64,000 bases of DNA. It comes from Methanofollis aquaemaris (GTDB taxonomy: Archaea > Halobacteriota > Methanomicrobia > Methanomicrobiales > Methanofollaceae). The stretch spans positions 1,338,561 through 1,402,560 of the forward strand of contig NZ_CP036172.1 in the NCBI RefSeq assembly GCF_017357525.1, in the 5' to 3' direction. Of the stretch, positions 1 through 64,000 are shown one piece after another. Both the position numbers and the translations under genes were made by a program. Below the pieces are notes generated by a model. The model was not told where the DNA came from. It saw only the letters and a program-made list of their open reading frames with translations, and did no database searches. How positions within the stretch are numbered: the stretch's first letter is position 1; each line of letters opens with the position of its first letter.

Positions 1-591
1 GCTTGCAAACCAGACGGTCCCATCGTCTTCAAAGAGAAACCGGTCGGAGGCGCGTTCGTGTTCGACGAGGTCGGTCCAGTACGACCGGCCGTGGCCTCCA
101 TAGTATCGCCTGCTTTCCCCGAGGTACCTGCCCTGGAGGGCGGTGGGGCCGGGGTCGGCGATCCCCTGGAGATGGGGATGGGCAATGCTCGCACCGGCGG
201 AAGGAAGGAAGTTCCAGTTTATGGAGGCATAATGTTCCTGTCCGGAGAGTGCGCGGGATATTCCCAGGAAGGCGTCTTCGAGTTGTCGCCGGGAGAATTG
301 ATCGACGGTGTGGGCCCCGGTGATCACGGTCACCACATGCCAGGAGGCGAAGGGGTAGAGATTCGGGAAGGTCACGCTCTCCCCACACCGGATCCTGGTG
401 CCGTCAGGGAACGTAGGGGTTTCTTGCTCGACCCTGCCCGGGCAGAACGGGCACTCCTCTCTCAGAGGAGGCACATAGGGCGGGCTGATATCTCGCTTGA
501 TCCGTTCCGGCGAAAGCCTGGCGGTGAGACCGGTCAGGTGTTCCCGACGGATCTGGACGCGGCCGGCCGCATATTCTTCAACCGAAAACAT
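1..591 (-). CDS. Galactose-1-phosphate uridylyltransferase-like protein (3' part outside window)
   Basis: The reading frame is open from an ATG at 591 to the window edge, so only the first 197 residues are visible. A CPFC pair (Cys47, Cys50) fits the zinc site, and HPHLQ (His138, His140) fits the HxHxQ nucleotidyl-transfer motif of the GalT branch of the HIT superfamily; it is preceded by the family-like NWNFLPSAGASIA. GalT-type enzymes swap UMP between UDP-sugars and hexose 1-phosphates. In archaea the family is broad, so the sugar substrate is not known. An A/T-rich TATA-like stretch lies about 40 nt upstream (around 631). It is transcribed in the same direction as mer but 130 nt downstream of the mer stop, so it probably has its own promoter. 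The family call is good; the specific substrate is inference. Confidence 0.8.
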   Translation of the reverse strand, partial: MFSVEEYAAGRVQIRREHLTGLTARLSPERIKRDISPPYVPPLREECPFCPGRVEQETPTFPDGTRIRCGESVTFPNLYPFASWHVVTVITGAHTVDQFSRRQLEDAFLGISRALSGQEHYASINWNFLPSAGASIAHPHLQGIADPGPTALQGRYLGESRRYYGGHGRSYWTDLVEHERASDRFLFEDDGTVWFAS

Positions 592-721
592 GCCTGTAGT
601 CCAATTGTGGGGGCCGGAAAAGATAAATTCATCCAATTGGTCTGGAAAGAGGTCTTGAAAATAAGGAGGATGGGGAACTTCCTCCAAAAAATGGTTCTAT
701 CTGGAAGCCCTGGAACAGGGT

Positions 722-1711
722 TCAGACGACGTACTTGCCGAGCAGACGGATCGAGTTGGTCATGTCGGGACCGAGTGGGGACCCGAAGATGATCTGGGTG
801 ACACCGGCAGCCTTGAGATCTTCGCACTTCTGGGCAACCATGTCAGGGGTGCCTGCGATGGTGAAGGCGTCGATCTCGGCGTCGGTGACGAGGCCACCGA
901 CGGCCTTGAAGTCGAAGCGACCAAGGGCGTCCTTGATGGCGGCAACATTGCCGGCGTCGAGGCCGTGGCGCTCAAGGAGTGCTGGCGGGGAGCCTGCGGC
1001 GATGAATGCAGCGACGATCTTCGCGGCGTTGCGGGCCTTCTTCTCGCTCTTGTCGATGGACATAGCGGTGTAGGCACCGACGTCGTGCTTCTTGCGACCT
1101 GCGGCTTCCTGGGCTGCCTTGATGATCGGGATGGCGATCTCGAAGTCCTTGGGGTTGGAAGCGTTGATGAGGGAACCCTCACCCATGGTTCCGGCGAGCT
1201 CGAGCATCTTGGGGCCCTGGGCACCGATGTACACGGGGATACCCTTCTTGCCGGGGAGCTGGACGCCGGTGAGCTTGGCACCGTCGTAGTCGAAGAACTG
1301 CATCTCGCCGGTCTTCTTGACTTCTTCACCTGAACAGAGCGCACGGATCTGCTGGACACCTTCTCTCAGACGAGCGACGGGCTTCTCGCCCTGGATCGCG
1401 ATCTTCGGGAGGGTCGAGAGGTCGCCGGGTCCGATACCGAGAACGGCACGGCCGTCGGAGATCTCGTTCAGGGTGCACATGAACGACGCAATGGACGCCG
1501 GGGTGTCGGTGAAGGTGTTCATGATGCCCGGGCCCATCTTGATCGTGTCGGTGCTCATTGCAATAGCCGCCAGGGTCGGGTAGCAGTGGCGGTTGTTATA
1601 GTGGTTGGTGATCCACGCGTAGTCGATGTCCTTCGATTCCGCGAGCTTGGTGTAATTGACAACCTGCTTTACGCTGATGTTGCCTGGCACAAATTCAATT
1701 CCATAACTCAA
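722..1711 (-). CDS. mer: F420-dependent 5,10-methylenetetrahydromethanopterin reductase
   Basis: This 329-residue protein is a luciferase-like F420 enzyme that reduces methylene-H4MPT to methyl-H4MPT in the cytoplasm, a central step of CO2-reducing methanogenesis. The N-terminus MSYGIEFVPG, the internal AWITNHYNNR and GPGIMNTFTDTPA stretches, GAQGPKMLELAG and the C-terminal GVTQIIFGSPLGP all match Mer, and the length is normal. The start is a TTG at 1711, chosen because a strong ribosome-binding site GAGGTGA lies six bases before it; the only nearby ATG is out of frame and meets a stop after two codons. A TATA-like T-rich stretch sits near 1750-1758. It stands alone, divergent from the FtsZ-like gene. 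Confidence 0.97.
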   Translation of the reverse strand: MSYGIEFVPGNISVKQVVNYTKLAESKDIDYAWITNHYNNRHCYPTLAAIAMSTDTIKMGPGIMNTFTDTPASIASFMCTLNEISDGRAVLGIGPGDLSTLPKIAIQGEKPVARLREGVQQIRALCSGEEVKKTGEMQFFDYDGAKLTGVQLPGKKGIPVYIGAQGPKMLELAGTMGEGSLINASNPKDFEIAIPIIKAAQEAAGRKKHDVGAYTAMSIDKSEKKARNAAKIVAAFIAAGSPPALLERHGLDAGNVAAIKDALGRFDFKAVGGLVTDAEIDAFTIAGTPDMVAQKCEDLKAAGVTQIIFGSPLGPDMTNSIRLLGKYVV

Positions 1712-1970
1712 GGCATTTCACCTCAGAGAGAGTAGTTATCGCACAAAGATAAAAGTATTGTCATTCGAACTAGAATACCAGAGAATAAAGGGGATACAGA
1801 CCATTCCCGGACATCACAGAGATTTGACATAGGACATGAGGTAGAGAAGCCCTATGCATCGCGAACAGAGAAAAGGAGAAGTATTTATGATCACCGGCCC
1901 AAATACCCAAGATATGTTTACAGCTCGGGCGGCGAATCGATCGCAATCGCACCGGGCGGAGTGGGTATAG

Positions 1971-3887
1971 ATGCGAGTCTTGGCAATCGGACTGGGGGGT
2001 GCGGGCAGCAGGATAGTTGACCGCCTCTACGACCATGACCGACGCAGCAAGGTCTTTTGTATGAGCGCTCTCGCCATCGATCTTGATACAAACACGCTCC
2101 TCCAGCTCGATGCCCTTCCTTCCGATTCGCAGGTCTTCTTCCCGCCGATCGATCCTGCCAATCCCTATGATGTCGAGACGAACATCGATATCGAGGAGGT
2201 GATGACGAGGATCCAGAGGGTCGATACGGTGGATATCGACGCAATCCTGATCTTCGCGGGTCTTGGCGGGACGATGGTCGACCTGATCCCACGCATCATG
2301 CCCCAGATGCGTGAGACCTTCCTCGAACCGATCTTTGCGGTGGTCACGCTCCCTTGCGTAGCAGAGGGAAAGAAGTGTTCGGCAAAGGCGGCGGACGACC
2401 TGGAGATGATCCAGGAACTCACCGACGCCACGATCGTCTTCGACAATGAGACATGGTACAAGAAGATCAGGACGTCGGGGGCGCGAGGGATCGCCGATCC
2501 CTTCGGCAACGCCTCGTACGATCGGAATCCTCGCCTCGTAAACTCGCTCCTCAACGAACAGATCGCCCGCCGGATCGGTCTTCTCCTCAGGGCCGGCGAG
2601 TTCAATAACGAGGGGCTTGATGTCGGAGAACTCGTCCTCGATGCAGGCGAGGTGCTCAACACCCTCACCGGTATGGGGACGGTCGCGGTCGGGTATGCGG
2701 TCGAACGTCTCCACACCAGTCCGCTGGATATCCTAGGTTCCTGGAAGACGGCCAGGCAGTATATGGAGGGGTCGCACCAGAGGGCGGCGCGGATCGTCAA
2801 ACTGGCAAAGAGGGCGATATACGAGGAGATTTCAGTGCCCTGCGATCTCACCAGCGCCCAGAAGGCTCTTGTCCTGGTGGCGGGACCGAGCCATGAACTG
2901 AGTCTCAAGGGTTTTGTGACGGTGAGGAAGTGGATCGACCGGAGCATCGCCGGCCTGGAGATGCGGTCCGGAGATTACCCGGTGAAGAACACCAGGTTCG
3001 TGGGGATTATCATCGTCCTCGCCGATGTGCAGAATGTGCCCAGGATCGAGGAGTTGAAGCTCCTGCGTGAGGAGTACAGGCAGGAGCTTGAGGAAGAGGC
3101 GATGCATGCCAGGACAGAAGAGGAGTTCCTGGTCGTCGGGGATAATGTGGAAGTGGGAACAGGAGGATGGACCAGAGAAGATCCGCTCGCCCCGTTCATG
3201 GTGCCGTCATCAGGTGGAGATCGCGTGACTGAAGAATATTCTATGCCCGGAAAGTATGACGCCCCTGAGAGGCATGATGAGATGCTCGAACTTCATGGGG
3301 GGAAGAAGACCAGAAAGCGCGAAGAGGATGATGGAGTTCTCAGGCTCAATCTCTCAAGCGATCATCTGAAGCGAACAGAGGATGATGACAGGCCGGTCAT
3401 CGTCTCGGGTGTCGGGAAACAGCAGCCGCGGGAGATCACCAGGATGACCTCGGTTGGTCTTCCCCAGGCACCGAAGGACTCGGCCCTCGGGATGACCGAG
3501 AGTCATGCTTTTGTGAAAAAACCAAAGGAGGTCGATTTCACAGGAGTCAAGGTAGATACCATCCCGATGGCAAAGGACGATGTGCTCAGCGGCAAGGGCA
3601 TCCATCTCAGGGATACGGTCAAGAAGGCAAACGACGATGTCTTCAATGGGGGGCGTATCCGTCTCAAAGATGTCGTGAAAAAGGCAAAAGATGACATCCT
3701 GGAGGGGAAGAAGGTCAAACTCTCCGATGTGACGATGCCGGTCGATGCGGTCCTGCGCGGAAAGAAAATCGCTCCGAAAAAGGCTCCAAAGGAGATCAAA
3801 CCCGGTAAGGGGAAGATCTCGGTCTTCGAAGATACAGAGGAGAACGGGGGAGAGGAGCGGACGGACGGGCTCGACTGGATCACGTAG
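1971..3887 (+). CDS. Large FtsZ/tubulin-superfamily-like protein with charged repeat tail
   Basis: The protein (638 aa) opens with MRVLAIGLGGAGSRIVDRLY, the glycine-rich first loop typical of the FtsZ/CetZ/tubulin GTPase fold, and residues 90-105 contain a phosphate-loop-like AGLGGTMVD instead of the canonical GGGTGTG. Residues 1 to about 380 look globular. The rest is highly charged and low in complexity, and from residue 534 carries about four copies of an 18-19-residue unit of the type AKDDVLSGKGIHLRDTVKK. Such atypical FtsZ-like proteins are known from methanogens, where their function is not settled; a cytoskeletal or scaffold role is inference. The start ATG follows a GGAG-containing leader, and a TATA-like GTATTTATG is near 1880. 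It is divergent from mer and converges on nrpR, with an 8-nt overlap of the 3' ends. Confidence 0.75.
   Translation: MRVLAIGLGGAGSRIVDRLYDHDRRSKVFCMSALAIDLDTNTLLQLDALPSDSQVFFPPIDPANPYDVETNIDIEEVMTRIQRVDTVDIDAILIFAGLGGTMVDLIPRIMPQMRETFLEPIFAVVTLPCVAEGKKCSAKAADDLEMIQELTDATIVFDNETWYKKIRTSGARGIADPFGNASYDRNPRLVNSLLNEQIARRIGLLLRAGEFNNEGLDVGELVLDAGEVLNTLTGMGTVAVGYAVERLHTSPLDILGSWKTARQYMEGSHQRAARIVKLAKRAIYEEISVPCDLTSAQKALVLVAGPSHELSLKGFVTVRKWIDRSIAGLEMRSGDYPVKNTRFVGIIIVLADVQNVPRIEELKLLREEYRQELEEEAMHARTEEEFLVVGDNVEVGTGGWTREDPLAPFMVPSSGGDRVTEEYSMPGKYDAPERHDEMLELHGGKKTRKREEDDGVLRLNLSSDHLKRTEDDDRPVIVSGVGKQQPREITRMTSVGLPQAPKDSALGMTESHAFVKKPKEVDFTGVKVDTIPMAKDDVLSGKGIHLRDTVKKANDDVFNGGRIRLKDVVKKAKDDILEGKKVKLSDVTMPVDAVLRGKKIAPKKAPKEIKPGKGKISVFEDTEENGGEERTDGLDWIT
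3570..3790 (+). repeat. In-gene tandem repeat encoding four ~19-residue units
   Basis: The 3' end of the FtsZ-like gene encodes AKDDVLSGKGIHLRDTVKK, ANDDVFNGGRIRLKDVVKK, AKDDILEGKKVKLSDVTM and a shorter PVDAVLRGKKIAPKK. The shared pattern is DDV-x-x-G-x-x-I/V-x-L-x-D-V. The DNA copies have diverged, so these look like old repeats kept at the protein level. Confidence 0.8.
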
Positions 3888-4833
3888 AGAGGATACGGGA
3901 GAACGGGATGGTGCCTGCGCCGATCTCGGTCCTGATCGCACATCCCAGTTCGAAGGCATGGCCGACGAGGTTCATGCTGGAATATGAGACGATGGAGAGT
4001 CGATAAGGTTCTTCTGAAAGGTTGAACACTTTTTCTCCCATGCCAACCGGGAAGAGGAAGCCGGCCGAACGCATGGCGCCGGCGATCTCTTCGACATATT
4101 CTTGTGCAGGGAGCGGGACTTTTCTGACATTTGCAAGGGCGGTGCCGGTGCCGGTGGTGACATACTCGCGGATCGAGGTGAGGCCGGCAGAGATGAAGAG
4201 CTGGAGCGGGTCGATGCTTGTCCCGCGGTAGGAGACGAGGTCGGTGAACCGGGCGGGGCGGCCGTCGCGGACGGCGAGTCTGCCGCCGTATTTCATCTCC
4301 ACCGGGACGCCGAGGCGCTGGAGGACGCCGTCCATGGTGACTGAGCAGACGGTGATGAACCCGGTGTGGCCAGGTGGGACGCGAGGGTCGTTGTCGACGA
4401 GGCGGTATGAACTGAAAAATCCGCACCTGGTTGCAAGTACCGCGTCAAATGCTTCTCTCACCCGGTCGACTTCGGGGTCGGGGACGATCGAGAGGTTGTA
4501 GGCGACGTCGCCGGTGCAGGTGGTGGGGTCGAAGGTGGTCCTGACCGCAAGACGTTCCAGTTTGGAGATGATGAACCCGATCCGCTCGCCGACGAGGGCA
4601 CTCTCTATCTCAGAGACCCCCTTCGGGGTGAGAACCCGGCCGCGGTTGCCGACCTTGTTGGTGAACCCCATCTCGTCGAGGGAGCGGAGGTAGTACTGGA
4701 CCGCACGGTCGGAGAGGACGAAGCCGTGTTCGGCCATCAGTTCAGAGAGCCTCTTGGCGCCCATCGGGTCGGGGTGCTCTTTGAGGATCCTGAGGATCTC
4801 GATGTATTTGCGCTCGGTCCGGATCTGACTCAT
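3880..4833 (-). CDS. nrpR: NrpR-type transcriptional repressor (winged helix plus one NrpR domain)
   Basis: Residues 1-70 form a winged helix-turn-helix domain (SQIRTERKYIEILRILKEHPDP... RAVQYYLRSLDEMG). Residues from about 75 to 317 match the NrpR regulatory (DUF128) domain, which in methanogens senses 2-oxoglutarate and controls nitrogen-assimilation promoters. With one regulatory domain and 317 aa it resembles the single-domain NrpRI type rather than the two-domain form of Methanococcus. It overlaps the upstream dUTPase-like gene by 4 nt (ATGA at 4830-4833), so the two are cotranscribed. No nif or glnA gene lies in the window. Family call is firm; nitrogen control here is inferred from the family. 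Confidence 0.88.
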   Translation of the reverse strand: MSQIRTERKYIEILRILKEHPDPMGAKRLSELMAEHGFVLSDRAVQYYLRSLDEMGFTNKVGNRGRVLTPKGVSEIESALVGERIGFIISKLERLAVRTTFDPTTCTGDVAYNLSIVPDPEVDRVREAFDAVLATRCGFFSSYRLVDNDPRVPPGHTGFITVCSVTMDGVLQRLGVPVEMKYGGRLAVRDGRPARFTDLVSYRGTSIDPLQLFISAGLTSIREYVTTGTGTALANVRKVPLPAQEYVEEIAGAMRSAGFLFPVGMGEKVFNLSEEPYRLSIVSYSSMNLVGHAFELGCAIRTEIGAGTIPFSRILST

Positions 4834-5267
4834 CTGGCTTCGACCACTCCTTCGCTGTCCTGGTAGCGCCCGTTGTAGCAGGCGGCACCGTCGCCGACTT
4901 CGTGGAGGATCATCTGCACGACCCGCTCGCCTTCAGGGAGGACGACTTCCTCGGCCCCCATGTTGACGAGGCAGAGGGTGAGTTGTCCCCTGAACCCGGG
5001 GTCGACAAAGCCACCACCGAGGAGGAGGCCGCGTCTGGCATAGGAGGAGCGGCAGCGGAGGGTGGCGGCGACGTCGCCGGGGATCTCCACGTGTTCCATG
5101 CTCGGGACGAGGGTGACGGTGCCGGGCGCGAGGACGATCTCTTCACCGGCGCGGAGGTCGTAGGAGGCGGGCTGGAGGGAGGCATCATTGAAGGGCGTGA
5201 TGACCAGCCGTCCCGCCCCCCCGGGCATCATCAGGCGCGACTGGATCTCGGCAGATGAGAGGATCAT
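4830..5267 (-). CDS. dUTPase / dCTP deaminase family protein
   Basis: This 145-residue protein belongs to the trimeric dUTPase/dCTP-deaminase fold. It shows PASYDLRAGEE (motif I), RSSYARRGLLL (motif II), GGGFVDPGFRGQLTLCLVN (motif III) and GERVVQMIL (motif IV). At the place where dCTP deaminases carry the catalytic Glu (VLEFYN in E. coli Dcd) it has LCLVN, which is closer to dUTPases, but the glycine-rich motif V of dUTPases is not evident. A role in removing dUTP from nucleotide pools is therefore likelier than deamination, though unproven. The start MILSSAEIQ at 5267 fits the family; a longer frame upstream lacks similarity. A TATA-like ATATTAAG lies near 5299. It leads the nrpR operon. Confidence 0.82.
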   Translation of the reverse strand: MILSSAEIQSRLMMPGGAGRLVITPFNDASLQPASYDLRAGEEIVLAPGTVTLVPSMEHVEIPGDVAATLRCRSSYARRGLLLGGGFVDPGFRGQLTLCLVNMGAEEVVLPEGERVVQMILHEVGDGAACYNGRYQDSEGVVEAR

Positions 5268-5403
5268 TGTAGTAGTTGATGGTGCCGGAAAAGGCTTAAT
5301 ATCTTGTGATATGATATATAGCAGGACACAGCCCATTTGTTCTTTCCGACCGGCTTCTTTTCCAGACCGGGGAGAGGATCATGCGGCAAGACCCGCAGGT
5401 CAT

Positions 5404-5475
5404 GGACCCATGGGGTAGAGGATATCCTCCTGGGCTTCGAACCCAGGGACGCGGGTTCGATTCCCGCTGGGTCCG
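5404..5475 (+). tRNA. tRNA-Arg (TCG anticodon)
   Basis: Acceptor arms GGACCCA and TGGGTCC pair over 7 bp with a G discriminator. The anticodon stem CTGGG/CCCAG encloses the loop CTTCGAA, giving anticodon TCG (codon CGA). The T arm is GCGGG-TTCGATT-CCCGC. No intron is seen and CCA is not encoded. A run of T follows directly. Confidence 0.95.
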
Positions 5476-5618
5476 TTTTTGTGATTTTGTACAATTCATA
5501 GGTGACACCTCTGATCCCACCGGGATTGGAGCCAGGAAGACAGATGAGGAGAACCTGAAGGTGGAGATTGTCATCCGGTCCCCCGAGTGAAGAGAGCGGC
5601 CGGGTCGACACTATCCTC

Positions 5619-5700
5619 TTCATGATCTCCCCGCTGCCTTCCTGTCTCTATCGCAATCCGGGGGGGGCGGGGGGCAACGCCACCGGCGCGAGTGGGAAGG
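5619..5700 (+). repeat. Dispersed intergenic repeat, partial copy A
   Basis: The copy contains GATCTCC-CGCTGCCTTCC, CTATCGCAATCC and the core GGGGGGCAACGCCACCGGCG. It matches the reverse complement of the copy at 19745-19820 along its length. It lies between tRNA-Arg and the convergent 3' end of the first VWA gene. The rest of 5476-5800 shows no gene. Confidence 0.7.
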
Positions 5701-5800
5701 AGGTGGGCGATCCGAAGATCCGCCACTATGGAAGGATGAGGGATGCTCCAACTGTCCCATAATGAAAAGAGGTAGAGGATGTTATACGATCCATCAACTA

Positions 5801-8800
5801 TTATTCAAGTCTGATATACGCACGTTCATCCTTCCCCACCTGGATGATTCCGTTATAGGTCACCTCGTCACATACCCCACCGGGAATGTCTTCCAGCGCA
5901 GAAATCCGGATCTTGTACCATCCTTGTTTCCCCCTCTGGTCAAGGCTGGACGAATATGTGCCATTCATTTCCACGCCTGAAGAGAGAGAGATCATATCGG
6001 CCACTTGCCATGTGCCATCCCACCAGACATTATCCGGGCTGATCTGGTATGTGACCTCCTGTATCACATCTTCATTCCCGGTATAGGTAAGATGCCAGGA
6101 GAGATCAAGGATGCCGGAGTCCACCGAAGTGTTTAGAGAGTCCACCTGAATATCCGCCGTGGTGACATTGGTCTCTTTGAGCACCTGGACAGCAGTGATA
6201 AAGGTGTGGGGGAGACCCAGTTCTGTCTCTCCAAGCGTACCGTTGAAATGGATCCTGGATTCGTTGCCGAATATATCGATATTGCCCTCTTTGAGAACCT
6301 TAAGGCAGAACGTGGTCTCCCAGGTCTGGTTGAGGTAGATGTCCTCGATATTGAAGGAGAGCGTATTATCTTCCCAGTCGGAACTCTGGTCATAGGACTC
6401 AGGCCCCCAGAAGACCGAGTTGTTATGTGTCCAGTACTTTTCTTCCCGCGTCGATACCGGATCCTGGTACTGATATTCGAAGACATCGCTGGTGGGGGTG
6501 GTATTGATCATGACCCTATCGAAGTACAGGTCCATCGTGGTATTGACACCCGCCGCCTCCTGGAGTTTCTGGGCGATGTCCTCATAGACCCGCGTCAGGT
6601 CGTCACCTGCGGTGGCGCTGTAAAACTTACCGCCGGTGTCTTCGGCGTAGCGCCGGAGTTCTTCATGGCTCGGTTCGTCGCCGAGGGCGATTGTAAAGAT
6701 CTTGATGTCACTTTCGTTTGCGTACTGGATGACGTTTCTATTGCCCAAATCGCCCAAAGACTTCGCTTCATCTCCTCCTTCTGGATTCCCACCTGTGTTC
6801 CACTCTCCGTCAGTCAGGAGAACAATCGCTTTAACTGGATTGTCAGAGGGCCGCGGGCGGTCGATGATCATCTGCACCGATTGGTACAGGCCTTCTCGCA
6901 TTGGTGTTCCACCACAAGGAAGCCAGTTGTCAATTTCGGTGTTGACAGTCCTGTACGTTGATATCAACTCGAGGTCGCGTGTGGCGGGACCACTATATGT
7001 TTGCGAGTTATTGTAGTGTTTAGAGATGTAGTCATTGTCATCGCTTTCATCAGGTTCCCACTCACTGTAAAGTTCGATTAATTTCCAATCATTTTTTTTA
7101 ATATCCCATACGGGAACATAATATATTTCATAGATATAATCCCGTCCCGCCCAATACTTATAATAGTAACCATCCAGATTAGTTGTGCCGTTCTGACCAA
7201 ACGATACCAAGCCGATCCTGTCCTTCGCCGATTTCATCTTCGAGACAAAGACCTTCGCCGCGGCCATCGCATGGACCATACGGTCATCAATCGACTCTTG
7301 CTTAATCCACTCTTGATCATATTGATTATACCCAGAAATCGTGGTGGTATTCTTCAACATACTCCCCGACCGATCAGTACAGAGCACCACATCGATCGGC
7401 CTTGACTGGAGGGCCCACCCGTCGCCGGTCAACTGAACCGTGACATTCACCGTGCCGTTCACGGTCACGGTCCGGGGCTCGACAGAGGTACTGACGCTGA
7501 GATACGGATAGTTCCTGAAAGAAATGGTAATGTTCTCTTTTTGATCTCCCCATACAGCCTGAATGGTTGCATTCCCCGAGGCCATGCTGCTGTACCGTGA
7601 ATTCTCTGGATCCACGGTGAAGGCGCCGGGGTAAAAATCAATAGTGGCTAATCCGTCCTTATCGGTAGTAGCAAGAAGGGACACACCTTTTATCTCGGAT
7701 GTGCGGGTGTTATTCGAGATTTCCGGATCATCAGTCACCAGATATATCCCATTGTCGACACCGATAAGCCTGAATGAAACACTTTCATTTCGGACGGGAT
7801 TGCCCCTCGTGTCAGTTACTTTCGCCTTGACATGAGAGACGAGATCCTTTTTCACATCTCTGCTTGCGATGGTCTGGGGGACGGCGGTGAGGATCATATT
7901 GGTCGGTGTGGTGCTGTAGAAGCCCACGCGTTGCGCGCGTGTAACACTGCTGTTATCGACAGCAGTCGCGACAATATCTACAACACCGGCTCGCTCCGAA
8001 GGCCCGTACGTGATCATCGCCTTTCCCTGACTATTTGTCGTGACGATCCACTCACCTGCCGTCAGGGAACCGGAAACCGAACGGACATTTATTTTTATCT
8101 GACGATCCCCGGCAGCATTTCCATGCTGGTCATAGAGGGCGTAGGTGATGGAAAACGATCTGTCCAGCGGTTGTTCGGGATAGTCGTCCTCATCTAAACT
8201 CTCCGCTTTTGGAGAAACCATCTGGTAGATGGTGGATGGTTCGCCGTTTGCAAGCCCGGTGATGGTCAAATAGCGTGAATCGATGGCACCTGGAAAGTCT
8301 ATGTAGACAATATTCTCCCCCGCCGTCGTAGCGGTGGTAAGGCTGACACGAACCTCCCCCCCTTCACTAACCGGGACGACGATCTCCTTTTTCCCATTCT
8401 CAAAATAGGCACCATCCCCCGGAGACCCGACATAGAAGGCCACCGCCTCAACTTCATTTATATTGCGAGCATCGATCAGGTTCCCATACTCGTCCTCCAT
8501 TGAAAGAACGATCCCTGTCGTCGAACCGGCCGTGACCTCATTCTCACACTCTAAAGAATGAAGCCGGTACGGTGACGCATGATCGATCTCCTGTTCAAAG
8601 GTGCTGGCCCCCGTGTCCACGCCGTACCTGGCCGTCACATTGATCTGTGCGATGCCGCTCTTCTCCCCCGGCAAAAACGTCGTCACCGCCAACCCGTTCT
8701 TATCGGTCTCGACCACCATCCGGGAGAGCGATCCCATAGTAGTGTCACACGAGAAGGCAACATTGACCCCCTTCAGCGGATGACCGTCGCTGCCGTTCAC

Positions 8801-8959
8801 CGTCGCAGTCACCACCGCCCCCCCGGTGTCGCCCGCGACCAGCCACTCAGTATCGGTCTTGACCGAGATCTGCAGACCTTGCGCGGGCGTGACGGCCATG
8901 CAAATGATAAGAAGCCCGATAAAAACGAACAGGCATCCGGCACGGGATCGATCCTTCAT
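5801..8959 (-). CDS. Secreted Ig-like/VWA-domain surface protein (paralogue 1)
   Basis: A signal peptide (about residues 1-29, ending TPAQG) precedes several Big_1-type immunoglobulin-like domains (about 30-510), recognisable by repeated G-x-P-x-x-G-x-x-V and AT-D-x-x-G-x-A patterns. A von Willebrand A domain follows (about 520-790) with the metal-site motif DRSGSM and a later TDGEW. A C-terminal beta-rich region ends in YIRLE. No membrane segment or PGF-CTERM tail is seen, so attachment to the cell would need a partner. VWA domains commonly bind proteins; an adhesive or matrix role is inference. A TATA box near 8981-8993 is centred 28 nt before the ATG, indicating a leaderless transcript. 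The gene next door (9216-12218) is a paralogue with the same architecture. Confidence 0.85.
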   Translation of the reverse strand: MKDRSRAGCLFVFIGLLIICMAVTPAQGLQISVKTDTEWLVAGDTGGAVVTATVNGSDGHPLKGVNVAFSCDTTMGSLSRMVVETDKNGLAVTTFLPGEKSGIAQINVTARYGVDTGASTFEQEIDHASPYRLHSLECENEVTAGSTTGIVLSMEDEYGNLIDARNINEVEAVAFYVGSPGDGAYFENGKKEIVVPVSEGGEVRVSLTTATTAGENIVYIDFPGAIDSRYLTITGLANGEPSTIYQMVSPKAESLDEDDYPEQPLDRSFSITYALYDQHGNAAGDRQIKINVRSVSGSLTAGEWIVTTNSQGKAMITYGPSERAGVVDIVATAVDNSSVTRAQRVGFYSTTPTNMILTAVPQTIASRDVKKDLVSHVKAKVTDTRGNPVRNESVSFRLIGVDNGIYLVTDDPEISNNTRTSEIKGVSLLATTDKDGLATIDFYPGAFTVDPENSRYSSMASGNATIQAVWGDQKENITISFRNYPYLSVSTSVEPRTVTVNGTVNVTVQLTGDGWALQSRPIDVVLCTDRSGSMLKNTTTISGYNQYDQEWIKQESIDDRMVHAMAAAKVFVSKMKSAKDRIGLVSFGQNGTTNLDGYYYKYWAGRDYIYEIYYVPVWDIKKNDWKLIELYSEWEPDESDDNDYISKHYNNSQTYSGPATRDLELISTYRTVNTEIDNWLPCGGTPMREGLYQSVQMIIDRPRPSDNPVKAIVLLTDGEWNTGGNPEGGDEAKSLGDLGNRNVIQYANESDIKIFTIALGDEPSHEELRRYAEDTGGKFYSATAGDDLTRVYEDIAQKLQEAAGVNTTMDLYFDRVMINTTPTSDVFEYQYQDPVSTREEKYWTHNNSVFWGPESYDQSSDWEDNTLSFNIEDIYLNQTWETTFCLKVLKEGNIDIFGNESRIHFNGTLGETELGLPHTFITAVQVLKETNVTTADIQVDSLNTSVDSGILDLSWHLTYTGNEDVIQEVTYQISPDNVWWDGTWQVADMISLSSGVEMNGTYSSSLDQRGKQGWYKIRISALEDIPGGVCDEVTYNGIIQVGKDERAYIRLE

Positions 8960-9215
8960 ACAGCGATCAGATTATCTTATCTAATATATATCTTGCCCGG
9001 ATCCTATGATCATTTAAGACACTTTTTTCAAAAAATAATCTTCATAAATGCCCCGATGAAGATATAATTGATCCATAATAAATAATCTCAATTGCCATAT
9101 GAAAAAAAAGATATAGGGCATATCAAAAATAATGCCTGCCTCCCCGGCACCAGCCCGAGAAAAACCACATAAACCCACAAAAAAAAGAAAAAGGAAAATA
9201 AATCAGACGAGAACC
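8960..9215. promoter_or_regulatory. Promoter region of VWA paralogue 1
   Basis: On the minus strand an A/T run containing ATATATATTAG is centred about 28 nt upstream of the ATG at 8959, the normal archaeal TATA distance for a leaderless transcript. The rest of this A/T-rich spacer between the paralogues holds no gene. Confidence 0.6.
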
Positions 9216-12200
9216 CTATTCAAGCCTGATCTTGGTGCTCTCCCCGCCGTTGATAGAAATCGGCTCGGAGGTATATTCATCGTCGAACAGCGTATCCGTG
9301 GATTCTGCCCGGATCCAGATATCATACTGACCCGCAGGGAGGCCGCGCACATCCAGGTCGGCCGTCTGCGCGCCGACTTCGGCGGCAGACCGCGGGGGCA
9401 TCGTCTTAAATGGCGTCCAGGTGTGCCGATCGTCAGTCGAGTACGAGAGCGTCTGGGTCACCGTCCCGGTCCCATTATACTCAAGGTTCCACTTCAGTTT
9501 GAGGAACTCAGTGACCGACCCGGTGCCGACCTGTTGAGGGGGGGAAATGTCAAGGTACGCATCCCCAAAGACCGGTTCAACACCCTCAGGACGGACCGAG
9601 ATGAAAGTATCGGGGAGGTTGAGTTGATCGGCACCGCCGTTGAAGGAGATGGTCGAACCAGGGCCGAAGACATTGATGTTGCCGTCGGTCTTCACCTTGA
9701 GACGGTACGTCGTCGTCCAGGTCTGGCCGAGTTTGACGGTCCCGACATCATAGTGGAGGGACTGGTCGTCCTGCCAGTCGGCGGTCTGGTCCTCGGTGTG
9801 CCGCGGGACCACCACGTACCTGCCCGACTCGTTCTCGACCCAACTCTCGATGACCGTCGAGATGCCGTCCTCGTAGATGTACTCGAAGACGTCCTCGCCA
9901 GGCACCGAGATCCCGTTCACCTCGACATTCTCGAAGGAGAGGTCGATGGCGGTGTCGACGCCCGCCTCGGTCTTGAGTTCTCCGGCGATACGTGTGTAGA
10001 TCCCGGCGAGTTCGTCGCCACCAGGAGCGTGTTCATAGAACCCACCGGTCAACGAGGCCAACTCCTCCATCGTGCTGGTGACTGTCTGACCCGGGCTGTA
10101 GGCGAATGTGATGGGGTAGACTTTTATGCCGTTGTCCAGAGCAAAGCGACCCATATTCTGGTTTGTATCCTCGCCATCCGAACAGGTCCAGTAAGGATAG
10201 GTATACCACCGTCTATCCCAGTACGAATAAACCCGTTTTTCATGAGACTCCAGCGTTCCACCAAGACCGTCATAGTACCGGTAATTGTTAGACTCCAGTT
10301 CACTGCCTGAGAAGCGATAAGCCACATTGTACGGGTCTTTCCATCCTGTCCCGTGAGCGAGTGGACTGCCATCATAGTTCCAGTCGCCGTCGGTCATGAC
10401 AATCACCGCCTTGACCGCATCGTCCCGCCCCTGCTCCTGGAGAAGCCTGACAGCCTCGTAGATCCCCCGGCGCAGTTGCGTCGCACCGTCTGCTCTAAGG
10501 ATATTCAACCTACTCTTAACATCAGATAAATCATCGGTCAGGCCTTTGTCAAGGGTCGTTGATGAGGAAAAGGAGACAAGCCCCACCCGGTCGCGGACCG
10601 GATTCATGGAGTCGATAAAGGTTGAGGCGGCATATTTTGCACTGACCAACCTGACCTGTCCGGAACTGTCTGTTTGCCGCATGCTCCCCGACCTATCGAT
10701 GACCAGCACCACATCGATCGGCTCAGGCTGGAGCGCCCACCCGTCGCCCTTAAGAGCGAGGTTCACATCGATCGTCTCGTTCACCTCAACCTGCCCGCTC
10801 TCAGGCTCCACCCAGGCGGAGACCGAGAGGTAGGGGAAATTCACCCAGCGGAGCGTGATCTCCCTGGTGACGTCGCCCCATGTCGCAGAGACCACACCGG
10901 TCCCGGTGGCGGCCGAAGAGTAGTTCAGGTCGTTCCGGTCGGTGGTGAAGCCTCCGGGCCTGAAGGACACGGTGGCGTACCCGTTCTCATCGGTTGTGGC
11001 AACACCCTCCAGAAGAGCGGGCGCGTCCGTCACTGTGTACGATCCCGTCTCGACCGTGCCGAGCGAGAAGGTGACCGTCTCATTCGGGACCGGGTTGCCT
11101 TTCACGTCGATCACCTTGGCCCGCACCTCAGTGACACTCTCGGCGTTCACGTCATAACTCGGCATCGTCTGGGGGTTGGCAGTGAGGAGCATATCCACCG
11201 GGTCGGTGTGGACAAACTCCACCACCACCGTGCAGGAGACCGCAGGGTCTTCCACCGAGACGGCGGTGATCGTCACGAGCCCGGTCACGTCCCTGGGTCC
11301 GAAGGTGACCTGGGCCAGGCCGGCCGAGTTGGAGGTGGCGTTCGCCTCGGTCCCCACGTTTGAGGTGATCCGCACCGTCTGGCTCCCGGCCGGGTTGCCG
11401 TATTGGTCCTTCATCGTATAGGTGATCGTGAACCGACTCTCCCCATCGGCAGGGACATAAGGTGGACTGCCACCCGGACTGACCGAGGCGGTGATCGAAC
11501 TGGGGGCCCCGTCTCCGATCCCGTAAAACGTCAGGTAGAGGTCTGCCACCGGGTCGGGAAGGTCGACAAAGACGATGTTCTCCCCCGCGGTGCGGGCGGC
11601 CCTGAGTTCTGCCCGGACCATCCCGTCAGAACCCACCGGCAGGACCACTTCGTCGCGATACTCGCTGCCATCGAAGAACCCGGCGGTCCCGTCCGGCGAT
11701 CCGACGGCGAACATGAAGGACTCTGCACTCCTGCGGGCGTCGACCAGGTTGCCATACCGGTCTTCCAGGGAGAAGACGATCTCGGTCGTGGTGTCGACGC
11801 TCACCCTGCTCTCATAGTCGAGAGACTTCAACCGGTACGGCGCCGCATGGTCGATCTGCTGCTCGCAGGTGCCGGAGACCTCACCACCCTCATACTCGAC
11901 CGCCGCGGCGATCAGGACCGTGCCGCTCGCGGTCCCCGGCGTGAAGGTGACCGTCGCTGTCCCGTCAGGGCCGGTCGTGGCTGTGACAGGCGAGAACGCA
12001 TCCATGGCGGCGTCACAGGAGAAGGTGACGCTCATCCCGGAGAGCGGACTGCCGCCTGCATCGGTCACGGTGGCGGTCACGCCGGTCCCGTTGTCGCTGC
12101 CCGCAACGAGCCACTCGTCGGCGGACGCGACGACGACCTGGGGAGCCTCCGCGGCCATGGCCCCCGTACAGAGGAGGAGAAGCCCCACCAGGAATGTCCA

Positions 12201-12218
12201 GTATTGTATTTGACCCAT
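9216..12218 (-). CDS. Secreted Ig-like/VWA-domain surface protein (paralogue 2)
   Basis: The 1000-residue product starts at MGQIQYWTFLVG; the ATG at 12218 is preceded by AGGA at good spacing, whereas the longer frame has no ribosome-binding site. A signal peptide (to about ...GAMAAEA) is followed by Ig-like domains of Big_1 type, a VWA domain with DRSGSM at about residue 506-511 and MTDGDW, and a beta-rich tail ending TKIRLE. It aligns in domain order with paralogue 1, sharing WLVAG, EQQIDHAAPYRL, TAGENIVF and GDGWALQ. No C-terminal membrane anchor is visible. The TATA-like TATATAAAG near 12253-12262 would give a leader of about 12 nt. Probable extracellular structural or adhesive protein. 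Confidence 0.85.
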   Translation of the reverse strand: MGQIQYWTFLVGLLLLCTGAMAAEAPQVVVASADEWLVAGSDNGTGVTATVTDAGGSPLSGMSVTFSCDAAMDAFSPVTATTGPDGTATVTFTPGTASGTVLIAAAVEYEGGEVSGTCEQQIDHAAPYRLKSLDYESRVSVDTTTEIVFSLEDRYGNLVDARRSAESFMFAVGSPDGTAGFFDGSEYRDEVVLPVGSDGMVRAELRAARTAGENIVFVDLPDPVADLYLTFYGIGDGAPSSITASVSPGGSPPYVPADGESRFTITYTMKDQYGNPAGSQTVRITSNVGTEANATSNSAGLAQVTFGPRDVTGLVTITAVSVEDPAVSCTVVVEFVHTDPVDMLLTANPQTMPSYDVNAESVTEVRAKVIDVKGNPVPNETVTFSLGTVETGSYTVTDAPALLEGVATTDENGYATVSFRPGGFTTDRNDLNYSSAATGTGVVSATWGDVTREITLRWVNFPYLSVSAWVEPESGQVEVNETIDVNLALKGDGWALQPEPIDVVLVIDRSGSMRQTDSSGQVRLVSAKYAASTFIDSMNPVRDRVGLVSFSSSTTLDKGLTDDLSDVKSRLNILRADGATQLRRGIYEAVRLLQEQGRDDAVKAVIVMTDGDWNYDGSPLAHGTGWKDPYNVAYRFSGSELESNNYRYYDGLGGTLESHEKRVYSYWDRRWYTYPYWTCSDGEDTNQNMGRFALDNGIKVYPITFAYSPGQTVTSTMEELASLTGGFYEHAPGGDELAGIYTRIAGELKTEAGVDTAIDLSFENVEVNGISVPGEDVFEYIYEDGISTVIESWVENESGRYVVVPRHTEDQTADWQDDQSLHYDVGTVKLGQTWTTTYRLKVKTDGNINVFGPGSTISFNGGADQLNLPDTFISVRPEGVEPVFGDAYLDISPPQQVGTGSVTEFLKLKWNLEYNGTGTVTQTLSYSTDDRHTWTPFKTMPPRSAAEVGAQTADLDVRGLPAGQYDIWIRAESTDTLFDDEYTSEPISINGGESTKIRLE

Positions 12219-12404
12219 AATCTTCCTCAAGGTACGTACACTTTCAGCCCCGCCATATAAAGGCATTCTTTTTATAAATTCAAATTTAAAGCGACATTTT
12301 AGAGAATAAATTAAAATTATTCTTTAGAATAGATCTCAAGAATAAAAGACAGAAGATCAAAATAGAACACTATTATATAGAGTATCGAAAAAAAGAGGAG
12401 ATGA

Positions 12405-13835
12405 TCAGAACTGCCGACGCTTCGGCGGAGCCCGGCGACCAGGCTTGCGACGGTTCGGGATCTCGACCCGACCGGTGGCAACCGCTCCGGCGATGCCAAC
12501 CACCACCACGACCACGATCAGGAGGAGAGCGATGACTCCCATCGGCAGACCCTGGGGCTCAAGAGTCAGGACCACCGACTCACCCGACGAACCGGCCTTC
12601 ACCGCCGTTTCCAGCACGGCCTGATGATAACCGTCCATCGTGCCGGTGATATTGTACGTCCCCGGCGCAAGGTCCAGCGAGACCATGCCAGCAGAGGAAG
12701 TACTGCCCGCCGCAGCACCGTTCACGCAGATCTTTACCTCGCCGACCGGTTCGTGGGAGGGGTTCTCGACGAGCACCGAGACCGGAACCTTCGCACAAGC
12801 CAGTTCGAAGACCAGATCAGAGGTTGTCTCTCCAGTCTTGCGGTTCTCTTTCTGACCGACATATCCTGGAGCGCTCACTTCGAAGGCATGGGTGCCGGTG
12901 ACGACCGCATCAAGGCCAAGTCTTCCGAAGGCGTCGGTGGTGCCCGCATCCTTCCCGTCGACCAGCACCTTCGCCCCTGAAATCGGCTTTTTCTCCGTGT
13001 CAAAGACCAAGACAAAGAGTGAAGCGGTGGACTTCGTGAGGAGGATATTCTCAATCACAGCATTCTCGCCCAGGTAGACTTCCTTGGTGTACGTGAGGTA
13101 CGAAGGGTGGGCCACCTCGACATCATAGTAACCGTCACCGTCAAGGACCACGGTCACCACCCCGTTGCCGTCGGTCGTGCCCGCACCCTTCCCGTCGACC
13201 TTCACCGCAGCGCCCTCGATCGGGGAGTTGCTCCTGGCGTCCATCACCTTGAAGGCGAACTGGCCCTCGGGATAGAGCCAGTACTGGACACTCTGGGTGT
13301 CGCTGTCCACCTCGATCTCACGGGTGATCTCCGCATAGTCGTCGGCACTGATCTCGACCGAGTACTCTTCTCCGTCTTCGAGATCAAAGGACGCACACCC
13401 CGATGAGTCGGTCCGTTCATAGTCGTCGAAGGTGGTTGAGATACCGGTGATGTCCACCCTTGCATCCCTGATCGGTTGGACAGTCCCGGCGTCGTATACC
13501 GAGACCTTAAAGTCCACGGTGCCCGAGTCCATCCGCACGACGACCGTACGCTCTTTTGCATCGATACGGTCGTCCCAGTCCTCGTATCCAGACTTTGTCA
13601 CCTTGAGGGTGTAGCGACTGTTGCCGTCGTACTCATATGAGAACTCGCCGTCAGAGTCGGTCTTGCCCTCATAATGGTTGTCGATATAGACCGACGCACC
13701 CTTGATGTATGACCCGTCTTCTGCATCCTTTACGGTGATATCGACGTCGACAGCCTGCACCGCACTGCAGATCAGTGCAATGGCCACGACCCCGAGTATG
13801 AGATAGGTGAATGTCGACCCCATCTTACTGTCCAT
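12405..13835 (-). CDS. Membrane-anchored surface protein with five carboxypeptidase-regulatory-like repeats
   Basis: The start ATG at 13835 is chosen because GAGGTG lies 9 nt upstream; an in-frame GTG 12 nt earlier overlaps that site. A signal peptide ends near VQAVD. Five beta-sandwich repeats follow, each of the type GAxVxVDGKxAGTTDxxGxxxL (CarboxypepD_reg/PEGA-like), with copies beginning near [34 protein letters not shown] and VPVSVLVEN. The protein ends in one transmembrane helix ([20 protein letters not shown]) and a basic cytoplasmic tail. It overlaps the AMP phosphorylase gene by 11 nt, so the two are cotranscribed, although no functional link is obvious. A display or adhesion role at the cell surface is inference. 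Confidence 0.8.
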
Positions 13836-15375
13836 ACTGTTGTCCACCTCGTGTTGTCCAGTGCCGACCCGGCACGCGGTCGAGAAGCATCCCCTCGACG
13901 ACGACCGGCATCAGGCGACGTCCTTCTTCGAGCGCCTTCTGGAGGCGCCACTTTCGATCTGCATAGACCGTGATGATCGGTTCGCCGGCCTGCACGCGCG
14001 TCCCCTTCTTGGCATGGATGCAGACCCCCGCACCCTGGTCCTGGGGGGCGCCGGCAGCCCTGGCCAGGCTGATCAGCGCCTTGTTGTTCAGTTCGATCAC
14101 GTATCCAGTGGTGGGGGCCTTTACCACATACTGGTACGTGCCAGGAACTATATCAGCTGCGGTCACCGCCGGGTTTCCGCCCTGGACCTCGATGATCTCC
14201 TTCATCTTGGCAAGGGCCTTGCCCGAGGCGAGGATCTCCTGCGCGAGGGTGTAGCCCTGGCCCGGCGCCGCCTTCCCCGCCATCTCAAGAATGATCCCGG
14301 CGATGGAGAGGCTCTTCTGGATGAGAGAGTTCGGTTCGGTCGCTCCTTCCAGGACAGAGAGAGCCTCCTGCACCTCGATCTTCGGGCCGATGGTGCGCCC
14401 GACGAGGGACTCGCCGTAGGTGAGGGCGCATTCCACCTGCATCCCGAGTCGTTCGCCGAGTTCGATGAACTCGCGGGAGAGGCGGCGCCCCTCTTCCACC
14501 GTCGGCACCTTGGTCTGCGCCCCGACCGGAACGTCGATCGCCACCAGGTTTGCCCCGACGGCGTACTTCTTGGCCATCACCGAGGCGAGCATCTGGCCCC
14601 TGGCGTCGATCTTGAAGGGGTATTCGACGGTGATGAACCGGTCGTCTGCCGGGGCGATGTTCGTCGCCCCGCCCCAGACGATCACCGCACCCACCTTCTC
14701 GGTCATCTGCTGCACCTGGGTGGCGGTGAACTCCACCGGGGCGAGCACCTCCATCAGGTCGGCGGTGCCGGCGGCGCCGGTGATCGCCCGCGAACTGGTC
14801 TTGGGGATCTTCAGTCCGGCGGCGGCGACGATCGGGACAACCAGCAGGGAGATCTTGTTGCCCGGCACCCCGCCGATGGAGTGTTTGTCCACGATCGGAT
14901 ACGAAGGAAAGCGGAGCTGGTCGCCGGTGTCCACCATCGCCCTGGTGAGGTATTCCACCTCGTCCATGTCGAGGGGGTTGGTGTAGGTGGAGACGATGTA
15001 CGCGGTGAGTTCGCTGGGGGAGAGGTCGTCGGCGACGACGTCCCTGATGATCGCATAGGTCTCCTCCTGGTTCAGCCGCTGGCCGTCCATCTTCTTCTTG
15101 ATGTAGGCGAGGCTTGCCGGACGGTCGGCGGCCCGCACCTCCACCTCGGCGCCGTCGAGGACGTCGACCCGCACCTGGGTCGGGCGGTAAACCCCGATCG
15201 TGCCGGGCCCGATGATCGAGGCGGTGGTGTCGACGAAGGCCGAGACCGTCTCGCCGGTGGCCAGGCTCTTCACCTCCACGCGGTCACCGTCCCGCACGCT
15301 GATCTCCCGGGCGTCGGCGGCGTTCAGGAGGACGCCACGGTTCCCGATATCGATCAGCCTGGTCGTGAGTTTCAT
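13825..15375 (-). CDS. deoA: AMP phosphorylase
   Basis: This 516-residue protein matches the archaeal AMP phosphorylase group of the thymidine phosphorylase family. An extra N-terminal domain of about 80 residues ([14 protein letters not shown]) precedes the glycosyltransferase fold with [17 protein letters not shown] and [20 protein letters not shown], and a C-terminal pyrimidine-phosphorylase domain ([12 protein letters not shown]... [16 protein letters not shown]). It releases the base from AMP with phosphate, giving ribose 1,5-bisphosphate. The next two enzymes of this route, the isomerase (43123) and Rubisco (44091), are also in the window. The ATG at 15375 lies just after a TATA-like AGAGAATATATC stretch on the minus strand. 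It is followed by the repeat-domain surface gene with an 11-nt overlap. Confidence 0.92.
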
Positions 15376-15504
15376 ACGTAGAGAATATATCTCCGGTCTC
15401 TAAAGGGTATCGGCCCTGTGTCCCCGGATCGGAGTCTGTTCACCCGGAGACCCGGTATGAAACGGTACTGAGAAGCGTGCAGAAAAAAAGGGGGTAGTTT
15501 AAGA

Positions 15505-18033
15505 TTAGTCCCTGCGCATGACCAGGAACGCAACCGCACCAAGGCCAATCAGGGCCACAAGGGCACCGAAACCAGGCGCTGCAGGCGTGGTGGTCTCTAC
15601 AGCAGTGGTCGTGGTCTCGACCGTGGTCACGGTCTCGGTCACGGTGGTCGTGGTCGGGGTCGTCGGAACCTTCTCGAGAACGTTGAAGGTAGCACTGGTG
15701 CTGACGTCAGCGTCCACGGACTCAACAGAAACAGAGTACTGGTCGGCCTTGAAGTCAGCTGCGTCGACTTCGTAGGACCACTTGTTGTAGTCGTCGCCAG
15801 CCTCAACGGTCACCTGACCGGAGTCGCCGGAGAAGCCAGATGCCTGGGTCTTCTCGGACGGACCGAAGGACGCACCGCTGACATCGACCTGCAGTTCGTC
15901 GCCAACAGCTAGGTTAGTGGTGCCGGTGATGGTGAACTTGGTGCCGATGGCCTGGTCGCCGATAGCATCGATGATGATACGTGCATCCTCGACCTGGAAG
16001 GAGACCTTGGCGTAGGTGTCGTCACAGTTCTGTGAGTTAAGGGCGTCGATCAGCGCGGTCGCAGCCTCGGAGGCAGGAAGCTTGCCGAGGTCGATAAGGC
16101 CGCCAGTGGCGTCGCGAATGACATAATCAGTCGGGTTATCGAGATCGGAATCAGCGACCTCCTTCGCAGTTGCCGGACGGACATTGAACACGCCGTCGGT
16201 CATCGGGTGCTGGATGACAAGGAAGTACTGCCCGGTGGTGAGTTCGTCGGTCTGGTCCCGCTCGAGGGTGAACTCGAAGGTGCCGTCGTCCTCAACGCTC
16301 TCGGTGCCGTCAATCATCCTGTAGTTCTTGCCGAAAACCCAGACATGGACATCGCTGGGCTTACCCTCAGCGACACCGGTCACCTTGAGCTCGTCGCCCC
16401 TGGCGACTCTGGACGCAACATCGTCAAGAGTCAGGAACGGCTTCTTCAGGTAGACGCCGATGGTCTGGTATTTGACGTCCTTCAGGTTCCTCTTGTCAAC
16501 AGGATTGTCAAGATCCCCTTTGGCGCTGACAGCGTAGACGGTGTAGGTACCAGATTCAAGGACGCTGCCCTTGATAGCAGAGGTGTCCCAGCGGTATTCC
16601 CACGTGTCGTCGGACTCAACAGAGCGCTCGACTTTCCCGTCAGCTTTGTATGCATCGATAGAGGTGTCGACGAGCGAAACGCCATTGTCCTTCCCGAGGT
16701 TCGGGCCGGTCATGAAGAGGTAGACGTTGTCGCTGTCGGTGTTGGTACCGGAGAGCTTGATCTCCTCACCGAGGTAGTAGGTGCCTGCGCCCTCGGCAGT
16801 GATGGTGACTTCACCCTCCTCGATCTTCACCTTGACATCGTCGTCCTTCGTGGCATCGTCAGGGTCGACGACCTTGAAAGTGAAGGACCTGTCCTTGGTG
16901 TCGCTGCTGGTGGTGAAACCAACAGTCCTCAGACCGCCTGAGGAGGTTTTGACAAGCGCATAGGTCTTGGGGGCACCGGTGTCGATCTTACCGTTCACTG
17001 TGGTAAGGGCACTCGCGTCCTTGCCCTCATAGGCAAACTTCATGTCTGCGTCGAAGGCCGGAAGACCACTGTCAGAGTACGTCACACCGATCTGACCCGG
17101 CTTAAGTGTCGGGTACTGCTCAGGCTCAAGGCCACTGACCTTTTCGATGTACAGGTAGTAGTTTGCCTTGGCCGCACCACGGATGGTTACGGTGAAATCG
17201 TTGTTCCTGACAACATTCTCCTTGTTGGCCTCAATAGCGAGGTCGACGGTGGAGATGGTGAAACTGGCCGCCTCAGAGTCCTTGGCGTAGTCGTCAAAGC
17301 CCTCCGGACCGGTCCAGGAAGCCACAATCTGGTAGGACTGGGAGGTGAGGTCGCTAAGGTAGAGACCGTTAGCCTCAACAGTTCCACTGTAATCAGTGGA
17401 GTTGCCAACATAGAGAACCTGCTGCGTTACGTCAACCCCAGAGAGTTCCTGGTTGAAACCGTCATGGGGAATCACGACGACTTCAGAGCCGTCCTTTCCA
17501 ATGAGCTTGATTTCGAAGTTGAAGTATCCATTGGGAGTTGCAGCAGCGCTGTATGTAGACCCGACCTTGCCGGTATCGACCTTGAAGAAGATCTTGTTGT
17601 CCTTGGTCACGGTCTTGCCGGCGACCGAGGATGACTTGTCACTAGCAAGGACAGGAGTGATCTTGAGTGTGGGCTTCTCGAAGTAGACTTTGGTATCGGT
17701 GACTTCAGTTCCGTTCTGGACGAAGTATGTGCCGTAGATATCGTCAGCGAAGTCTACACCCTGTAGTTCGTCAGTGATTTTGTCATTACTGACCCTAAAG
17801 GATTTTTTCTGACCTTTTGATTTGTCATCTTCGTTGTACTTTACCAGACGGTTCATAGATCCACCAACTGCCGCGTTAACCTTAGAGAAGTTGAGGTCAG
17901 TTGGATTCTCATTTGCAAAGAAGGTGTCATCGACGTCGATCATCCTATCCTCAGCGCTTGCCGGCATGACCAGCAGGGCAGCTGCGACGAGGAAGACAGC
18001 GGCGAACACCATCATCTTTGACGTACTCTTCAT
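15505..18033 (-). CDS. Major S-layer protein with PGF-CTERM anchor
   Basis: The ATG at 18033 is fixed by a perfect ribosome-binding site AAGGAGG 6 nt upstream; upstream in-frame sequence is untranslated leader. The 842-residue precursor has a signal peptide (MKSTSKMMVF... ending PASA), a long beta-rich acidic ectodomain, a Thr-rich linker of TTT/VETTT repeats (about 785-815) and a tripartite tail PGFGALVALIGLGAVAFLVMRRD. This tail is the PGF-CTERM signal processed by archaeosortase A in archaea that have it, which replaces the helix by a lipid anchor. The Thr-rich stretch is a likely O-glycosylation zone. The precursor probably forms the paracrystalline cell wall. No archaeosortase gene lies in the window. 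A T-free AAAAAAAGGGGG end follows the stop. Confidence 0.9.
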   Translation of the reverse strand: MKSTSKMMVFAAVFLVAAALLVMPASAEDRMIDVDDTFFANENPTDLNFSKVNAAVGGSMNRLVKYNEDDKSKGQKKSFRVSNDKITDELQGVDFADDIYGTYFVQNGTEVTDTKVYFEKPTLKITPVLASDKSSSVAGKTVTKDNKIFFKVDTGKVGSTYSAAATPNGYFNFEIKLIGKDGSEVVVIPHDGFNQELSGVDVTQQVLYVGNSTDYSGTVEANGLYLSDLTSQSYQIVASWTGPEGFDDYAKDSEAASFTISTVDLAIEANKENVVRNNDFTVTIRGAAKANYYLYIEKVSGLEPEQYPTLKPGQIGVTYSDSGLPAFDADMKFAYEGKDASALTTVNGKIDTGAPKTYALVKTSSGGLRTVGFTTSSDTKDRSFTFKVVDPDDATKDDDVKVKIEEGEVTITAEGAGTYYLGEEIKLSGTNTDSDNVYLFMTGPNLGKDNGVSLVDTSIDAYKADGKVERSVESDDTWEYRWDTSAIKGSVLESGTYTVYAVSAKGDLDNPVDKRNLKDVKYQTIGVYLKKPFLTLDDVASRVARGDELKVTGVAEGKPSDVHVWVFGKNYRMIDGTESVEDDGTFEFTLERDQTDELTTGQYFLVIQHPMTDGVFNVRPATAKEVADSDLDNPTDYVIRDATGGLIDLGKLPASEAATALIDALNSQNCDDTYAKVSFQVEDARIIIDAIGDQAIGTKFTITGTTNLAVGDELQVDVSGASFGPSEKTQASGFSGDSGQVTVEAGDDYNKWSYEVDAADFKADQYSVSVESVDADVSTSATFNVLEKVPTTPTTTTVTETVTTVETTTTAVETTTPAAPGFGALVALIGLGAVAFLVMRRD

Positions 18034-18124
18034 GCAATTCCTCCTTAATGTGAAACGTGGTGAGCGCGATGAACGTACTTCGACAGGTGTCGAATTCTGG
18101 TTCACCATGCCCAATACTCCGATT

Positions 18125-18175
18125 GCCGGAATATACGACATTATTAGGGTAACACTTAATATATCCTTTGTGGTC
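18125..18175 (-). promoter_or_regulatory. S-layer gene promoter and long leader
   Basis: Read on the minus strand, an AAAGG element followed by TATATTAAG is centred near 18160, typical of BRE plus TATA. A start about 25 nt downstream would give an untranslated leader of about 100 nt that ends in the strong AAGGAGG site. Long leaders with strong ribosome-binding sites fit very highly expressed S-layer genes. A second TATA-like GTATATTCC is near 18134. Confidence 0.55.
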
Positions 18176-18691
18176 GAGCCCGCAGGATGACGGCCGTCAG
18201 ACGGCGCAGGATTGCTCAAATTCGAATTTATCCGAGGATTTAAGGATTTCAGAGCGACAACACCGTGCCCCCCGGCGGCGTGCCGGGCATGACCGGAGGG
18301 GAGAGGAAGAGGAGGAATGGATGACATATCCCCAGCCCCCCGGGAGACGGTGGGCGTGATCAGGGCCACCACCCCGCGGTGAGAGAGCGCACCAACCAGA
18401 AGTGAATACAGTGCTCCACAAGACCTAAGACCAGGGAGGGGAGGGGGGCCAGAGAGAACCCACCTTCGCCGAACCAATAACAAGTCCACGCTTGCCGAAC
18501 CTCCATGTCGACACATCCCTCCGTGGTGCTGAATCTGTTTCGAGGTACGGCAACCATACCGAAGTGTCACAACTCAGGACAAGAGCCGCGGCCCACGCCG
18601 ATCAGTTCTGTGAGAGAGATCAGTCCCGAATCTTCTGCGGGGTGCAGAACCGGAGGGGAGTTTGAAAAGCGCGGGGTGGTTCGAGGGGTTG

Positions 18692-18745
18692 GTTGCCCCC
18701 CTGCCCACCTTCATCATGGGAGGTTCCCCCCAGCGCGAGAGAGCA
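18692..18745 (+). repeat. Possible diverged copy of the dispersed repeat (B)
   Basis: CCTGCCCACCTTCATCATGGG followed by GGTTCCCCCCAGCGCGAGAG resembles the core of the family (CTATCTTCAC...GGGGTCC...GCGCGAGA). The match is short and GC-rich, so it is uncertain. Confidence 0.4.
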
Positions 18746-19137
18746 TTCGTCCTTCTGGTGGGGCGCCCCCCGGGTCGATTTTGCATCTACCATCGGGCGG
18801 GATGTTGTGGATCTGCGAGACAACCTGGAGCACCTTCTTGGCCTCAAAGTTGACCCCGTTCTGAAAGAGGGATCCGCCAGCGCGGGAACCTCATCATCTG
18901 TTTCCAGAGATGTCGTCAATGTTTGAGATACGAGATTGAAAAGATACGCTGCGTGCTGGAGCGCCACGAGAGCGAATGACCCCTGCGACCATTCAGGAGA
19001 CGGCGACCCGCCGGCGCGAGAGAGCAGGGTAACATCCCTCCTCCCTCCGTTGGGGGGCGGCCCGCGGATCACCCGCACCGTTCCCTCACCTCGAGTGGTC
19101 TCACGCCTTCCCTCATCATCCGCATCGATGCGCTGCC

Positions 19138-19497
19138 CCCGGACCATTCTTTCAGCAGACCCCCCTGTTTTTCAGCGATCTTCAGCAGGTTTCAGCATGT
19201 GCTGCCATTCAACGGGCGACGAAGCATGGTTTGATCACTATTTTCTCCATCATACGATGAGATCACAGGATCATTTCAGCATCCCGGGGTTCGCACGCAC
19301 ACACTCCTCCGGACAGCGAGGAACCGGTGATGCCGTGTGGGGGGGTGTTTTGCTGTACTTTAGTATTGAGAGAGAGATCTATCTCTCTCTCAATACTGGT
19401 ACAGTGGAATTCAGCGCTTTTCCTGGCCCTTTGATCATGACAGCACCTGCTGAAAATCTGCTGAAAACCTGCTGAAATGCTGAAAGAATGGTCCGGG
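19138..19497. mobile_element. 360-bp element with 20-bp terminal inverted repeats and subterminal iterons
   Basis: CCCGGACCATTCTTTCAGCA at 19138-19157 is the exact reverse complement of 19478-19497. Inside each end are further copies of a CCTGCTGAAAA-type iteron: three direct 10-11-bp units at 19446-19477 on the right, and TTTTTCAGCG, CTTCAGCAGG and TTTCAGCA on the left, so the inverted symmetry continues imperfectly for about 55 bp. A long palindrome sits in the middle. There is no gene inside. It could be a non-autonomous transposable element, a replication or partition site, or a structured RNA. No target-site duplication is evident. Confidence 0.65.
19353..19404. repeat. Long palindrome (17-bp perfect arms, extended by 6 bp)
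   Basis: The arm AGTATTGAGAGAGAGAT at 19362-19378 is followed by CT and its exact reverse complement at 19381-19397. Outside these, CTGTAC (19353-19358) pairs with GTACAG (19399-19404). Together 23 bp can pair with a 2-base centre. It lies near the middle of the inverted-repeat element. Confidence 0.9.
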
Positions 19498-19627
19498 ATC
19501 ACCGCACCGCACACACATGAGAGGATGCCCCCCTGAGGATTATAATATCAAGTGACGCAGGGCGAATGTGAGGTAATGCTCAAGAACTCTCGTCATGACA
19601 GGGAGGGGGACGGGAACAGAGCACATC

Positions 19628-19750
19628 ACCCCCCTATCCTCACCATGGAGGGGTCCGGGCGGTCAGCCCCCCAGGGCGAGAGCGTGACAAAAATTTCTTC
19701 GGTTTTCTGTGAGGCGGCCCGTATGATCGACGTGCCTTTCCACACGCTCG
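19628..19750 (+). repeat. Dispersed intergenic repeat, copy D1
   Basis: The copy begins with CCCCCTATCCTCACCATGG and has a GGGGTCCGGG core. The segment from GTGACAAAAATTTCTTCGG through ATCGACGTGCCTTTCCACAC is nearly identical to the copy at 55207-55332 over about 65 bp. Confidence 0.8.
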
Positions 19751-19820
19751 CACCGGGGGCGCTTCCCCCGGACCCCCGGGATTGCGATAGGGCCGGGAAG
19801 GCAGCGAGGAGATCATCAAG
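19745..19820 (-). repeat. Dispersed intergenic repeat, copy D2 (inverted)
   Basis: This copy directly abuts D1 in the opposite orientation. Its reverse complement reads GATCTCCTCGCTGCCTTCCC, CCCTATCGCAATCC and the core GGGGGTCCGGGGGAAGCGCC, closely matching copy A near 5619-5700. Confidence 0.75.
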
Positions 19821-20178
19821 ATGGTGGTGCTGTCCCCGGCGCTCTCCTCATGTGGGGAACCAGAGGGGTCAGACCCCCGCACAAAGACCCGTACAGACAA
19901 TTTTTTCACGGCCAAAAATTTCTGTCGTTCAATCGCATGCTCCTGGCGACCTTTTGTTCTTGACTTGCCACCGCGATTGATCAGAGCGACCGGGCGAAGA
20001 TGCCCGCGCTCCGCACACCGCCACCGGTTCACTCCCCAAATTCACAGGCCCCATTTCTGCAGAAAAAAACCAGAGTGCCCGCCGGATCTTCGGCGTCTTC
20101 GAAATGTCCGGGGGGCGGAGAGGGCCAGGCCCATCCGTCACCTTTTTCTTTTGTGACGTAGAACTTATAGAGGCCCAT

Positions 20179-20251
20179 AGCCCGGTAGTGTAGCGGTCAA
20201 TCATGGGGGACTCTGGATCCCCCGACAGCAGTTCGAATCTGCTCCGGGCTA
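20179..20251 (+). tRNA. tRNA-Gln (CTG anticodon)
   Basis: The acceptor arms AGCCCGG and CCGGGCT pair over 7 bp with an A discriminator. The anticodon stem GGGGA/TCCCC carries the loop CTCTGGA, giving anticodon CTG. The T arm is AGCAG-TTCGAAT-CTGCT. No intron is seen. Confidence 0.95.
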
Positions 20252-20270
20252 CTCCTTTTCCGACAGACTG

Positions 20271-21125
20271 ATGCTTGAGCCGGTGCTATCGTCAGGCATG
20301 AAACGGCCGTACCTGGTCGGGGCCGGCATCCGCTCCGACGACGAGAAGACCTTCCCGGCCCTGGCAGCGATGTACCACACGGGCGAGATCGACCACATCC
20401 AGGTCCAGATAAACCCCGAAGATCAGCAGACCTTCAAACGGCACATCGAGACGATCGCTGCAGGCGGGGTGAAGGTCGTCGTCCACGCCCCCCACCACGG
20501 CCACGGCCTCAACCCCTGCGCACCGACCGCCTACGAGACCTGGTCAGAGGTCGAAGCGCGGGCCTGGACCGAACTCGCCCTCGCAGAGACCGCCGAGGCC
20601 GCGGATCTCACCGGCGCGGAGACGATCGTCCTCCACACCGGACGCTACCTGCCGGGCAGAGAAGAAGAAGCGGTGGCCACCTTCGAGACCTTCCTCGACG
20701 AGTTCTTCGACCCACGGTTTGTCCTCGAAAACCTCCCCTCCGTCTACGCCGACTACCCCCTCCTCGGCAACACCGCCGACGAACTCAAGAGCCTCGGGGG
20801 CGGGCGGATACGCGGCTACTGCCTCGACTTCGCCCACCTCTTCTGCACGGCAAATTATCTCGGGGTTCCCTACGCCGACCTCCTCGCCCCCTTCGCCGAC
20901 CTCCCCCTCCTCCTCTTCCACCTCTCCAACAGCAGGCGGGGTTCGATCACCGACGAACACCTCGCCCTCGACCACCCGGAGGGGGGCCTCAACTTCGCAG
21001 AGGTCGTCCCCTTCATCGCCGCGCACCCGACGATCGAGACAAGCCTGGAGTACAAGGAGAACGATCCGGCAGTCTACGTGGCGCAGCTCAAGGCCTTCGA
21101 CGCGCTCTACCGGGAACATCTCTGA
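20271..21125 (+). CDS. Xylose isomerase-like TIM-barrel protein (sugar phosphate isomerase/epimerase family)
   Basis: The 284-residue protein has the pattern of the AP-endonuclease-2/xylose-isomerase TIM barrel. Metal-ligand-like residues occur on successive strands: VVVHAPHHGHG, IVLHTGRYLPG, FVLENLPSVY, YCLDFAHLF, LLFHLSNSRRG and ETSLEYKEN. Proteins of this fold act as sugar isomerases, epimerases or AP endonucleases, so the substrate cannot be named. The ATG at 20271 comes only 19 nt after tRNA-Gln; an in-frame ATG at 20298 (MKRPYLVG) is an alternative start with a weak upstream TCAGG. It probably shares the tRNA promoter or has its own very short one. Confidence 0.7.
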   Translation: MLEPVLSSGMKRPYLVGAGIRSDDEKTFPALAAMYHTGEIDHIQVQINPEDQQTFKRHIETIAAGGVKVVVHAPHHGHGLNPCAPTAYETWSEVEARAWTELALAETAEAADLTGAETIVLHTGRYLPGREEEAVATFETFLDEFFDPRFVLENLPSVYADYPLLGNTADELKSLGGGRIRGYCLDFAHLFCTANYLGVPYADLLAPFADLPLLLFHLSNSRRGSITDEHLALDHPEGGLNFAEVVPFIAAHPTIETSLEYKENDPAVYVAQLKAFDALYREHL

Positions 21126-21190
21126 GAACGAAAAATCAGTTGCGTATAAAATCTTGATCGCTCTCCTCCCGACAGGGGAGCGGGCAGAAA

Positions 21191-21260
21191 CCGGGGCATT
21201 CTGTCGTCCCCGGCGCGAGACAACGGCGAAGGTGTTGCGATGGGGATCGCACGTCGGACC
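21191..21260 (+). repeat. Dispersed intergenic repeat, partial copy I
   Basis: CCCCGGCGCGAGACAACGGCG, then GAAGGTGTTGCGAT and CGCACGTCGGACC, match the right half of the copy at 45353-45591. It lies between two convergent 3' ends. Confidence 0.65.
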
Positions 21261-21304
21261 ATCACGGGGATTGATCGACGGGTGTGAGAACGCAGGGGAT
21301 GAGA

Positions 21305-21486
21305 TCAGAACAGCCGGCCGTCTTCTCTGAGCCCCGCGATGTGGAACTCGATTGCCTCGCGCATCCGCGCATCCGCTCCTCCGCCTCCTCCATGCTCGCC
21401 CCCGCGACAACACATCCCGGAAGGTCAGGGGAATATGCCGAATAGTTCCCGTCGGCCTTTTCGACGATAACAGAAAACTGATCCAT
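21305..21486 (-). pseudogene. HicB-family antitoxin-like gene, frameshifted by an 8-bp tandem duplication
   Basis: The frame opens with MDQFSVIVEKADGNYSAYSP then DLPGCVVAGASMEEAEERMR, a clear HicB/UPF0150 domain. The sequence GCGCATCC then occurs twice in tandem on the plus strand (21359-21366 and 21367-21374). Removing one copy restores EAIEFHIAGLREDGRLF and a stop at 21305, the usual HicB ending; with both copies the frame runs on into unrelated sequence. HicB proteins normally neutralise the HicA mRNA interferase, but no hicA is next to this gene, and many archaeal HicB homologues are solitary. The 3' end converges on the isomerase-like gene. It is either a recent pseudogene, a slippage-variable gene or a sequence error. 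Confidence 0.8.
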
Positions 21487-21529
21487 GCACTCCTCCTCTC
21501 TTTTTCAGAGCCTTTCGCACAAAAAAAGA

Positions 21530-22258
21530 TCAGGCCAGGAAGGCCGCGAGCACCCCGCTGAGGAAGACCCCGTCGAAGGTGCCCGCACCCCCGATGCTCA
21601 CCATCGGAGCGCCCAGTTCACCAAGCCGTCTGAGGTTGAGGAGGTCGGCACCGATGAGCGTCCCGAGCGTCCCCGAGATATAGGCGATCACCGGCGCGGC
21701 GATCACCGCCGCCTCGCCCCCGCCCACAAAGAGCGAGAGGACAAGGGCGACGATGAGGGCGGCCAGTGGCGGGACGAAGAAGGGCGTGGCGATCCCGAGG
21801 CCGGGCACCGGACGGGCCACCCGATGCGTGATCAGGGCAACGATCAGCACCCCGACCAGAGCAAGGAAAAAGACCGTGGTCCCGCCCGGGATCAGCAGCG
21901 CACGGCCCAGGAGATAGACCGAGATGAAGAGAGGGATCAGCGCCCCGCCGAGATTGATCGCCACCGTCGTCTCGGGCGCGACCTCCGGTATCCGGTAGAC
22001 CCACCCGTAGAAGGGGCTGTAGGTCTTCTCCATCCGCACCGGTCCGCCGGTCTTGAGCGTGGTGAGCGGGATGTTCACCAGGCTCCCGACCAGCGTGAAG
22101 ATGAGGATGAGGAACACCGTGCCCGCCGAGAAACCGAGTTTGGCAAAGGCCGAACCGATGATGCTGAGGAAGAGGAACGGGATCAGGAAGAGGAGTACAA
22201 GGAAGAGAAAACCGATCATCAGCAGGCTGAACGGATTGAAGAAACACCTGCGGGCCAT
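21530..22258 (-). CDS. DUF1614 integral membrane protein
   Basis: The 242-residue product has about seven hydrophobic segments and the conserved C-terminal block GTLGTLIGADLLNL then SIGGAGTFDGVFLSGVLAA, typical of DUF1614 proteins of methanogens. Function is unknown. A second DUF1614 gene is at 33197 and shares this block almost exactly. It starts 22 nt downstream of the fibrillarin stop on the same strand, so it is probably part of the nop5-flpA transcript, without an obvious functional tie. Confidence 0.8.
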   Translation of the reverse strand: MARRCFFNPFSLLMIGFLFLVLLFLIPFLFLSIIGSAFAKLGFSAGTVFLILIFTLVGSLVNIPLTTLKTGGPVRMEKTYSPFYGWVYRIPEVAPETTVAINLGGALIPLFISVYLLGRALLIPGGTTVFFLALVGVLIVALITHRVARPVPGLGIATPFFVPPLAALIVALVLSLFVGGGEAAVIAAPVIAYISGTLGTLIGADLLNLRRLGELGAPMVSIGGAGTFDGVFLSGVLAAFLA

Positions 22259-22279
22259 GAAGAAAAGAAGGTGAAGATC

Positions 22280-22885
22280 TTATTTCAGGGCTTCGCAGAC
22301 GATGGCCGCGTGATCGTGATGGTAGGGCTCAAGCCACTTCACCTCTTTCACCACAAGCCCGCCCTCCTCCAGGGCCCTGACCGTCTCGTCCGCAACCTCC
22401 TTCGGACTCTTCCTGATGTCCACACTCCTGGTCTTGAGCATCAGGATGAACGTCCCACCCGGCCGGAGGAAGGGGAGGTTTGCGAGAGCGATCCGCACCT
22501 GATCGGGTTGGGCTACGTCCTGGTAGATGAGGTCGACTGTCTCGACGACTCCCTGATAGGCCGCGGGCCGCCCGGCATCGGCCATGATCGGGATGATGTT
22601 CTTTCTGTGCCGGCAGACTTCGAGGAGATCCTGCATCGGCCGCGGGGCGAACTCCACCGCATAGGCCACCTCCACATAGTCGGCAACATGGGAGACCGTC
22701 GTGCCGTTGGCCGCACCCAGGTACAGCACCCGCAGGTCTGCGGTGAGGTCGAAGGTGCCGCCCAGCATCGCATACGCCGCAAACTTCGAGCGGTATGGGT
22801 TCCATACGCGGCACTCCCCGACCATCCGCTCCCCATATACCCCTCCCTCGCCTGGCGAGACGAGGACACCGTCGAGCCAGATCAT
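22280..22885 (-). CDS. flpA: Fibrillarin-like rRNA/tRNA 2'-O-methyltransferase
   Basis: The 201-residue protein has the fibrillarin pattern: VWNPYRSKFAAYAMLGG, the SAM-binding RVLYLGAANGTTVSHVADYV (about 70-90), YAVEFAPRPM and the Asp-containing VDLIYQDVAQPDQ. It is the catalytic subunit of box C/D ribonucleoproteins and 2'-O-methylates rRNA and tRNA at guide-selected sites with Nop5 and L7Ae. It is slightly short for the family because the N-terminus is compact. It overlaps the upstream nop5 gene by 4 nt (22882-22885), the usual archaeal pairing and evidence for coupled translation. No box C/D guide was recognised in the window. Confidence 0.95.
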   Translation of the reverse strand: MIWLDGVLVSPGEGGVYGERMVGECRVWNPYRSKFAAYAMLGGTFDLTADLRVLYLGAANGTTVSHVADYVEVAYAVEFAPRPMQDLLEVCRHRKNIIPIMADAGRPAAYQGVVETVDLIYQDVAQPDQVRIALANLPFLRPGGTFILMLKTRSVDIRKSPKEVADETVRALEEGGLVVKEVKWLEPYHHDHAAIVCEALK

Positions 22886-23727
22886 GCCAACTCTCCCGCG
22901 GCGTCGATCCGCGCCTGCGCCTTATCAAGGAAAGCCTCGTCCAGTTCACCGCGATAACAGTCAATGCGCGCCGCGATGACCAGTTTGGCGGCAAGCACCC
23001 GTGCCACCCGCCCCCGAAGGTTCCTGGGGGCATTGTGGACGCGCCGGTGCTGGAAGATCACCCCGTGTTTCGGGGATGGGGCACTGCCCCTGATATGGGC
23101 GAAGAGGGCCGAGCGCGCGCCGAGCACCTGGACCGTCGCCCCCGGCATCCTGGAGAGAGGGACAAGCCCTCCCGCAGCGGCCATCAACCTGGCCGCGACC
23201 AGGCCGCCGACGAGAGCGCTGGTGTTCGGGAGGACGACGTCCGCCTGCCTGGAAACATCACGCGCCAGACGTCTGCGCATCTCTCCGAGGGCCTCGATCT
23301 CCCGGCCCACCTGCCGCAGCGGCGGTGAACGACTCCGCATGATCTTGCCGCCGAGGGCCTTCCCGCCCCGGCGGTATTTCCGGGTGAACCCCGGATCGAT
23401 GACGGCCTGCCAGTCCACCGCCCGCTCGAGGAGGAGGTTGATGACATGGTCGACCTCGTCGAGAGTCCTGACCATCTGAAGGAGCTCGACGTCCTTTGCA
23501 GAGAGGTCTTCCGCGACCTGCGCCCTGGTCAGGGCGATGCAAACGGCCCTGAGCGAGGCGAGATATTCCTGCCGGCCGGAAACGGCGCCGCACTCCTCCG
23601 CCACTCTCCAGTCGGGGATGAGGAGTTCGGGGCCAAGGGCCCGGATCCGTCCTGCGAGGGCCTCGGGGTCGGACCCGGCCGGACTGCACCGGCCACCGTC
23701 GAGGTCCCCGAACCAGTAGCGCTCCAT
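22882..23727 (-). CDS. Nop5/Nop56-family box C/D RNP core protein
   Basis: The C-terminal half holds the NOP domain: GATVQVLGARSALFAHIRG, SAPSPKHGVIFQH and NAPRNLRGRVARVLAAKLVI. The middle is a coiled-coil rich in basic residues, and the N-terminal third is divergent. Nop5 bridges fibrillarin and L7Ae on the guide RNA. At 281 residues it is shorter than many archaeal Nop5 proteins (commonly about 370 or more), mainly through a shortened N-domain and no lysine-rich tail. It is the first gene of the nop5-flpA-DUF1614 set. It is divergent from the cation antiporter, with about 75 nt between the starts. Confidence 0.92.
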   Translation of the reverse strand: MERYWFGDLDGGRCSPAGSDPEALAGRIRALGPELLIPDWRVAEECGAVSGRQEYLASLRAVCIALTRAQVAEDLSAKDVELLQMVRTLDEVDHVINLLLERAVDWQAVIDPGFTRKYRRGGKALGGKIMRSRSPPLRQVGREIEALGEMRRRLARDVSRQADVVLPNTSALVGGLVAARLMAAAGGLVPLSRMPGATVQVLGARSALFAHIRGSAPSPKHGVIFQHRRVHNAPRNLRGRVARVLAAKLVIAARIDCYRGELDEAFLDKAQARIDAAGELA

Positions 23728-23803
23728 GGGTACACTGTGGGCATGCAGGGAGCATTAACATAGCAGGCGCGGAAGAGATCTACGGATAGGAATCTGACAG
23801 ACA

Positions 23804-24733
23804 ATGATCATCGAGGCCATTATCTTCATCATCGGCATCATTCTCCTGGTCAAGGGTGCAGACTATTTTGTCGGCGGAGGGAGCGGGCTTGCGGCACGCT
23901 TCGGAGTTTCGGCGGCGACCATCGGGTTCACGGTCATCGCCTTCGGCACCTCGCTCCCCGAATTCGTGGTGAGCGTAAACGCCATCATCTCCCATGACGG
24001 GGGGATCGCACTCGGCAACGTGCTGGGCAGCAACATCGCCAACATCGCCCTGGTCCTCGCCCTCTGTGCCATCATCAACCCGAAGATCGTCGGGAGCAGA
24101 GCGACCGCAGGGCTGATGCTCAGAGAGACGTGGCTGATGCTCGCCGCCACCGTGCTCTTCCTCCTCCTTGCGATGCGAGGGGCCTTCGACGTCTGGGCGG
24201 GGGCCGCGATGCTCATCGCCTTCGTCGCCATCCTTGCGGTCCTCTGGCGGGGTGGCGGGGCCGCGGCCGGAGCCGAAGGTGAGGTCAGGTCACATGGGAG
24301 GCGGGACATTATCCTCACTCTCGGGGGACTGCTTGCCGTGATCATCGGTGCGCAACTCGTTGTCGACACCGCGGTGAAGATCGCCGGCGCCCTCGGCGTC
24401 CCGACCTTCATCATCGGGCTCTCGATCGTAGCGATCGGCACCTCCCTCCCCGAACTTGCGACCTCGATCGTCGCGATCATGAAGAACGAGGGCGGGATCT
24501 CGGTCGGGAACATCCTGGGCAGCAACATCTTCAACCTCCTCTTCGTGATGGGCGTGGGGGCCCTCATCAGCCCGGTGCTGATCGGGAGTCTCACCGATGT
24601 GCTCATCACCGCCGCCTTCTCCGCGGCGGTCATCCCCCTCTTCCTGCTCGGCGACCGGATGACCAGACTCTGGGCGGCGGGTCTGCTCGCGGCGTACGCC
24701 CTCTATATCGGCGCGATCTTCGGGCTGCTCTAG
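23804..24733 (+). CDS. Calcium/sodium antiporter of the CaCA (YrbG) family
   Basis: The 309-residue membrane protein has two inverted homologous halves of about five helices each. Each half has the alpha-repeat signature: GTSLPEFVVSVNA... GNVLGSNIANI (about 48-85) and GTSLPELATSIVA... GNILGSNIFNL (about 212-245). These residues form the ion-binding site of Na+/Ca2+ exchangers. The product probably exports Ca2+ or exchanges another cation for Na+ or H+; ion specificity is inference. Its stop overlaps the 3' end of the convergent TctA-like gene by 4 nt. Confidence 0.92.
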   Translation: MIIEAIIFIIGIILLVKGADYFVGGGSGLAARFGVSAATIGFTVIAFGTSLPEFVVSVNAIISHDGGIALGNVLGSNIANIALVLALCAIINPKIVGSRATAGLMLRETWLMLAATVLFLLLAMRGAFDVWAGAAMLIAFVAILAVLWRGGGAAAGAEGEVRSHGRRDIILTLGGLLAVIIGAQLVVDTAVKIAGALGVPTFIIGLSIVAIGTSLPELATSIVAIMKNEGGISVGNILGSNIFNLLFVMGVGALISPVLIGSLTDVLITAAFSAAVIPLFLLGDRMTRLWAAGLLAAYALYIGAIFGLL

Positions 24734-25938
24734 AAGACCGCCACCCCGAGCGAGGAGAGGATGACCGGGAGCATCACCGCCCCCATACAGGAGACTCTCC
24801 TCACCTGGACGAGCGCCGGGACCGTTCCGATCAGGGTCGCCGCCGCAAGGATGAAGAGTCCGAAGGGGCCGCAGAGGAGAAACGAGAGGAGCGTGACCGA
24901 GAGGACCACCCCGATATGAAGGGGGGCGAGCCTCACCCTCGCGAAGAGTGCGGCCCCCCTGGAACAGAAGAGCGTGAGGAGATAGGCGACCGTCGCTGCA
25001 AGGGCGGCAACGAGCAGGAGAAGAGAGAGCGGCGGGAGATCAAAGGTGGCGAGAGCAACCATCACCCCGTTCCTCGTCCTGCCAAGGGCATACAGGGCCG
25101 AAAGTCCGAGGAAGGCGTTGGCGGTGTTCGCGGCGCTGGTGGCAAGAAGATAGCCCCGCCGGTCCTGGCCGTAGTCGATGACCGAGGCGAGGAGGGCGTT
25201 GGCGGTGGCATTGGAGAGGCCGGGCAGCCAGCCGACGACCGCCCCCGCAACCGAGCCGGTGAAAGAGCAGCGCAGCACGTCCCGTCTCTCCGGGTACGAG
25301 ACTTCCCCGGCCTGAGCGGGCATCCGGCCGCCGCTCGCGAAGAGGATGACCGCAACCCCGAAGAGACCGGAGAGGAGGGGCATCAGGACCGAGGTGCTCC
25401 CATGCCAGGCGAGAAAGGAATACCTGAAGACGAATAGCCCGAGGAACCCTGAAACCAGGAAGACCGCGGCCGACCATTCGGGGGATTCGGAGAAGACGAC
25501 CAGAGCACAGGCGACGACAAGGAGGAGGAGCCCGATCCCCCAGTCGATCGCAGGCTGCAGGAGCGGAAGGATGACGAGGAAGAGGAGCGAGAGGGGGAGG
25601 GCACAGGCGACGGCACTGGCGCTCCCGAGCGCGGAGATCCGCACCGCCTCCGCACCCCGCCCCTCCAGGCAGAGGGCGTGGGCAGGTAGGACCATCACCG
25701 CGGTGTCCGCGTCCGGCACCCCGAGAAAGGTGGACGGGACGCAATCCAGGAAGGTGTGGGTGACGAGGGCGGCGACGAGCGCGGCGGCGAGGGCTTCAGC
25801 CCCCAGGGTACCGAGCAGGACGGAAGAGAGGGAGAGAAGGAGGGCGGCCATGGTGTTGACGTGCACGCCGGGCACCAACCCGCTGACCGTTCCCAGCGCC
25901 ACTCCCGCCAGAATACCGAGGAGGAGGGAGGCGACCAC
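24730..25938 (-). CDS. TctA-like (COG1784) multi-spanning membrane protein
   Basis: About ten to twelve hydrophobic segments and the N-terminal G-x-x-x-G-x-VPGVHVNT motif mark a relative of the tripartite tricarboxylate transporter large subunit, in the archaeal COG1784 branch. A second VGWLPGLSNATAN motif near the middle repeats this pattern, as expected for two inverted halves. Neither a periplasmic binding protein nor a TctB partner lies nearby, so substrate and mechanism are unknown. The GTG start at 25938 is chosen because GGAG lies 8 nt upstream and a TATA box (AAATATATATGG, near 25961-25970) is centred 28 nt upstream; the longer frame runs back through this promoter. It yields 402 aa, usual for the family. 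Confidence 0.78.
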   Translation of the reverse strand: MVASLLLGILAGVALGTVSGLVPGVHVNTMAALLLSLSSVLLGTLGAEALAAALVAALVTHTFLDCVPSTFLGVPDADTAVMVLPAHALCLEGRGAEAVRISALGSASAVACALPLSLLFLVILPLLQPAIDWGIGLLLLVVACALVVFSESPEWSAAVFLVSGFLGLFVFRYSFLAWHGSTSVLMPLLSGLFGVAVILFASGGRMPAQAGEVSYPERRDVLRCSFTGSVAGAVVGWLPGLSNATANALLASVIDYGQDRRGYLLATSAANTANAFLGLSALYALGRTRNGVMVALATFDLPPLSLLLLVAALAATVAYLLTLFCSRGAALFARVRLAPLHIGVVLSVTLLSFLLCGPFGLFILAAATLIGTVPALVQVRRVSCMGAVMLPVILSSLGVAVF

Positions 25939-26022
25939 AGAGGAGACTCCACCCCACGTCCATATATATTTCCCGGCCCGGAGGGGAAACGGTGATATCC
26001 AGGCCGCACCGAACCTTTCTCG
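25939..26022. promoter_or_regulatory. Divergent promoter region, TctA-like / hemD
   Basis: For the leftward gene a clear TATA box AAATATATATGG lies at about 25961-25970, 28 nt from its GTG. For hemD a weaker GTGATATCC lies about 28 nt before its ATG. Both spacings predict leaderless or nearly leaderless transcripts. Confidence 0.55.
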
Positions 26023-26721
26023 ATGTTGATCGCGATCACCCGGCTCCCTGAAAAGGCGGGGAGGGACGCCGCCCTCTGCGCCGAGTTCGGCCATGAGTGT
26101 TATACTGTCTCACCACTCAGGGCCGAACTCATCGAAGATGCAATCGCCCGGTTCGTGGCCGAAGCGAACCGAGGCGCCTTCGACTGCATCTTCTTCACCA
26201 GCGCCCTCCCGGCAGAGGTCATCGCCCCGAAACTCTCCCTCCCCGACGGCGTGAAGAGTGTCGCCATCGGCCCGCAGACGGCGCGGACCCTTGCGCGGCA
26301 CGGGATCGAGGCCGAGACTCTTCCCTCCTTCTACTCGGCCGACTTCGCCCCGTACCTCGGCGAGTGGCTGGCAGGGCGGCGGGTCGGGATCCCGCGGGCC
26401 GCGGTCCCGAACCCCGGCCTCCTGGACGCGATCCGGTCGGCCGGGGGTGAGGCATGCGAGTACCCCTCCTATCGCCTTATCCCGTCAGGCGAGGCGCTCG
26501 ACACCGGCCGGGCCGACGCAGTCCTCTTCACCAGCGCCTCCTCGTTCAGGGAGGCGGGGTGGACACGCCGTCCAGGGCAGATCGTCGCCGCCATCGGTCG
26601 GGTGACGGCCGCGGCGATGGAGGAAGGGGGTGTCCCCCCCGACGTTGTCGGGGACGGTTCCCTTGCCGGGACGCTTGCGACGCTGAACAAACATGCAGAG
26701 GAGAAGAACAACCATGCCTGA
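26023..26721 (+). CDS. hemD: Uroporphyrinogen-III synthase
   Basis: The 232-residue protein has the two-lobed HemD pattern: an N-terminal MLIAITRLPEKAGRDAALC, CIFFTSALPAEVIAP, VAIGPQTARTLARHGIEAE, then GRRVGIPRAAVPNPGLLDAI, DAVLFTSASSFREAGW and VAAIGRVTAAAMEEGG. It cyclises hydroxymethylbilane to uroporphyrinogen III, the precursor of F430, cobamides and sirohaem in methanogens. The sequence family is poorly conserved, but motif order and length fit. The stop overlaps the ATG of cbf5 (ATGCCTGA), so the pair is cotranscribed. Confidence 0.85.
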   Translation: MLIAITRLPEKAGRDAALCAEFGHECYTVSPLRAELIEDAIARFVAEANRGAFDCIFFTSALPAEVIAPKLSLPDGVKSVAIGPQTARTLARHGIEAETLPSFYSADFAPYLGEWLAGRRVGIPRAAVPNPGLLDAIRSAGGEACEYPSYRLIPSGEALDTGRADAVLFTSASSFREAGWTRRPGQIVAAIGRVTAAAMEEGGVPPDVVGDGSLAGTLATLNKHAEEKNNHA

Positions 26722-27634
26722 ACGCCATAGAGTCGCCGGCGTGCCCACCGCCGGACTGGTCGTCGTCGACAAACCGCAGGGGCCGTCCAGCCACCAGGTC
26801 TCCGCCTGGGTCGGGGAGATGCTCGGCGTTTCGATCGGGCATGCCGGCACCCTGGACCCGATGGTCTCGGGGGTGCTGGTGATCATGATCGGCCCGGCGG
26901 TCAGACTCGCCCCGGTCCTCCTCAAAGAGCGCAAAGAGTATGTCTGTGCCATGCGCCTCCACGGCGACGTGCCCGCTGAGATGGTCGAGGAGATCGCAAA
27001 GGAGTTTACCGGCAGGATCTACCAGCGCCCCCCCAGACGGAGTGCGGTGAAGCGGAGCCTGCGGATCAGAAAGATCTACGATCTTGAGATCCTCGATATC
27101 GACGGGAGGCTTGTCCTCTTCAGAGTGGTCTGCGACGCGGGGACGTACATCAGGTCGCTCTGCCACCACCTGGGCCAGGCACTCGGGACCGGCGCCCATA
27201 TGCAGGAACTCCGTCGGACTCGTTCCGGGGTCTTCACCGAAGGGGAAGCACACTCCCTCCATGACCTCAGGGACGCTGTCGAAGCCGCAGAAGAAGGGGA
27301 CTCCTCGGCACTTGAAGCCTTGATCCTCCCTCCCTCTGCCGGGATCGGCGACCTCCACAGAGTCGTGGTGCGGGACACCGCGGTCGACGCCCTCTGCCAT
27401 GGGGCCTCCCTCGCGGGGGTGGGCGTAGTCTCAAAGACGAAGTACAAAAAAGGCGAGACGGTCGCGGTCCTCACCGAGAAGAGCGAACTGATCGCCCTGG
27501 GCGAGGCGCTTACCAACGCCGACGCCTACGAACCAGGGCAGACCGGTCTGGTCGTCGCACCCAGGACCGTGATGATGCCCCCCGGCACCTACCCCTCTCA
27601 CTGGACCAGCAGGCCGCAGCAGAAAAAGGGATAG
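26714..27634 (+). CDS. cbf5: RNA-guided tRNA/rRNA pseudouridine synthase Cbf5 (TruB family)
   Basis: The 306-residue protein has GLVVVDKPQGPSSHQVSAWV, the catalytic GHAGTLDPMVSGVL with the nucleophilic Asp, RPPRRSAVKRSLRIRKIY and VVCDAGTYIRSLCHHLG, followed by a C-terminal PUA domain (from about residue 220; HGASLAGVGVVSKTKYKKGE). It is the catalytic subunit of H/ACA RNPs and also acts on tRNA U55. The ATG at 26714 (MPERHRVAG) overlaps the hemD stop and follows GGAG about 10 nt upstream; an ATG 21 nt earlier is possible but less likely. The pairing with hemD is a transcriptional neighbour relationship without a known common role. Confidence 0.95.
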   Translation: MPERHRVAGVPTAGLVVVDKPQGPSSHQVSAWVGEMLGVSIGHAGTLDPMVSGVLVIMIGPAVRLAPVLLKERKEYVCAMRLHGDVPAEMVEEIAKEFTGRIYQRPPRRSAVKRSLRIRKIYDLEILDIDGRLVLFRVVCDAGTYIRSLCHHLGQALGTGAHMQELRRTRSGVFTEGEAHSLHDLRDAVEAAEEGDSSALEALILPPSAGIGDLHRVVVRDTAVDALCHGASLAGVGVVSKTKYKKGETVAVLTEKSELIALGEALTNADAYEPGQTGLVVAPRTVMMPPGTYPSHWTSRPQQKKG

Positions 27635-27671
27635 CATTAAAACACCCTGACACAAATAGATTAAGGCACGT

Positions 27672-27756
27672 GCTGAGGTAGTCTAGTGGTAGGGCGCGGG
27701 CCTGGAAAGCCCGTGGGGCGTTGAGCCCCTCGGGAGTTCAAATCTCCCCCTCAGCG
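27672..27756 (+). tRNA. tRNA-Ser (GGA anticodon)
   Basis: This class II tRNA has acceptor arms GCTGAGG/CCTCAGC, a G discriminator, anticodon loop CTGGAAA within CGGGC/GCCCG (anticodon GGA, codons UCC/UCU), a long variable arm formed by GGGGC-GTTGA-GCCCC, and the T arm GGGAG-TTCAAAT-CTCCC. No intron is seen. Confidence 0.96.
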
Positions 27757-27870
27757 TCTTCAAATTAAACTCGATTCTTTTCCTGTTCTGATCCATCCGG
27801 TGTTCAATCTTGATCATTTCATTCCCTGATCCGGCATCACCTTCATCATGGCGGCCGCTCAAGGCGGGAT

Positions 27871-28767
27871 ATGGATATCCCTGCTGAAGGTTTTGCAGAG
27901 GTGCCCGGCGGAAGGATAAAGTTTCATGTTGCCGGGGCAGAACAGAGCGGCACTCCGCTCCTCGTGCTCCACGGTGGTCCCGGTTGCACATGGGACTACC
28001 TCGAACCCCTTGCCGTTCTTGGGGGGAGGCCGGTGATCTTCTACGACCAGCTCGGCTGCGGAGACTCGGACCGTCCGGCCGATCCCTCTCTCTGGACATT
28101 GGAACGCGCGGTGGACGAACTCGCGGCGGTGCGGGAGGTGCTCGGCCTCGACCGCGTCCACATCCTCGGCCAGTCCTGGGGGACGATGCGCGCCGTCGAA
28201 TACATGCTTACGCACCGCCCCGCGGGGGTGGAAAGCCTTGTCCTCTCCGCACCCTGCCTCTCGGCATCACGCTGGGCTGCAGACGGAAGGAGATATCTTC
28301 AGGCCCTCCCCGAACCCCACAGGCAGGCGATCCTCCGCGCCGAAGAGGCGGGCGTCTACGATGATCCCACCTACCAGGAGGCGATGACGGCCTATTATCG
28401 CCGCCATGTCTGCCGCCTCGACCCCTGGCCGGAGTGCCTGATGAGGACATTTGAAAGACTGAACACCGACATCTACCTGCAGATGTGGGGTCCGAGCGAG
28501 TTCACCATCACCGGAAGCCTCAGGAACTTCGAGCGTGCCGGCAGACTCCACGAGATCACGGCGCCCACGCTCTTCACCTGCGGGGAGTTCGACGAGGCGA
28601 CCCCGGCGACGACGGCATACTACCACCACATGATGCAAGGGTCCGAGATCGCCGTCTTCAAGGGTGCGGCGCACGAGCATCACCTGGAAAATACCGGAGA
28701 GTATCTTGCCATCGTCAGGGCGTTCCTCTCCAGGGCCGAAGGAGGGGAACACTCCCGCCGATGCTGA
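27871..28767 (+). CDS. Alpha/beta hydrolase, proline iminopeptidase-like (S33)
   Basis: The 298-residue protein has the S33 signature: oxyanion loop LVLHGGPG (about 31-38), YDQLGCGDSDRP, the nucleophile elbow GQSWGTMRAVEY (Ser about 94), acid CGEFDEATP (Asp about 238) and histidine in GAAHEHHLE (about 270). Such enzymes remove N-terminal proline from peptides or act as tricorn-associated aminopeptidases, although related hydrolases have other substrates. It is presumably cytoplasmic, since no signal peptide is seen. Its stop overlaps the start of the next small gene, suggesting cotranscription. Confidence 0.85.
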   Translation: MDIPAEGFAEVPGGRIKFHVAGAEQSGTPLLVLHGGPGCTWDYLEPLAVLGGRPVIFYDQLGCGDSDRPADPSLWTLERAVDELAAVREVLGLDRVHILGQSWGTMRAVEYMLTHRPAGVESLVLSAPCLSASRWAADGRRYLQALPEPHRQAILRAEEAGVYDDPTYQEAMTAYYRRHVCRLDPWPECLMRTFERLNTDIYLQMWGPSEFTITGSLRNFERAGRLHEITAPTLFTCGEFDEATPATTAYYHHMMQGSEIAVFKGAAHEHHLENTGEYLAIVRAFLSRAEGGEHSRRC

Positions 28768-29150
28768 TGGATCCCGATCATACAATCCCGGCAGACAGCC
28801 CCGACCTCGCCCGCACCATCGCCGCACTCGCAAACAGCGGCGGGGGGAGGGTTTTCATCCGCGGCGATACCGATACGGCGCGGACCGCCCTCCTGAACGC
28901 CCTCAAGGAGGTCGTGCCGATGCCGACCTGTCCCGAAGGAAACCCCGCCCCCCGTCCGGCACACCAGGGGATCGCCCGCCCGGCAGAGATCTCGATCCAG
29001 CAGGTAGGAGAAGAGAACGGTCTGCTGATCATGGTCACCTCCGGCGCCTCACTCTGCACGGTGGACGGGGTAGTCCCTATCTTCGAGAACGGAGTGGTCA
29101 GAACCCTCAGCCTCACCGAGGTGGTCAGGCGGGCGGGTTCGGGAGGATAA
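28761..29150 (+). CDS. Small protein resembling the Schlafen AlbA_2 domain
   Basis: The 129-residue product starts MLMDPDHTIPAD; an in-frame ATG at 28767 is equally possible. DLARTIAALANSGGGRVFIRG recalls the AlbA_2 motif (cf. AFANTDGGTLxIG), and LLIMVTSGASLCTVDGVVPI followed by FENGVVRTLSLTEVVRRAG recalls its later strands, where a short basic segment normally follows. The similarity is by eye and weak, and the protein is shorter than usual. The domain in other proteins binds ATP or nucleic acid. It overlaps the S33 hydrolase gene by 7 nt and precedes an M20 amidohydrolase by 40 nt. Function unknown. Confidence 0.55.
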   Translation: MLMDPDHTIPADSPDLARTIAALANSGGGRVFIRGDTDTARTALLNALKEVVPMPTCPEGNPAPRPAHQGIARPAEISIQQVGEENGLLIMVTSGASLCTVDGVVPIFENGVVRTLSLTEVVRRAGSGG

Positions 29151-29190
29151 CTCATATACCTCCACGCCAAGAGGGAGGTGGTGATGGCAG

Positions 29191-30402
29191 GTGCGTGAAG
29201 CAGTACGAACCGAGATCGACGACCTGATCAGCCGCAAGCTCCCGGCGCTCGTCGCCCTCTACCAGGACTTCCATGCCGAGCCCGAACTCTCGGGGGATGA
29301 GGTGCGGACTGCAGAGCAACTCGCCGAAGAACTCGAAGCCGCGGGTCTCACGGTCACCAGGGAAATCGGGGGGCAGGGGGTCGTCGGGGTGTTCGAGAAC
29401 GGCCCCGGACCCGTGGTGATGCTCAGGGCCGACATGGATGCCCTCCCGGTCCAGGAGGAGACCGGCCTCCCCTACGCGAGCAGGTGTCCGGGCGTGATGC
29501 ATGCCTGCGGGCACGACCTCAATATGACCGCCCTCGTCGGGGCGGCGGGCGTGCTTGCCGGCGTGCGGAAGGCATGGTCCGGGACACTCCTTTTCGTCGG
29601 TCAGCCTGCCGAGGAGAGGGTCGCGGGGGCGCGGGCGATGCTCAGGGACGGTCTCTTCACCAGGTTCCCGAGGCCCATGTGTGCCGTCGCCGTCCACGCC
29701 GGGCCGGACATCCCTTCAGGGATGGTCGGGACACGGAGCGGCGTCCTCTCGGCAGGCGGCGAGTCGATCGACATCACCGTCAAAGGGGTAGGTGGACATG
29801 CCGCCCATCCGGATCAGGCGAAGGACACCGTCGTCATCGCCGCCGAGACCGTCCTCGCCCTCCAGACGATCAGGTCCAGGGAGATCGACCCGAACCAGTT
29901 CTTCGTGCTCACCGTCGCCGCCGTTCATGGTGGGAGCAAACACAACACCATCCCCGACGAGGTGATGATGAAGGCGAACCTGCGCTATCATCATGAGGCG
30001 GTCAGAGAACAGGGGCTTGAGGCCGTCCGCCGGATCACCACGGGGATCGCCAGAACCGCCGGCGTTCCCGAGAACCTGATGCCGGTCGTCACGGTCATCG
30101 ACGAGTCGGTCCCTCCCCTGGTCACCGACGCCGGACTCACCAACCGGTGCACCGCAACGGTGGAGGAGATCCTCGGCGAGGGGAATGTCATCGAGATCCT
30201 ACCTCTCCCGGGAAGCGAGGACTTCGCGGTCTACGGGCGAGAAGGGGTGCCGCTCGTCTACTTCAGGGTCGGGACGATGACCGGCGGACAACCCGGGCCG
30301 TACCTCCATTCTTCGCGCTTCGCCCCTGACCAGGCCGCGGCAATCAGAAACGCAACGCTGGTCCTCGTTGCCTCGGCCCTCGCCTGCACCGGGAAGGAAT
30401 AA
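29191..30402 (+). CDS. M20D-family amidohydrolase (N-acyl amino acid hydrolase type)
   Basis: The 403-residue protein has DFHAEPELSGDE, VVMLRADMDALPVQEETGLPYAS, the metal-binding HACGHDLNMTALVGAA, AEERVAGARAMLRDG, a dimerisation lid (GVGGHAAHPDQAKDTVV) and the C-terminal PGSEDFAVYG and PYLHSSRFAPD. These are hallmarks of the HipO/IAA-amino-acid hydrolase branch, which cleaves N-acyl amino acids in the cytoplasm with two metal ions. The GTG start at 29191 is preceded by GGAGGTG about 10 nt upstream. It follows the S33 hydrolase and the small AlbA_2-like gene, which suggests a peptide or amino-acid salvage group. Confidence 0.92.
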   Translation: MREAVRTEIDDLISRKLPALVALYQDFHAEPELSGDEVRTAEQLAEELEAAGLTVTREIGGQGVVGVFENGPGPVVMLRADMDALPVQEETGLPYASRCPGVMHACGHDLNMTALVGAAGVLAGVRKAWSGTLLFVGQPAEERVAGARAMLRDGLFTRFPRPMCAVAVHAGPDIPSGMVGTRSGVLSAGGESIDITVKGVGGHAAHPDQAKDTVVIAAETVLALQTIRSREIDPNQFFVLTVAAVHGGSKHNTIPDEVMMKANLRYHHEAVREQGLEAVRRITTGIARTAGVPENLMPVVTVIDESVPPLVTDAGLTNRCTATVEEILGEGNVIEILPLPGSEDFAVYGREGVPLVYFRVGTMTGGQPGPYLHSSRFAPDQAAAIRNATLVLVASALACTGKE

Positions 30403-30533
30403 CAGGGGTGGGCGCGGGACCGGGAGGGGTGTCCCTCATCCGCGGTTTTTCGTGCGGAGAGGGATCGGATCGCCGGCGTGGTGCGAGACGACACGACCTC
30501 AAAGACTATCATGAATGCGGCAGAGTCAGCCCC

Positions 30534-30899
30534 ATGCCCACAGTCACATGGTTCGAGATCCCTGCCGCCGACACCGGCAGGGCGAAAGAATTTTATCAAT
30601 CCCTTTTCGGCTGGAATGTCCGGCCGTTCCCGGTAGAGTTCAAGGAAGACTTCTGGATGGTCGAGACCGACGACGGGGTCGGCGGCGATCTTTTCAGGCG
30701 GGAATTCCGCGGTCAGCAGATGATGATCTATATCGACGTCCCCTCCATCGAGGCATGCCTCCGGAGGGTCGTCGACCTGGGCGGCCGGGTGCTCACCGGG
30801 AAGACCGAGGTGCCGGGGATGGGGTATCTGGCAGTCTGCGAGGATACCGAACAGAACCGTTTCGGGCTCTGGGAGCGCGTGGAAGGATCAGACGAGTGA
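30534..30899 (+). CDS. VOC (glyoxalase/bleomycin-resistance) superfamily protein
   Basis: The 121-residue protein has the two beta-alpha-beta-beta-beta modules of the VOC fold: VTWFEIPAADTGRAKEFYQSLFGWNV, then QMMIYIDVPSIEACLRRVVDLGGRVLTGKTEVPGMG and a final DTEQNRFGLWE. Members bind a metal ion and act as dioxygenases, isomerases or binding proteins, so the role here is unknown. Start ATG at 30534 (MPTVTWF) is chosen from family alignment; the longer frame upstream is unlike any protein. The 130 nt before it contain no gene. Confidence 0.85.
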   Translation: MPTVTWFEIPAADTGRAKEFYQSLFGWNVRPFPVEFKEDFWMVETDDGVGGDLFRREFRGQQMMIYIDVPSIEACLRRVVDLGGRVLTGKTEVPGMGYLAVCEDTEQNRFGLWERVEGSDE

Positions 30900-31137
30900 C
30901 AGACGTGAAGTCGGCAAGGAGAAGAGAGAGGGGGGGACCGGACCGGGAGCGATCCTCCGGGCCACCGGCGCAAGGTCGGGGCGGTCGATCCGCCTGAGAT
31001 GCGGGCCTTCTCCCCGAGGACGTCAGCCCGATGATCACAGCAGTCGTTGGAGGAGAAGACTGAGAGTTGCCCGGCCGCCAGGTCCAGGGGAAACGTCTAT
31101 CTCCCCCGGCCCCATCCACCCCCTCGGGGTGTGGAGC

Positions 31138-32142
31138 ATGCAGACCTTTACGCGGCCGAGGGTGGTGGTGAGCAGGTGCATCGAGTTCGACCACTGCCGG
31201 TGGAACGGGGACATGATCAGGAACGAGGTGGTGCAGCGGATGAAAGAACACGTCGAGTTCGTACCGGTCTGCGCTGAATCGGAGATCGGCCTCGGTGTCC
31301 CGAGAGAGCCGGTCAGACTGGTGGAAGAGAACGACGAGATCAGGCTCGTGCAGCACGAGACCGACCGCGACGTCACCAAAATGATGACCACCTTCGCCGC
31401 CTCATTTCTCGACGAACTCGGAGAGGTGGACGGCTTTCTTCTCAAGTCCAGGTCGCCTTCCTGCGGGACCAGAGGGGTCAAAATATACCGATCTATGGAA
31501 GGCGGCGCCTCCAGAGGGACGACGGCCGGGCTCTTCGCGCAGGCGGTCCTCTCCCGCTATCCCGACCTCCCGGTTGAGGACGAGGGGAGGTTGAGGAACC
31601 GGCGGATCAGGGAGCACTTCCTCGTCAGGCTCTTCACCCTCGCCAGGTTCAGGGCGGCGAGGGACCGCAGGGAGATGCATGCCCTCGCAGAGTTTCACGC
31701 CAGAAACAAACTCCTCCTGATGGCATACAGCCAGAAAGAACTCCAGACGCTCGGGAGGGTGGTGGCAAACCCGGAGAAGCGCCCGGTCGAAGAGGTCATG
31801 GAGACCTACGAGGCACTCCTCAGGGCCGCCCTGGAACGGCCACCCAGGGCTGCATCACGGATCAATGTCCTCTTCCATTCACTCGGGTATTTCAAAGATC
31901 GTCTCTCCCCGGAAGAGAAGGCCTTCTTCCTTGAGACCGTCGAGCAGTACCGCCGGGACGAAGTGGCGCTCTGCCCGAACCTGACGATCCTGCGCTCATG
32001 GATCGTCAGGTTCGGGATCGACTATCTTGCAGATCAGACCTTCTTCTCTCCTCTGCCGCCAGGCCTGATGGAGGTGCCCCCCGACCTCTCGCAGGACCAG
32101 AGAGACTACTGGAAAGATGAGCGTGGGGGACGGAGATCGTGA
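31138..32142 (+). CDS. DUF523 (TudS-like desulfurase) and DUF1722 fusion protein
   Basis: Residues 1-150 match DUF523, whose members include the [4Fe-4S] thiouracil desulfurase TudS. Cysteines sit in SRCIEFDHCRWNG, PVCAESEIGLGVPREPV and LLKSRSPSCGTRGVKIY. Residues from about 185 to 330 match DUF1722 (YbgA C-terminal domain): HFLVRLFTLARF, EFHARNKLLLMAYSQ, LGRVVANPE and GYFKDRLSPEEKAFFLE. The fused form is common but its in vivo substrate is unknown; removal of sulfur from thiolated bases is inferred from TudS. The ATG at 31138 (MQTFTRPRVVVSRC) is preferred to a GTG 9 nt earlier. The last codons overlap a lipoprotein start (GTGA). Confidence 0.85.
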   Translation: MQTFTRPRVVVSRCIEFDHCRWNGDMIRNEVVQRMKEHVEFVPVCAESEIGLGVPREPVRLVEENDEIRLVQHETDRDVTKMMTTFAASFLDELGEVDGFLLKSRSPSCGTRGVKIYRSMEGGASRGTTAGLFAQAVLSRYPDLPVEDEGRLRNRRIREHFLVRLFTLARFRAARDRREMHALAEFHARNKLLLMAYSQKELQTLGRVVANPEKRPVEEVMETYEALLRAALERPPRAASRINVLFHSLGYFKDRLSPEEKAFFLETVEQYRRDEVALCPNLTILRSWIVRFGIDYLADQTFFSPLPPGLMEVPPDLSQDQRDYWKDERGGRRS

Positions 32143-32555
32143 GACAGGATCGAGTCCTGGCCTGCCTCGCCGCCGTCGTCCTTGCGGCCGCACTGATCTC
32201 GGGCTGCATCGGAGAGCCCGACGGTTCGCTCCCCCCGCCGGTTGACTTCACCCCTGAAGCGGATGTCGGTGCAGAGGACGAACTCATCATCAGATATTAT
32301 CCCAACAGCACCGAACCGGCATCGTACACGGTTACCTTCGAGATCGAAGTGAACGGAGAGACCGCGGACGCCGTGGCCGGACGGATCTTCTCCGGGATCT
32401 CGGCCGCCGACCCGATCGAACTCCCACCGGTACCTGCCGGGCCCGGTGCCGAGGTGAGCGTGAGGGTCACCATCTTCGACGAATTCAGACGGATCGTGCA
32501 CAGCGACACCACCACCTTCATCGCCGGCGAAGATCTTCAGGTGACGACCGGATAA
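32139..32555 (+). CDS. Hypothetical lipoprotein
   Basis: The 138-residue product begins with a basic N-terminus, a hydrophobic stretch and a lipobox LISGC (Cys about 23), so it is probably a lipid-anchored extracellular protein. The rest is beta-rich (IIRYYPNSTEPASYTVTFEIEVNGE... VSVRVTIFDEFRRIVHSDTTTF) and resembles a small Ig-like domain. No family is recognised. The GTG start overlaps the preceding stop by 4 nt, so it is translationally coupled to the TudS-like gene. Its 3' end overlaps the convergent rhodanese gene by 19 nt. Confidence 0.75.
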   Translation: MRQDRVLACLAAVVLAAALISGCIGEPDGSLPPPVDFTPEADVGAEDELIIRYYPNSTEPASYTVTFEIEVNGETADAVAGRIFSGISAADPIELPPVPAGPGAEVSVRVTIFDEFRRIVHSDTTTFIAGEDLQVTTG

Positions 32556-32944
32556 CCAGCCTCCTTCCAGGCGGCAATCCCCTTCTCCATATTGTAAATC
32601 TCGCCAAACCCCTCTTCGGCCATCACCGCCGACGCCTCCGCACTCCTGACGCCGGTCCGGCAGTAGACCAGATAGGCTGTCTCCCGATCGAGGGCCCTGA
32701 CCTTCTCCCTGAAGTCCGATGCATACCAGTCGATATTGACCGCTCCCTCGATGTGACCGGCGGCAAACTCTTCCGGCGTCCTGACGTCCAGGACCACGAA
32801 GCCGGGATCCCCTGCACGCTCCCGGATGAGGGCGTGGGCCTCTTCGACCGAGAGATCGTTCCCTGCAGGTGCTCCCATACATCCTCCGGCCCAGAGTGCC
32901 AGCACGAGCAGCAGCAGAGGGGCGGTTCTGTACCGGTGCGACAT
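32537..32944 (-). CDS. Rhodanese-domain lipoprotein
   Basis: The signal sequence ends in a lipobox WAGGC (Cys 22). It is followed by a complete single rhodanese domain: VVLDVRTPEEFAAGHIEGAVNI, the active-site loop YCRTGVRS (Cys about 94) and GIAAWKEAGYPV. Rhodaneses transfer sulfane sulfur; the lipid anchor places this one on the outside of the membrane, and its acceptor is unknown. A TATA box (CTTTATATCAGG, about 32966-32975) is centred 27 nt before the ATG, predicting a leaderless transcript. It is convergent with the neighbouring lipoprotein, overlapping by 19 nt. Confidence 0.88.
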   Translation of the reverse strand: MSHRYRTAPLLLLVLALWAGGCMGAPAGNDLSVEEAHALIRERAGDPGFVVLDVRTPEEFAAGHIEGAVNIDWYASDFREKVRALDRETAYLVYCRTGVRSAEASAVMAEEGFGEIYNMEKGIAAWKEAGYPVVT

Positions 32945-33196
32945 GATGCACCGATCTCCCCGCCCTGATATAAAGACTCAGGCCGACTCACCCCGCTCGA
33001 AGAACCACCCCGTTACAACGAGAAATATCTGATAAAAATCCTGCAAGGATGACGGCATCCAGCGACAAAATCATCGAAGGATCGAATGGGCCCCTCCACC
33101 CGGATCGCGGCCATAGGCCGATCTCCTCTCTCACTGGCCCTGAAGATCTCTCATAAAGGGAAGAGTATTATCATAGGTGAGGGGCAGTAGGCGGTG

Positions 33197-33904
33197 ATGA
33201 TCCTGAGCGGGGTTCCAACCGTCGCCCTCATCCCGATACTCTCGGCAGACCAGATCAGACTTCTCGCCGCGGTCATGGTCCCGATCCTCCTCCTCTACCT
33301 CTTCATCCTGATCAGCGAGGAGGCCTTCGAGCTCACCGGCATAAAGATCTCTCACGCGTTTTTTATGACCTTCGGCGCCCTGATTGGGAGTTTCATCGAC
33401 ATCCCCCTGGGGATGATCGACGGGGTGACCCTCGCGGTGAATGTCGGTGGGTGCCTCGTCCCGGTCGCACTCTCCGCCGAGATCCTGATCAAACGGAGGG
33501 TGAGCCCCCTGCCGGCCGTTCTTTCGGTGGCGGTGGTGACCGTGGTCTCATACTATTTCTCCTTCCCTATCGCGGGCGAGGGCATCCTGATGCCCTTCTA
33601 CATCGCCCCGCTCGTCGGGGCGGTCGCCGGAATCCTCTTCACGCGGGCAGGGCCGACCGCAGGTGCCGCTGCCTATATCGGGGGGACGATGGGCACACTC
33701 ATTGGGGCCGACTTTCTCAACCTGGCAACTCCCGGAACAATCGAGGCGATCGCCGGAGGTGGCCCGGCAGTCCTTTCCATCGGCGGGGCGGGCGTCTTCG
33801 ACGGGATCTTCCTCACCGGGATCCTCGCCGTCTTCCTTGCGACTCTGGCCGCACGCCGGATCAGACGCTCAACAAAAGACCCGGAGGCACCTCGACACGA
33901 ATAA
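33197..33904 (+). CDS. DUF1614 integral membrane protein (second copy)
   Basis: About eight hydrophobic segments and the family block GGTMGTLIGADFLNL, then SIGGAGVFDGIFLTGILAVFL, identify DUF1614; the gene at 21530-22258 is a paralogue. The N-terminal half includes GALIGSFIDIPLGMIDGVTL and AVNVGGCLVP, like the NIPL and AINLGGALIP of the paralogue. Function is unknown. The start may be the GTG at 33194 or the ATG at 33197. A TATA-like TATTAT near 33169 is 28 nt upstream. The HdeD-like gene follows after 27 nt, which leaves room for its own TATA box. Confidence 0.78.
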   Translation: MILSGVPTVALIPILSADQIRLLAAVMVPILLLYLFILISEEAFELTGIKISHAFFMTFGALIGSFIDIPLGMIDGVTLAVNVGGCLVPVALSAEILIKRRVSPLPAVLSVAVVTVVSYYFSFPIAGEGILMPFYIAPLVGAVAGILFTRAGPTAGAAAYIGGTMGTLIGADFLNLATPGTIEAIAGGGPAVLSIGGAGVFDGIFLTGILAVFLATLAARRIRRSTKDPEAPRHE

Positions 33905-33931
33905 ATACTCTCTTCTCATTTTTTACGCATA

Positions 33932-34498
33932 ATGGAAGAATTCGAGATGGAGATTGTAGAAATAAACCCGAAGGAATGGGGATCTTTTGTCATACGAGGA
34001 CTGGCCGCGATCCTCTTCGGGGCGGTGGTCCTTCTCTGGACCGAGATCACCCTCGAAGTCCTGATGATTCTCTTCGGGCTCCTGGTGATCGTCTACGGCG
34101 TCACGCTCGCCGCCTTCGGCTCAACACGACCGGTCGGAGAGACGAGGACGACTCTCACCATGCTCATGGGCGTCCTCGTCGTCGTCCTTGGTATCGTGGC
34201 GGTCACGATGCCGTACCTTGTTGCAGCTATCATCGTGAGCGTGATAGGCGCACTTGCCCTCATCATGGGTGCCGCCGACCTCGGTATCGCCATCTTTGCG
34301 CTGGAAGAACTGTCCCACCGGGTTCTCCTCGCGCTCTCCGGGATCCTTTCCATCATCCTCGGTGCGCTCTTCCTGATCTACCCGCTGATGGGGGGGATCG
34401 TCCTGGTCGCCCTGTACCTTGGGATCTTCGCCATCCTCTCCGGGATCCTCTCGGTCGCCGCCGGGATCGCCCTCAGGGGGCAGGCGAAAGAGGCCTGA
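33932..34498 (+). CDS. HdeD/DUF308-family membrane protein
   Basis: The 188-residue protein has six hydrophobic segments arranged as three repeated helical hairpins of DUF308: RGLAAILFGAVVLLWTEITL, LMGVLVVVLGIVAVTMPYLV and ALSGILSIILGALFLIYPLMG. Family members such as E. coli HdeD are linked with acid resistance at high cell density, but the role in archaea is unknown. AATAAATACT at about 33901-33910 is centred 27 nt before the ATG, so the mRNA is probably leaderless. A GC-rich hairpin follows 30 nt after the stop. Confidence 0.85.
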   Translation: MEEFEMEIVEINPKEWGSFVIRGLAAILFGAVVLLWTEITLEVLMILFGLLVIVYGVTLAAFGSTRPVGETRTTLTMLMGVLVVVLGIVAVTMPYLVAAIIVSVIGALALIMGAADLGIAIFALEELSHRVLLALSGILSIILGALFLIYPLMGGIVLVALYLGIFAILSGILSVAAGIALRGQAKEA

Positions 34499-34527
34499 GT
34501 CACTTTTTTAAGAGCGTAAAGAGAAAA

Positions 34528-34555
34528 ACGGCCCTCTCTGATCTGGAGGGGCCGT
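34528..34555 (+). terminator. GC-rich hairpin downstream of the HdeD-like gene
   Basis: ACGGCCCTC at 34528-34536 pairs with GAGGGGCCGT at 34546-34555, with one bulged G. A T run lies before it (34504-34510) rather than after, so the T run may be the archaeal stop signal and the hairpin a 3'-end stabiliser. Confidence 0.5.
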
Positions 34556-34580
34556 GCGATCCAATCTCTCTATCCTGGGT

Positions 34581-34812
34581 TCTGTTGAATTCGGCATGAC
34601 CCCCGAGTTCAAGCATACGTGATGAATATCTCTCGTTGCAGTTCTCCTGAGTGCAGAGGGATACTTCATTCCTCTCCTCGCAACAGGGCACCTGAAGGAT
34701 ACTGTTCAATTGCTGCCCCCCGGTTATCTTCATCCATGGGGGGTCCGAGGGGCAACGCCCCCCGGTGCGAGACGGCGGTGAAGATTCTACGATCGGGGCG
34801 GCACGTCTGATC
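34581..34812 (+). repeat. Dispersed intergenic repeat, long copy E
   Basis: The copy starts TCTGTTGAATTCGGCATGAC, continues through a GATGAATATCTC segment and ACCTGAAGGATACTGTTCAA, and ends with the core TTATCTTCATCC, GGGGTCCGAGGGGCAACGCC, GGCGGTGAAGATTC and GGGGCGGCACGTCTGATC. It aligns with 45353-45591 over its whole length. It lies between convergent genes. The remainder of 34499-34910 has no gene. Confidence 0.85.
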
Positions 34813-34910
34813 TTCCGCGTCCGGCGCCTTCCAGTGATGGATGATATGAAATTCCAGCAGGAGGAACCCAAAAGAAGAGCGGATGATTTACCCCGGCCGG
34901 GGCGCTGTGC

Positions 34911-35351
34911 CTACAGGTCTGAAGCCTGAAGATCACAGGAGAGGCAGGCATCTGCCGGCGCCTCTTCGTCCATCACCCGATAGGCATCGGCAAGAACCGA
35001 GGCGTTGGACGCAAGGCCGGAGATGAGGATCGTCTCAAGGATCTCATCGCGAGTCGCACCCTTGGCCATGGCCGCCTGGATGTGGTACTCCACGCAGTGG
35101 CGACACTTAAGGGCGGCGCCGACGGCAAGGCTGATCAGTTCGATGCACTTGGGGTCAAGGTGACTGGTCTCAAAAACCGAGTTCTTGTACAGCAGGTGGG
35201 AGATCAGGACTTCAGGCCGCTCTCCCATCCGCTTGAGGATCAAGGGTGCCCTGCCGAACTCCCCCTCGATCTCAGAAAGCCAGCGTGCTGCAGTCTCCGC
35301 GGTGCCCTCCTTGAGGATGGCGGCGAGTTTCTCTTCGTAGTCCATCGTCAC
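34911..35351 (-). CDS. Carboxymuconolactone decarboxylase/AhpD-like protein
   Basis: The 146-residue protein has the CMD fold signature LISLAVGAALKCRHCVEYHIQAAMAKGATRDEI with a CxxC pair (CRHC), the redox site of AhpD-type peroxidase partners. A second pair of cysteines (ACLSC) near the C-terminus is unusual. It is the last gene of the methanogenesis-marker operon: its GTG start overlaps the mmp7 stop by 4 nt (GTGA at 35348-35351); an ATG at 35345 is an alternative. A redox or peroxide-protection role for the MCR activation machinery is inference from position. Confidence 0.82.
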   Translation of the reverse strand: MTMDYEEKLAAILKEGTAETAARWLSEIEGEFGRAPLILKRMGERPEVLISHLLYKNSVFETSHLDPKCIELISLAVGAALKCRHCVEYHIQAAMAKGATRDEILETILISGLASNASVLADAYRVMDEEAPADACLSCDLQASDL

Positions 35352-36286
35352 ACCATGAGATTGGTTTCTGAAAAGGGTTTAATCCTGACCCATATGTAGT
35401 TGCGCATCCGTGACGGGAGCACCTCGGCGACATCCCCGACGGTCACGCCCCCTTCGATCTCAATCTCCTTGAGTGACGGTGCATACTCCTCGTACGGAAG
35501 TTTCACCCGCAGCCCCGCGATCTGAACCGTGACCGGCGTCGGGTGGGTGACCATATGGACCACAGGCAGTTTCTCCAGGATCACGTCCCTCAACCTGGCC
35601 GGCGAGACCGAGAGCGGATCCTTGGCGATCGCCTCCCGCCGCTCGTCGAGCGCCCTGGACACCTCGTCGACCATCGTGTCCAGAGTCGCAAGTTCTTCGG
35701 GCTTCTTGGTCCGGTGCATGCACCGCCCCAGGCCCCCGACATATCCCTCAACCGGCGGGTCGACGACCGCCTTCAGTCGCTCAGCATCCGGAGTGCCGGT
35801 CAGGACGATCGGGACCGTGATCCCCAGGCGCAGGGCGGGAAACTTCTCCTTGATGCAGGCCTCAAAAGAACCGAGCACATAGACCGCAAGGTCGTGCTCG
35901 TTGATCACGTCCCGCTCCTCGACATTGAGGTTTGCGATCCGCTTGCCAAAGCCCCGGGCCAGGCCGACCATATTCGTCTTCGCCCCGGCCCGCCTGAGAT
36001 ACTCGGCCACATCGCAGGAGGCATGGGGAAGGTGATGGATCTCAAGACTCGGCGAGACGACGGCGATCTCGGTGCCCACCAGCGGGGCGACGATCACCTC
36101 GCCGCCGAGGGGTTTGCCCACCTCCCGGATCAAGTCGACGTCCTCTCTCGGAACCAGGCACTGGAGGACGACCTCCTGGGCGATCATGTGTTTCTGGACA
36201 ATATATCCGCCCAGATCTTCGATGAGGTCGACGACCTCGTCGTGGCGGTAGACTCCACCCTTGTAGGTAATAGGAACAAAGATCAC
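35348..36286 (-). CDS. mmp7: Methanogenesis marker protein 7
   Basis: The 312-residue protein shows the family pattern FVPITYKGGVYRHDEVVDLIED, EIHHLPHASCDVAEYLRRAGAKTNM, GLARGFGKRIANL and VYVLGSFEACIKEKFPAL. Mmp7 is a component of the ATP-dependent activation complex of methyl-coenzyme M reductase, together with McrC, Mmp3, Mmp17 and A2. Conserved cysteines (SCD, ACIKEK, RCMHRTKK) could take part in cluster or partner binding; this is inference. The gene overlaps mmp17 by 4 nt and the CMD gene by 4 nt, indicating tight translational coupling. Confidence 0.88.
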   Translation of the reverse strand: MIFVPITYKGGVYRHDEVVDLIEDLGGYIVQKHMIAQEVVLQCLVPREDVDLIREVGKPLGGEVIVAPLVGTEIAVVSPSLEIHHLPHASCDVAEYLRRAGAKTNMVGLARGFGKRIANLNVEERDVINEHDLAVYVLGSFEACIKEKFPALRLGITVPIVLTGTPDAERLKAVVDPPVEGYVGGLGRCMHRTKKPEELATLDTMVDEVSRALDERREAIAKDPLSVSPARLRDVILEKLPVVHMVTHPTPVTVQIAGLRVKLPYEEYAPSLKEIEIEGGVTVGDVAEVLPSRMRNYIWVRIKPFSETNLMV

Positions 36287-36870
36287 AGCACCACCCCGAT
36301 CTTCTTCAACTGGTCGGCGACGACGGTCTCGACCACCTCCTCGGGGAGGGTGTCCTCGCTCGCCACATAGTAGAAGACCCCCGCCCGGTGGTACTGCCGG
36401 CGGACCTTGAAGCCCTCGGGGGCGATGATCTGGAGGGCGTAGACCAGATCCTTATACAGCCCTTCCTCGGGATCGGCAATGGCGATCTCCTCGATCCCCC
36501 GCGGGTTCTCGCCGGCGGGCACCGTGACCAGCACCGAGAAGCGGTCGGGCTGATCGACATGCTCCTTGCCGTAGCGTCCCCAGAGGGCTTCGAGCATCGG
36601 TGCAAGATAGTTCTCGTTCCCGATCGAGAGGACCGCCCGCCCCTCCTCGTCCACGTTCACATCGGCGGCGTCCCGCACCCTGACCAGACTCCCGATCGGG
36701 TGGGTGGTCCCCACCGCCACGAAGAGCGGTACCCCGGGGTCGACGAAGATATGGATCTTCTGGACGATCCTGACCAGGTTGAGGTCAAGGAGGACGTCGT
36801 TGGCGACCTCCTCATAGGCCTGCTTTCCCCTCTCCTCGGGAGACTCGACCACGAAGTACTCGATTGCCAT
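36283..36870 (-). CDS. mmp17: Methanogenesis marker protein 17
   Basis: The 195-residue protein begins MAIEYFVVESPEERGKQAYEEV and contains HIFVDPGVPLFVAVGTTHPIG and SVLVTVPAGENPRGIEEIAIADP, consistent with Mmp17, found only in methanogens and related MCR-bearing archaea. It belongs to the MCR activation complex. No enzymatic motif can be seen. It sits between mmp15 (the stop TAG directly abuts the ATG) and mmp7 (ATGA overlap), so the order of the activation operon is kept. Confidence 0.85.
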   Translation of the reverse strand: MAIEYFVVESPEERGKQAYEEVANDVLLDLNLVRIVQKIHIFVDPGVPLFVAVGTTHPIGSLVRVRDAADVNVDEEGRAVLSIGNENYLAPMLEALWGRYGKEHVDQPDRFSVLVTVPAGENPRGIEEIAIADPEEGLYKDLVYALQIIAPEGFKVRRQYHRAGVFYYVASEDTLPEEVVETVVADQLKKIGVVL

Positions 36871-38109
36871 CTACTCTCCCCTGATATACCCGGAGGCGAG
36901 GAGCGCACTTCCCACCGACCCGATGTACTGGGAATGCGGCGGTACGACGATCTCGGTCTGGAGGAGTTCACCCATCGCACGGACCAACCCCTGGATGAGC
37001 GAGGTGCCCCCAACCATGATCACCGGCTCCTTGATATCCACTTCCTGGAGCTGCTGTTCAAAGACCTGCTCGGCCACCGAGTGACAGGCCGCGGCGGCGA
37101 CGTCCTCGCGGGCGCTCCCCTCGGCGAGGGCGTTGACCAGACTCTGCGTCCCGAAGACAATGCAGTACGAGTTCATCGGGACCGTGTTGCCCATCCCCTT
37201 CATCGCGAGGGGACCAAGTTCGGTGATGTCGACCCCGAGCCGCTTTGCGGTCATCTCAAGGAACCGGCCCGACGCCCCGGCGCAGATCCCGCCCATCGTG
37301 AAGGTGCCGGGGATCCCGTCCTGGACCGAGATGGCCTTGTTGTCCATCCCGCCGATGTCGATGACCGTCGCCGGACCGTGCTGCCGGTCGGCAAGATAGA
37401 CCGCACCCTTCGAGTTGACGGTCAGTTCTTCCTGAATGAGTTGCGCATTGAACTTCTTCCCGATGAGATAGCGGCCATACCCGGTCGTTCCGATGGCTTC
37501 GATATCGTCTAGCCGGAGACCTGCTTCCTGAAGCGCAAGGTCGACGACCCCGTCGGCACTCTTCAGCACCTCGGTGGTGGGCAGCCACCCGGTCCCGACG
37601 ATCTCGTTGTCCTTCATCACCACCGCCTTGGTGGTCGAAGAACCTGAATCGATCCCGAGGGTGATCCCTTCCTGCACCTCTCGGGCAAGCAGGGCCCGTC
37701 GCCTCGCGATGGTGGTGAGGGCCTCCATCCTGGTGAGGAGAGTGCCCGAGGTCGTCCGTTCGGTGAAGGAGTACGAGACCACCGGGAGGGCCGAGTTCTC
37801 GTGGATGTACCGGCGCAGTTCATTCCTGACGATCGCCGCCTCCGCACACCTGAAACAGGTGGCGATGAAGACGGCGTCGGCGTCGATCCGTCCTTCGACC
37901 AGGGCCTTTGCCCGGGCGATCGCGAGTTTGAGGTCAGGACTCCTCACATCGAGCCCGAACTCGGAGAAACCCTGCTGCACGTCGGAGAGGGCGATGTCGG
38001 GGAAGAATACCTCGGCGTCCACCATCGAGGCCGCATCGTAGATCTCCTTCTGGACACCCGAGTATTCGGGGCCACAGGAGAGTTGGGCGATCCGCACCTT
38101 CTCGGTCAC
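36871..38109 (-). CDS. mmp15: Methanogenesis marker protein 15 (ASKHA ATPase, dehydratase-activator-like)
   Basis: The 412-residue protein combines an N-terminal domain with cysteines ([13 protein letters not shown]) and a C-terminal BadF/BcrAD-type ATPase: [57 protein letters not shown] and [15 protein letters not shown]. The activators of 2-hydroxyacyl-CoA dehydratases use this fold, with a bridging [4Fe-4S] cluster, for ATP-driven electron injection, so Mmp15 is a plausible low-potential electron donor within methanogen metabolism (inference). The GTG start at 38109 overlaps the mmp5 stop by 4 nt and follows GGAG by 5 nt; a longer frame through mmp5 is spurious. Confidence 0.88.
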
Positions 38110-38558
38110 GCCGACTCCTCCATCTTCAGTCCGGTCAGGAACTCTTTGACCGCCGCGACAAAACCGACGCCTTCCTCGTCGCTCGTCGGGTATGCAACAT
38201 CGAGGACCGGGATCCCTTTGTTTCTGAGATGGAACTGGATCAACTCGTTCGTCCTGGCACATCCCATGCACCCGAAGGCATAGTCGGGGTCTTTGATGAT
38301 GATCGCCGCCTCGGCCTCCTCGATGAGGGGGCCATACACGGCCATCCGTCCCCGCACCCCTGACGGCACCTCGACCGCCGCCCATTTCAACCCTTTCTTC
38401 GGTTCTTCCGGGGTGATCTGGAGCGGGGGGCTCTCAAACCCGGGGGTCTGAATCCGTTCTCGTATACCGATCGCCGATCCCAGGGGCTCGTGCCCGAACC
38501 TGGCGACCATATCGGAGAGGATGAGGCTCGTCGCCGGATAGATAAACACCTTCACCAT
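38106..38558 (-). CDS. mmp5: Methanogenesis marker protein 5
   Basis: The 150-residue protein starts [18 protein letters not shown] and has a conserved [15 protein letters not shown] (CxxC), then [16 protein letters not shown]. This resembles the cysteine-containing subunit of the DUF2112/Mmp5 family. Its activity is unknown. The CxxC pair may bind a metal or cluster. It is in the middle of the marker operon, 2 nt downstream of mmp6 and overlapping mmp15 by 4 nt. Confidence 0.85.
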
Positions 38559-38560
38559 TC

Positions 38561-39031
38561 TTAGGGCTCCTCTGCTTCGATCAATTCCTTCAGTTTCTTC
38601 AGGTCGAGCGGGTGTGCCCGCCCTTCTTCCGGCCGTCTGGCAGCGGCCTTTCCTGTTTCTTCGGCGTCCATCCGGGCCACGCGCTCAAGCCCGTGCGAGA
38701 TGTACCTGACCCGCTGCATCTCGAACTCGTGCCCGAGATACCCGGGCCGCGCTCCGCCCAGGTTTGCCCGGCACCGGCGCTCGTCGCCTGGCGGAAAGCC
38801 CCGGTCCTTGATGAATATATGCGTCGGATCGAACTCCCGGATCGCTTCGATGAGGGGTTCGACCTCCTCAGGTGTTCCGGTCACCTGGAGACCAAAGCAG
38901 GTCTCCTTGATCATGACCCCTGCAGAGATCTCATAGGCCCTCACCGCGAGATCCTTGGCGGTGAGGAGCGGCGACTCGACGAAGACATACTTCGTGACCG
39001 TCCCTTGATATTTCGGGATGTACTCAGCCAT
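38561..39031 (-). CDS. mmp6: Methanogenesis marker protein 6
   Basis: The 156-residue protein has KYVFVESPLLTAKDLAVRAYE, GVMIKETCFGLQVTGTPEEV and HIFIKDRGFPPGDERRCRANLG, then a charged C-terminal helix region. These match Mmp6, a methanogen-specific family of unknown activity. The gene overlaps the 3' end of mmp3 by 8 nt, and its stop is 2 nt before mmp5, so it belongs to the same transcript. Confidence 0.85.
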   Translation of the reverse strand: MAEYIPKYQGTVTKYVFVESPLLTAKDLAVRAYEISAGVMIKETCFGLQVTGTPEEVEPLIEAIREFDPTHIFIKDRGFPPGDERRCRANLGGARPGYLGHEFEMQRVRYISHGLERVARMDAEETGKAAARRPEEGRAHPLDLKKLKELIEAEEP

Positions 39032-40562
39032 ATTTCCGCACCTCCCTGATATAGACCTTCTCTCCCTCGGTAAACGCGGTCAGTTTCTCCATGTCGAGCA
39101 CCCTCCCGATGATGTTCGTGCCGTCAAAGGGTTCTGAGGTCGGCCCGAACTCCGAGTTGTCGCTCGCCCGAGCCCCGACCATCCCCACACCCCGGCGGGA
39201 CTCGTTGGTCATTGCAAGCAAACCGGCGGGCACGAGATCGTGCGGCGTGTTCTCGGGGATGATGTTGATCTTCTTTTTGATCTTCGGCTTGAAGAGGACG
39301 ACGTCCTCGAAGGCGAAGATGACCGGCATCGATCCGACAAAATGAGTCTTCAGGCCGGTGGCACGCCTGAAGATGTCGCAGGTCAGAGGGGCGGCCTCAT
39401 CGTCGAGGGTGATGGTGACGACCTTCTCCACCGGCAGGACCGAGAGGGTCACCGCCCCGGCGGCAAGGGCCTCGAGGGTGGTCCCGGGGTTCTGCCCCAC
39501 GACCACGAGGTCGTCGCCCTCACCGTCCAGCGTGACCTCGATCCCGCGCCTCTCCGCGATGGCCAGGGCATCGGAGAGGGAGAGACCCACCAGGTCGAAA
39601 CGCGGCGGATCAACCGAGATCGCAAAACGCTGTCCTTTTCCTGCGAGTTTGACCAGTTCGATCCCGTGGACGACCTGGCCGACAAGGGTGTGGGCCGGAT
39701 GGCTCGGTACCTCCTCGCGATAGATATAGACCGCACCACGGGAACTTCCGGCCGTCCGCACGGTCACCGCACCCTCGTGTCTGGGCCTCGTCAGGTCTGT
39801 CGGGACATCCATCGGGACCATCGTCTCGTCCCTGATATGAGTGCTCGCCGCCCGCCCGACCGAGAACGAACCTGCCTCAAGGGAGAGGAGGAGGTGTTCG
39901 ACACTCGCGGCGGTGGTGGTGTCCGAACGTCCGTCGGCAAAACCCTCGGCACTGATCTCGACCCTGGTGACAACCTCGGCACCCTCCTCAAGGGGAGTCG
40001 CCGGATCGGCGGTCACAAAAGAGGTGGTGCGGTCGGCCCAGGAGACGATGCGCTCGATCCCGGTGATCTCGTCGCCCTGGGTCCAGTGGTCGATGACACC
40101 CCGACCAGAGACAACATGGCCGATCACCCCACCGTCGGCACCGGCCCCGAAGTCGGCCCGGTGATCGGTACGGCAGAAGAGGAGGAGCGACTTCACCGGG
40201 TCGTATCCGGCACACCCGAGAACCACGTCCCCGCGGCCGTACCGGTGAGGAGTGCGGTCAGGTTTCACTCCGGAGACAAACGGTCCGAACGCGGCGGCAT
40301 ATCGGTCGCTCCACCGCAGGACTCGCGGTCCGGCCTCGCGCAGGGCCGCACCGTCGCCAAAATATTCAGTATAAAGAGGGGTGATCTCGACCACGACCTC
40401 GCCGGCCGTCGTCATAAAGCGGATATGCTCGGTCCGGGCCGCTTCACGGGTCGCCGGCCTGATCACTGCGACGACGAACTCCCGCTCCCGGTCAGGGAGG
40501 AGGTCGCCGAGCGTCGCGCCCTCCGGGAGATCCACCTGCCTGCCGTCAAGCAGGATCTGCAT
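39024..40562 (-). CDS. mmp3: Methanogenesis marker protein 3
   Basis: The 512-residue protein has an N-terminal beta-grasp-like segment (MQILLDGRQVDLPEGATLGDLL), a large central region with GRGDVVLGCAGYDP and a cyclophilin-like stretch, and a PASTA-like segment (LVGLSLSDALAIAERRGIEV, GQNPGTTLE). The C-terminal KKKINIIPENTPHDLVPAG and RGVGMVGARASDNSEFGPTSE are typical of Mmp3. Mmp3 is part of the MCR activation complex with Mmp7, Mmp17, McrC and A2. It follows A2 by 14 nt and overlaps mmp6 by 8 nt. The domain comparisons are by eye; the family call is firm. Confidence 0.9.
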   Translation of the reverse strand: MQILLDGRQVDLPEGATLGDLLPDREREFVVAVIRPATREAARTEHIRFMTTAGEVVVEITPLYTEYFGDGAALREAGPRVLRWSDRYAAAFGPFVSGVKPDRTPHRYGRGDVVLGCAGYDPVKSLLLFCRTDHRADFGAGADGGVIGHVVSGRGVIDHWTQGDEITGIERIVSWADRTTSFVTADPATPLEEGAEVVTRVEISAEGFADGRSDTTTAASVEHLLLSLEAGSFSVGRAASTHIRDETMVPMDVPTDLTRPRHEGAVTVRTAGSSRGAVYIYREEVPSHPAHTLVGQVVHGIELVKLAGKGQRFAISVDPPRFDLVGLSLSDALAIAERRGIEVTLDGEGDDLVVVGQNPGTTLEALAAGAVTLSVLPVEKVVTITLDDEAAPLTCDIFRRATGLKTHFVGSMPVIFAFEDVVLFKPKIKKKINIIPENTPHDLVPAGLLAMTNESRRGVGMVGARASDNSEFGPTSEPFDGTNIIGRVLDMEKLTAFTEGEKVYIREVRKYG

Positions 40563-40576
40563 GCTCTTCTCCTCCT

Positions 40577-42187
40577 TTATGTCGTGGGCTTGCCCATAAT
40601 CTCGCGTTCTTCCTCGGTCAGTCTGGCGAGCACTTCCTCGGGTTCGCCGAGGGCGATGATCTTTCCGCCCCGCATCAGGGCGATCCGGTCGCAGATGTCG
40701 TGCACGAACTCCATGTCATGCGAGACCACGATAAAGGTCTCGTCCATCTCCTCGCGGGCATGCATGATCGAGTGCTTCACGTCGACCTTGGTGATGGCGT
40801 CCATCGTCCCGGTCGGTTCGTCCAGGATGACGATCCGCGGTTCTCTGATCAGCACCTGTGCCAGGGCGACGCGATGACGTTCACCTTCGGAGAGTTCGCT
40901 CGGCCGGCGGTCCAGGATATCCCTGCTCTTCTCCTCAGGGAACCCGGCCATCTTCAGGGTGATGACCGCCTTCCTCACTGCAAGTTCCTTGGGGAACTCA
41001 AGCCCGATGGCGTCGGTGAGGTTGTCGAGGACCGTCCGGTGGGGATAGAGATCATACTCCTGATGGAGGAGCCCGATATAGCCCTTGGCCCGACCGCGGA
41101 ACTCGATGCCGGGTTTGGTCATGTCCACCCATCCCTCGCCGATCCGCACATTCATCTCGCCGCCGGTCGGTTCGATGATGCCTGAGATCATCCTGGAGAG
41201 CGTGGTCTTCCCGGCGCCGCTCTTCCCGATGATCCCGAAGACCTCCTTCTCCTTCACCTCAAAGGTGACGCCGTCGACGGCCTTGACCATGCCCCGGTCG
41301 ACTGAGAGATAACGCTTGATGACATCTCGCGCCACCAGCACGTTTTCACCGAGTTCGGCTTCCTCGTACGTCTCGGTGTCGGAGTAACCCTCCATGAAGC
41401 GAGCAATGACCTCTTCAGGCTTACCGAGGATCTCGATCTCACCGTCCTTGAGCATGATCGCCCGGTCGGCGACGTCTTCGATGACCTGGGAGAAGTGTGA
41501 GGTGACCATCATGCCCATGTCGTTCTTCTCCGCCGCCCCCTTGAGCATCCGGTGGACCAGAGCCGCCGTGCCGGGATCCAGGGTGCCGGTCGGTTCGTCG
41601 GCAAAGAGAGTAAACGGTTCCTTGGCAAGTTGCCTGGCAAGCACCACCCGCTGCTTCTCGCCGCCGGAGAGGTCACGGGCGATGTGCATCATCCGGTGGG
41701 AGAGACGGACCTCGTCGAGGAGGTCGGCGGCGCGGTTGACCGCCTGCGCCGGGGGATATTTGATGTCCTCAAGGGCATGGAGGACATTCTCGATTACCCG
41801 GTCGTTCCCGTACAGCGCAAAGGTACGCTGGAACATGATCGCGGTCCTCGCCATGACCCGCCTCTTCATCGGTTCGTTCTCGGGATCCCAGAGGTCGACG
41901 TCGACCGGAACCATCGTCTGGCCGCACTTCGGACATTTCTCTCCGGCCTTGCTCGGGACATCCACCCATCCGCACCCGTCACAGGCAGCGACATGGTAGA
42001 TCACCTTTCCTTCTGTCGGAGGTTGATCGACGCCCCTGATGAGGTGGAGGAGGACCGTCTTCCCCGATCCGCTCCGGCCGATGATCCCGACGATCTCTCC
42101 CTCCTCAACCTCAAAATTGATATTGTTGAGCGCCCTCTTCTCTCCAAAATCCATGCAGAGGTTCTCGACTGTGATCAACGCGGTCAT
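40577..42187 (-). CDS. atwA: Methyl-coenzyme M reductase activation component A2 (double ABC ATPase)
   Basis: The 536-residue protein has two ABC ATPase domains. The first has Walker A GRSGSGKT (about 37), signature LSGGEKQRV and DEPTGTLDP; the second has GKSGAGKT (about 324), signature LSEGERHRV and DEPTGTMDA. Between Walker A and the Q-loop of domain 1 lies a zinc-ribbon insert CDGCG... CPKCG (about 69-90), characteristic of A2. It hydrolyses ATP to drive reduction of Ni in F430 of inactive methyl-coenzyme M reductase. The ATG follows AAGGAG by 7 nt. It follows the HAD phosphatase gene by 54 nt and leads the mmp cluster. Confidence 0.95.
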   Translation of the reverse strand: MTALITVENLCMDFGEKRALNNINFEVEEGEIVGIIGRSGSGKTVLLHLIRGVDQPPTEGKVIYHVAACDGCGWVDVPSKAGEKCPKCGQTMVPVDVDLWDPENEPMKRRVMARTAIMFQRTFALYGNDRVIENVLHALEDIKYPPAQAVNRAADLLDEVRLSHRMMHIARDLSGGEKQRVVLARQLAKEPFTLFADEPTGTLDPGTAALVHRMLKGAAEKNDMGMMVTSHFSQVIEDVADRAIMLKDGEIEILGKPEEVIARFMEGYSDTETYEEAELGENVLVARDVIKRYLSVDRGMVKAVDGVTFEVKEKEVFGIIGKSGAGKTTLSRMISGIIEPTGGEMNVRIGEGWVDMTKPGIEFRGRAKGYIGLLHQEYDLYPHRTVLDNLTDAIGLEFPKELAVRKAVITLKMAGFPEEKSRDILDRRPSELSEGERHRVALAQVLIREPRIVILDEPTGTMDAITKVDVKHSIMHAREEMDETFIVVSHDMEFVHDICDRIALMRGGKIIALGEPEEVLARLTEEEREIMGKPTT

Positions 42188-42241
42188 GCTCTACTCCTTT
42201 GATTCCTCAAACGTACTCTTGAGGTCAGACCATATTATCCT

Positions 42242-43069
42242 TTATATTGAGACAATATCACCATCAGAGAGTTCCTGCACAATTGGAACGACTTCCCTGA
42301 CATTTTTGATGATATAACCGGCCGCTCGCGTCAGTTGCTCTGGCTTGTCTCTCGACTGCTGTTCTGAAAGAATACTGACGTCTGCCCGCCTGAACGCCTT
42401 CAGGTCGTTGATACCGTCCCCAACCATCACTACTGTCTCATAGCACTCCTGGAGATCCTCGACAAGTTGTGCCTTGAGCGTGGGTGTGGCGATCCCGTGG
42501 ACCTGGTCACGCGGGATGCCGAGGTGATCGGCGATCCGTTCGAGTTTGGCGGCCCGGTCACCAGAGGCGATGTAGGTCGCGACCCCCAGTCCGTGGAGTG
42601 CCTCGATCGTCTCTTTCGCCCCCTCGAAGGGTCGCCCGCCGGCGGTGACCGTGAACTCGATCCCCCGCTTCGAGAGGTTGAGGATGGCGCCCGAGTCCAT
42701 CACTACAAGATCCTCCTCCTTCATGATTCCCCAGACGTCCCTGATGCAGGCCTGGAGATCCCCGACCAGGGCCTCGCGGTCACCGTACAGCAGGGATGCA
42801 AGTTCTTCGTGCGGCGTGACCTGTCGGAGACAGGAGACCCCGAAACCGACATTCCGCTCACAGAGATACTCGGAGAGGAACTGATCGTCGGGTGCTCCCA
42901 TCACGTCCCTGCTGTGGGCGTTGAGCGCGATGAGCACCCGGGCGGGATCGCGGCAGGTGAGCAGGGTCGTCTCGACGTCGGGGAGGACTTCCCCGGTCCC
43001 GACGTCCCGTGCCGTCCGGTAACTCCGCAGGAGGGTGCCGGCACTGTCAAATACCACTGCAATGCTCAT
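42242..43069 (-). CDS. HAD-superfamily phosphatase of the soluble P-type-ATPase-like group
   Basis: The nucleophile motif is VVFDSAGTLLRSYR: Asp is followed by Ser-Ala-Gly-Thr, so the second Asp of ordinary HAD phosphatases (DxD) is replaced, as in P-type ATPases (DKTGT). Other HAD motifs are present: VATYIASGDRAAKLERIADHLG and VMVGDGINDLKAFRRADVSI. There are no membrane helices. The sequence resembles the archaeal soluble P-type-ATPase-like phosphatases known from methanogens (such as Methanocaldococcus MJ0968), whose physiological substrate is unclear. The ATG at 43069 is taken; a GTG 9 nt earlier is possible. Position directly upstream of A2 suggests it heads the operon. It is divergent from the ribose-1,5-bisphosphate isomerase gene with only about 50 nt between. 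Confidence 0.82.
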   Translation of the reverse strand: MSIAVVFDSAGTLLRSYRTARDVGTGEVLPDVETTLLTCRDPARVLIALNAHSRDVMGAPDDQFLSEYLCERNVGFGVSCLRQVTPHEELASLLYGDREALVGDLQACIRDVWGIMKEEDLVVMDSGAILNLSKRGIEFTVTAGGRPFEGAKETIEALHGLGVATYIASGDRAAKLERIADHLGIPRDQVHGIATPTLKAQLVEDLQECYETVVMVGDGINDLKAFRRADVSILSEQQSRDKPEQLTRAAGYIIKNVREVVPIVQELSDGDIVSI

Positions 43070-43122
43070 GATACTCACAGGTTAACCTTATGTGATGGGA
43101 TATTCATCTACTCCCATTAAGT

Positions 43123-44085
43123 ATGTTGCTGAACGAGACCGCCGATCAGATCCGATCGATGAAAATCCGGGGCGCCGGACGGATCGCCCGTACGGCGGCT
43201 GCCGCCCTGAGAGACTATGCAGAAACTTTTGAAGGTTCTGATCTCGGATCATTCAGACATGGTATGGACGAAGCGGCCTGCACCCTGCTGGCCACCAGAC
43301 CGACGGCTGTCTCCCTCCCCAATGCCGTCCGCTTTGTGATGAAGGCGATGGACGGGACAGGCACGGTTCCCGAAGCACAGAGTGCGATCACAAAGGCGGC
43401 CGACTCCTTCCTCCTCTCCTCGAAGCATGCGGTCGAGTGGATCGGCGAGATCGGTGCCCGCCATATCTCGGACGGCGACGTCGTCCTCACCCATTGCAAC
43501 TCGGAGGCGGCCCTGGCCTGCATCCTTACCGCTCACCGGCAGGGCAAAAATCTGGAAGTCTTTGCAACGGAGGTGCGCCCGAGAAATCAGGGGCTGCTCA
43601 CGATCCGAACCCTGAACGATGCCGGCGTGAAGACAAACTATATCGTCGACTCGGCGGTCCGCTCCTTTATCAACGATGTCGACCTGGTCATCACCGGGGC
43701 TGATGCGGTGACGGTGAACGGGGCGGTGGTGAACAAGATCGGCACCTCCCAGATCGCCCTGGCCGCCCATGAGGCGCGGACGACGATGCTGGTGGCGGCG
43801 GAGACCTACAAGTTCGCGCCACGATCGATCCTGGGGGAGCGGATCGAGATCGAGGAGCGGCAGACCGACGAGGTGCTGGACCCCGCGGTGGCGGCGACGC
43901 TCCCGCATGTGCGGGTCAGAAACCCGGCCTTCGACGTCACACCGGCACGGTACGTGGACGAGATCGTGACCGAGATGGGGGCGATCCCGCCGACGATGGC
44001 CTATATCATCATCAGAGATCATCTGGGCTGGGGGATCGAGGAGTTCCACAAGGATTTTGAGTTTAACGAGAGAATGCAGGAGTGA
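43123..44085 (+). CDS. e2b2: Ribose-1,5-bisphosphate isomerase
   Basis: The 320-residue protein belongs to the eIF2B-alpha/R15P isomerase family. The catalytic cysteine is in VVLTHCNSEAAL (about residue 125) and the aspartate in VDLVITGADAVTVNGAVVNKIG. The N-terminal IRGAGRIARTAAAALRDYA matches the sugar-phosphate-binding region. It converts ribose 1,5-bisphosphate from AMP phosphorylase to ribulose 1,5-bisphosphate. It overlaps the start region of the Rubisco gene, so the two consecutive enzymes are made together. Distinguishing it from eIF2B-like translation regulators rests on this linkage as well as the active-site motifs. Confidence 0.92.
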   Translation: MLLNETADQIRSMKIRGAGRIARTAAAALRDYAETFEGSDLGSFRHGMDEAACTLLATRPTAVSLPNAVRFVMKAMDGTGTVPEAQSAITKAADSFLLSSKHAVEWIGEIGARHISDGDVVLTHCNSEAALACILTAHRQGKNLEVFATEVRPRNQGLLTIRTLNDAGVKTNYIVDSAVRSFINDVDLVITGADAVTVNGAVVNKIGTSQIALAAHEARTTMLVAAETYKFAPRSILGERIEIEERQTDEVLDPAVAATLPHVRVRNPAFDVTPARYVDEIVTEMGAIPPTMAYIIIRDHLGWGIEEFHKDFEFNERMQE

Positions 44086-44090
44086 GAAAG

Positions 44091-45290
44091 ATGCAGGACG
44101 TTACCGCAACCTACTATTTCCGGCCGCGGGCCGACACCACGCCCGAACAGGCGGCGCAGGCGATCGTCGAGGAGGAGACGACCGGGACCTGGACCGACAT
44201 CACGACCACCACCGAGTACGTCCGCCGTCTCGACGGGGAGGTGCTCGCCCTCGAACCTTCAGGCAACGGGTATGTGACGCAGGTTCGGTACCCGGCCGAG
44301 ATCTTCGAGGCGGGCAATGTCCCGCAGTACCTCTCGGTGATCGCGGGCAACCTCTTCGGTCTCGGACGCCTGGAGGCGGTGAGGCTCCTTGACGTCGACT
44401 TCCCCGAGTCGCTGGTCCCGTTCAAGGGCCCGAAGTTCGGGCTCGAAGGAGTGAGAAAACTCATCGGGACGACCGACCGGCCGCATGTGGGCACGATCAT
44501 CAAGCCGAAGGTCGGGCTCAACCCGAAGGACACCGCCGAGGTGGCTTACCGGGCGGCGATCGGCGGGGTGGACCTGATCAAGGACGACGAGACCCTGACC
44601 GACCAGACCTTCTGCCCGCTCGACGAGCGTCTCCAGGCGGTGATGGAGCGACTCGACGAGGCGAAGGAGGAGACCGGGCGGCAGGTGCTGTATGCGGTGA
44701 ACATCTCCGCAAGAGCAGACGAGATCGTGGCGCGGGCCGAGCATGCTCTGGACCTGGGAGCGAACATGCTGATGATCGACGTGATCACCTGCGGGTTCAC
44801 CGCCCTCCAGGCCCTGGCCGAGGCGCCGTCGGTGAAGGTGCCCATCCATGTCCACCGCACGATGCACGGGGCGATCACCCGCAACCCCGAGCACGGGATC
44901 GCGATGCGCCCGATCGCACGGATCGTGCGGATGCTCGGCGGCGACCAACTCCACACCGGCACGGTCTCGGGCAAGATGAGCCATGACGTCTCCGAGTTGA
45001 AGGGCGACAACCTCGCCCTCACCGAGCCGTACTTCGGGCTCGAACCCACCTTCCCGGTGGCGAGCGGCGGCCTCCACCCCGGCAAGGTGGCGGCAGAGAT
45101 CGAAAACCTCGGCACCAACATCGTCCTCCAGGCGGGCGGCGGGATCCACGGCCACCCGGAAGGCACCGAGGCCGGGGCGAGGGCGATGCGCCAGGCGGTC
45201 GATGCGTTTATGCAGGGGATATCTGCGGAGGAGTACGCGAAGGAGCACTACGAACTGGCGCGGGCGCTGGAGAAGTGGGGGAACCGGTGA
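44091..45290 (+). CDS. rbcL: Form III ribulose-1,5-bisphosphate carboxylase/oxygenase
   Basis: The 399-residue protein carries the Rubisco active site: GTIIKPKVGL (catalytic Lys), GGVDLIKDDETL (carbamylated Lys and metal-binding Asp-Asp/Glu), IHVHRTMHGAITRN, TGTVSGKMSHD (loop-6 Lys), PVASGGLHPG and GGGIHGHPEGTEAGA. Length and sequence fit archaeal form III, which carboxylates ribulose 1,5-bisphosphate from the AMP route to 3-phosphoglycerate rather than serving a Calvin cycle; no phosphoribulokinase is seen here. The ATG at 44091 (MQDVTATYYF) is preferred because GGAG lies 8 nt upstream, although a GTG at 44082 overlaps the isomerase stop. A hairpin/T-run terminator follows. Confidence 0.95.
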   Translation: MQDVTATYYFRPRADTTPEQAAQAIVEEETTGTWTDITTTTEYVRRLDGEVLALEPSGNGYVTQVRYPAEIFEAGNVPQYLSVIAGNLFGLGRLEAVRLLDVDFPESLVPFKGPKFGLEGVRKLIGTTDRPHVGTIIKPKVGLNPKDTAEVAYRAAIGGVDLIKDDETLTDQTFCPLDERLQAVMERLDEAKEETGRQVLYAVNISARADEIVARAEHALDLGANMLMIDVITCGFTALQALAEAPSVKVPIHVHRTMHGAITRNPEHGIAMRPIARIVRMLGGDQLHTGTVSGKMSHDVSELKGDNLALTEPYFGLEPTFPVASGGLHPGKVAAEIENLGTNIVLQAGGGIHGHPEGTEAGARAMRQAVDAFMQGISAEEYAKEHYELARALEKWGNR

Positions 45291-45310
45291 ATCTCTAAGG
45301 TTCCCTTTTT

Positions 45311-45340
45311 TTGCGGGAGATGTGGCCGCTCTTTTTTTGA
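45311..45340 (+). terminator. Hairpin plus T-run terminator after rbcL
   Basis: GCGG at 45313-45316 pairs with CCGC at 45326-45329, followed by TCTTTTTTT and more T runs to 45355. A closely similar structure (GCGGGA, ATG, CCGCTC then T run) occurs at 48300-48330. Confidence 0.65.
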
Positions 45341-45352
45341 TTTTTTGACTCT

Positions 45353-45591
45353 TTTGAATCAGGCATGAGCCGATAGCATACCTCAGGCATACACGATGAA
45401 AATCTCATGCCGCAGATCTCCGGAGCATGGAAGGATCGATCCTTGATCCTTCCCCCTGGAACAGGACAAATGGTAGAGACGCTGTTCCATCGCCGCCCCC
45501 CCTATCTTCACCGTGGGGGGTTCCGGGGGGCGCTTGCCCCCCGGCGCGAGATTGCGGTGAAGATTTTGCGATAGGGGCGGCACGTCTGATC
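45353..45591 (+). repeat. Dispersed intergenic repeat, long copy F
   Basis: The copy starts TTTGAATCAGGCATGAGCCG, has CCTCAGGCATACACGATGAA, ATCTCCGGAGC and GAACAGGACAAATGG, and ends with a self-complementary part. GCCGCCCCCCCTATCTTCACC near 45492 pairs with GGTGAAGATTTTGCGATAGG then GGCGGC near 45556-45580, enclosing the GGGGGGCGCTTGCCCCCC core. It ends CACGTCTGATC. It follows the rbcL terminator. Confidence 0.85.
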
Positions 45592-45634
45592 ATCATACCT
45601 TCGCAGCCGCTCGCACCGGGGACAGAGCTCCCCC

Positions 45635-45693
45635 GAGCAGAACCCGAAGTGTAGAGGATCAGAATAGAACCAGTATATAATAGAAAGAAGATA
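45635..45693 (+). promoter_or_regulatory. Promoter segment duplicated upstream of another surface gene
   Basis: This 59-nt segment, containing the TATA box GTATATAATAG and ending AAGAAGATA, aligns without gaps to 50111-50169 with about 43 of 59 identical positions. It lies about 50-100 nt before the membrane-protein gene at 45741. Confidence 0.6.
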
Positions 45694-45740
45694 TTTCCAA
45701 CCATCGAGAATCAATTGATCCCGCAGATGAGGTGTGAATC

Positions 45741-46301
45741 ATGTCAGGAGATCTGCCGATAAAAAATTTCTTCACCAGGCCCGGGTGCCTTTTCGATCAA
45801 CTCCGGATAAAATCACTTCAGGAGGATCTCCTCTTCTTTTTCACCGTCGTTCTTGCGGCATCAATCCTTTCCACACTCGGGACTTTCCTGTTGTATCCGG
45901 ATCACGAACCCGCTGGACTCCACCTTATCGGGGGCATGGTGTTCGGCGCATTCGGTCCACTCCAGAGTCTGATCACCTGGGTTGTCATACTCCTGAGCGT
46001 CAGTCTCGTCGAGCACTTTTTCCTGCTTTTTGTCGATGAACATCAGGGTTTTGAGAGGACCATGAAGTCGGCAATCTATGCTCTTTTACCAACCGTTCTT
46101 TTCTGGTGGACAGCGGTCATTCTGAAAGTCCCCTATGCAGGTCTGCTGCTTCTCCTCTGTTTCACCCTGATCACCTATTTCGGCGTACGAAAATTCCATG
46201 AAAAGTCAAAAGACCGCGCTGCATTTGTCTCTCTTGCAACCAGTGCAGTGCTCCTGATCCTCTTCTCAAGGTGGATCTCTGTTCCGGGGTTTGGATTGTG
46301 A
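45741..46301 (+). CDS. Yip1-like membrane protein
   Basis: The 186-residue protein has an N-terminal amphipathic part (IKNFFTRPGCLFDQLRIK) and about five hydrophobic helices, with the pattern of Yip1/DUF1282 proteins (FFTVVLAASILSTLGTFLL, WVVILLSVSLVEHFFLLFVD, FERTMKSAIYALLPTVLFWW). The function of archaeal members is unknown. It starts an apparent operon with the exported gene at 46339 and the condensation-domain gene at 46827. The promoter segment at 45635-45693 lies upstream. Confidence 0.65.
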   Translation: MSGDLPIKNFFTRPGCLFDQLRIKSLQEDLLFFFTVVLAASILSTLGTFLLYPDHEPAGLHLIGGMVFGAFGPLQSLITWVVILLSVSLVEHFFLLFVDEHQGFERTMKSAIYALLPTVLFWWTAVILKVPYAGLLLLLCFTLITYFGVRKFHEKSKDRAAFVSLATSAVLLILFSRWISVPGFGL

Positions 46302-46338
46302 CGGTGATGCATCGCACATGATGAAAGGAGGAAAAAAT

Positions 46339-46830
46339 ATGGATCAAACAAACCTGAGAAGGGGAAAAATCCTCGTTCTGGTTGCGGCGGCCCTTGTTGC
46401 AGCCGTCATCGTCAGCGTTCTTCTCATCGATCTGAACAGAAAAGCAGAGATCGAGGAACAAAAAGAGGCCATCCGTCAGGTCATCCCGGGGATCGATGAG
46501 AAGGATCTGGACGCACTCCTATCCATGCAGGTCTATGCCGCCTACGGACAGATCCGGAAGGGCCAGAACCTCCCGGTCACGCTCAAAGCCGCAGACGCCG
46601 TTCTCGAAGATCAACACCGCTTCTATCCTGAGGGTCCGATCTTCGGCTATGGTATCAATTATCTGGGTTGCATCATGATATTTCTCGACGAAAATGTGTC
46701 GGAGGATCGGGCGACCATGGACGAGATCTATCAGATCATCGACTCACACGCAAATGCAACAGAGCCCGGCAACACCCCGGTGCTCTTCATCCGTAATCCA
46801 CAGTTCCAGCTCGACATGGAAAAAGTGTGA
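46339..46830 (+). CDS. Exported protein of unknown function (GPI-x-GY family, copy 1)
   Basis: The ATG at 46339 follows an excellent AAAGGAGG at 7 nt; the longer frame lacks this. The 163-residue product has one N-terminal membrane helix (ILVLVAAALVAAVIVSVLLI) and an extracytoplasmic domain. FYPEGPIFGYGINYLGCIMIFLDENVS, then MDEIYQIIDSHAN and NTPVLFIRN, are shared in order with the protein at 51983 (YPHGPILSLGYDVQGYVKV... WYRILKQYG... IPVKVVA). No known family is recognised. The start overlaps neither neighbour; its stop overlaps the GTG of the next gene. Confidence 0.7.
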   Translation: MDQTNLRRGKILVLVAAALVAAVIVSVLLIDLNRKAEIEEQKEAIRQVIPGIDEKDLDALLSMQVYAAYGQIRKGQNLPVTLKAADAVLEDQHRFYPEGPIFGYGINYLGCIMIFLDENVSEDRATMDEIYQIIDSHANATEPGNTPVLFIRNPQFQLDMEKV

Positions 46831-48194
46831 ATAATCCCCTGAATCCATTTTTCTCACCGTCATCAGAGATCCAGGAAAGCACATATCTCCCCCCGGAGAG
46901 ATTACACTCTATGTCCCTCCACCCGGCACCCGCCTTCGACCTCTTCAACGTCTACTTCGAGCGCCTCTACGATCCCACGATGCATCTCATCCTCGCCTTC
47001 GACGGCGAGGTCGACGAAGCGATCCTCAAAGAGGCCACCCTCCGTCTCCTCGCCGCCAACCCCTATCTCAGGTCGAGGTTTGCCGAGGAAGGGGACGGCA
47101 TGCCCTGCTGGGAGGAGATTGCAGAGGAGGAGTGGGAGCGGGCCTTCGTGTTCCTCCCACCCGGAGAGCCCATCATACCACCGGCCTCCCTCGACGTCCG
47201 CAGGGGGCCCCAGGTGCGGGTGAGCCTCACACGACAGGAAGACGACGACCAGGTCGTCGTCACCTCTCACCACGGCTTCTGCGACGCGAAGGGTCTCATC
47301 GACCTCGCACGCCACCTCTTCGAGGTCTACCGGGAGATCAAAGAAGATCCCGACTTCAGGCCTGCACCCCTCGGGTGGTACGACCGGGGGACGGAGCAGA
47401 TCCTCGCCCGGTTCACCGCAGAGGAGATCAGGCAGGCCCGCGACGAGGAGGAGTCCTTCGTCGACCGGTGGCGCTTCCCGGCCGAGAGGCGGGGGCGAGG
47501 GACGCCCACGATCGCGTACCGGACGCTCCCCGCCGAGCGACTCAGGCGGGCAAAAGAGTTTGGCAGACGGCATGGCGCCACGGTGAACGACATCATGATC
47601 GGCGCCTTCTTCCTCGCCCTCCAGAAGATACGAGACAACCCCTCAGACCTCGACGCCCCCCGTTCCATCCTCACCTCGGCAGACCTCCGCCGCCACCTCG
47701 ACCACCCGGACGCGTGCCCGCCCATGAACCTCTCAATCGCCTACGAGGTCACCTTCACCGCCGGAGAAGGTGCCGGCCTTGAGGACGTCATCGGGCAGGT
47801 CACCGCGGTGACGAAACAGCGCAAGGCCGACGGCCTCGGCATCGGGTGCATCCTCTTCTACGACGAGATCTATGCAGGCGGCATGCCGGGGGTCAGGGTG
47901 TTCTTCGACGAGATGATCCGAAAGTACGAGGAGACCGGCCTCAAGAACCCGGTCTTCTCCAACATCGGCATCCTCGACGCCGAAGAGTTCCTGCCGGTGG
48001 ACGGGAAGGACGGGGCACCCCTCGACCTCAGGGATATCAGATTCCTCCCCTGCGTCTGTTGGCCGTACGGGTTTCTCATCTCCCTCTCCACCTTCCGCGA
48101 GTCGATGACGATCGTCACGGGTTATGAGATGGGGCCGTACTCTGAGGAGACGGTCGAGCGGTTCCTCGACGCGGTGGTGGAGTACCTGCCCTGA
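46827..48194 (+). CDS. Condensation-domain-like acyltransferase
   Basis: The 455-residue protein resembles the CoA-dependent acyltransferase/condensation fold: FNVYFERLYDPTMHLILAFDG near the N-terminus, the active-site-like TSHHGFCDAKGLIDLARHLF (HHxxxD, His about 151), FGRRHGATVNDIMIGAFFLAL, and VFSNIGILDAEEF near the C-terminus. This fold includes non-ribosomal-peptide condensation domains, wax-ester synthases and PapA5-like acyltransferases; stand-alone copies transfer acyl groups to alcohols or amines. The substrate is unknown. No peptide-synthetase or carrier protein lies in the window. The GTG start overlaps the preceding stop by 4 nt, so it is coupled to two membrane proteins, which hints at lipid or envelope modification. 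Confidence 0.75.
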   Translation: MNNPLNPFFSPSSEIQESTYLPPERLHSMSLHPAPAFDLFNVYFERLYDPTMHLILAFDGEVDEAILKEATLRLLAANPYLRSRFAEEGDGMPCWEEIAEEEWERAFVFLPPGEPIIPPASLDVRRGPQVRVSLTRQEDDDQVVVTSHHGFCDAKGLIDLARHLFEVYREIKEDPDFRPAPLGWYDRGTEQILARFTAEEIRQARDEEESFVDRWRFPAERRGRGTPTIAYRTLPAERLRRAKEFGRRHGATVNDIMIGAFFLALQKIRDNPSDLDAPRSILTSADLRRHLDHPDACPPMNLSIAYEVTFTAGEGAGLEDVIGQVTAVTKQRKADGLGIGCILFYDEIYAGGMPGVRVFFDEMIRKYEETGLKNPVFSNIGILDAEEFLPVDGKDGAPLDLRDIRFLPCVCWPYGFLISLSTFRESMTIVTGYEMGPYSEETVERFLDAVVEYLP

Positions 48195-48575
48195 ACCGCG
48201 TGTGCGAGAACGAAATATTGTAGAACCAAGCATGTGTCGAGATCGGCGACTCAGGTACGATGGTCTCTACATAGTTCAATCGAGGACTGATCTATTTTTA
48301 GCGGGAAATATGCCCGCTCATTTTTTTTTTGTGTTTCCAGGCCCTGAGATCCTCGTAAGAATTAGATGAACAGCTCACAAGCCACATATAATTAATAAAA
48401 CATATTTCTGCCCGTGGAGATCAGAATGGTCTCCCGAGTGGGGCCCTCAACACAAGCAAGCACTGAAGGAACCCCTAAAACCCCGGAAGCAATTGATCTT
48501 TCCGATCCACTTGGAATTAAAGGTTTGGTTGATGCCTCCGGGAAAACATGAAAGGAGGAAAAAACTATAGAAAAA
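48195..48575. other. A/T-rich spacer before a low-GC gene pair
   Basis: This gene-free stretch holds the terminator at 48300-48330, a TATA-like ACATATAATTAATAAAACAT near 48382-48401 and CATGAAAGGAGGAAAAAA (48547-48564). The last is almost the same as the ribosome-binding region of the gene at 46339, but here it leads into CTATAG instead of a start codon. Confidence 0.55.
48300..48330 (+). terminator. Intrinsic-type terminator after the condensation-domain gene
   Basis: AGCGGG (48300-48305) pairs with CCCGCT (48313-48318) around AAATATG, followed by CA and ten T (48321-48330). The structure ends the operon 45741-48194 and is similar in sequence to the one at 45311-45340. Confidence 0.75.
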
Positions 48576-49454
48576 ATGAGATGGACATTTTCCATGCTTA
48601 TAGCAATGCTGCTGATAGGCATGGCAATTGTGCCGAGCGTTAGCGCAGAAGAGATGGAAACGAATCAAACTCAAAATATCGATGGTCTCCAACCATCAGT
48701 AGAAAGCCACATTTATTACGTCAAAGACGACGGCCAATTTAGCCGCCAACATACAAAAGAAGAATATTACGCTGAAAATCAAGAGTATTTCAAATTCCTT
48801 TCTGAAGAAATGGGGGAAGACATTGCATACAAGATACTCGACAGGGAATATGAAGAATCAAAGATAATTCCACCTGGAATTCGAGAAGGAATGAACGCAC
48901 TCAATACTGATGAGTCAGGCTATCAAATCGTTCAGGTAAGAGATGATCCCGTATTCATGTGGCCATATAATAACCACCATCCTACTCCAAATGGTATTGT
49001 TGGATGTATCAATGTTATATTCTATAATAAAGACCGATCTGAGTTCGCATATGATCTCAAAAAAACAGCGGGCTGGGAAGGCACTACTGGATCGCCTGAA
49101 TGGAGTGGTCGTGGAGAGAGTTTGTCTAATTTCGAGTGGACCCAGGCTTCACCGTTAGATAGGAACGCTCACATTCAAGATGGGGACTTTTATCGTGATC
49201 GCTACCACCTCATACTGTTCGACGGATATCCATCTCAGGATCTAGATTGGTGTTATGGAAATTGTCATTACGAGAAATGGGACGGCGACCAAATTACACA
49301 TGTGGCATATCCAAATTGTCTTAACGACGGACGAGACCACCTCGTAGATGCTGTTGAAAATAAGCTCGACTGGTCTTCATCGGGAACCGTTGACTTAAGC
49401 AACAGTTGGTCAGGAATGTTCAATGGACGTGCTGCTCTGATCGAACTCCGATAA
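48576..49454 (+). CDS. Secreted protein of unknown function, low GC
   Basis: The 292-residue product has a signal peptide (MRWTFSMLIAMLLIGMAI... SVSAEE). The mature part is polar, rich in Asn, Asp, Tyr and Trp, with HHPTPNGIVGCINVIFYN, HLILFDGYPSQDLDWCYGN and NSWSGMFNGRAAL. Two Cys (WCYGNC) could form a disulfide. No family is recognised. The codon use is clearly more A/T-rich than the flanking genes, which points to transfer or a fast-evolving accessory gene. The ribosome-binding sequence GGAGG lies 15 nt or more upstream of the ATG, unusually far, so the start is uncertain. A membrane-protein gene of the same composition follows 37 nt later. Confidence 0.65.
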   Translation: MRWTFSMLIAMLLIGMAIVPSVSAEEMETNQTQNIDGLQPSVESHIYYVKDDGQFSRQHTKEEYYAENQEYFKFLSEEMGEDIAYKILDREYEESKIIPPGIREGMNALNTDESGYQIVQVRDDPVFMWPYNNHHPTPNGIVGCINVIFYNKDRSEFAYDLKKTAGWEGTTGSPEWSGRGESLSNFEWTQASPLDRNAHIQDGDFYRDRYHLILFDGYPSQDLDWCYGNCHYEKWDGDQITHVAYPNCLNDGRDHLVDAVENKLDWSSSGTVDLSNSWSGMFNGRAALIELR

Positions 49455-49491
49455 TAACCAATTTTATTTTTTTTAAGGAGAATCGAAAGAA

Positions 49492-50004
49492 ATGAAAAAA
49501 ATATACACCACTATTCGCCCCTATGCCACCCCCATCCTCATTGGCATCGCAATGCTCGGGTTATTTTATGTACCTGACCTCATCATTCTCCCTCTGTTAG
49601 ACTTCCTGGATCTATCCCTTCACTTCAGACTCATGACAACCCTCGTCATGTCCTTCATATTCTTCGCCCCGATGATCCTCGCATTCTTTGGGTTAAGAGG
49701 GACAAAAGCACCGATAGCGTTTTTCGTTCCATTTATCGCATTCGGCGTTATTAAACAGGTTTTTCGTGCCGTTGGCTATGGTGATATTACCTTGATCTTT
49801 AGCCCGTCCTTTCTCCTCACCGGGTTCATGATGGGAGCAGGCCTCGGACTCATCGGACTTGGCGGGAACCAATACCAGAAAAACAAGTGGATATCACTCT
49901 TATTAGTCATTGGTGGCGTGATTCTGATGATATTGAAGGGTCCAAATATTTTGTACTTCACCTGGTACATTTTAACCGGCGACTCCTCTGTTATTCCAGT
50001 ATAA
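49492..50004 (+). CDS. Small multi-pass membrane protein, low GC
   Basis: The 170-residue protein consists mostly of five predicted helices (PILIGIAMLGLFYVPDLIIL, LMTTLVMSFIFFAPMILAFFG, AFFVPFIAFGVIKQVF, FLLTGFMMGAGLGLIGLGG, SLLLVIGGVILMILKG). No motif or family is recognised. AAGGAG lies about 12 nt before the ATG. It is probably cotranscribed with the secreted protein upstream and has the same low-GC composition. It could export, anchor or be otherwise tied to that protein, which is inference from position alone. Confidence 0.6.
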   Translation: MKKIYTTIRPYATPILIGIAMLGLFYVPDLIILPLLDFLDLSLHFRLMTTLVMSFIFFAPMILAFFGLRGTKAPIAFFVPFIAFGVIKQVFRAVGYGDITLIFSPSFLLTGFMMGAGLGLIGLGGNQYQKNKWISLLLVIGGVILMILKGPNILYFTWYILTGDSSVIPV

Positions 50005-50110
50005 CTGCTCTGGATCTAAAAATGAAGGCCCCCAAAATTATCACGACAGAAGAGGACATGCATTATAGTAAGGACAATCTTTGCGGCCCCTTATGGAAAA
50101 AAGATCACCC

Positions 50111-50169
50111 GAACAGCACCTGAAGTGCAGAGAACCCACACAGAACACAAATATAAAATAAAGAAGATA
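50111..50169 (+). promoter_or_regulatory. Promoter segment duplicated from (or to) 45635-45693
   Basis: GAACAGCACCTGAAGTGCAG, the TATA box AAATATAAAATA and the final AAGAAGATA align without gaps to the segment upstream of the Yip1-like gene (about 43 of 59 positions). The next gene begins about 55 nt downstream. Confidence 0.6.
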
Positions 50170-50222
50170 GTCTGGTCTGTGGAGATCGGTTCTGTCCCGG
50201 AGCGCCTCCACATACCCAGAAC

Positions 50223-51020
50223 GTGGCGATGACGAAATATTTGATCAGACCCGAAATTACCTGCGAGGTTTGTCCTCACCGATCTTCTCACGGAGAACTC
50301 TCAATATTCATCTCTCTCGCCATCCTCCTCGCGCTGATCGCGCTCCCCGCATCATGCTCGGCCCTTCCTTCAGGAGAACAGGCAACCATCACCATAACCT
50401 CCCCCACTGACGGGGCTGAGGTCTGGATCGACGTCGTCCCGCCTCACGTCGCCGTCATCGGGGAGGTCAGCGCCCCTTCGGGCATACAGTCCGTGCATGT
50501 CCGGAGTGGCGTGGGAGAGGTCTCGTGCGGGAACGGGACGAAGTTCGCATGCTCGGTGCCGGTCGCAACCGGCGAGAACACCCTCACCGTCATCGCCGTC
50601 GACACGCTCGGACACCGGGCAGAAAAAAGTTTGAACGTGACCGTCCGTATCGGTCTGCCCCCGCCTCCGGCGATCACCGTCTCGGGCAGGGTGACCGATC
50701 CCGGCGGCACCCCGATCGCCGGTGCGACGGTGAGATTTGAGTCGGAATTTTCGCTCGATAATGATCCGATCTCGGTGACGACCATGACAGACGATGACGG
50801 GCACTATTTGATCGAAGACGCGATCGGGTACCAGCAGAATCTCACCGTCAGCAAGGAGGGCTATCTCCCCCTCCAGCGCGAAATCATCTTTGAAAACCTT
50901 ACAAACACACTCGACCTCGAACTGGAACCCCGAAGTCGAACAACGCCCGGATTTGATCTCCGGGTCGGCATCCCCGCACTCCTCGGGGCATTGTTGGTCT
51001 ATCTGGTCAGGAGAAGGTGA
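50223..51020 (+). CDS. Exported protein with carboxypeptidase-regulatory-like domain and PGF-CTERM-type tail
   Basis: The 265-residue product has a long basic N-region, a hydrophobic segment (IFISLAILLALIALPAS), an Ig-like domain (TITITSPTDGAEVWIDVVPP... NTLTVIAVDTLGHRAEKSL) and a CarboxypepD_reg domain (VSGRVTDPGGTPIAGATVRF, DDDGHYLI, VSKEGYLPLQREI). It ends TTPGFDLRVGIPALLGALLVY then LVRRR, a PGF motif, helix and basic tail like that of the S-layer protein, so it is a candidate archaeosortase substrate. Start may be the GTG at 50223 or ATG at 50229. A surface role is likely; the partner is unknown. Confidence 0.72.
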   Translation: MAMTKYLIRPEITCEVCPHRSSHGELSIFISLAILLALIALPASCSALPSGEQATITITSPTDGAEVWIDVVPPHVAVIGEVSAPSGIQSVHVRSGVGEVSCGNGTKFACSVPVATGENTLTVIAVDTLGHRAEKSLNVTVRIGLPPPPAITVSGRVTDPGGTPIAGATVRFESEFSLDNDPISVTTMTDDDGHYLIEDAIGYQQNLTVSKEGYLPLQREIIFENLTNTLDLELEPRSRTTPGFDLRVGIPALLGALLVYLVRRR

Positions 51021-51091
51021 AGACACGCAGGTGTCGGGAAAGAAGAGGACCAACCGGACGGAACCGCACACACCGACATGGAAGACACACG

Positions 51092-51828
51092 ATGATGGAC
51101 GACATCCCGCAACCCGTAAAGATCCTCGGACTCATCGCGGCACTCTTTACCCTCGGCGTCCTCTCATTCGGCATAACCCTCACCGCCGGAGCGCCGGTCG
51201 AGAGCGGTGATCCGCCGGCAGGAATCGTCGAAGATGGGGTGAGTTATCAGGTCGAGTGGACGTCGGAGGTGGAACCCGACGTCACCGTTTCCCTGAACAG
51301 CACCATCAACCGGGGATCGATATGGATGTCCGGCGAGTGGCGGCATACGTGCGGAATATACAGTGTCGCCACCTCTGCATCGTCGGACAGCACACAGAAA
51401 TCAGGGTCGACACCCCCGAGAGATCCTTCATCATCTACCCCTATCTGAAGAATCCAGAGTACTTCGGCGGCCGCTCATACCCGGAGCGCGGCATGGTGAT
51501 CAGAGAGACGGCCGATGAATACTACAAGAGCGTGGCATGGGTGTGGGCCTTCACAAAACTCGGCGCCACCGTAACCAGGGCATCCCATTATGCCATATGG
51601 GATCTCCGCCTCCCTTCTGATCGTTCCTGCCAGATCACCATCACCGACGCAGTAGACACGATCTGGGGTGAGGAGATCGCACAGAGATGGGACATGACCA
51701 TCGACGCCCTCCCCAACCCTGAAGAGTTGAGCGACGAGGAACTGGCACGGCACGGGATCAGGCAGGAGAACTGGGGCCAGTACTTTGCGACCGGGGCCAT
51801 CCCCCTGACTCCAGATGGGAAAAAATGA
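51092..51828 (+). pseudogene. Membrane-anchored hypothetical protein, apparently frameshifted
   Basis: The first frame starts at the ATGATG at 51092 with MMDDIPQPVKILGLIAALFT, a membrane helix and a polar domain (VSYQVEWTSEVEPDVTVSL NSTINRG split here for length), then decays into Ser/Thr-rich sequence and stops at 51448. The second frame, one base back, is protein-like from about 51390 (HTEIRVDTPERSFIIYPYLK, NPEYFGGRSYPERGM, WVWAFTKLGA) to a stop at 51828 but has no start signal. The likeliest reading is one gene of about 245 codons with a frameshift between about 51310 and 51400. Alternatives are two overlapping genes or a sequence error. No family is recognised. Confidence 0.6.
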
Positions 51829-51982
51829 CGGGCCATCTTCAAAATCAAGAATAGTGATCCTGAATATTAGAAAAGCAGACCCGAAAAAATAAATCCCATC
51901 ACTGTGAAGAAGAGGTCTGGTATATGCCTGACCGCCTCATCGATCCCCGCTCAGGAGAACCGCACCCGCGAGGCACAATGTT

Positions 51983-52507
51983 ATGAAGAAAGAATATGTC
52001 GCCGTCCTCGTTGTCTCATGTTTCCTGGCCGTAATGGTCGGCCTATTCGTTGCCGGCCAGGATCTCAGGAGTACACACCATACCAGGACCGACAGGACCG
52101 ATACCCTCAGCGACGAGACATGGTACGATGTGGTCGAAAAGATCCAGGAGCGAGATGAGGTCGTCTGCACCTACGGCACCCTCCCCGACCTCAACAACGA
52201 GACACCCCGTCGGGCCTGGATCAGTCGCCTCCAGGCCTATACGGAGATCCAGAAAAAAGAGATGATGCCATACCTCTACCCGCACGGTCCGATACTCAGT
52301 CTCGGGTACGATGTCCAGGGATATGTGAAGGTCATGGTCCGCGAGAACTACACCGTCAGCGGGAACGAGACCGGGACATGGTACCGGATACTCAAACAAT
52401 ACGGTGATGAGTGCGGGATCGAGGAGATCCCGGTGAAAGTCGTCGCCACATCCGACCACACTCCAGAGATCAACATACCGGTCACGCTCCAGACTCAGCA
52501 GAAGTAA
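51983..52507 (+). CDS. Exported protein of unknown function (GPI-x-GY family, copy 2)
   Basis: The 174-residue product has one N-terminal helix (YVAVLVVSCFLAVMVGLFVAG) and a polar outer domain. YPHGPILSLGYDVQGYVKVMV, TWYRILKQYGDECGIEEIPVKV correspond in order and spacing to the protein at 46339. Both seem to belong to a small archaeal exported family with a GPI-x(3)-GY motif. Function is unknown. The ribosome-binding signal is weak. About 155 nt separate it from the frameshifted gene upstream, and no gene is seen in the 254 nt downstream. Confidence 0.65.
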   Translation: MKKEYVAVLVVSCFLAVMVGLFVAGQDLRSTHHTRTDRTDTLSDETWYDVVEKIQERDEVVCTYGTLPDLNNETPRRAWISRLQAYTEIQKKEMMPYLYPHGPILSLGYDVQGYVKVMVRENYTVSGNETGTWYRILKQYGDECGIEEIPVKVVATSDHTPEINIPVTLQTQQK

Positions 52508-52761
52508 GGAGCTCATCGGTTCATTGACCAATCTCGCACCTGACTCCCACGGCTCCGACCTCACCCCTATGGTCAGCCGGATCTTTTTGTCACTGCAGAA
52601 CAGAACAAAAATCCATAAAATAACATAAAAAATCATTTCGAAAACGTTATAGGGATTCAATCTCAAACTCCAGGATGGATGAACCTGGAATAAATATCTT
52701 ATTCCATTTAATCCGTTTTTTCGTTTCATTTTGAGATCTGCGCATCTCAGGAGTAACAGAG

Positions 52762-54036
52762 ATGGACTTCACATACGGAATAGATGATAAACCAGAGTTC
52801 GGGAAACTCCTCCTCTTCGGACTGCAATGGCTGGCCGTCAGTGTCCCGGCCATCCTCATCATAGGAGGAGTCGTAGCTGCGTTCGAACCTGACGGATCGG
52901 CCATCGCCTACCTGCAAAAACTCTTCCTTCTCATTGCCCTGGTGCTACTGGTCCAGGTACTCTGGGGACATCGGCTCCCCCTCGTCGTCGGACCGGCCAC
53001 CGTCCTCCTCATCGGCGTCATCGCCAGCATGAGCCAGGGCGTCGGCGTCATCAACTCGTCCCTGGTGATCGGCGGCGTGGTCCTTGCCGTCCTGGCCGCC
53101 ACCGGCCTCTTCAAGTACCTGAAACCACTCTTCACCCCCAGGGTGATCGTGGTCATCCTCATGCTCATCGCCTTCACCCTGGCACCGGTGATCCTCAACC
53201 TGATCACCGGAGAAGGTGCGGTCCCCGTCGTCTACAACTTCGTCTTCGCGCTGGTCCTTGCACTGGTGGTTTTCATTGCCAACGGCCTCCTGAAAGGCGT
53301 ATGGAAATCGACCCTTGCAATGTGGGCGCTCCTCCTCGGTAGCCTCACCTACTTCGGACTTTTCGGCACGTTCATACCCCCATCTGCAGAGACGGCGTTT
53401 CTTGCTCTGCCAGGAGAACTCATCGCACCGCTTGTGGCACCTGAAGCCAGCGTCCTGATCGCCTTCCTGATCTGTTTCCTGGCACTTGCCATCAATGAAC
53501 TGGGTTCCATCCAGTCGGTGGGCAGTCTCCTGAAGGCCGAGAACATGGACACGCGGGTGAACCGCGGGATGACTGTCACCGGAGCGGGCAATGCGCTCTC
53601 CGGTCTCGCAGGAGTGATTGGCCCGGTGGACTTTTCGCTCAGTCCGGGGGTGATCGCAGCCACCGGGTGTGCATCACGCTTTGCCCTCGTTCCGGCCGCA
53701 CTCGCACTGATGGCAATCGGATTTTCGCCACTCCTCATCGGATACCTTGGCTGTATCCCCTCGCCGGTCATCGGGGTGGTCCTGACCTATGTCATGACCG
53801 CTCAGATTGCAGCTGGACTTATGCTCGGAGATGAGAACAACGCATTCAAGTCCTTTGACGACGGCGTGATCATCGGGATGCCGCTCCTGGTGGGCACCGT
53901 TGTGGCCTTCATACCGCCGGCACTGGCTGCTCAATTCTCCGCCGCCACCCGCCCCCTGCTTGCAAACGGGTTTGTCGCGGGGGTGGTCCTGGTGTTGATC
54001 CTCGAACATCTCGTCTACCGGAAAAGACCCGAGTAA
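52762..54036 (+). CDS. NCS2/SLC23-type nucleobase permease-like transporter
   Basis: The 424-residue protein has about twelve to fourteen membrane segments in the pattern of the uracil/xanthine permease family: FGLQWLAVSVPAILIIGGVV at the N-terminus, PLVVGPATVLLIGVIAS (cf. the P-x-x-x-G-x(3) loop), ALAINELGSIQSVGSLL and GNALSGLAGVIGPVDFSLSPGVIAATGCASR near the substrate site, and PSPVIGVVLTYVMTAQIAAGL. The family carries purines, pyrimidines or ascorbate with protons or sodium. This branch is divergent, so the substrate is not assignable. The ATG at 52762 follows AGGAGT by about 10 nt. It stands alone. Confidence 0.75.
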   Translation: MDFTYGIDDKPEFGKLLLFGLQWLAVSVPAILIIGGVVAAFEPDGSAIAYLQKLFLLIALVLLVQVLWGHRLPLVVGPATVLLIGVIASMSQGVGVINSSLVIGGVVLAVLAATGLFKYLKPLFTPRVIVVILMLIAFTLAPVILNLITGEGAVPVVYNFVFALVLALVVFIANGLLKGVWKSTLAMWALLLGSLTYFGLFGTFIPPSAETAFLALPGELIAPLVAPEASVLIAFLICFLALAINELGSIQSVGSLLKAENMDTRVNRGMTVTGAGNALSGLAGVIGPVDFSLSPGVIAATGCASRFALVPAALALMAIGFSPLLIGYLGCIPSPVIGVVLTYVMTAQIAAGLMLGDENNAFKSFDDGVIIGMPLLVGTVVAFIPPALAAQFSAATRPLLANGFVAGVVLVLILEHLVYRKRPE

Positions 54037-54339
54037 TGACTCACAGAGGGGGAACACACCCTCTCTTCGGTTTACCTCCTGATCGATGATCCACTCCGGC
54101 ATTTACCGTTCCCCGGTCTTCCCGCATGAAGATAGGAGAGTGGGCGGTGCCACACTCTTCATGATCGCGTCCCGGCAATGATATGATATGCAAACCTGGA
54201 GCAACTGAAGAGGATGTTGGAGCATAAGGGTTACAAAAAAGTATCCAGAATTCGAGTGATGACTCTCCAGTATGCTCTATTTTGACCTTCACCGACCCGA
54301 ATGGTTACAGCCAAATCCCCCCACACCCCAGTATATTCT
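54037..54339. other. Gene-free stretch before dapF
   Basis: No gene or clear repeat is seen. TCTATTTTGACC near 54276-54287 could be a TATA-like element, and CAGTATATTCT directly precedes the dapF ATG. Confidence 0.4.
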
Positions 54340-55161
54340 ATGGAGATCACGTTCACCAAACTCCACGGCAATGGCAACGACTTCATTCTCATCGATGAGA
54401 TGAACGGACCGGTCATCCCCGACGAGATGAAAGGGCCCTTCGCCGCCCTTTACTGCGACCGTCGCTTCGGGATCGGCGGCGACGGTGTCCTCTTCATCTC
54501 CCCCTCCACGATCGCAGACGTGAAGATGCGCCTCTTCCAGCCTGACGAGAGCGAGGCCGAGATGTGCGGGAACGGGATCCGGTGCCTGGCAAAGTACACC
54601 CACGACGCCGGGTACGCCCGGGACACCTGCACCGTCGAGACTCTCGCCGGCGTCATGCCGGTGGAGATGGGCTACGACGATGAAGGCGAGTTCTGGGCGA
54701 CGATCGAGATGGTCGACCCGGCCTTCGAGCGCTCAACCGTCCCGGCGACCGGGGAGGGAGAGTACAGAGAAGAGATCGGCGGTTTCACCGTCCACGCCGC
54801 AAACACCGGTGTCCCCCACGCCGTGGTCTTCGTCGACGACCTCGAAACCGTCGAGATCATGGCCGTCGCACCTCCTATCCGCTGGCACCCCACCTTCCCG
54901 AAGGGCGCGAATGTCAACTTCGTGCAGATCGACGACGAGGGTTCGCTCAGGATCAGAACCTTCGAGCGGGGCGTCGAGGGCGAGACCGAGTCCTGCGGCA
55001 CCGGGGCGACAGCGTCAGCCGTCGTCGCCCACCACCTCGGGCTCGTCGGCAACGAGGTCAGGGTCGAGACTCCCGGCGGTCCCCTCGTGATCGGGTGCGG
55101 CGAGAAGACCACGATGACCGGTCCTGCGGCAACGGTCTTCTCAGGCGTTATCGAAGGGTAA
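54340..55161 (+). CDS. dapF: Diaminopimelate epimerase
   Basis: The 273-residue protein has both half-sites of DapF: the first cysteine in EAEMCGNGIRCLAKY and the second in TESCGTGATASAV, plus FTKLHGNGNDFILIDEMNG at the N-terminus and FPKGANVNFVQ. It interconverts LL- and meso-diaminopimelate in lysine biosynthesis; methanogens lack murein, so lysine is the likely end product. The start ATG at 54340 (MEITFTKLHGNGNDF) fits the family; a frame 39 nt longer has no support. The 3' end faces the radB gene across a dispersed repeat. Confidence 0.95.
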   Translation: MEITFTKLHGNGNDFILIDEMNGPVIPDEMKGPFAALYCDRRFGIGGDGVLFISPSTIADVKMRLFQPDESEAEMCGNGIRCLAKYTHDAGYARDTCTVETLAGVMPVEMGYDDEGEFWATIEMVDPAFERSTVPATGEGEYREEIGGFTVHAANTGVPHAVVFVDDLETVEIMAVAPPIRWHPTFPKGANVNFVQIDDEGSLRIRTFERGVEGETESCGTGATASAVVAHHLGLVGNEVRVETPGGPLVIGCGEKTTMTGPAATVFSGVIEG

Positions 55162-55206
55162 AGGGATTCAAAAACCACGACTGTATCGGGTGGGAACACC
55201 AACCCT

Positions 55207-55332
55207 CGCAGCCACCGCCTATCCTCACCTGTGGTGGGTCCGGGAGGTCTCCCCCCGGCGTGCGAGAGTGACAAAAATTCTTCGTTTTTCTGTGGGGCGG
55301 CACGTCTGATCGACGTGCCTTTCCATACGCTC
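55207..55332 (+). repeat. Dispersed intergenic repeat, copy G
   Basis: CCGCCTATCCTCACCTGTGG, GGGTCCGGGAGG and GCGAGAGTGACAAAAATTC then GGGGCGGCACGTCTGATCG and ACGTGCCTTTCCATACGCTC. The right half is nearly identical to copy D1 at 19628-19750. It lies between the convergent ends of dapF and radB. Confidence 0.85.
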
Positions 55333-55437
55333 AATTTCTCAAAACAGTGGAGCGTTTAGCGGCCCATCGCCGCTTCTGACCTCGCGCCAGGATTTAGACA
55401 GGAAGGCAGAGGAGAGATCGTGAAGAGGTCGGCGTCG

Positions 55438-56115
55438 TCACCGCTCGACCTTTCGGATCCCCTCATTGGTAATCACGTAGTCGAAACAGATGTCTGCAGG
55501 ACGTGACCGGTGTTTTTCGAGCACCACCCGCCGAACACCGTCCTTCCGCTTCTCGATGCGCAGGATCGCCTTGCAGATATGACCAAGAGCCGTCCCGCCC
55601 AGCCCGAAGTAGACATCGGTGTCGATGTCCTGGTAGACCTGGTTGGTGATCAGCACCGGCACCTCATAGCGCTTCGCATATCCAAGGAGGAGCACCATAT
55701 GCCTGGAAAGCGTTCTGAGGCCATCCCTCTTGGTTCCGAGTTCAGAGCGGTACAGGGCGGTGGCGGAGTCCATCACGATCAGCCCCACCTCCCGCGCCCG
55801 CAGGAGGGCCTCGCACTCATTGATCATCATCCCTTCCTGGACGAAGTCGACCGGTTCATAGAGATACAACCGCTCGGCCAGGGCCTCGACCTCACCGCCG
55901 GCGATCTGCTCGAACCGCTCGGTCGAGAAGCCCTCGGTATCGATGTACACCACCGCCTCCCCCGCCCGCAGACAGGCGACCGCCGCCATCACCGCAAGCG
56001 TCGACTTGCCAGAACCGGGTTCGCCGTAGACCTGGGTGATCGTACGTCGCTCCAGCCCACCGCCGAGAAGATCGTCGAGGGGGGCCGAACCGGTGCTCGC
56101 CTTTGAGAGTTTCAT
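55438..56115 (-). CDS. radB: DNA repair and recombination protein RadB
   Basis: The 225-residue RecA-fold protein has Walker A GEPGSGKST (about 32-40), Walker B GLIVMDSAT, and the euryarchaeal RadB pattern (TGSAPLDDLLGGGLERRTITQVYG at the start; LEKHRSRPADICFDYVITNEGI at the end). It lacks the N-terminal helix-hairpin-helix domain of RadA. RadB assists homologous recombination as a RadA paralogue. It overlaps the upstream larC gene by 4 nt (ATGA at 56112-56115), so the two are coexpressed, an unusual pairing. Confidence 0.93.
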   Translation of the reverse strand: MKLSKASTGSAPLDDLLGGGLERRTITQVYGEPGSGKSTLAVMAAVACLRAGEAVVYIDTEGFSTERFEQIAGGEVEALAERLYLYEPVDFVQEGMMINECEALLRAREVGLIVMDSATALYRSELGTKRDGLRTLSRHMVLLLGYAKRYEVPVLITNQVYQDIDTDVYFGLGGTALGHICKAILRIEKRKDGVRRVVLEKHRSRPADICFDYVITNEGIRKVER

Positions 56116-57296
56116 TCATCGGCCCCTGCAAGCCTCTTCCAGGCCGCCGCCTCAACGAGGCGGGCGACCGTCCTGACCGGGACATCCAGAGAAGAGGCCC
56201 AGGCCCGCACCTCGTCGGACTCGGCCTTCACCGAGGAGACCGTCCCCCCCAGATATCCGACCTTCACATGAACCGTCCGCCGCTCACCCCGCACCTCGGC
56301 CTCGACCGACACCTCCCGGCGTTCCAGGACGCTCCGGTGGACCGAAGGGATGCACCGCACCCCGAGCGTGCCGAGTTCTCTGGCAAGGATCCCGGTGAGG
56401 GCCGGGACATCGGCCGGACGACAGACCACCCTGACCAGATGGCCGGCCCGTCCCTTCTTCATCACCGCCGGGAGCACCGAGACGTCCCGTGCACCGGCCG
56501 CAAAGAGCAGGTCCATGCAATGACCGAGCACTTCACCGGTCACGTCGTCCACGTTGGTCTCCAGCACGTCCACCTCATCTGCGAGGGCCGGCCTTGCCAG
56601 TTCAAGGAGGACGGCCCTGAGCACATTGGGCGTCTTCTCGGGATCCCGCGTCCCGGCACCATACCCGACGCCCACAACCCTCGCCGGGCCGAGGTCGGCG
56701 GGCCTGACACTTGCAAACTCGGCCATGAGCGCCGCACCCGTCGGGGTGCAGAGTTCACCGTCTCCGACCCCGAACCTGGTCTCAAGTTCTGACGCCACCA
56801 TGACCGCGAGGGTCGCCGGCGCCGGGACCGGGATCAACCCGTGGGCCGCCATGACCTTCCCCGAACCGAGGGCGACCGGCATCACCGCAACACCGTCGAC
56901 GGCGAGAGTCTCCAGGGCCGTGCATGCCCCGACCACATCGGCGATCGCATCGTCGGCGCCGACCTCATGGAAGTGAGCGTGTTCGCCGTGGATGCTCTCC
57001 TCGGCCTCTGCGATCCTGTGAAAAACCCTCTTCGCCCGTTCGACCGCCGCCCGCGGCGCGTCGGCACCCTCCACGATCTCGAGCACCTGATGGAGATCTC
57101 GGTGGGCCGGACCGGCCCGGGTCTCCACCCGCACCGCCGAGATCCCGCACCTCTTCACACGGGAAAAGAGCGGGTCGACCACCACCGAGGCCATCGCCCT
57201 CCTGACAGTCACCTCGTCTGCGCCGACGGCAAGGAGCGCTCCGATGGTCATGTCGCCTGCCGCACCGTGGAAGGGGTCAAAGAGAAGAATTCGCAT
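56112..57296 (-). CDS. larC: LarC-family nickel-insertion protein (nickel pincer cofactor biosynthesis)
   Basis: The 394-residue protein begins MRILLFDPFHGAAGDMTIGALLAVGA, then EESIHGEHAHFHEVGADDAIADVVG with the His-rich segment, TPTGAALMAEF, ETNVDDVTGEVLGHCMDLLFAAGA and VLPAVMKKGRAGHLVRVVCR. These match LarC (DUF111), which inserts Ni into the pyridinium bis-thiocarboxylate cofactor of lactate racemase-like enzymes. No larA, larB or larE lies in the window, so its client is unknown. The ATG at 57296 is taken because the homology starts there. A TATA box on the minus strand (ATCATATACGC, about 57324-57331) is about 30 nt upstream. Confidence 0.88.
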   Translation of the reverse strand: MRILLFDPFHGAAGDMTIGALLAVGADEVTVRRAMASVVVDPLFSRVKRCGISAVRVETRAGPAHRDLHQVLEIVEGADAPRAAVERAKRVFHRIAEAEESIHGEHAHFHEVGADDAIADVVGACTALETLAVDGVAVMPVALGSGKVMAAHGLIPVPAPATLAVMVASELETRFGVGDGELCTPTGAALMAEFASVRPADLGPARVVGVGYGAGTRDPEKTPNVLRAVLLELARPALADEVDVLETNVDDVTGEVLGHCMDLLFAAGARDVSVLPAVMKKGRAGHLVRVVCRPADVPALTGILARELGTLGVRCIPSVHRSVLERREVSVEAEVRGERRTVHVKVGYLGGTVSSVKAESDEVRAWASSLDVPVRTVARLVEAAAWKRLAGADE

Positions 57297-57340
57297 ACTG
57301 TGGCAGTACTTATAAATCAGGGCGTATATGATTGTAACGA
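57297..57340. promoter_or_regulatory. Interlocked divergent promoters of larC and cdc48
   Basis: Only 44 bp separate the two start codons. CTTATAAATC (57309-57318) is centred about 27 nt before the cdc48 ATG, and on the other strand ATCATATACGC (about 57324-57331) is centred about 30 nt before the larC ATG. Each TATA box lies inside the promoter of the other gene, and both transcripts should be leaderless or nearly so. Confidence 0.65.
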
Positions 57341-59758
57341 ATGCCTGAAATGTATCTGAAAGTCGACAGGGCATATCCGGAAGACCAGGGCGGAGGGAAG
57401 GCGCGCCTGGATCCCGACACCATGCTCCAACTGCGACTCTCACCCGGCGACCTCGTCGAGGTCGTCGGGAAACGCCGGACCATTGCCAAGGTCTGGCGGG
57501 CGATGGTCTCCGACTGGCAGCAGGGAAAGATGCGGATCGACAAGTTCACCCGGGAGAACGCGGAGGTCGCGGTCGGGGACAAAGTCCTCGTGCGAAAGGT
57601 CGAGACAGAGATCGAGGTAGAACGAGTCGTCCTCGCACCGCCTGAAGACCTGCCCCGCCAGGTCCCGATCAACTACCAGAGTGTCGTCAACCACCTCATC
57701 GACTTCCCGATCGCCAGGAACGACTCGGTCCCGATCCAGGCCGGGCTCCCGTTCATGCAGCCTCAGATCGTGGCTTTCAAGGCGGTCGTCGTTGAGCCTG
57801 AAGATGCCATCATCATCACCAAGAATACCAAGGTCGAATTTTCCGAAAAACCGGCGGCCGGATTCGAAGGCACCAAAAGACTATCATACGAGGATATCGG
57901 CGGCCTCAAAGACGAACTGCAGCGGGTGCGGGAGACGATCGAACTTCCGATGCGCCATCCCGAACTCTTCCGAAAACTCGGGATCGATCCGCCCAAGGGC
58001 GTGCTCCTGTATGGTCCGCCGGGTACCGGCAAGACGCTCATCGCCAAGGCGGTCGCCTCGGAGAGCGGGGCGCACTTCATCTCCATCGCAGGCCCCGAGG
58101 TGATCTCCAAATATTACGGCGAGTCGGAACAGCGGCTGCGCGAGGTCTTTGACGATGCCCGACAGAACGCACCGTCGATCGTCTTCATCGACGAACTCGA
58201 CTCCATCGCTCCAAAGCGTGAGGAGGTCACCGGCGAGGTCGAGCGGCGGGTGGTCGCTCAACTTCTCACCATGATGGACGGACTTGAGGAGCGGGGGCAG
58301 GTCGTCGTGATCGGGGCGACGAACCGCCTCGACGCCATCGATGCAGCACTCCGGCGGCCGGGACGTTTCGACCGGGAGATCGAGATCGCGGTCCCGAACG
58401 AACGGGACCGGACCGAGGTTCTCAAGATCCACACCAGGGGGATGCCTCTTGCCGAGGATGTCAACATCGAGGATCTGGCCAGACAGACCCACGGTTTTGT
58501 CGGCGCCGACCTCGCCGCGCTTGCACGCGAGGGGGCGATCCGGGCGCTCCGTCGTTACATGCCCATGATCGACCTCGAAGAAGACGAGATCCCACAAGAA
58601 GTCCTGGATAAGATGGAGGTGCAGGCCGGCGACTTCCGTGAGTCGCTCCGCGACGTCTCGCCCAGTGCCATGCGTGAGGTGCTGCTCGAGGTCTCCCATG
58701 TGTCCTGGGACGATGTCGGAGGACTGGAGTCTGAGAAGGAGGAGGTCCGAGAGGCCGTCGAGTACCCGCTCACCGACCGGGTACGGTTTGAAGACCTGGG
58801 GATCGAACCGCCGCGGGGCGTGCTCCTGTACGGACCGCCCGGTACCGGCAAGACCCTTATCGCCAAAGCGGTCACCTCGGAGAGCGGGGCGAACTTCATC
58901 CCGGTCAGGGGCCCGCAACTCCTCTCCAAATGGGTCGGTGAGTCTGAACGGGCGGTGCGCGAGATCTTCAAGAAGGCCAGGCAGGTGGCCCCGGCCATCA
59001 TCTTCTTCGACGAACTCGACGCCCTCGCCCCGGCCAGGGGAGGGGGGGCGGAGAGTCATGTGGTCGAGAGTGTGCTCAACCAGATCCTGACCGAGATGGA
59101 CGGACTCACGGAGAGAGGCGACGTGGTGGTGATGGGGGCGACGAATCGACCCGACATCGTCGACCCTGCGCTGCTCAGGCCGGGCCGTTTTGACCGTCTC
59201 CTCTATATCGGGGCCCCGGACCGGAAGGGCCGGGCAAAGATCCTCGGGATCCACACGCGTCACATGCCACTCGATGGTTCGGTGATGAACGAGGCCGTAG
59301 CAATGACCGAGGGGCTCGACTCCTCGGCAATCGAGGAGGGGATCGCCGCCATGCCGCAGGAAGGGTCACCTGCCATCGCAAACTTCAGGGACGCCTTCTC
59401 GGGAGTCTCGAAGGGAGCAGGCGAGCCCCTGTCGATCGGGGCGCGTCGGAGGCTCATCACCGACCTGCTCGTTGCACGCGGCACGCCGCTCGCCGATCCG
59501 GTGCGTGACGAGATCGTCTGGGCCATTGCCAAGATGACCGAGGGCTATGTCGGTTCCGACCTCGAGGCCCTCTGCCGCGAGGCCGGGATGCTCGCGATGC
59601 GGGAGAAGAACCCGGTCGTGACGAGAGAACATCTTGAAAAGGCGGCCAAAAAGGTACACCCGACCATGAACGAACGGATCAAAGACTATTATGGGCGGGT
59701 GCGGGAGCACTTCAAGGGCGGTCTCCCCGAACAGGTCCAGCCTCCAGAATATCAGTGA
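57341..59758 (+). CDS. CDC48/p97-family AAA+ ATPase
   Basis: The 805-residue protein has the N-terminal double-psi barrel and substrate domain (about 1-180; [19 protein letters not shown]... [15 protein letters not shown]), then two AAA domains. D1 has GPPGTGKT (about 225-232) and [13 protein letters not shown]2 has GPPGTGKT (about 499-506) and [12 protein letters not shown], with arginine-finger regions [11 protein letters not shown] and [10 protein letters not shown]. The hexamer unfolds proteins for the proteasome and other pathways in the cytoplasm. A C-terminal region of about 90 residues after D2 includes [21 protein letters not shown]. Length is typical. It is divergent from larC with a leaderless-type TATA box. 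Confidence 0.95.
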
Positions 59759-59873
59759 CCGGGGAACCCCTCCGCCCCCTCTTCTTTCAGCCGAACCCTT
59801 GAAGGGGTACAGCATATATCAGGATGTACATACATATTCATTGAAGCAAGTATATGGATATCAGGAGTCACCC

Positions 59874-61418
59874 ATGCACAACATAACCACCTTCCTTGAC
59901 GTACACGCCAGAACCCGCGATGGGCCGGCGTTTGTATTCGCAAAAGATGGGAGGGCCTATACCTATGCAGACCTGCGGGATGCCGCAGCCGCGATCGCCG
60001 GAGGCCTAACAGCCCTCGGCGTAGCGAGAGGCGACCGGGTTTGCATATACCTTGAGACCTCCCCCGAATATCTCCTCTCGTACCTGGCGATCTGGCGGAT
60101 CGGAGCGGTCGCTGTTCCGACCAACGCCGTCTACCATGAAGATGAGGTGGCATATGCTCTCAACGACTCCGGCGCCGTGGCAGTGATCACCGATGAGGCA
60201 CATGCATCCACAGTGAGGGCGGTGCAGGGAGCATGTCCGGCCCTCAGACACACCTGCGTCGTCGGGATTGCCGGAGAAGGAGAGACAGCATGGGACGATC
60301 TCCTCAACGCCGACCCCCTCAGGCGGGCGGTCGGATGCCGGCCAGACGATCTCTGTCAACTCCAGTATACCTCAGGGACCACCGGGCGGCCGAAGGGTGC
60401 GATGCTGACGCAGGGCAACTGGATGAACGCCCTCGCAACCCAGGAGGAGGTGCTCGGCCTCACCGGGGACGATGTTTACCTCGGGATCTATCCGATGGGG
60501 CATGTCGGTCTCTCGTGGGGCCTCGCAGCCCTCAAGGCCGGCGGCACCTGGATCTGTATGGACCGCTTCGACCTGGAGACCTACCTCGGTCTCGCACAGG
60601 AGTACGGGGCTACCGTGCTCGCGTCGATGCCGCCGGTGATCCATTCACTGATCCGGGCCGGCCCCGAAACTGAAGAAGCCCTGAAGAGTGCGCGGTCGGT
60701 CATATCAGGGGGAGGGCCGCTCCTCCCCGTAATATGGGAAGAGTTCGACCGTCGCTTCGGGATCCCGATCGTGAACGCCTACGGGCTCTCAGAGACGATC
60801 GTTGTCGGTTCGGGAACCGCGACCACGCCCGACAACTACGGACTCCACAAGGGGTATCGCTCGGTCGGGGCCCCGGTCGGGTACGCAGAGGTGAAGATTG
60901 TCGCTGAAGACGACTCGAACCGCGAACTCCCGGCGGGCGAGGTGGGCGAGATCGCGCTGAGGGGGCCTTCCGTCGCACTGGGTTACTGGGGGATGCCCGA
61001 GGCGACAGAAGAGGCCTTCCGCTCTGACGGTTGGTTCCTGACCGGCGACCTCGGGTACCAGGACGAGGACGGGGTGCTCTTCGTCACCGACCGGAAGAAG
61101 GATATGATCATCATGTCGGGCTGGAAGATCTATCCGACCGAGGTGGAGAACGTGATCGTCGACCACCCCAAGATCGCAGACGTCGCGGTCTTCGCCCGTC
61201 CTGACGAACGCCGGGGCGAGGTTCCTGTGGCGGCCGTGGTGATGAACGCGGGCCAGTCGATCACCATGGACGAACTGGACCGATTTTGCAGAGAGCGGCT
61301 TGCCGGCTATAAGGTGCCTCGCAATCTGGTCGTCCTCGACCACCTCCCCAGGGTCAGCGGGTGGAAACTCCTCAGACGGACGCTTCGAGAAGAGCACCCG
61401 GCAAATCCGACAGAATAA
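59874..61418 (+). CDS. AMP-forming acyl-CoA synthetase (fatty-acid-CoA ligase-like)
   Basis: The 514-residue protein has the ANL adenylation motifs: LQYTSGTTGRPKGAMLTQGN (A3), NAYGLSETIVVG (A5), FLTGDLGYQDEDGVLFVTDR (A7), KDMIIMSGWKIYPTEVENVI (A8) and the catalytic lysine near the end in VSGWKLLRR (A10, atypical context). It activates a carboxylic acid as acyl-AMP and forms a CoA thioester. The chain length of the substrate cannot be told. The ATG at 59874 follows GGAG by 6-7 nt; sequence before it is the cdc48 trailer. A TATA-like AGTATATGGATAT lies about 25 nt upstream. In methanogens such enzymes may serve lipid or amino-acid-derived acid metabolism. Confidence 0.88.
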   Translation: MHNITTFLDVHARTRDGPAFVFAKDGRAYTYADLRDAAAAIAGGLTALGVARGDRVCIYLETSPEYLLSYLAIWRIGAVAVPTNAVYHEDEVAYALNDSGAVAVITDEAHASTVRAVQGACPALRHTCVVGIAGEGETAWDDLLNADPLRRAVGCRPDDLCQLQYTSGTTGRPKGAMLTQGNWMNALATQEEVLGLTGDDVYLGIYPMGHVGLSWGLAALKAGGTWICMDRFDLETYLGLAQEYGATVLASMPPVIHSLIRAGPETEEALKSARSVISGGGPLLPVIWEEFDRRFGIPIVNAYGLSETIVVGSGTATTPDNYGLHKGYRSVGAPVGYAEVKIVAEDDSNRELPAGEVGEIALRGPSVALGYWGMPEATEEAFRSDGWFLTGDLGYQDEDGVLFVTDRKKDMIIMSGWKIYPTEVENVIVDHPKIADVAVFARPDERRGEVPVAAVVMNAGQSITMDELDRFCRERLAGYKVPRNLVVLDHLPRVSGWKLLRRTLREEHPANPTE

Positions 61419-61542
61419 TCTCATTTTTAAGAGGGAATTAAAGCCCTGATCCTGATCGATGGGAAGAGTTCAAAAAGAGGCATGCGAAATAACCTAATAC
61501 AATCTATTGCTGCACATCGCGATGTGTGGTGCGGAGGAAAGC

Positions 61543-62139
61543 GTGGAAAAAGAAGATTTACGATCTACCGGGCTCATAGGTCTCGATCTCGCCCTTGAAG
61601 GAGGCATTCCCAGAGGGTCTGTCATCATCGTCGCCGGCACACCAACCGACGGTCTCGACCTCTTCGGCATTCAGTTCTGGCGGGGCGGAGAAGAGGAGAC
61701 CGAGACGAGTGGATCATACCTGATGATCGACGACGAACCTTCGGAAAAGATGTACGACGCACGCAAGGTCATGAACATAGACATGCCTGCAATCGCCCAG
61801 GGGGAGCGGGTCGTCCTCGACTCGCTCTCGACCATCATCCTCAGGGACGGCGTCGGTGCCGCCCTCGAACTGATCCGCGAACTGAAAAAGAAGGCACGCG
61901 CAGAAGGCTCGAATATCCTCCTTCTCCTCTATAAGGGAGTCCACACCAGAGAAGAAGAGATCAGGTTGACAAGAGCAGCCGACGGATATATAGAACTTCT
62001 CCAGCGGATTGCCGGTTCTGAAGTTGAGCGGATGCTCGGAATTTTCAAAATGCATGGCCTGAATATCCCCAACCAGCTCGTGCCATACAATATTCTGGAC
62101 GACGGCCTCGAACTCTCCACCACCAAACGGGTGGTCTGA
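61543..62139 (+). CDS. RecA/KaiC-like protein with a degenerate Walker A motif
   Basis: The 198-residue protein aligns with KaiC/RadA-type ATPase domains: STGLIGLDLALEGGIPRGSVIIVAG at the N-terminus, VVLDSLSTIILRDG at the Walker B position, and VHTREEEIRLTRAADGYIEL. At the P-loop it has AGTPTDGLDLFGIQF where active relatives have G-x-x-G-x-GK-T/S-T-L, so the Lys and Ser/Thr needed for ATP binding are missing. It is probably a non-hydrolysing paralogue with a regulatory or scaffold role (inference). The GTG start at 61543 is chosen because GGAGG lies 5 nt upstream; ATG at 61522 and TTG at 61507 are alternatives without such a signal. It follows the acyl-CoA synthetase by 124 nt. Confidence 0.75.
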   Translation: MEKEDLRSTGLIGLDLALEGGIPRGSVIIVAGTPTDGLDLFGIQFWRGGEEETETSGSYLMIDDEPSEKMYDARKVMNIDMPAIAQGERVVLDSLSTIILRDGVGAALELIRELKKKARAEGSNILLLLYKGVHTREEEIRLTRAADGYIELLQRIAGSEVERMLGIFKMHGLNIPNQLVPYNILDDGLELSTTKRVV

Positions 62140-62280
62140 GGTCAGAACCCTCTATTTTTGATTCTGAGCATATCCGACTCTGTTGCATTCCTCTTCTGGA
62201 GTGACCATGAGGGGCTGCTCACACCCTTGCCCCTCCGTGATGGACCGGCAGAGGACGGGAACCCCCTCTGAACGATTCCC

Positions 62281-62557
62281 CGCCCGCCTTCCCACCCTAT
62301 CTTCATCCCGGGGGTCCGGGGGCAGCGCCCACGGCGCGATGGATGAGGGAAGGCACGTCGATCAGACGGCCCGCCCACATATGAGGATAGGTGGGGGCGG
62401 CGATTGAGCGGCGTCCTCCCCGCCGCCATGTCGTGAAGAGAGGGAAGGTCACGAGGAGAGGAAGCAAGGATTCCCTCAACACCCAGAAGATTTCCTCAGA
62501 ACAATGTTCATCCGGTATGCCTGAGACATACTCCCGGCTCATGCTCGATTCAACAGA
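62281..62557 (-). repeat. Dispersed intergenic repeat, long copy H with inverted core
   Basis: Read on the minus strand the copy begins TCTGTTGAATCGAGCATGAG, continues CTCAGGCATACCGGATGAA and ATCGCCGCCCCCACCTATCC, as in copy F. The G-rich core (CTATCTTCATCCCGGGGGTC, 62298-62317 on the plus strand) is in the opposite orientation, so the copy can fold back on itself. It lies between two convergent genes. Nothing else is seen in 62140-62664. Confidence 0.8.
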
Positions 62558-62664
62558 GCCAGACAAAAGATCCTGAAGGGTGTGTTGCCGTCCCCGGTTC
62601 AATCTTCACGCGAGGGATGGGCGGTCCCCCACAAAGAGATCGGCCCAGAGGATTTTTACACAGC

Positions 62665-63567
62665 TTATTTTTCGTATTCAGGCCTGAGCCGATCGGCCGC
62701 CTTCGTCATGGCTGTGAGTTTCTGGAAGGCCACCTCGCGCTCAAGCATACGGAGTCCGCAGTCAGGATCGACGAGCATGTTCTCGGCACCGAAGAGATCG
62801 ATCCCCTTCTGGAGACGTTTCTCGACGGTCTCGATACTCTCGACACCGGGGTCGGCCGAGGCGATGCACCCGTAGCCGATCGGGCGCCCTCTGAGATCTT
62901 TTCCCGAGAGGATCTCAAGGTTCTCCTGGTTTTCCGAGAACTCAAAGTCGAAGACGGAGACCTGGGTCTTGAGCACCTCGTCGACGACCTCACCAAGGTT
63001 CCCGCAGACATGGAGGCAGGAGGGGATCCTGAGGACCGAGGCGATGAGGTCGACCGCCTGCCGGCCGACCGCAAGGTCCGCGGCGCCGGTCGAAAAGATC
63101 GGTTCGTCGATCTGGACCATCGTCACCCCCGCGGCTTCAAGGGCCCGCGCCTCCGAAACCAGTGCCTGGGCCAGGTCAAGGACCAGTTCCTCCCTGCCGC
63201 GGTAATTCGGGGTCTCGATCCGCAACCCATGGGCAAGAGTGGAGGGACCGGTGATGATCCCCTTCACCTTAGCATGTTGGGAGAGCGCATATTTTGTATC
63301 GGCAACGGTGAGGGGCTTTGCCGGCGGCTGGACCCGCCCCACGACGCTCTGCCCCTTGATCCCGGGCAGGTGGGAGACAAAGGCGGTGATCATGTCGCCC
63401 CGCACCTGCCCGTCAGAGATGATGTCCACCCCGGCCCTGACCTGGTCGGCGACCGCTGTCTCGACCGCACCCCTGAGCGGGTCGAGAAGCGAGCGCAGAC
63501 CCCCGGTCTTCACGACCGGGTAACTCCCGACAACGGTCGTCGGCAGAACCTTGGTGATAAAGTTCAT
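62665..63567 (-). CDS. metE: Archaeal MetE-core methionine synthase (methylcobalamin:homocysteine methyltransferase type)
   Basis: The 300-residue protein matches only the C-terminal catalytic barrel of cobalamin-independent methionine synthase. It has [46 protein letters not shown], the zinc ligands in CLHVCGNL (His, Cys) and a final Cys in [12 protein letters not shown]. Short archaeal enzymes of this type use a corrinoid protein or methylcobalamin as methyl donor to homocysteine. No corrinoid partner lies here. It overlaps the upstream aspS gene by 4 nt (ATGG region 63564-63567), so the two are cotranscribed. Confidence 0.9.
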
Positions 63568-64000
63568 GGCACTACTCTGTGTCTGTCACGCGGGAAGAGC
63601 ACGGCCTCCCTGATATTTTTGAGACCGAGCATCGTCATGATCACCCGCTCCATACCCAGGCCCCAACCCGCGTGCGGGGGCATCCCGTACTTGAACGGTC
63701 TGAGGTAGAACTCGAAGCTCTCAGGGCTTAACCCCTTCGCTTTGATCTGCTCGACGAGCAGGTCGTGCTGGTGGATACGCTGAGCACCGGAGGAGAGTTC
63801 CATCCTGGGGTGCATCATGTCGAAGGCCCTGCAGATGGAGGGGTCGTCCTCGTACGGCATGGCATAGTACGGCTTGATCGCCGTAGGCCAGTCGGTGATG
63901 AAGTAGTGCTGACCCATCTCCTCACCGATCGCTCTCTCGGCCGCGGTCGAGAGGTCGTCCCCGTACTTGATCGGCTCGTCCACCTTTGCGGCGGCGATCT
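63564..64000 (-). CDS. aspS: Aspartyl-tRNA synthetase, C-terminal part (5' part outside window)
   Basis: The frame runs in from the right edge and ends at 63564; 145 residues are visible. [62 protein letters not shown] and the class II motif 3 [20 protein letters not shown] with EAVLFPRD match archaeal AspRS. Many archaeal AspRS enzymes are non-discriminating and also charge tRNA-Asn; this cannot be decided from the fragment. It leads the pair aspS-metE. Confidence 0.95.

Follow-up and report, generated by a model that had tools for sequence, protein, structure and literature searches.

A gene-free iteron cassette in the Methanofollis aquaemaris chromosome, probably copied from a putative origin nested in a primase-helicase gene

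The spacer of about 2 kb that separates an S-layer-type gene from a tRNA gene (tRNA-Gln) in M. aquaemaris holds a 360-bp element with mirror-oriented iterons and exact inverted ends, which raises the question of where such a structure comes from and what it might do. The original prediction, made for the window (the whole 64,000-nucleotide stretch of DNA analysed here), offered a non-autonomous transposon or an origin or partition site. Comparison with related sequences makes it probable, in our view, that the element derives, without the gene, from an iteron cassette for initiator binding; the parent cassette lies within a gene and is likely the replication origin of a mobile element, nested in the gene of its initiator.

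Anatomy and copies of the cassette

The 20-bp ends are present as predicted: CCCGGACCATTCTTTCAGCA (19138-19157) and 19478-19497 are exact reverse complements, and the pairing does not extend to the next base. The mirror-oriented iterons were also described correctly, with 11-bp-phased units of the TTTCAGCA type and TGCTGAAA in the right arm (Table 1). There is no intact gene from the S-layer start (~18.0 kb) to the tRNA (~20.18 kb). The minus strand carries a remnant frame, broken by stops farther on; the tblastn alignment with residues 801-918 of a primase-helicase includes five TGA and one TAA. Just to the right of the element (~19730-19880) lies a short GC-rich repeat (CTCGCACCGGGGGCGCTTCCCCCGGACCCCCGGG...), a separate dispersed family that recurs at numerous intergenic sites in Methanofollis; dozens of matches were obtained with a GC-rich repeat near 76k (L012).

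Table 1. Positions of the element and its parts within the window
Feature	Position	Strand	Basis
Whole feature: iteron cassette without gene, 20-bp exact inverted ends	19138..19497	+	Sequence comparison; 11 more genome copies
Left iteron array, (T/C)TTCAGC at 19150, 19170, ~19180, 19190	19150..19197	+	Sequence
Inner left-type iteron TTTCAGCA	19274..19281	+	Sequence
Right iteron array, TGCTGAAA, 11-bp spacing, three units plus one outer (GCTGAAA at 19449, 19460, 19471, 19479)	19448..19486	-	Repeat family D3
Central perfect 17-bp inverted repeat AGTATTGAGAGAGAGAT/ATCTCTCTCTCAATACT (19362-19378/19381-19397), form kept in other copies	19362..19397	+	Repeat search, alignment
Family-wide unit, 338 bp	19149..19486	+	nhmmer model 1-338; 45 strong copies, 11 species
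Left part of terminal inverted repeat (TIR) outside iterons; reverse complement codes EWSG, L010 codes ECSG	19138..19149	+	Matches gene sequence
Mirrored GAATGGTCCGGG end, window copy only	19487..19497	+	Copy alignment
Right extension common to copies at 1742k (147 bp, 80%) and 76k (77 bp, 79%)	19498..19645	+	
Remnant frame homologous to cassette-encoded linker of primase-helicase (FSISAGFQQIFSRCCHDQ...)	19263..19514	-	tblastn

A search for other genomic copies, proposed together with the original prediction, revealed 12 dispersed copies in the host genome, so that the repeat is not a chance structure; 11 were obtained by DNA search at 69-100% identity, and the twelfth, at 2399.2k, was added by protein and flank searches. 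The family occurs in 11 of the 12 Methanofollis species searched, and outside the genus the DNA search returned only iteron-sized matches. As nearly all strong copies found with the nhmmer profile span the full model, the outermost iterons mark the limits of the shared unit (~338 bp). The 20-bp TIR, by comparison, is unique to the window copy: on the left, 12 bp of it follow the sequence of the parent gene, while the mirrored right end was found nowhere else, and inverted-repeat correction, with one arm repaired from the other, is its most likely source. The right extension shared by the window, 1742k and 76k copies suggests that these three spread together with it. Mutual information calculated on the 45-copy DNA alignment was mostly lineage noise, the columns of the variable iteron base n (see below) excepted.

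The parent gene and its in-frame cassette

Kilobases of right flank are shared by 13 copies, and this flank leads into a primase-helicase gene, not into a transposase gene. The parent gene comprises ~870-980 codons with the cassette in frame in its 3' part, and the protein consists, in order, of a primase-like N-terminus, a helicase-like middle, a winged helix, the cassette-encoded linker and a C-terminal domain rich in CxxC pairs, which is Zn-finger-like. A scan of genome contigs yielded 75 loci in Methanomicrobiales; ~70 homologous genes have the cassette inside, at one position of the gene throughout the order. In the great majority of these genes, including the resident host gene at 1165795-1168770, the linker is stop-free and a multiple of three in length, with mirrored iterons; it ranges from ~360 to more than 1000 nt and is in some genes multiplied in 153-bp steps with the frame kept. 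The cassette thus lies within the frame that codes for a replication protein, as in a nested origin of the lambda O type.

A cdc6 gene is often found within a few kb of the parent gene. The region upstream of cdc6 was considered as a possible origin and rejected because it codes for small proteins. Beside cdc6 in the host (G000, ~1175.4-1176.4k; L154), G005 and G009 there are two conserved small genes, which encode a 167-aa protein (MADFVLSTTNKTSVRKL...) and an 81-aa coiled-coil plus membrane protein; neither belongs to a Pfam family, and the only PHROG match is weak and to a family of unknown function. The prim-pol part of the parent protein is similar to a Methanomethylovorans plasmid and to phages, with no confident Pfam match, and a fold search with the winged-helix fragment gave weak winged-helix matches only. 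Searches of phage and plasmid DNA with the element gave no match, a scan of IMG/VR with the primase gave no confirmed hit and none of the small contigs checked was circular; a free plasmid or virus carrying the whole primase-helicase gene was not found in those searches.

Within genes, the cassette is conserved as DNA and not as protein. In a comparison of 12 Methanofollis genes, codon positions 1/2/3 diverged by 0.274/0.292/0.312 in the cassette versus 0.139/0.109/0.327 in the core, and the 11-bp-spaced iterons fall in differing reading frames. The iterons alter in concert: agreement within elements was 0.417 compared with 0.263 +/- 0.008 after shuffling, and 9.6 versus 2.6 8-mers were common to both arms.

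Proteins of this kind have been noted before. Makarova et al. (2014, PMC4158269), the only article that a literature search with the identifier yielded, lists arCOG07809 (Mpal_2033) with prim-pol, helicase, HTH and Zn finger among putative integrated satellite viruses. Going by this description rather than by the Mpal_2033 sequence, the domain order and the archaeal order are the same as here; the passages on arCOG07809 in that article do not speak of an iteron cassette within the gene, of copies outside it or of a recognition code. In lambdoid phages the origin lies inside gene O, where extra iterons add amino acids to the O protein (PMC7466680), and the likeness consists in an iteron array within the coding sequence of its own initiator; here, however, the protein is an archaeal primase-helicase with a winged helix, two mirror arrays lie near the 3' end, the iterons vary by gene under a readable code and gene-free copies are dispersed. 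The plasmid pRN1 shares a prim-pol/helicase/winged-helix protein and an origin at the 3' end of the gene, but that origin is a 100-bp stem-loop 3' of orf904 which is said to be without iterons (PMC4234260). We rejected a single stem-loop origin of this type, since in the present genes the iterons lie inside the open frame and not downstream of it.

Association between winged-helix residues and iteron bases

The iterons have the form T-T-n-C-A-x-C and are gene-specific, n and x being uniform within an element on both arms and different between elements. Both bases are predicted by residues of the winged helix of the protein encoded by the same gene: in a ranking of ~1000 protein core columns, columns 938 and 939 came first and second for n, and column 949 came first for x. 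These columns correspond to residues 725, 726 and 736 of protein P0001, within GLSYQQTYRILHGYASRG; in the AlphaFold2 model (pLDDT ~95 over the helices) 725 and 726 open the recognition helix, whereas 736 lies in the wing. For n, the pair HQ goes with G in 18 of 18 genes, YQ with G in 7/7, QQ with T in 6/6, MG with A in 5/5, SS with G in 4/4 and QK with A in 5/6; for x, Ser goes with G in 32 of 33, Ala with A in 8/8 and Asn with C in 6/6.

Base n changes at least 12 times on the tree. Tree-independent pairs agreed in 8 of 8 cases with class labels taken from the same data; an uncircular pair test, which used Gln938 alone, gave 5/5 (p=0.06). Among held-out genes, picked solely for having few iterons, the predicted word ranked top or tied among 16 words in 11 of 13, the permuted mean being 4.4. 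Natural single-residue switches occur in L090 (Ala, TTGCAAC) versus L104 (Thr, TTGCAGC) and in L064 (His, G) versus L049 (Gln, T). The visible iterons of the Methanogenium primase gene in L105 read TTGCACC/GTGCACC, and a 'TT' count there came from a GATGATGG repeat, not from iterons; just before the cassette of this gene (~8316-8850) there is a 51-bp in-frame tandem repeat of acidic Gly/Asp-rich units.

The protein therefore appears, judging from these residue-base associations, to read its own cassette by a two-position amino-acid-to-base code, which strongly implies that it would bind the iterons and would make putative start sites predictable from the protein sequence. The notion of a protein-bound, origin-like iteron site in the original prediction is supported. 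A comparable pairing is described for geminiviruses, where, according to PMC12548392, closely related replicons differ in their iterons with matching Rep specificity; the protein and the replication mode are, however, unrelated, and the geminivirus iterons lie upstream of Rep, not inside it.

Under the proposed mechanism, the first two recognition-helix residues of the winged helix would set n and one wing residue would set x in the bound TTnCAxC word. The parent cassette, in the 3' coding part of the primase-helicase gene of an integrated mobile element and between the regions for the winged helix and the Zn-finger-like domain, would load the primase-helicase, probably together with the element's Cdc6, through its mirror-image arrays about a palindromic centre, which would make it most likely the replication origin of the element, nested in the initiator gene. 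It is from the protein domains, the cdc6 neighbours and the iteron layout that we infer origin activity; the centre is a TA-containing palindrome, only modestly AT-rich here and not clearly AT-rich. That the cassette serves instead as an operator for autoregulation of the primase-helicase, or as an RNA structure, would fit a predicted protein-binding array within its own gene and the palindromic centre, but the promoter is distant from its site close to the 3' end, paired mirror arrays about a centre resemble origins and Rfam gives no match at the window element, which makes this improbable.

Derivation and possible roles of the gene-free copies

The resident primase A (L010) has QQ and Ser, and the predicted word TTTCAGC is exactly that of the window iterons. 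The primase A cassette differs from the window element at 0 of 56 iteron positions, compared with 42 of 225 elsewhere (p=8e-5); when the element is set against the 1742k gene-free copy, the values are 1/56 and 37/221. The window copy is thus most likely a gene-free derivative of the cassette of primase A, which lost the gene and kept all iterons, and it should still bind the primase A protein. For seven orthologous pairs of copies between species, one of which (L015/L043) retains part of the C-terminus of the gene, divergence was 6.0% in the iterons versus 12.5% in the rest (p=2e-4) and 7.3% in the centre (p=0.004). Because iterons diverge less than other sites, selection seems to act on the predicted binding sites of the gene-free copies. 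Only four gene-free type-A copies of the host have the resident n=T, and older copies have mixed iterons; the other host copies have n=G, A, C or mixed, which would fit initiators that are different or have disappeared, or else decay.

A second cassette family, whose iterons are TTnCAC(C), is present in the host genome (G000) at 639481-639809, 826383-826602, 913880-914100 (L018) and 1741914-1742120 (L009). A second primase gene (1436866-1439076, L197) is its probable owner; the frame of that gene ends within the cassette, which leaves the protein without the Zn-like domain. This primase (QK, Asn) predicts TTACACC, which is present in its cassette, tied with TTTCACC. Orthologous second-type cassettes of sister species (L009 1799-2116 and L209 ~855-1200) have switched nearly all iterons together, from TTTCACC/GGTGAAA in G000 to TTGCACC/GGTGCAA in G005 or the reverse. 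In L018 (2559-2619, minus strand) there is also a fluoride riboswitch match below threshold (28.2 bits; gathering 34).

The spacer with the same S-layer and tRNA-Gln neighbours lacks the element in seven of seven relatives, which, together with the multiple copies, indicates an accessory element and not the essential site also considered originally. A chromosomal oriC was rejected for the same absence and because there is no GC-skew turn at the window and no cdc6 nearby; the window indeed lacks cdc6/orc1, as predicted, the three cdc6 genes of the genome lying elsewhere. At 1742k, the sister species G005 has only the adjacent second-type cassette; at 2399k (L045) the cassette is present in two species and lacking in a third, the element being absent from G003; and in L048 the cassette forms the breakpoint between differing left flanks (compared with L057/L073). 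A MITE, that is, a non-autonomous transposon that has iterons in its ends, was mobilised by an unknown transposase and also inserted in frame in the primase gene, would account for dispersed copies with constant outer limits, for shared extensions and for presence and absence at several sites. However, the ends are iterons without a TIR common to the copies, no clean target-site duplication was found at the window spacer (seven relatives), 1742k (G005) or 2399k/L045 (G003), where spacers have diverged, and the core belongs to a gene for a replication protein, where it occupies one position throughout the order and has iteron bases that follow the gene's own winged helix. We therefore rejected this transposon reading of the original prediction as very improbable. 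Spread by recombination between cassettes and gene loss from integrated elements fits best.

The gene-free copies might be working chromosomal sites matched to the resident initiator, which would titrate or handcuff it (replication immunity, copy control) or act as ectopic origins, a reading we hold tentatively; the window copy in particular may titrate primase A, or be an ectopic start or recombination site. Equally doubtful to us is that they are neutral scars, decaying remnants of integrated elements or of inter-cassette recombination with no present function: the remnant frame in the window copy, partial gene remnants at 431k and 2505k, the L048 breakpoint and the mixed iterons of older copies agree with this, but gene-free iterons diverge half as fast as other sites, those of the window do not differ at all from the resident gene and nearly all copies retain their outer limits. 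A decoy maintained by the host to titrate the initiator of a selfish element seems unlikely, since many copies mismatch the resident code, although the iterons are retained and, in the window copy, matched to the resident protein. For lambda, ori iterons carried on a plasmid prevent, together with oop transcription, the phage from replicating (PMC3349717), and by analogy with this exclusion a decoy role for gene-free copies would be plausible.

Our analysis provides a putative origin, a recognition rule and a chromosomal footprint for a family of archaeal mobile elements of which only the prim-pol genes, themselves uncharacterised, were known. The code linking residues to bases is exceptionally clear-cut, includes natural single-residue switches and is testable in vitro. 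The gene-free arrays raise the question whether archaeal chromosomes contain decoy origins for parasites, and if gene-free cassettes work, the code would allow each chromosomal cassette to be assigned, by its sequence, to the element it responds to.

Follow-up and report, generated by a model that had tools for sequence, protein, structure and literature searches.

The closest described counterparts of the locus reported here are the short HicB-like antitoxins (PF15919) of the hicAB modules of Methanomicrobiales and the orphan antitoxin genes, which stand alone without a toxin gene. For Methanosarcina barkeri, solitary hicB genes are reported in the available text of PMC10865869, which also mentions truncated hicB pseudogenes as a possibility, and orphan antitoxins are abundant in Klebsiella, where they possibly come from degrading pairs (available text of PMC7192599). 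The literature listings searched contained no paper on the locus itself, which lies in a 64,000-nucleotide stretch of the Methanofollis aquaemaris genome (NZ_CP036172.1, positions 1,338,561 to 1,402,560; hereafter the window). The window gene resembles the PF15919 antitoxins of Methanomicrobiales in that its residues 1-40 and the segment EAIEFHIAGLREDG align with HicB proteins of about 70 aa, such as that of the sister genome G004; it differs from them in that its frame is broken by an 8-bp duplication, its 3' end is missing and no hicA adjoins it. It resembles the orphan antitoxin genes in the absence of a toxin gene, but the antitoxin that it encodes is no longer intact. We consider a decaying orphan HicB antitoxin pseudogene, that is an ordinary dead gene, to be the best reading of the locus, with a probability of about 0.87.

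A tandem duplication and a missing 3' end in one HicB-like gene

Two exact and adjacent copies of GCGCATCC are found at positions 21359-21366 and 21367-21374, as the original prediction had stated, and the period-8 identity runs 1 base before and 2 bases after this doublet, which gives a 19-base tract (Table 1). Set against 60 first-order Markov sequences as long as the window, an exact 8-mer doublet alone is unremarkable, because four period-8 identity runs of at least 8 were observed and 1.08 are expected; for runs of at least 11, one was observed against an expected mean of 0.017. Given this longer tract and the reading frames, the repeat is real.

The repeat is placed after codon 40 of a minus-strand gene whose ATG, GA-rich stretch before the ATG and residues 1-40 are all intact, and therefore a short product could still be made. 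Residues 5-40 match PF15919 (HicB_lk_antitox) at 22.1 bits, which is below the curated cut-off of 27, so that by this profile the frame is not an intact HicB-like antitoxin; an NCBIfam search returned no match to the window protein, to the HicB of G004 or to a HicA. Beyond the repeat, EAIEFHIAGLREDG matches the relatives in another frame, in agreement with the predicted change of frame within the HicB helix. When one repeat copy is discounted this second frame has 57 residues and stops at 21305, and the span originally singled out (21305-21486) runs from this stop to the ATG.

The same prediction held that deleting one copy restores the full C terminus and its stop, and here it did not stand. 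DNA similarity to the nearest relatives ends at positions 213-215 of the minus-strand query (window 21316-21318), after the REDG codons. Relatives continue beyond REDG with about 16 more residues that include a final strand-like part (SSAIYVAV in many of them); the window has only RLF and a stop. Because RLF and the stop replace the C-terminal end of the relatives, the full C terminus is still not restored once one copy is discounted: the last 12-13 residues or so are absent (57 residues vs 69-72 as a rule), the C-terminal strand region is missing and the gene is cut short at its 3' end besides carrying the duplication. The gene thus has no open frame of about 70 aa through helix and C-terminal strand region, as an intact HicB would have, and loss of function, which had also been proposed, is supported as a reading of the frame-shifted gene.

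Table 1. Coordinates of the HicB-like gene, its parts and its neighbours in the window
Feature	Position	Strand	Remarks
HicB-like reading frame as it stands, 74 aa	21262..21486	-	ATG at 21486, 74 codons, end at 21262; residues 1-40 HicB-like, 41-74 out of frame
Period-8 tract, 2.4 units	21358-21376	.	19 bases; holds both GCGCATCC copies
HicB helix continuation EAIEFHIAGLREDG in the other frame	21317..21358	-	translation and alignment to relatives
End of second frame, RLF and stop	21305..21316	-	homology to relatives ends at about 21316-21318
Copy of dispersed non-coding repeat, downstream of the gene	21144..21266	-	overlaps last codons of out-of-frame tail
DUF1614 gene (PF07758), directly upstream of the HicB-like gene	21530..22258	-	profile match
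Xylose isomerase-like TIM-barrel gene (PF01261), convergent neighbour	20271..21125	+	profile match

Relatives of the gene and the missing hicA partner

Twelve genomes of the genus were compared, including that of the window (G000). The HicB subfamily is present in eight of them (G000, G001, G003, G004, G005, G006, G008 and G010), the other four showing only remote HicB matches of 41-42% identity. The closest copy is that of G004, an open frame of 70 aa with 78-80% identity over the first 40-41 residues. Open 70-aa frames are found in five of the eight copies (G001, G003, G004, G005 and G006) and the remaining three are broken, each by a different lesion: the duplication in G000, and changes at other places in G008 and G010. 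A full HicA adjoins hicB in two copies (G003 and G006), only the C-terminal part of HicA lies beside hicB in G004 and G010, and no HicA match was found at the hicB loci of G001, G005, G008 and G000. The same hicAB type thus occurs within one genus as a full pair, as a hicB that lacks a complete toxin gene and as hicB copies broken by three unrelated lesions, and provides a small, clear example of a toxin-antitoxin module disappearing.

At the level of the order, the G004 protein has a match at E <= 1e-8 in 78 of the 150 genomes sampled, many of the weaker matches among these 78 being other HicB types; many of the best matches reach residue 69 of the G004 protein at 70-90% identity. A scan of named genomes with the window protein yielded 345 confirmed loci, of which 80 were kept, from Methanoculleus, Methanogenium, Methanolinea and many bacteria; these 80 were selected with peptide patterns derived from the window protein itself, a choice that favours relatives of its N-terminal half. 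Their best matches all end at query residues 36-47, and in 71 at residue 39 or 40, that is at the repeat. Frames read from the matched start have 69-81 residues in 72 loci; among the other eight, two have no stop in the stretch read, one starts at a stop and five have 50-66 residues. In codons 31-55, period-8 runs of at least 8 are absent from all 80, and DNA alignments to many relatives open an 8-base gap at the repeat. Since the HicB helix continues in the other frame and the repeat is found in no relative (0/80), the frameshift is private and derived. In agreement with this, both copies together with a conserved long frame, the pattern that the original prediction had named as speaking against it, were not seen among the 80 named relatives.

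The intact relatives are HicB-like proteins of about 70 aa, which score 39-42 bits against PF15919, above the cut-off, in all three tested. A search of solved structures with the HicB of G004 gave weak matches only, mostly HicB antitoxins, the best being 4p78_A (E 0.0012). A conserved 74-aa protein was considered and rejected, as the sole match beyond query residue 47 among the 80 loci, L146, is a normal gene read in the wrong frame.

A full HicA is present at most 150 bp upstream in 49 of the 80 relatives; it is partial in 11 and absent in 18, and too little DNA is available in two. The genome search for a matching hicA that had been proposed returned none adjacent to the window gene (no PF07927 match at E <= 1 near G000:C1:1359.9 kb), which places the gene outside the hicAB modules, where hicA lies next to hicB. 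No hicA of this type was found elsewhere in the genome either, where two HicAs were compared with the HicA of G003, the remaining PF07927 matches lying below the cut-off: the best PF07927 match, at 176686, lies beside a different HicB and is 35% identical, and the second, at 842 kb, shows no significant match. Outside the window, we also observed a second decayed-looking HicB/HicA pair at G000:C1:2176171-2176504, with partial PF15919 and split PF07927 matches.

Origin of the duplication and alternative readings

Selection was estimated against six relatives separately for the two sides of the repeat, with 40 codons preceding it and 14 following it. Before the repeat, dN is 0.13-0.24 and dS about 0.9-1.3; dN/dS is only 0.11-0.25, and therefore most of the history of the N-terminal part was constrained. 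After the repeat, dN is 0.03-0.13 and dS about 0.9-1.7 (one value saturated), and this low dN relative to dS indicates that the other frame, over these 14 codons, was constrained until recently. Both parts thus behaved as protein-coding sequence during most of their evolution and the frame break is therefore recent relative to the divergence. Nonsynonymous changes in the N-terminal part number 11-12 in five of the six comparisons and 19 in the remaining one, and the relative pairs L098-L035 and L104-L035 differ by 5 and 6 in the same part; these counts give a hint that constraint may have been relaxed in the lineage of the window.

The window and L104 have CGC at a codon that reads CAC in five of the eight aligned relatives and is different again in another two. 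This CGC gives GCG-GCG, a 3-base microhomology 8 bases apart, and the present run of 11 corresponds to 8 + 3. Microhomologies of 3 bases are of the kind used by slippage or microhomology repair. The duplication probably arose by slippage at this microhomology, and the signature of slippage that had first been claimed is supported for the 8-bp tandem duplication, with a putative mechanism read from the sequence.

The recognisable homology of the gene, combined with inactivating changes (duplication and 3' loss) that are absent in the aligned intact relatives, places it among pseudogenes. We propose that only hicB would have been left at this intergenic spot from a hicAB module, of a type that related methanogens commonly carry, as do other prokaryotes, and that, having no toxin to hold in check, hicB would have lost constraint as selection disappeared. 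Its 3' end would have been cut off and, separately, the 8-bp duplication, produced by replication slippage or microhomology repair, would have shifted the frame after codon 40, an order of the two lesions that we infer.

The truncated and frame-shifted product, with 40 HicB-like residues and a new tail, could instead be functional, for instance as an anti-addiction decoy that binds the HicA toxins of incoming elements. The start codon and residues 1-40 have been kept, and roles of this sort have been put forward for orphan antitoxins, which are common (available text of PMC7192599); however, the tail has no relative except the wrong-frame reading of L146 and overlaps the dispersed repeat, and the product lacks half of the helix as well as the C-terminal strand region, which leaves this function very unlikely.

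Reversible phase variation, raised in the original prediction, would have the antitoxin switched on and off by gain and loss of the 8-bp unit. The tract contains a perfect direct repeat of 11 bases with a spacing of 8, and a repeat of this kind can in principle lose a unit by slippage; as in phase-variable genes with short tandem repeats, the unit is not a multiple of three and lies inside a coding frame. Unlike in those genes, the tract has only 2.4 units, no relative shows another unit number (0/80 with the repeat at this site, a comparison across species with one genome per species) and the gene is truncated as well, its protein ending 12-13 residues early even in the other frame. Because of the few units, the lack of the repeat in relatives, the 3' truncation and the absence of a hicA partner, we reject phase variation, which we judge highly improbable. 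Before an out-of-frame tandem repeat from one genome is taken for phase variation, the remainder of the gene should be compared with its relatives. It is likewise scarcely probable that what remains of the orphan hicB is retained for a role, either as a slippage switch of low frequency or as a short decoy binding incoming HicA toxins, and that the population alternates between two forms, of which the two-unit state is one.

Finally, the duplication is known from one assembly of the species, but an assembly or sequencing error is most improbable, since this assembly is one contig and 99.76% complete, base-calling errors do not typically take the form of an exact 8-base tandem insertion, and the separate 3' truncation shows decay anyway.

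Surroundings of the probable pseudogene

The DUF1614 gene occupies the spot where the hicB relatives often have hicA, and its orthologs (73-93% identity) are found in nine other genomes of the genus. None of the eight sister genomes with DNA between the DUF1614 and TIM-barrel genes has hicB in this gap, the sequence of the ninth (G008) ending too early, and the hicB copies of these eight, where present, lie elsewhere; an ancestral hicB at the window site was rejected on these grounds. The neighbourhoods of hicAB differ among G003, G006, G004 and the group of G001, G005 and G008, as expected of a mobile module. Inspection by eye of the gap in G010 (locus L086) revealed an apparent tail of a RelE-like toxin gene, which suggests that the gap may collect toxin-antitoxin remnants; the TIM-barrel gene of this locus also looks broken. 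Besides, a tRNA gene lies close to the TIM-barrel gene of the window, on the plus strand at 20179-20251 (Rfam tRNA, 57.7 bits).

The repeat downstream of the HicB-like gene is a modular, GC-rich, non-coding element with modules of about 70 bases, and further copies lie in the window at 34664-34815 and 45492-45602. A structured RNA was considered for the downstream copy and rejected (z = 0.07 for one fold; nothing in Rfam). With a 221-base G003 copy as query and 40 first-look candidates, of up to 407, scored per matching genome, we counted at least 47 matches in G000, at least 45 each in G003 and G006, and at least 41 in G007, 32 in G008, 29 in G001, 17 in G005 and 10 in G010; the same query gave none in G002, G004, G009 and G011. 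Many copies combine a G-run with a C-rich part and, by description, resemble the G-quadruplex motif that is reported to recur in Methanofollis and Methanoculleus (available text of PMC8044849).
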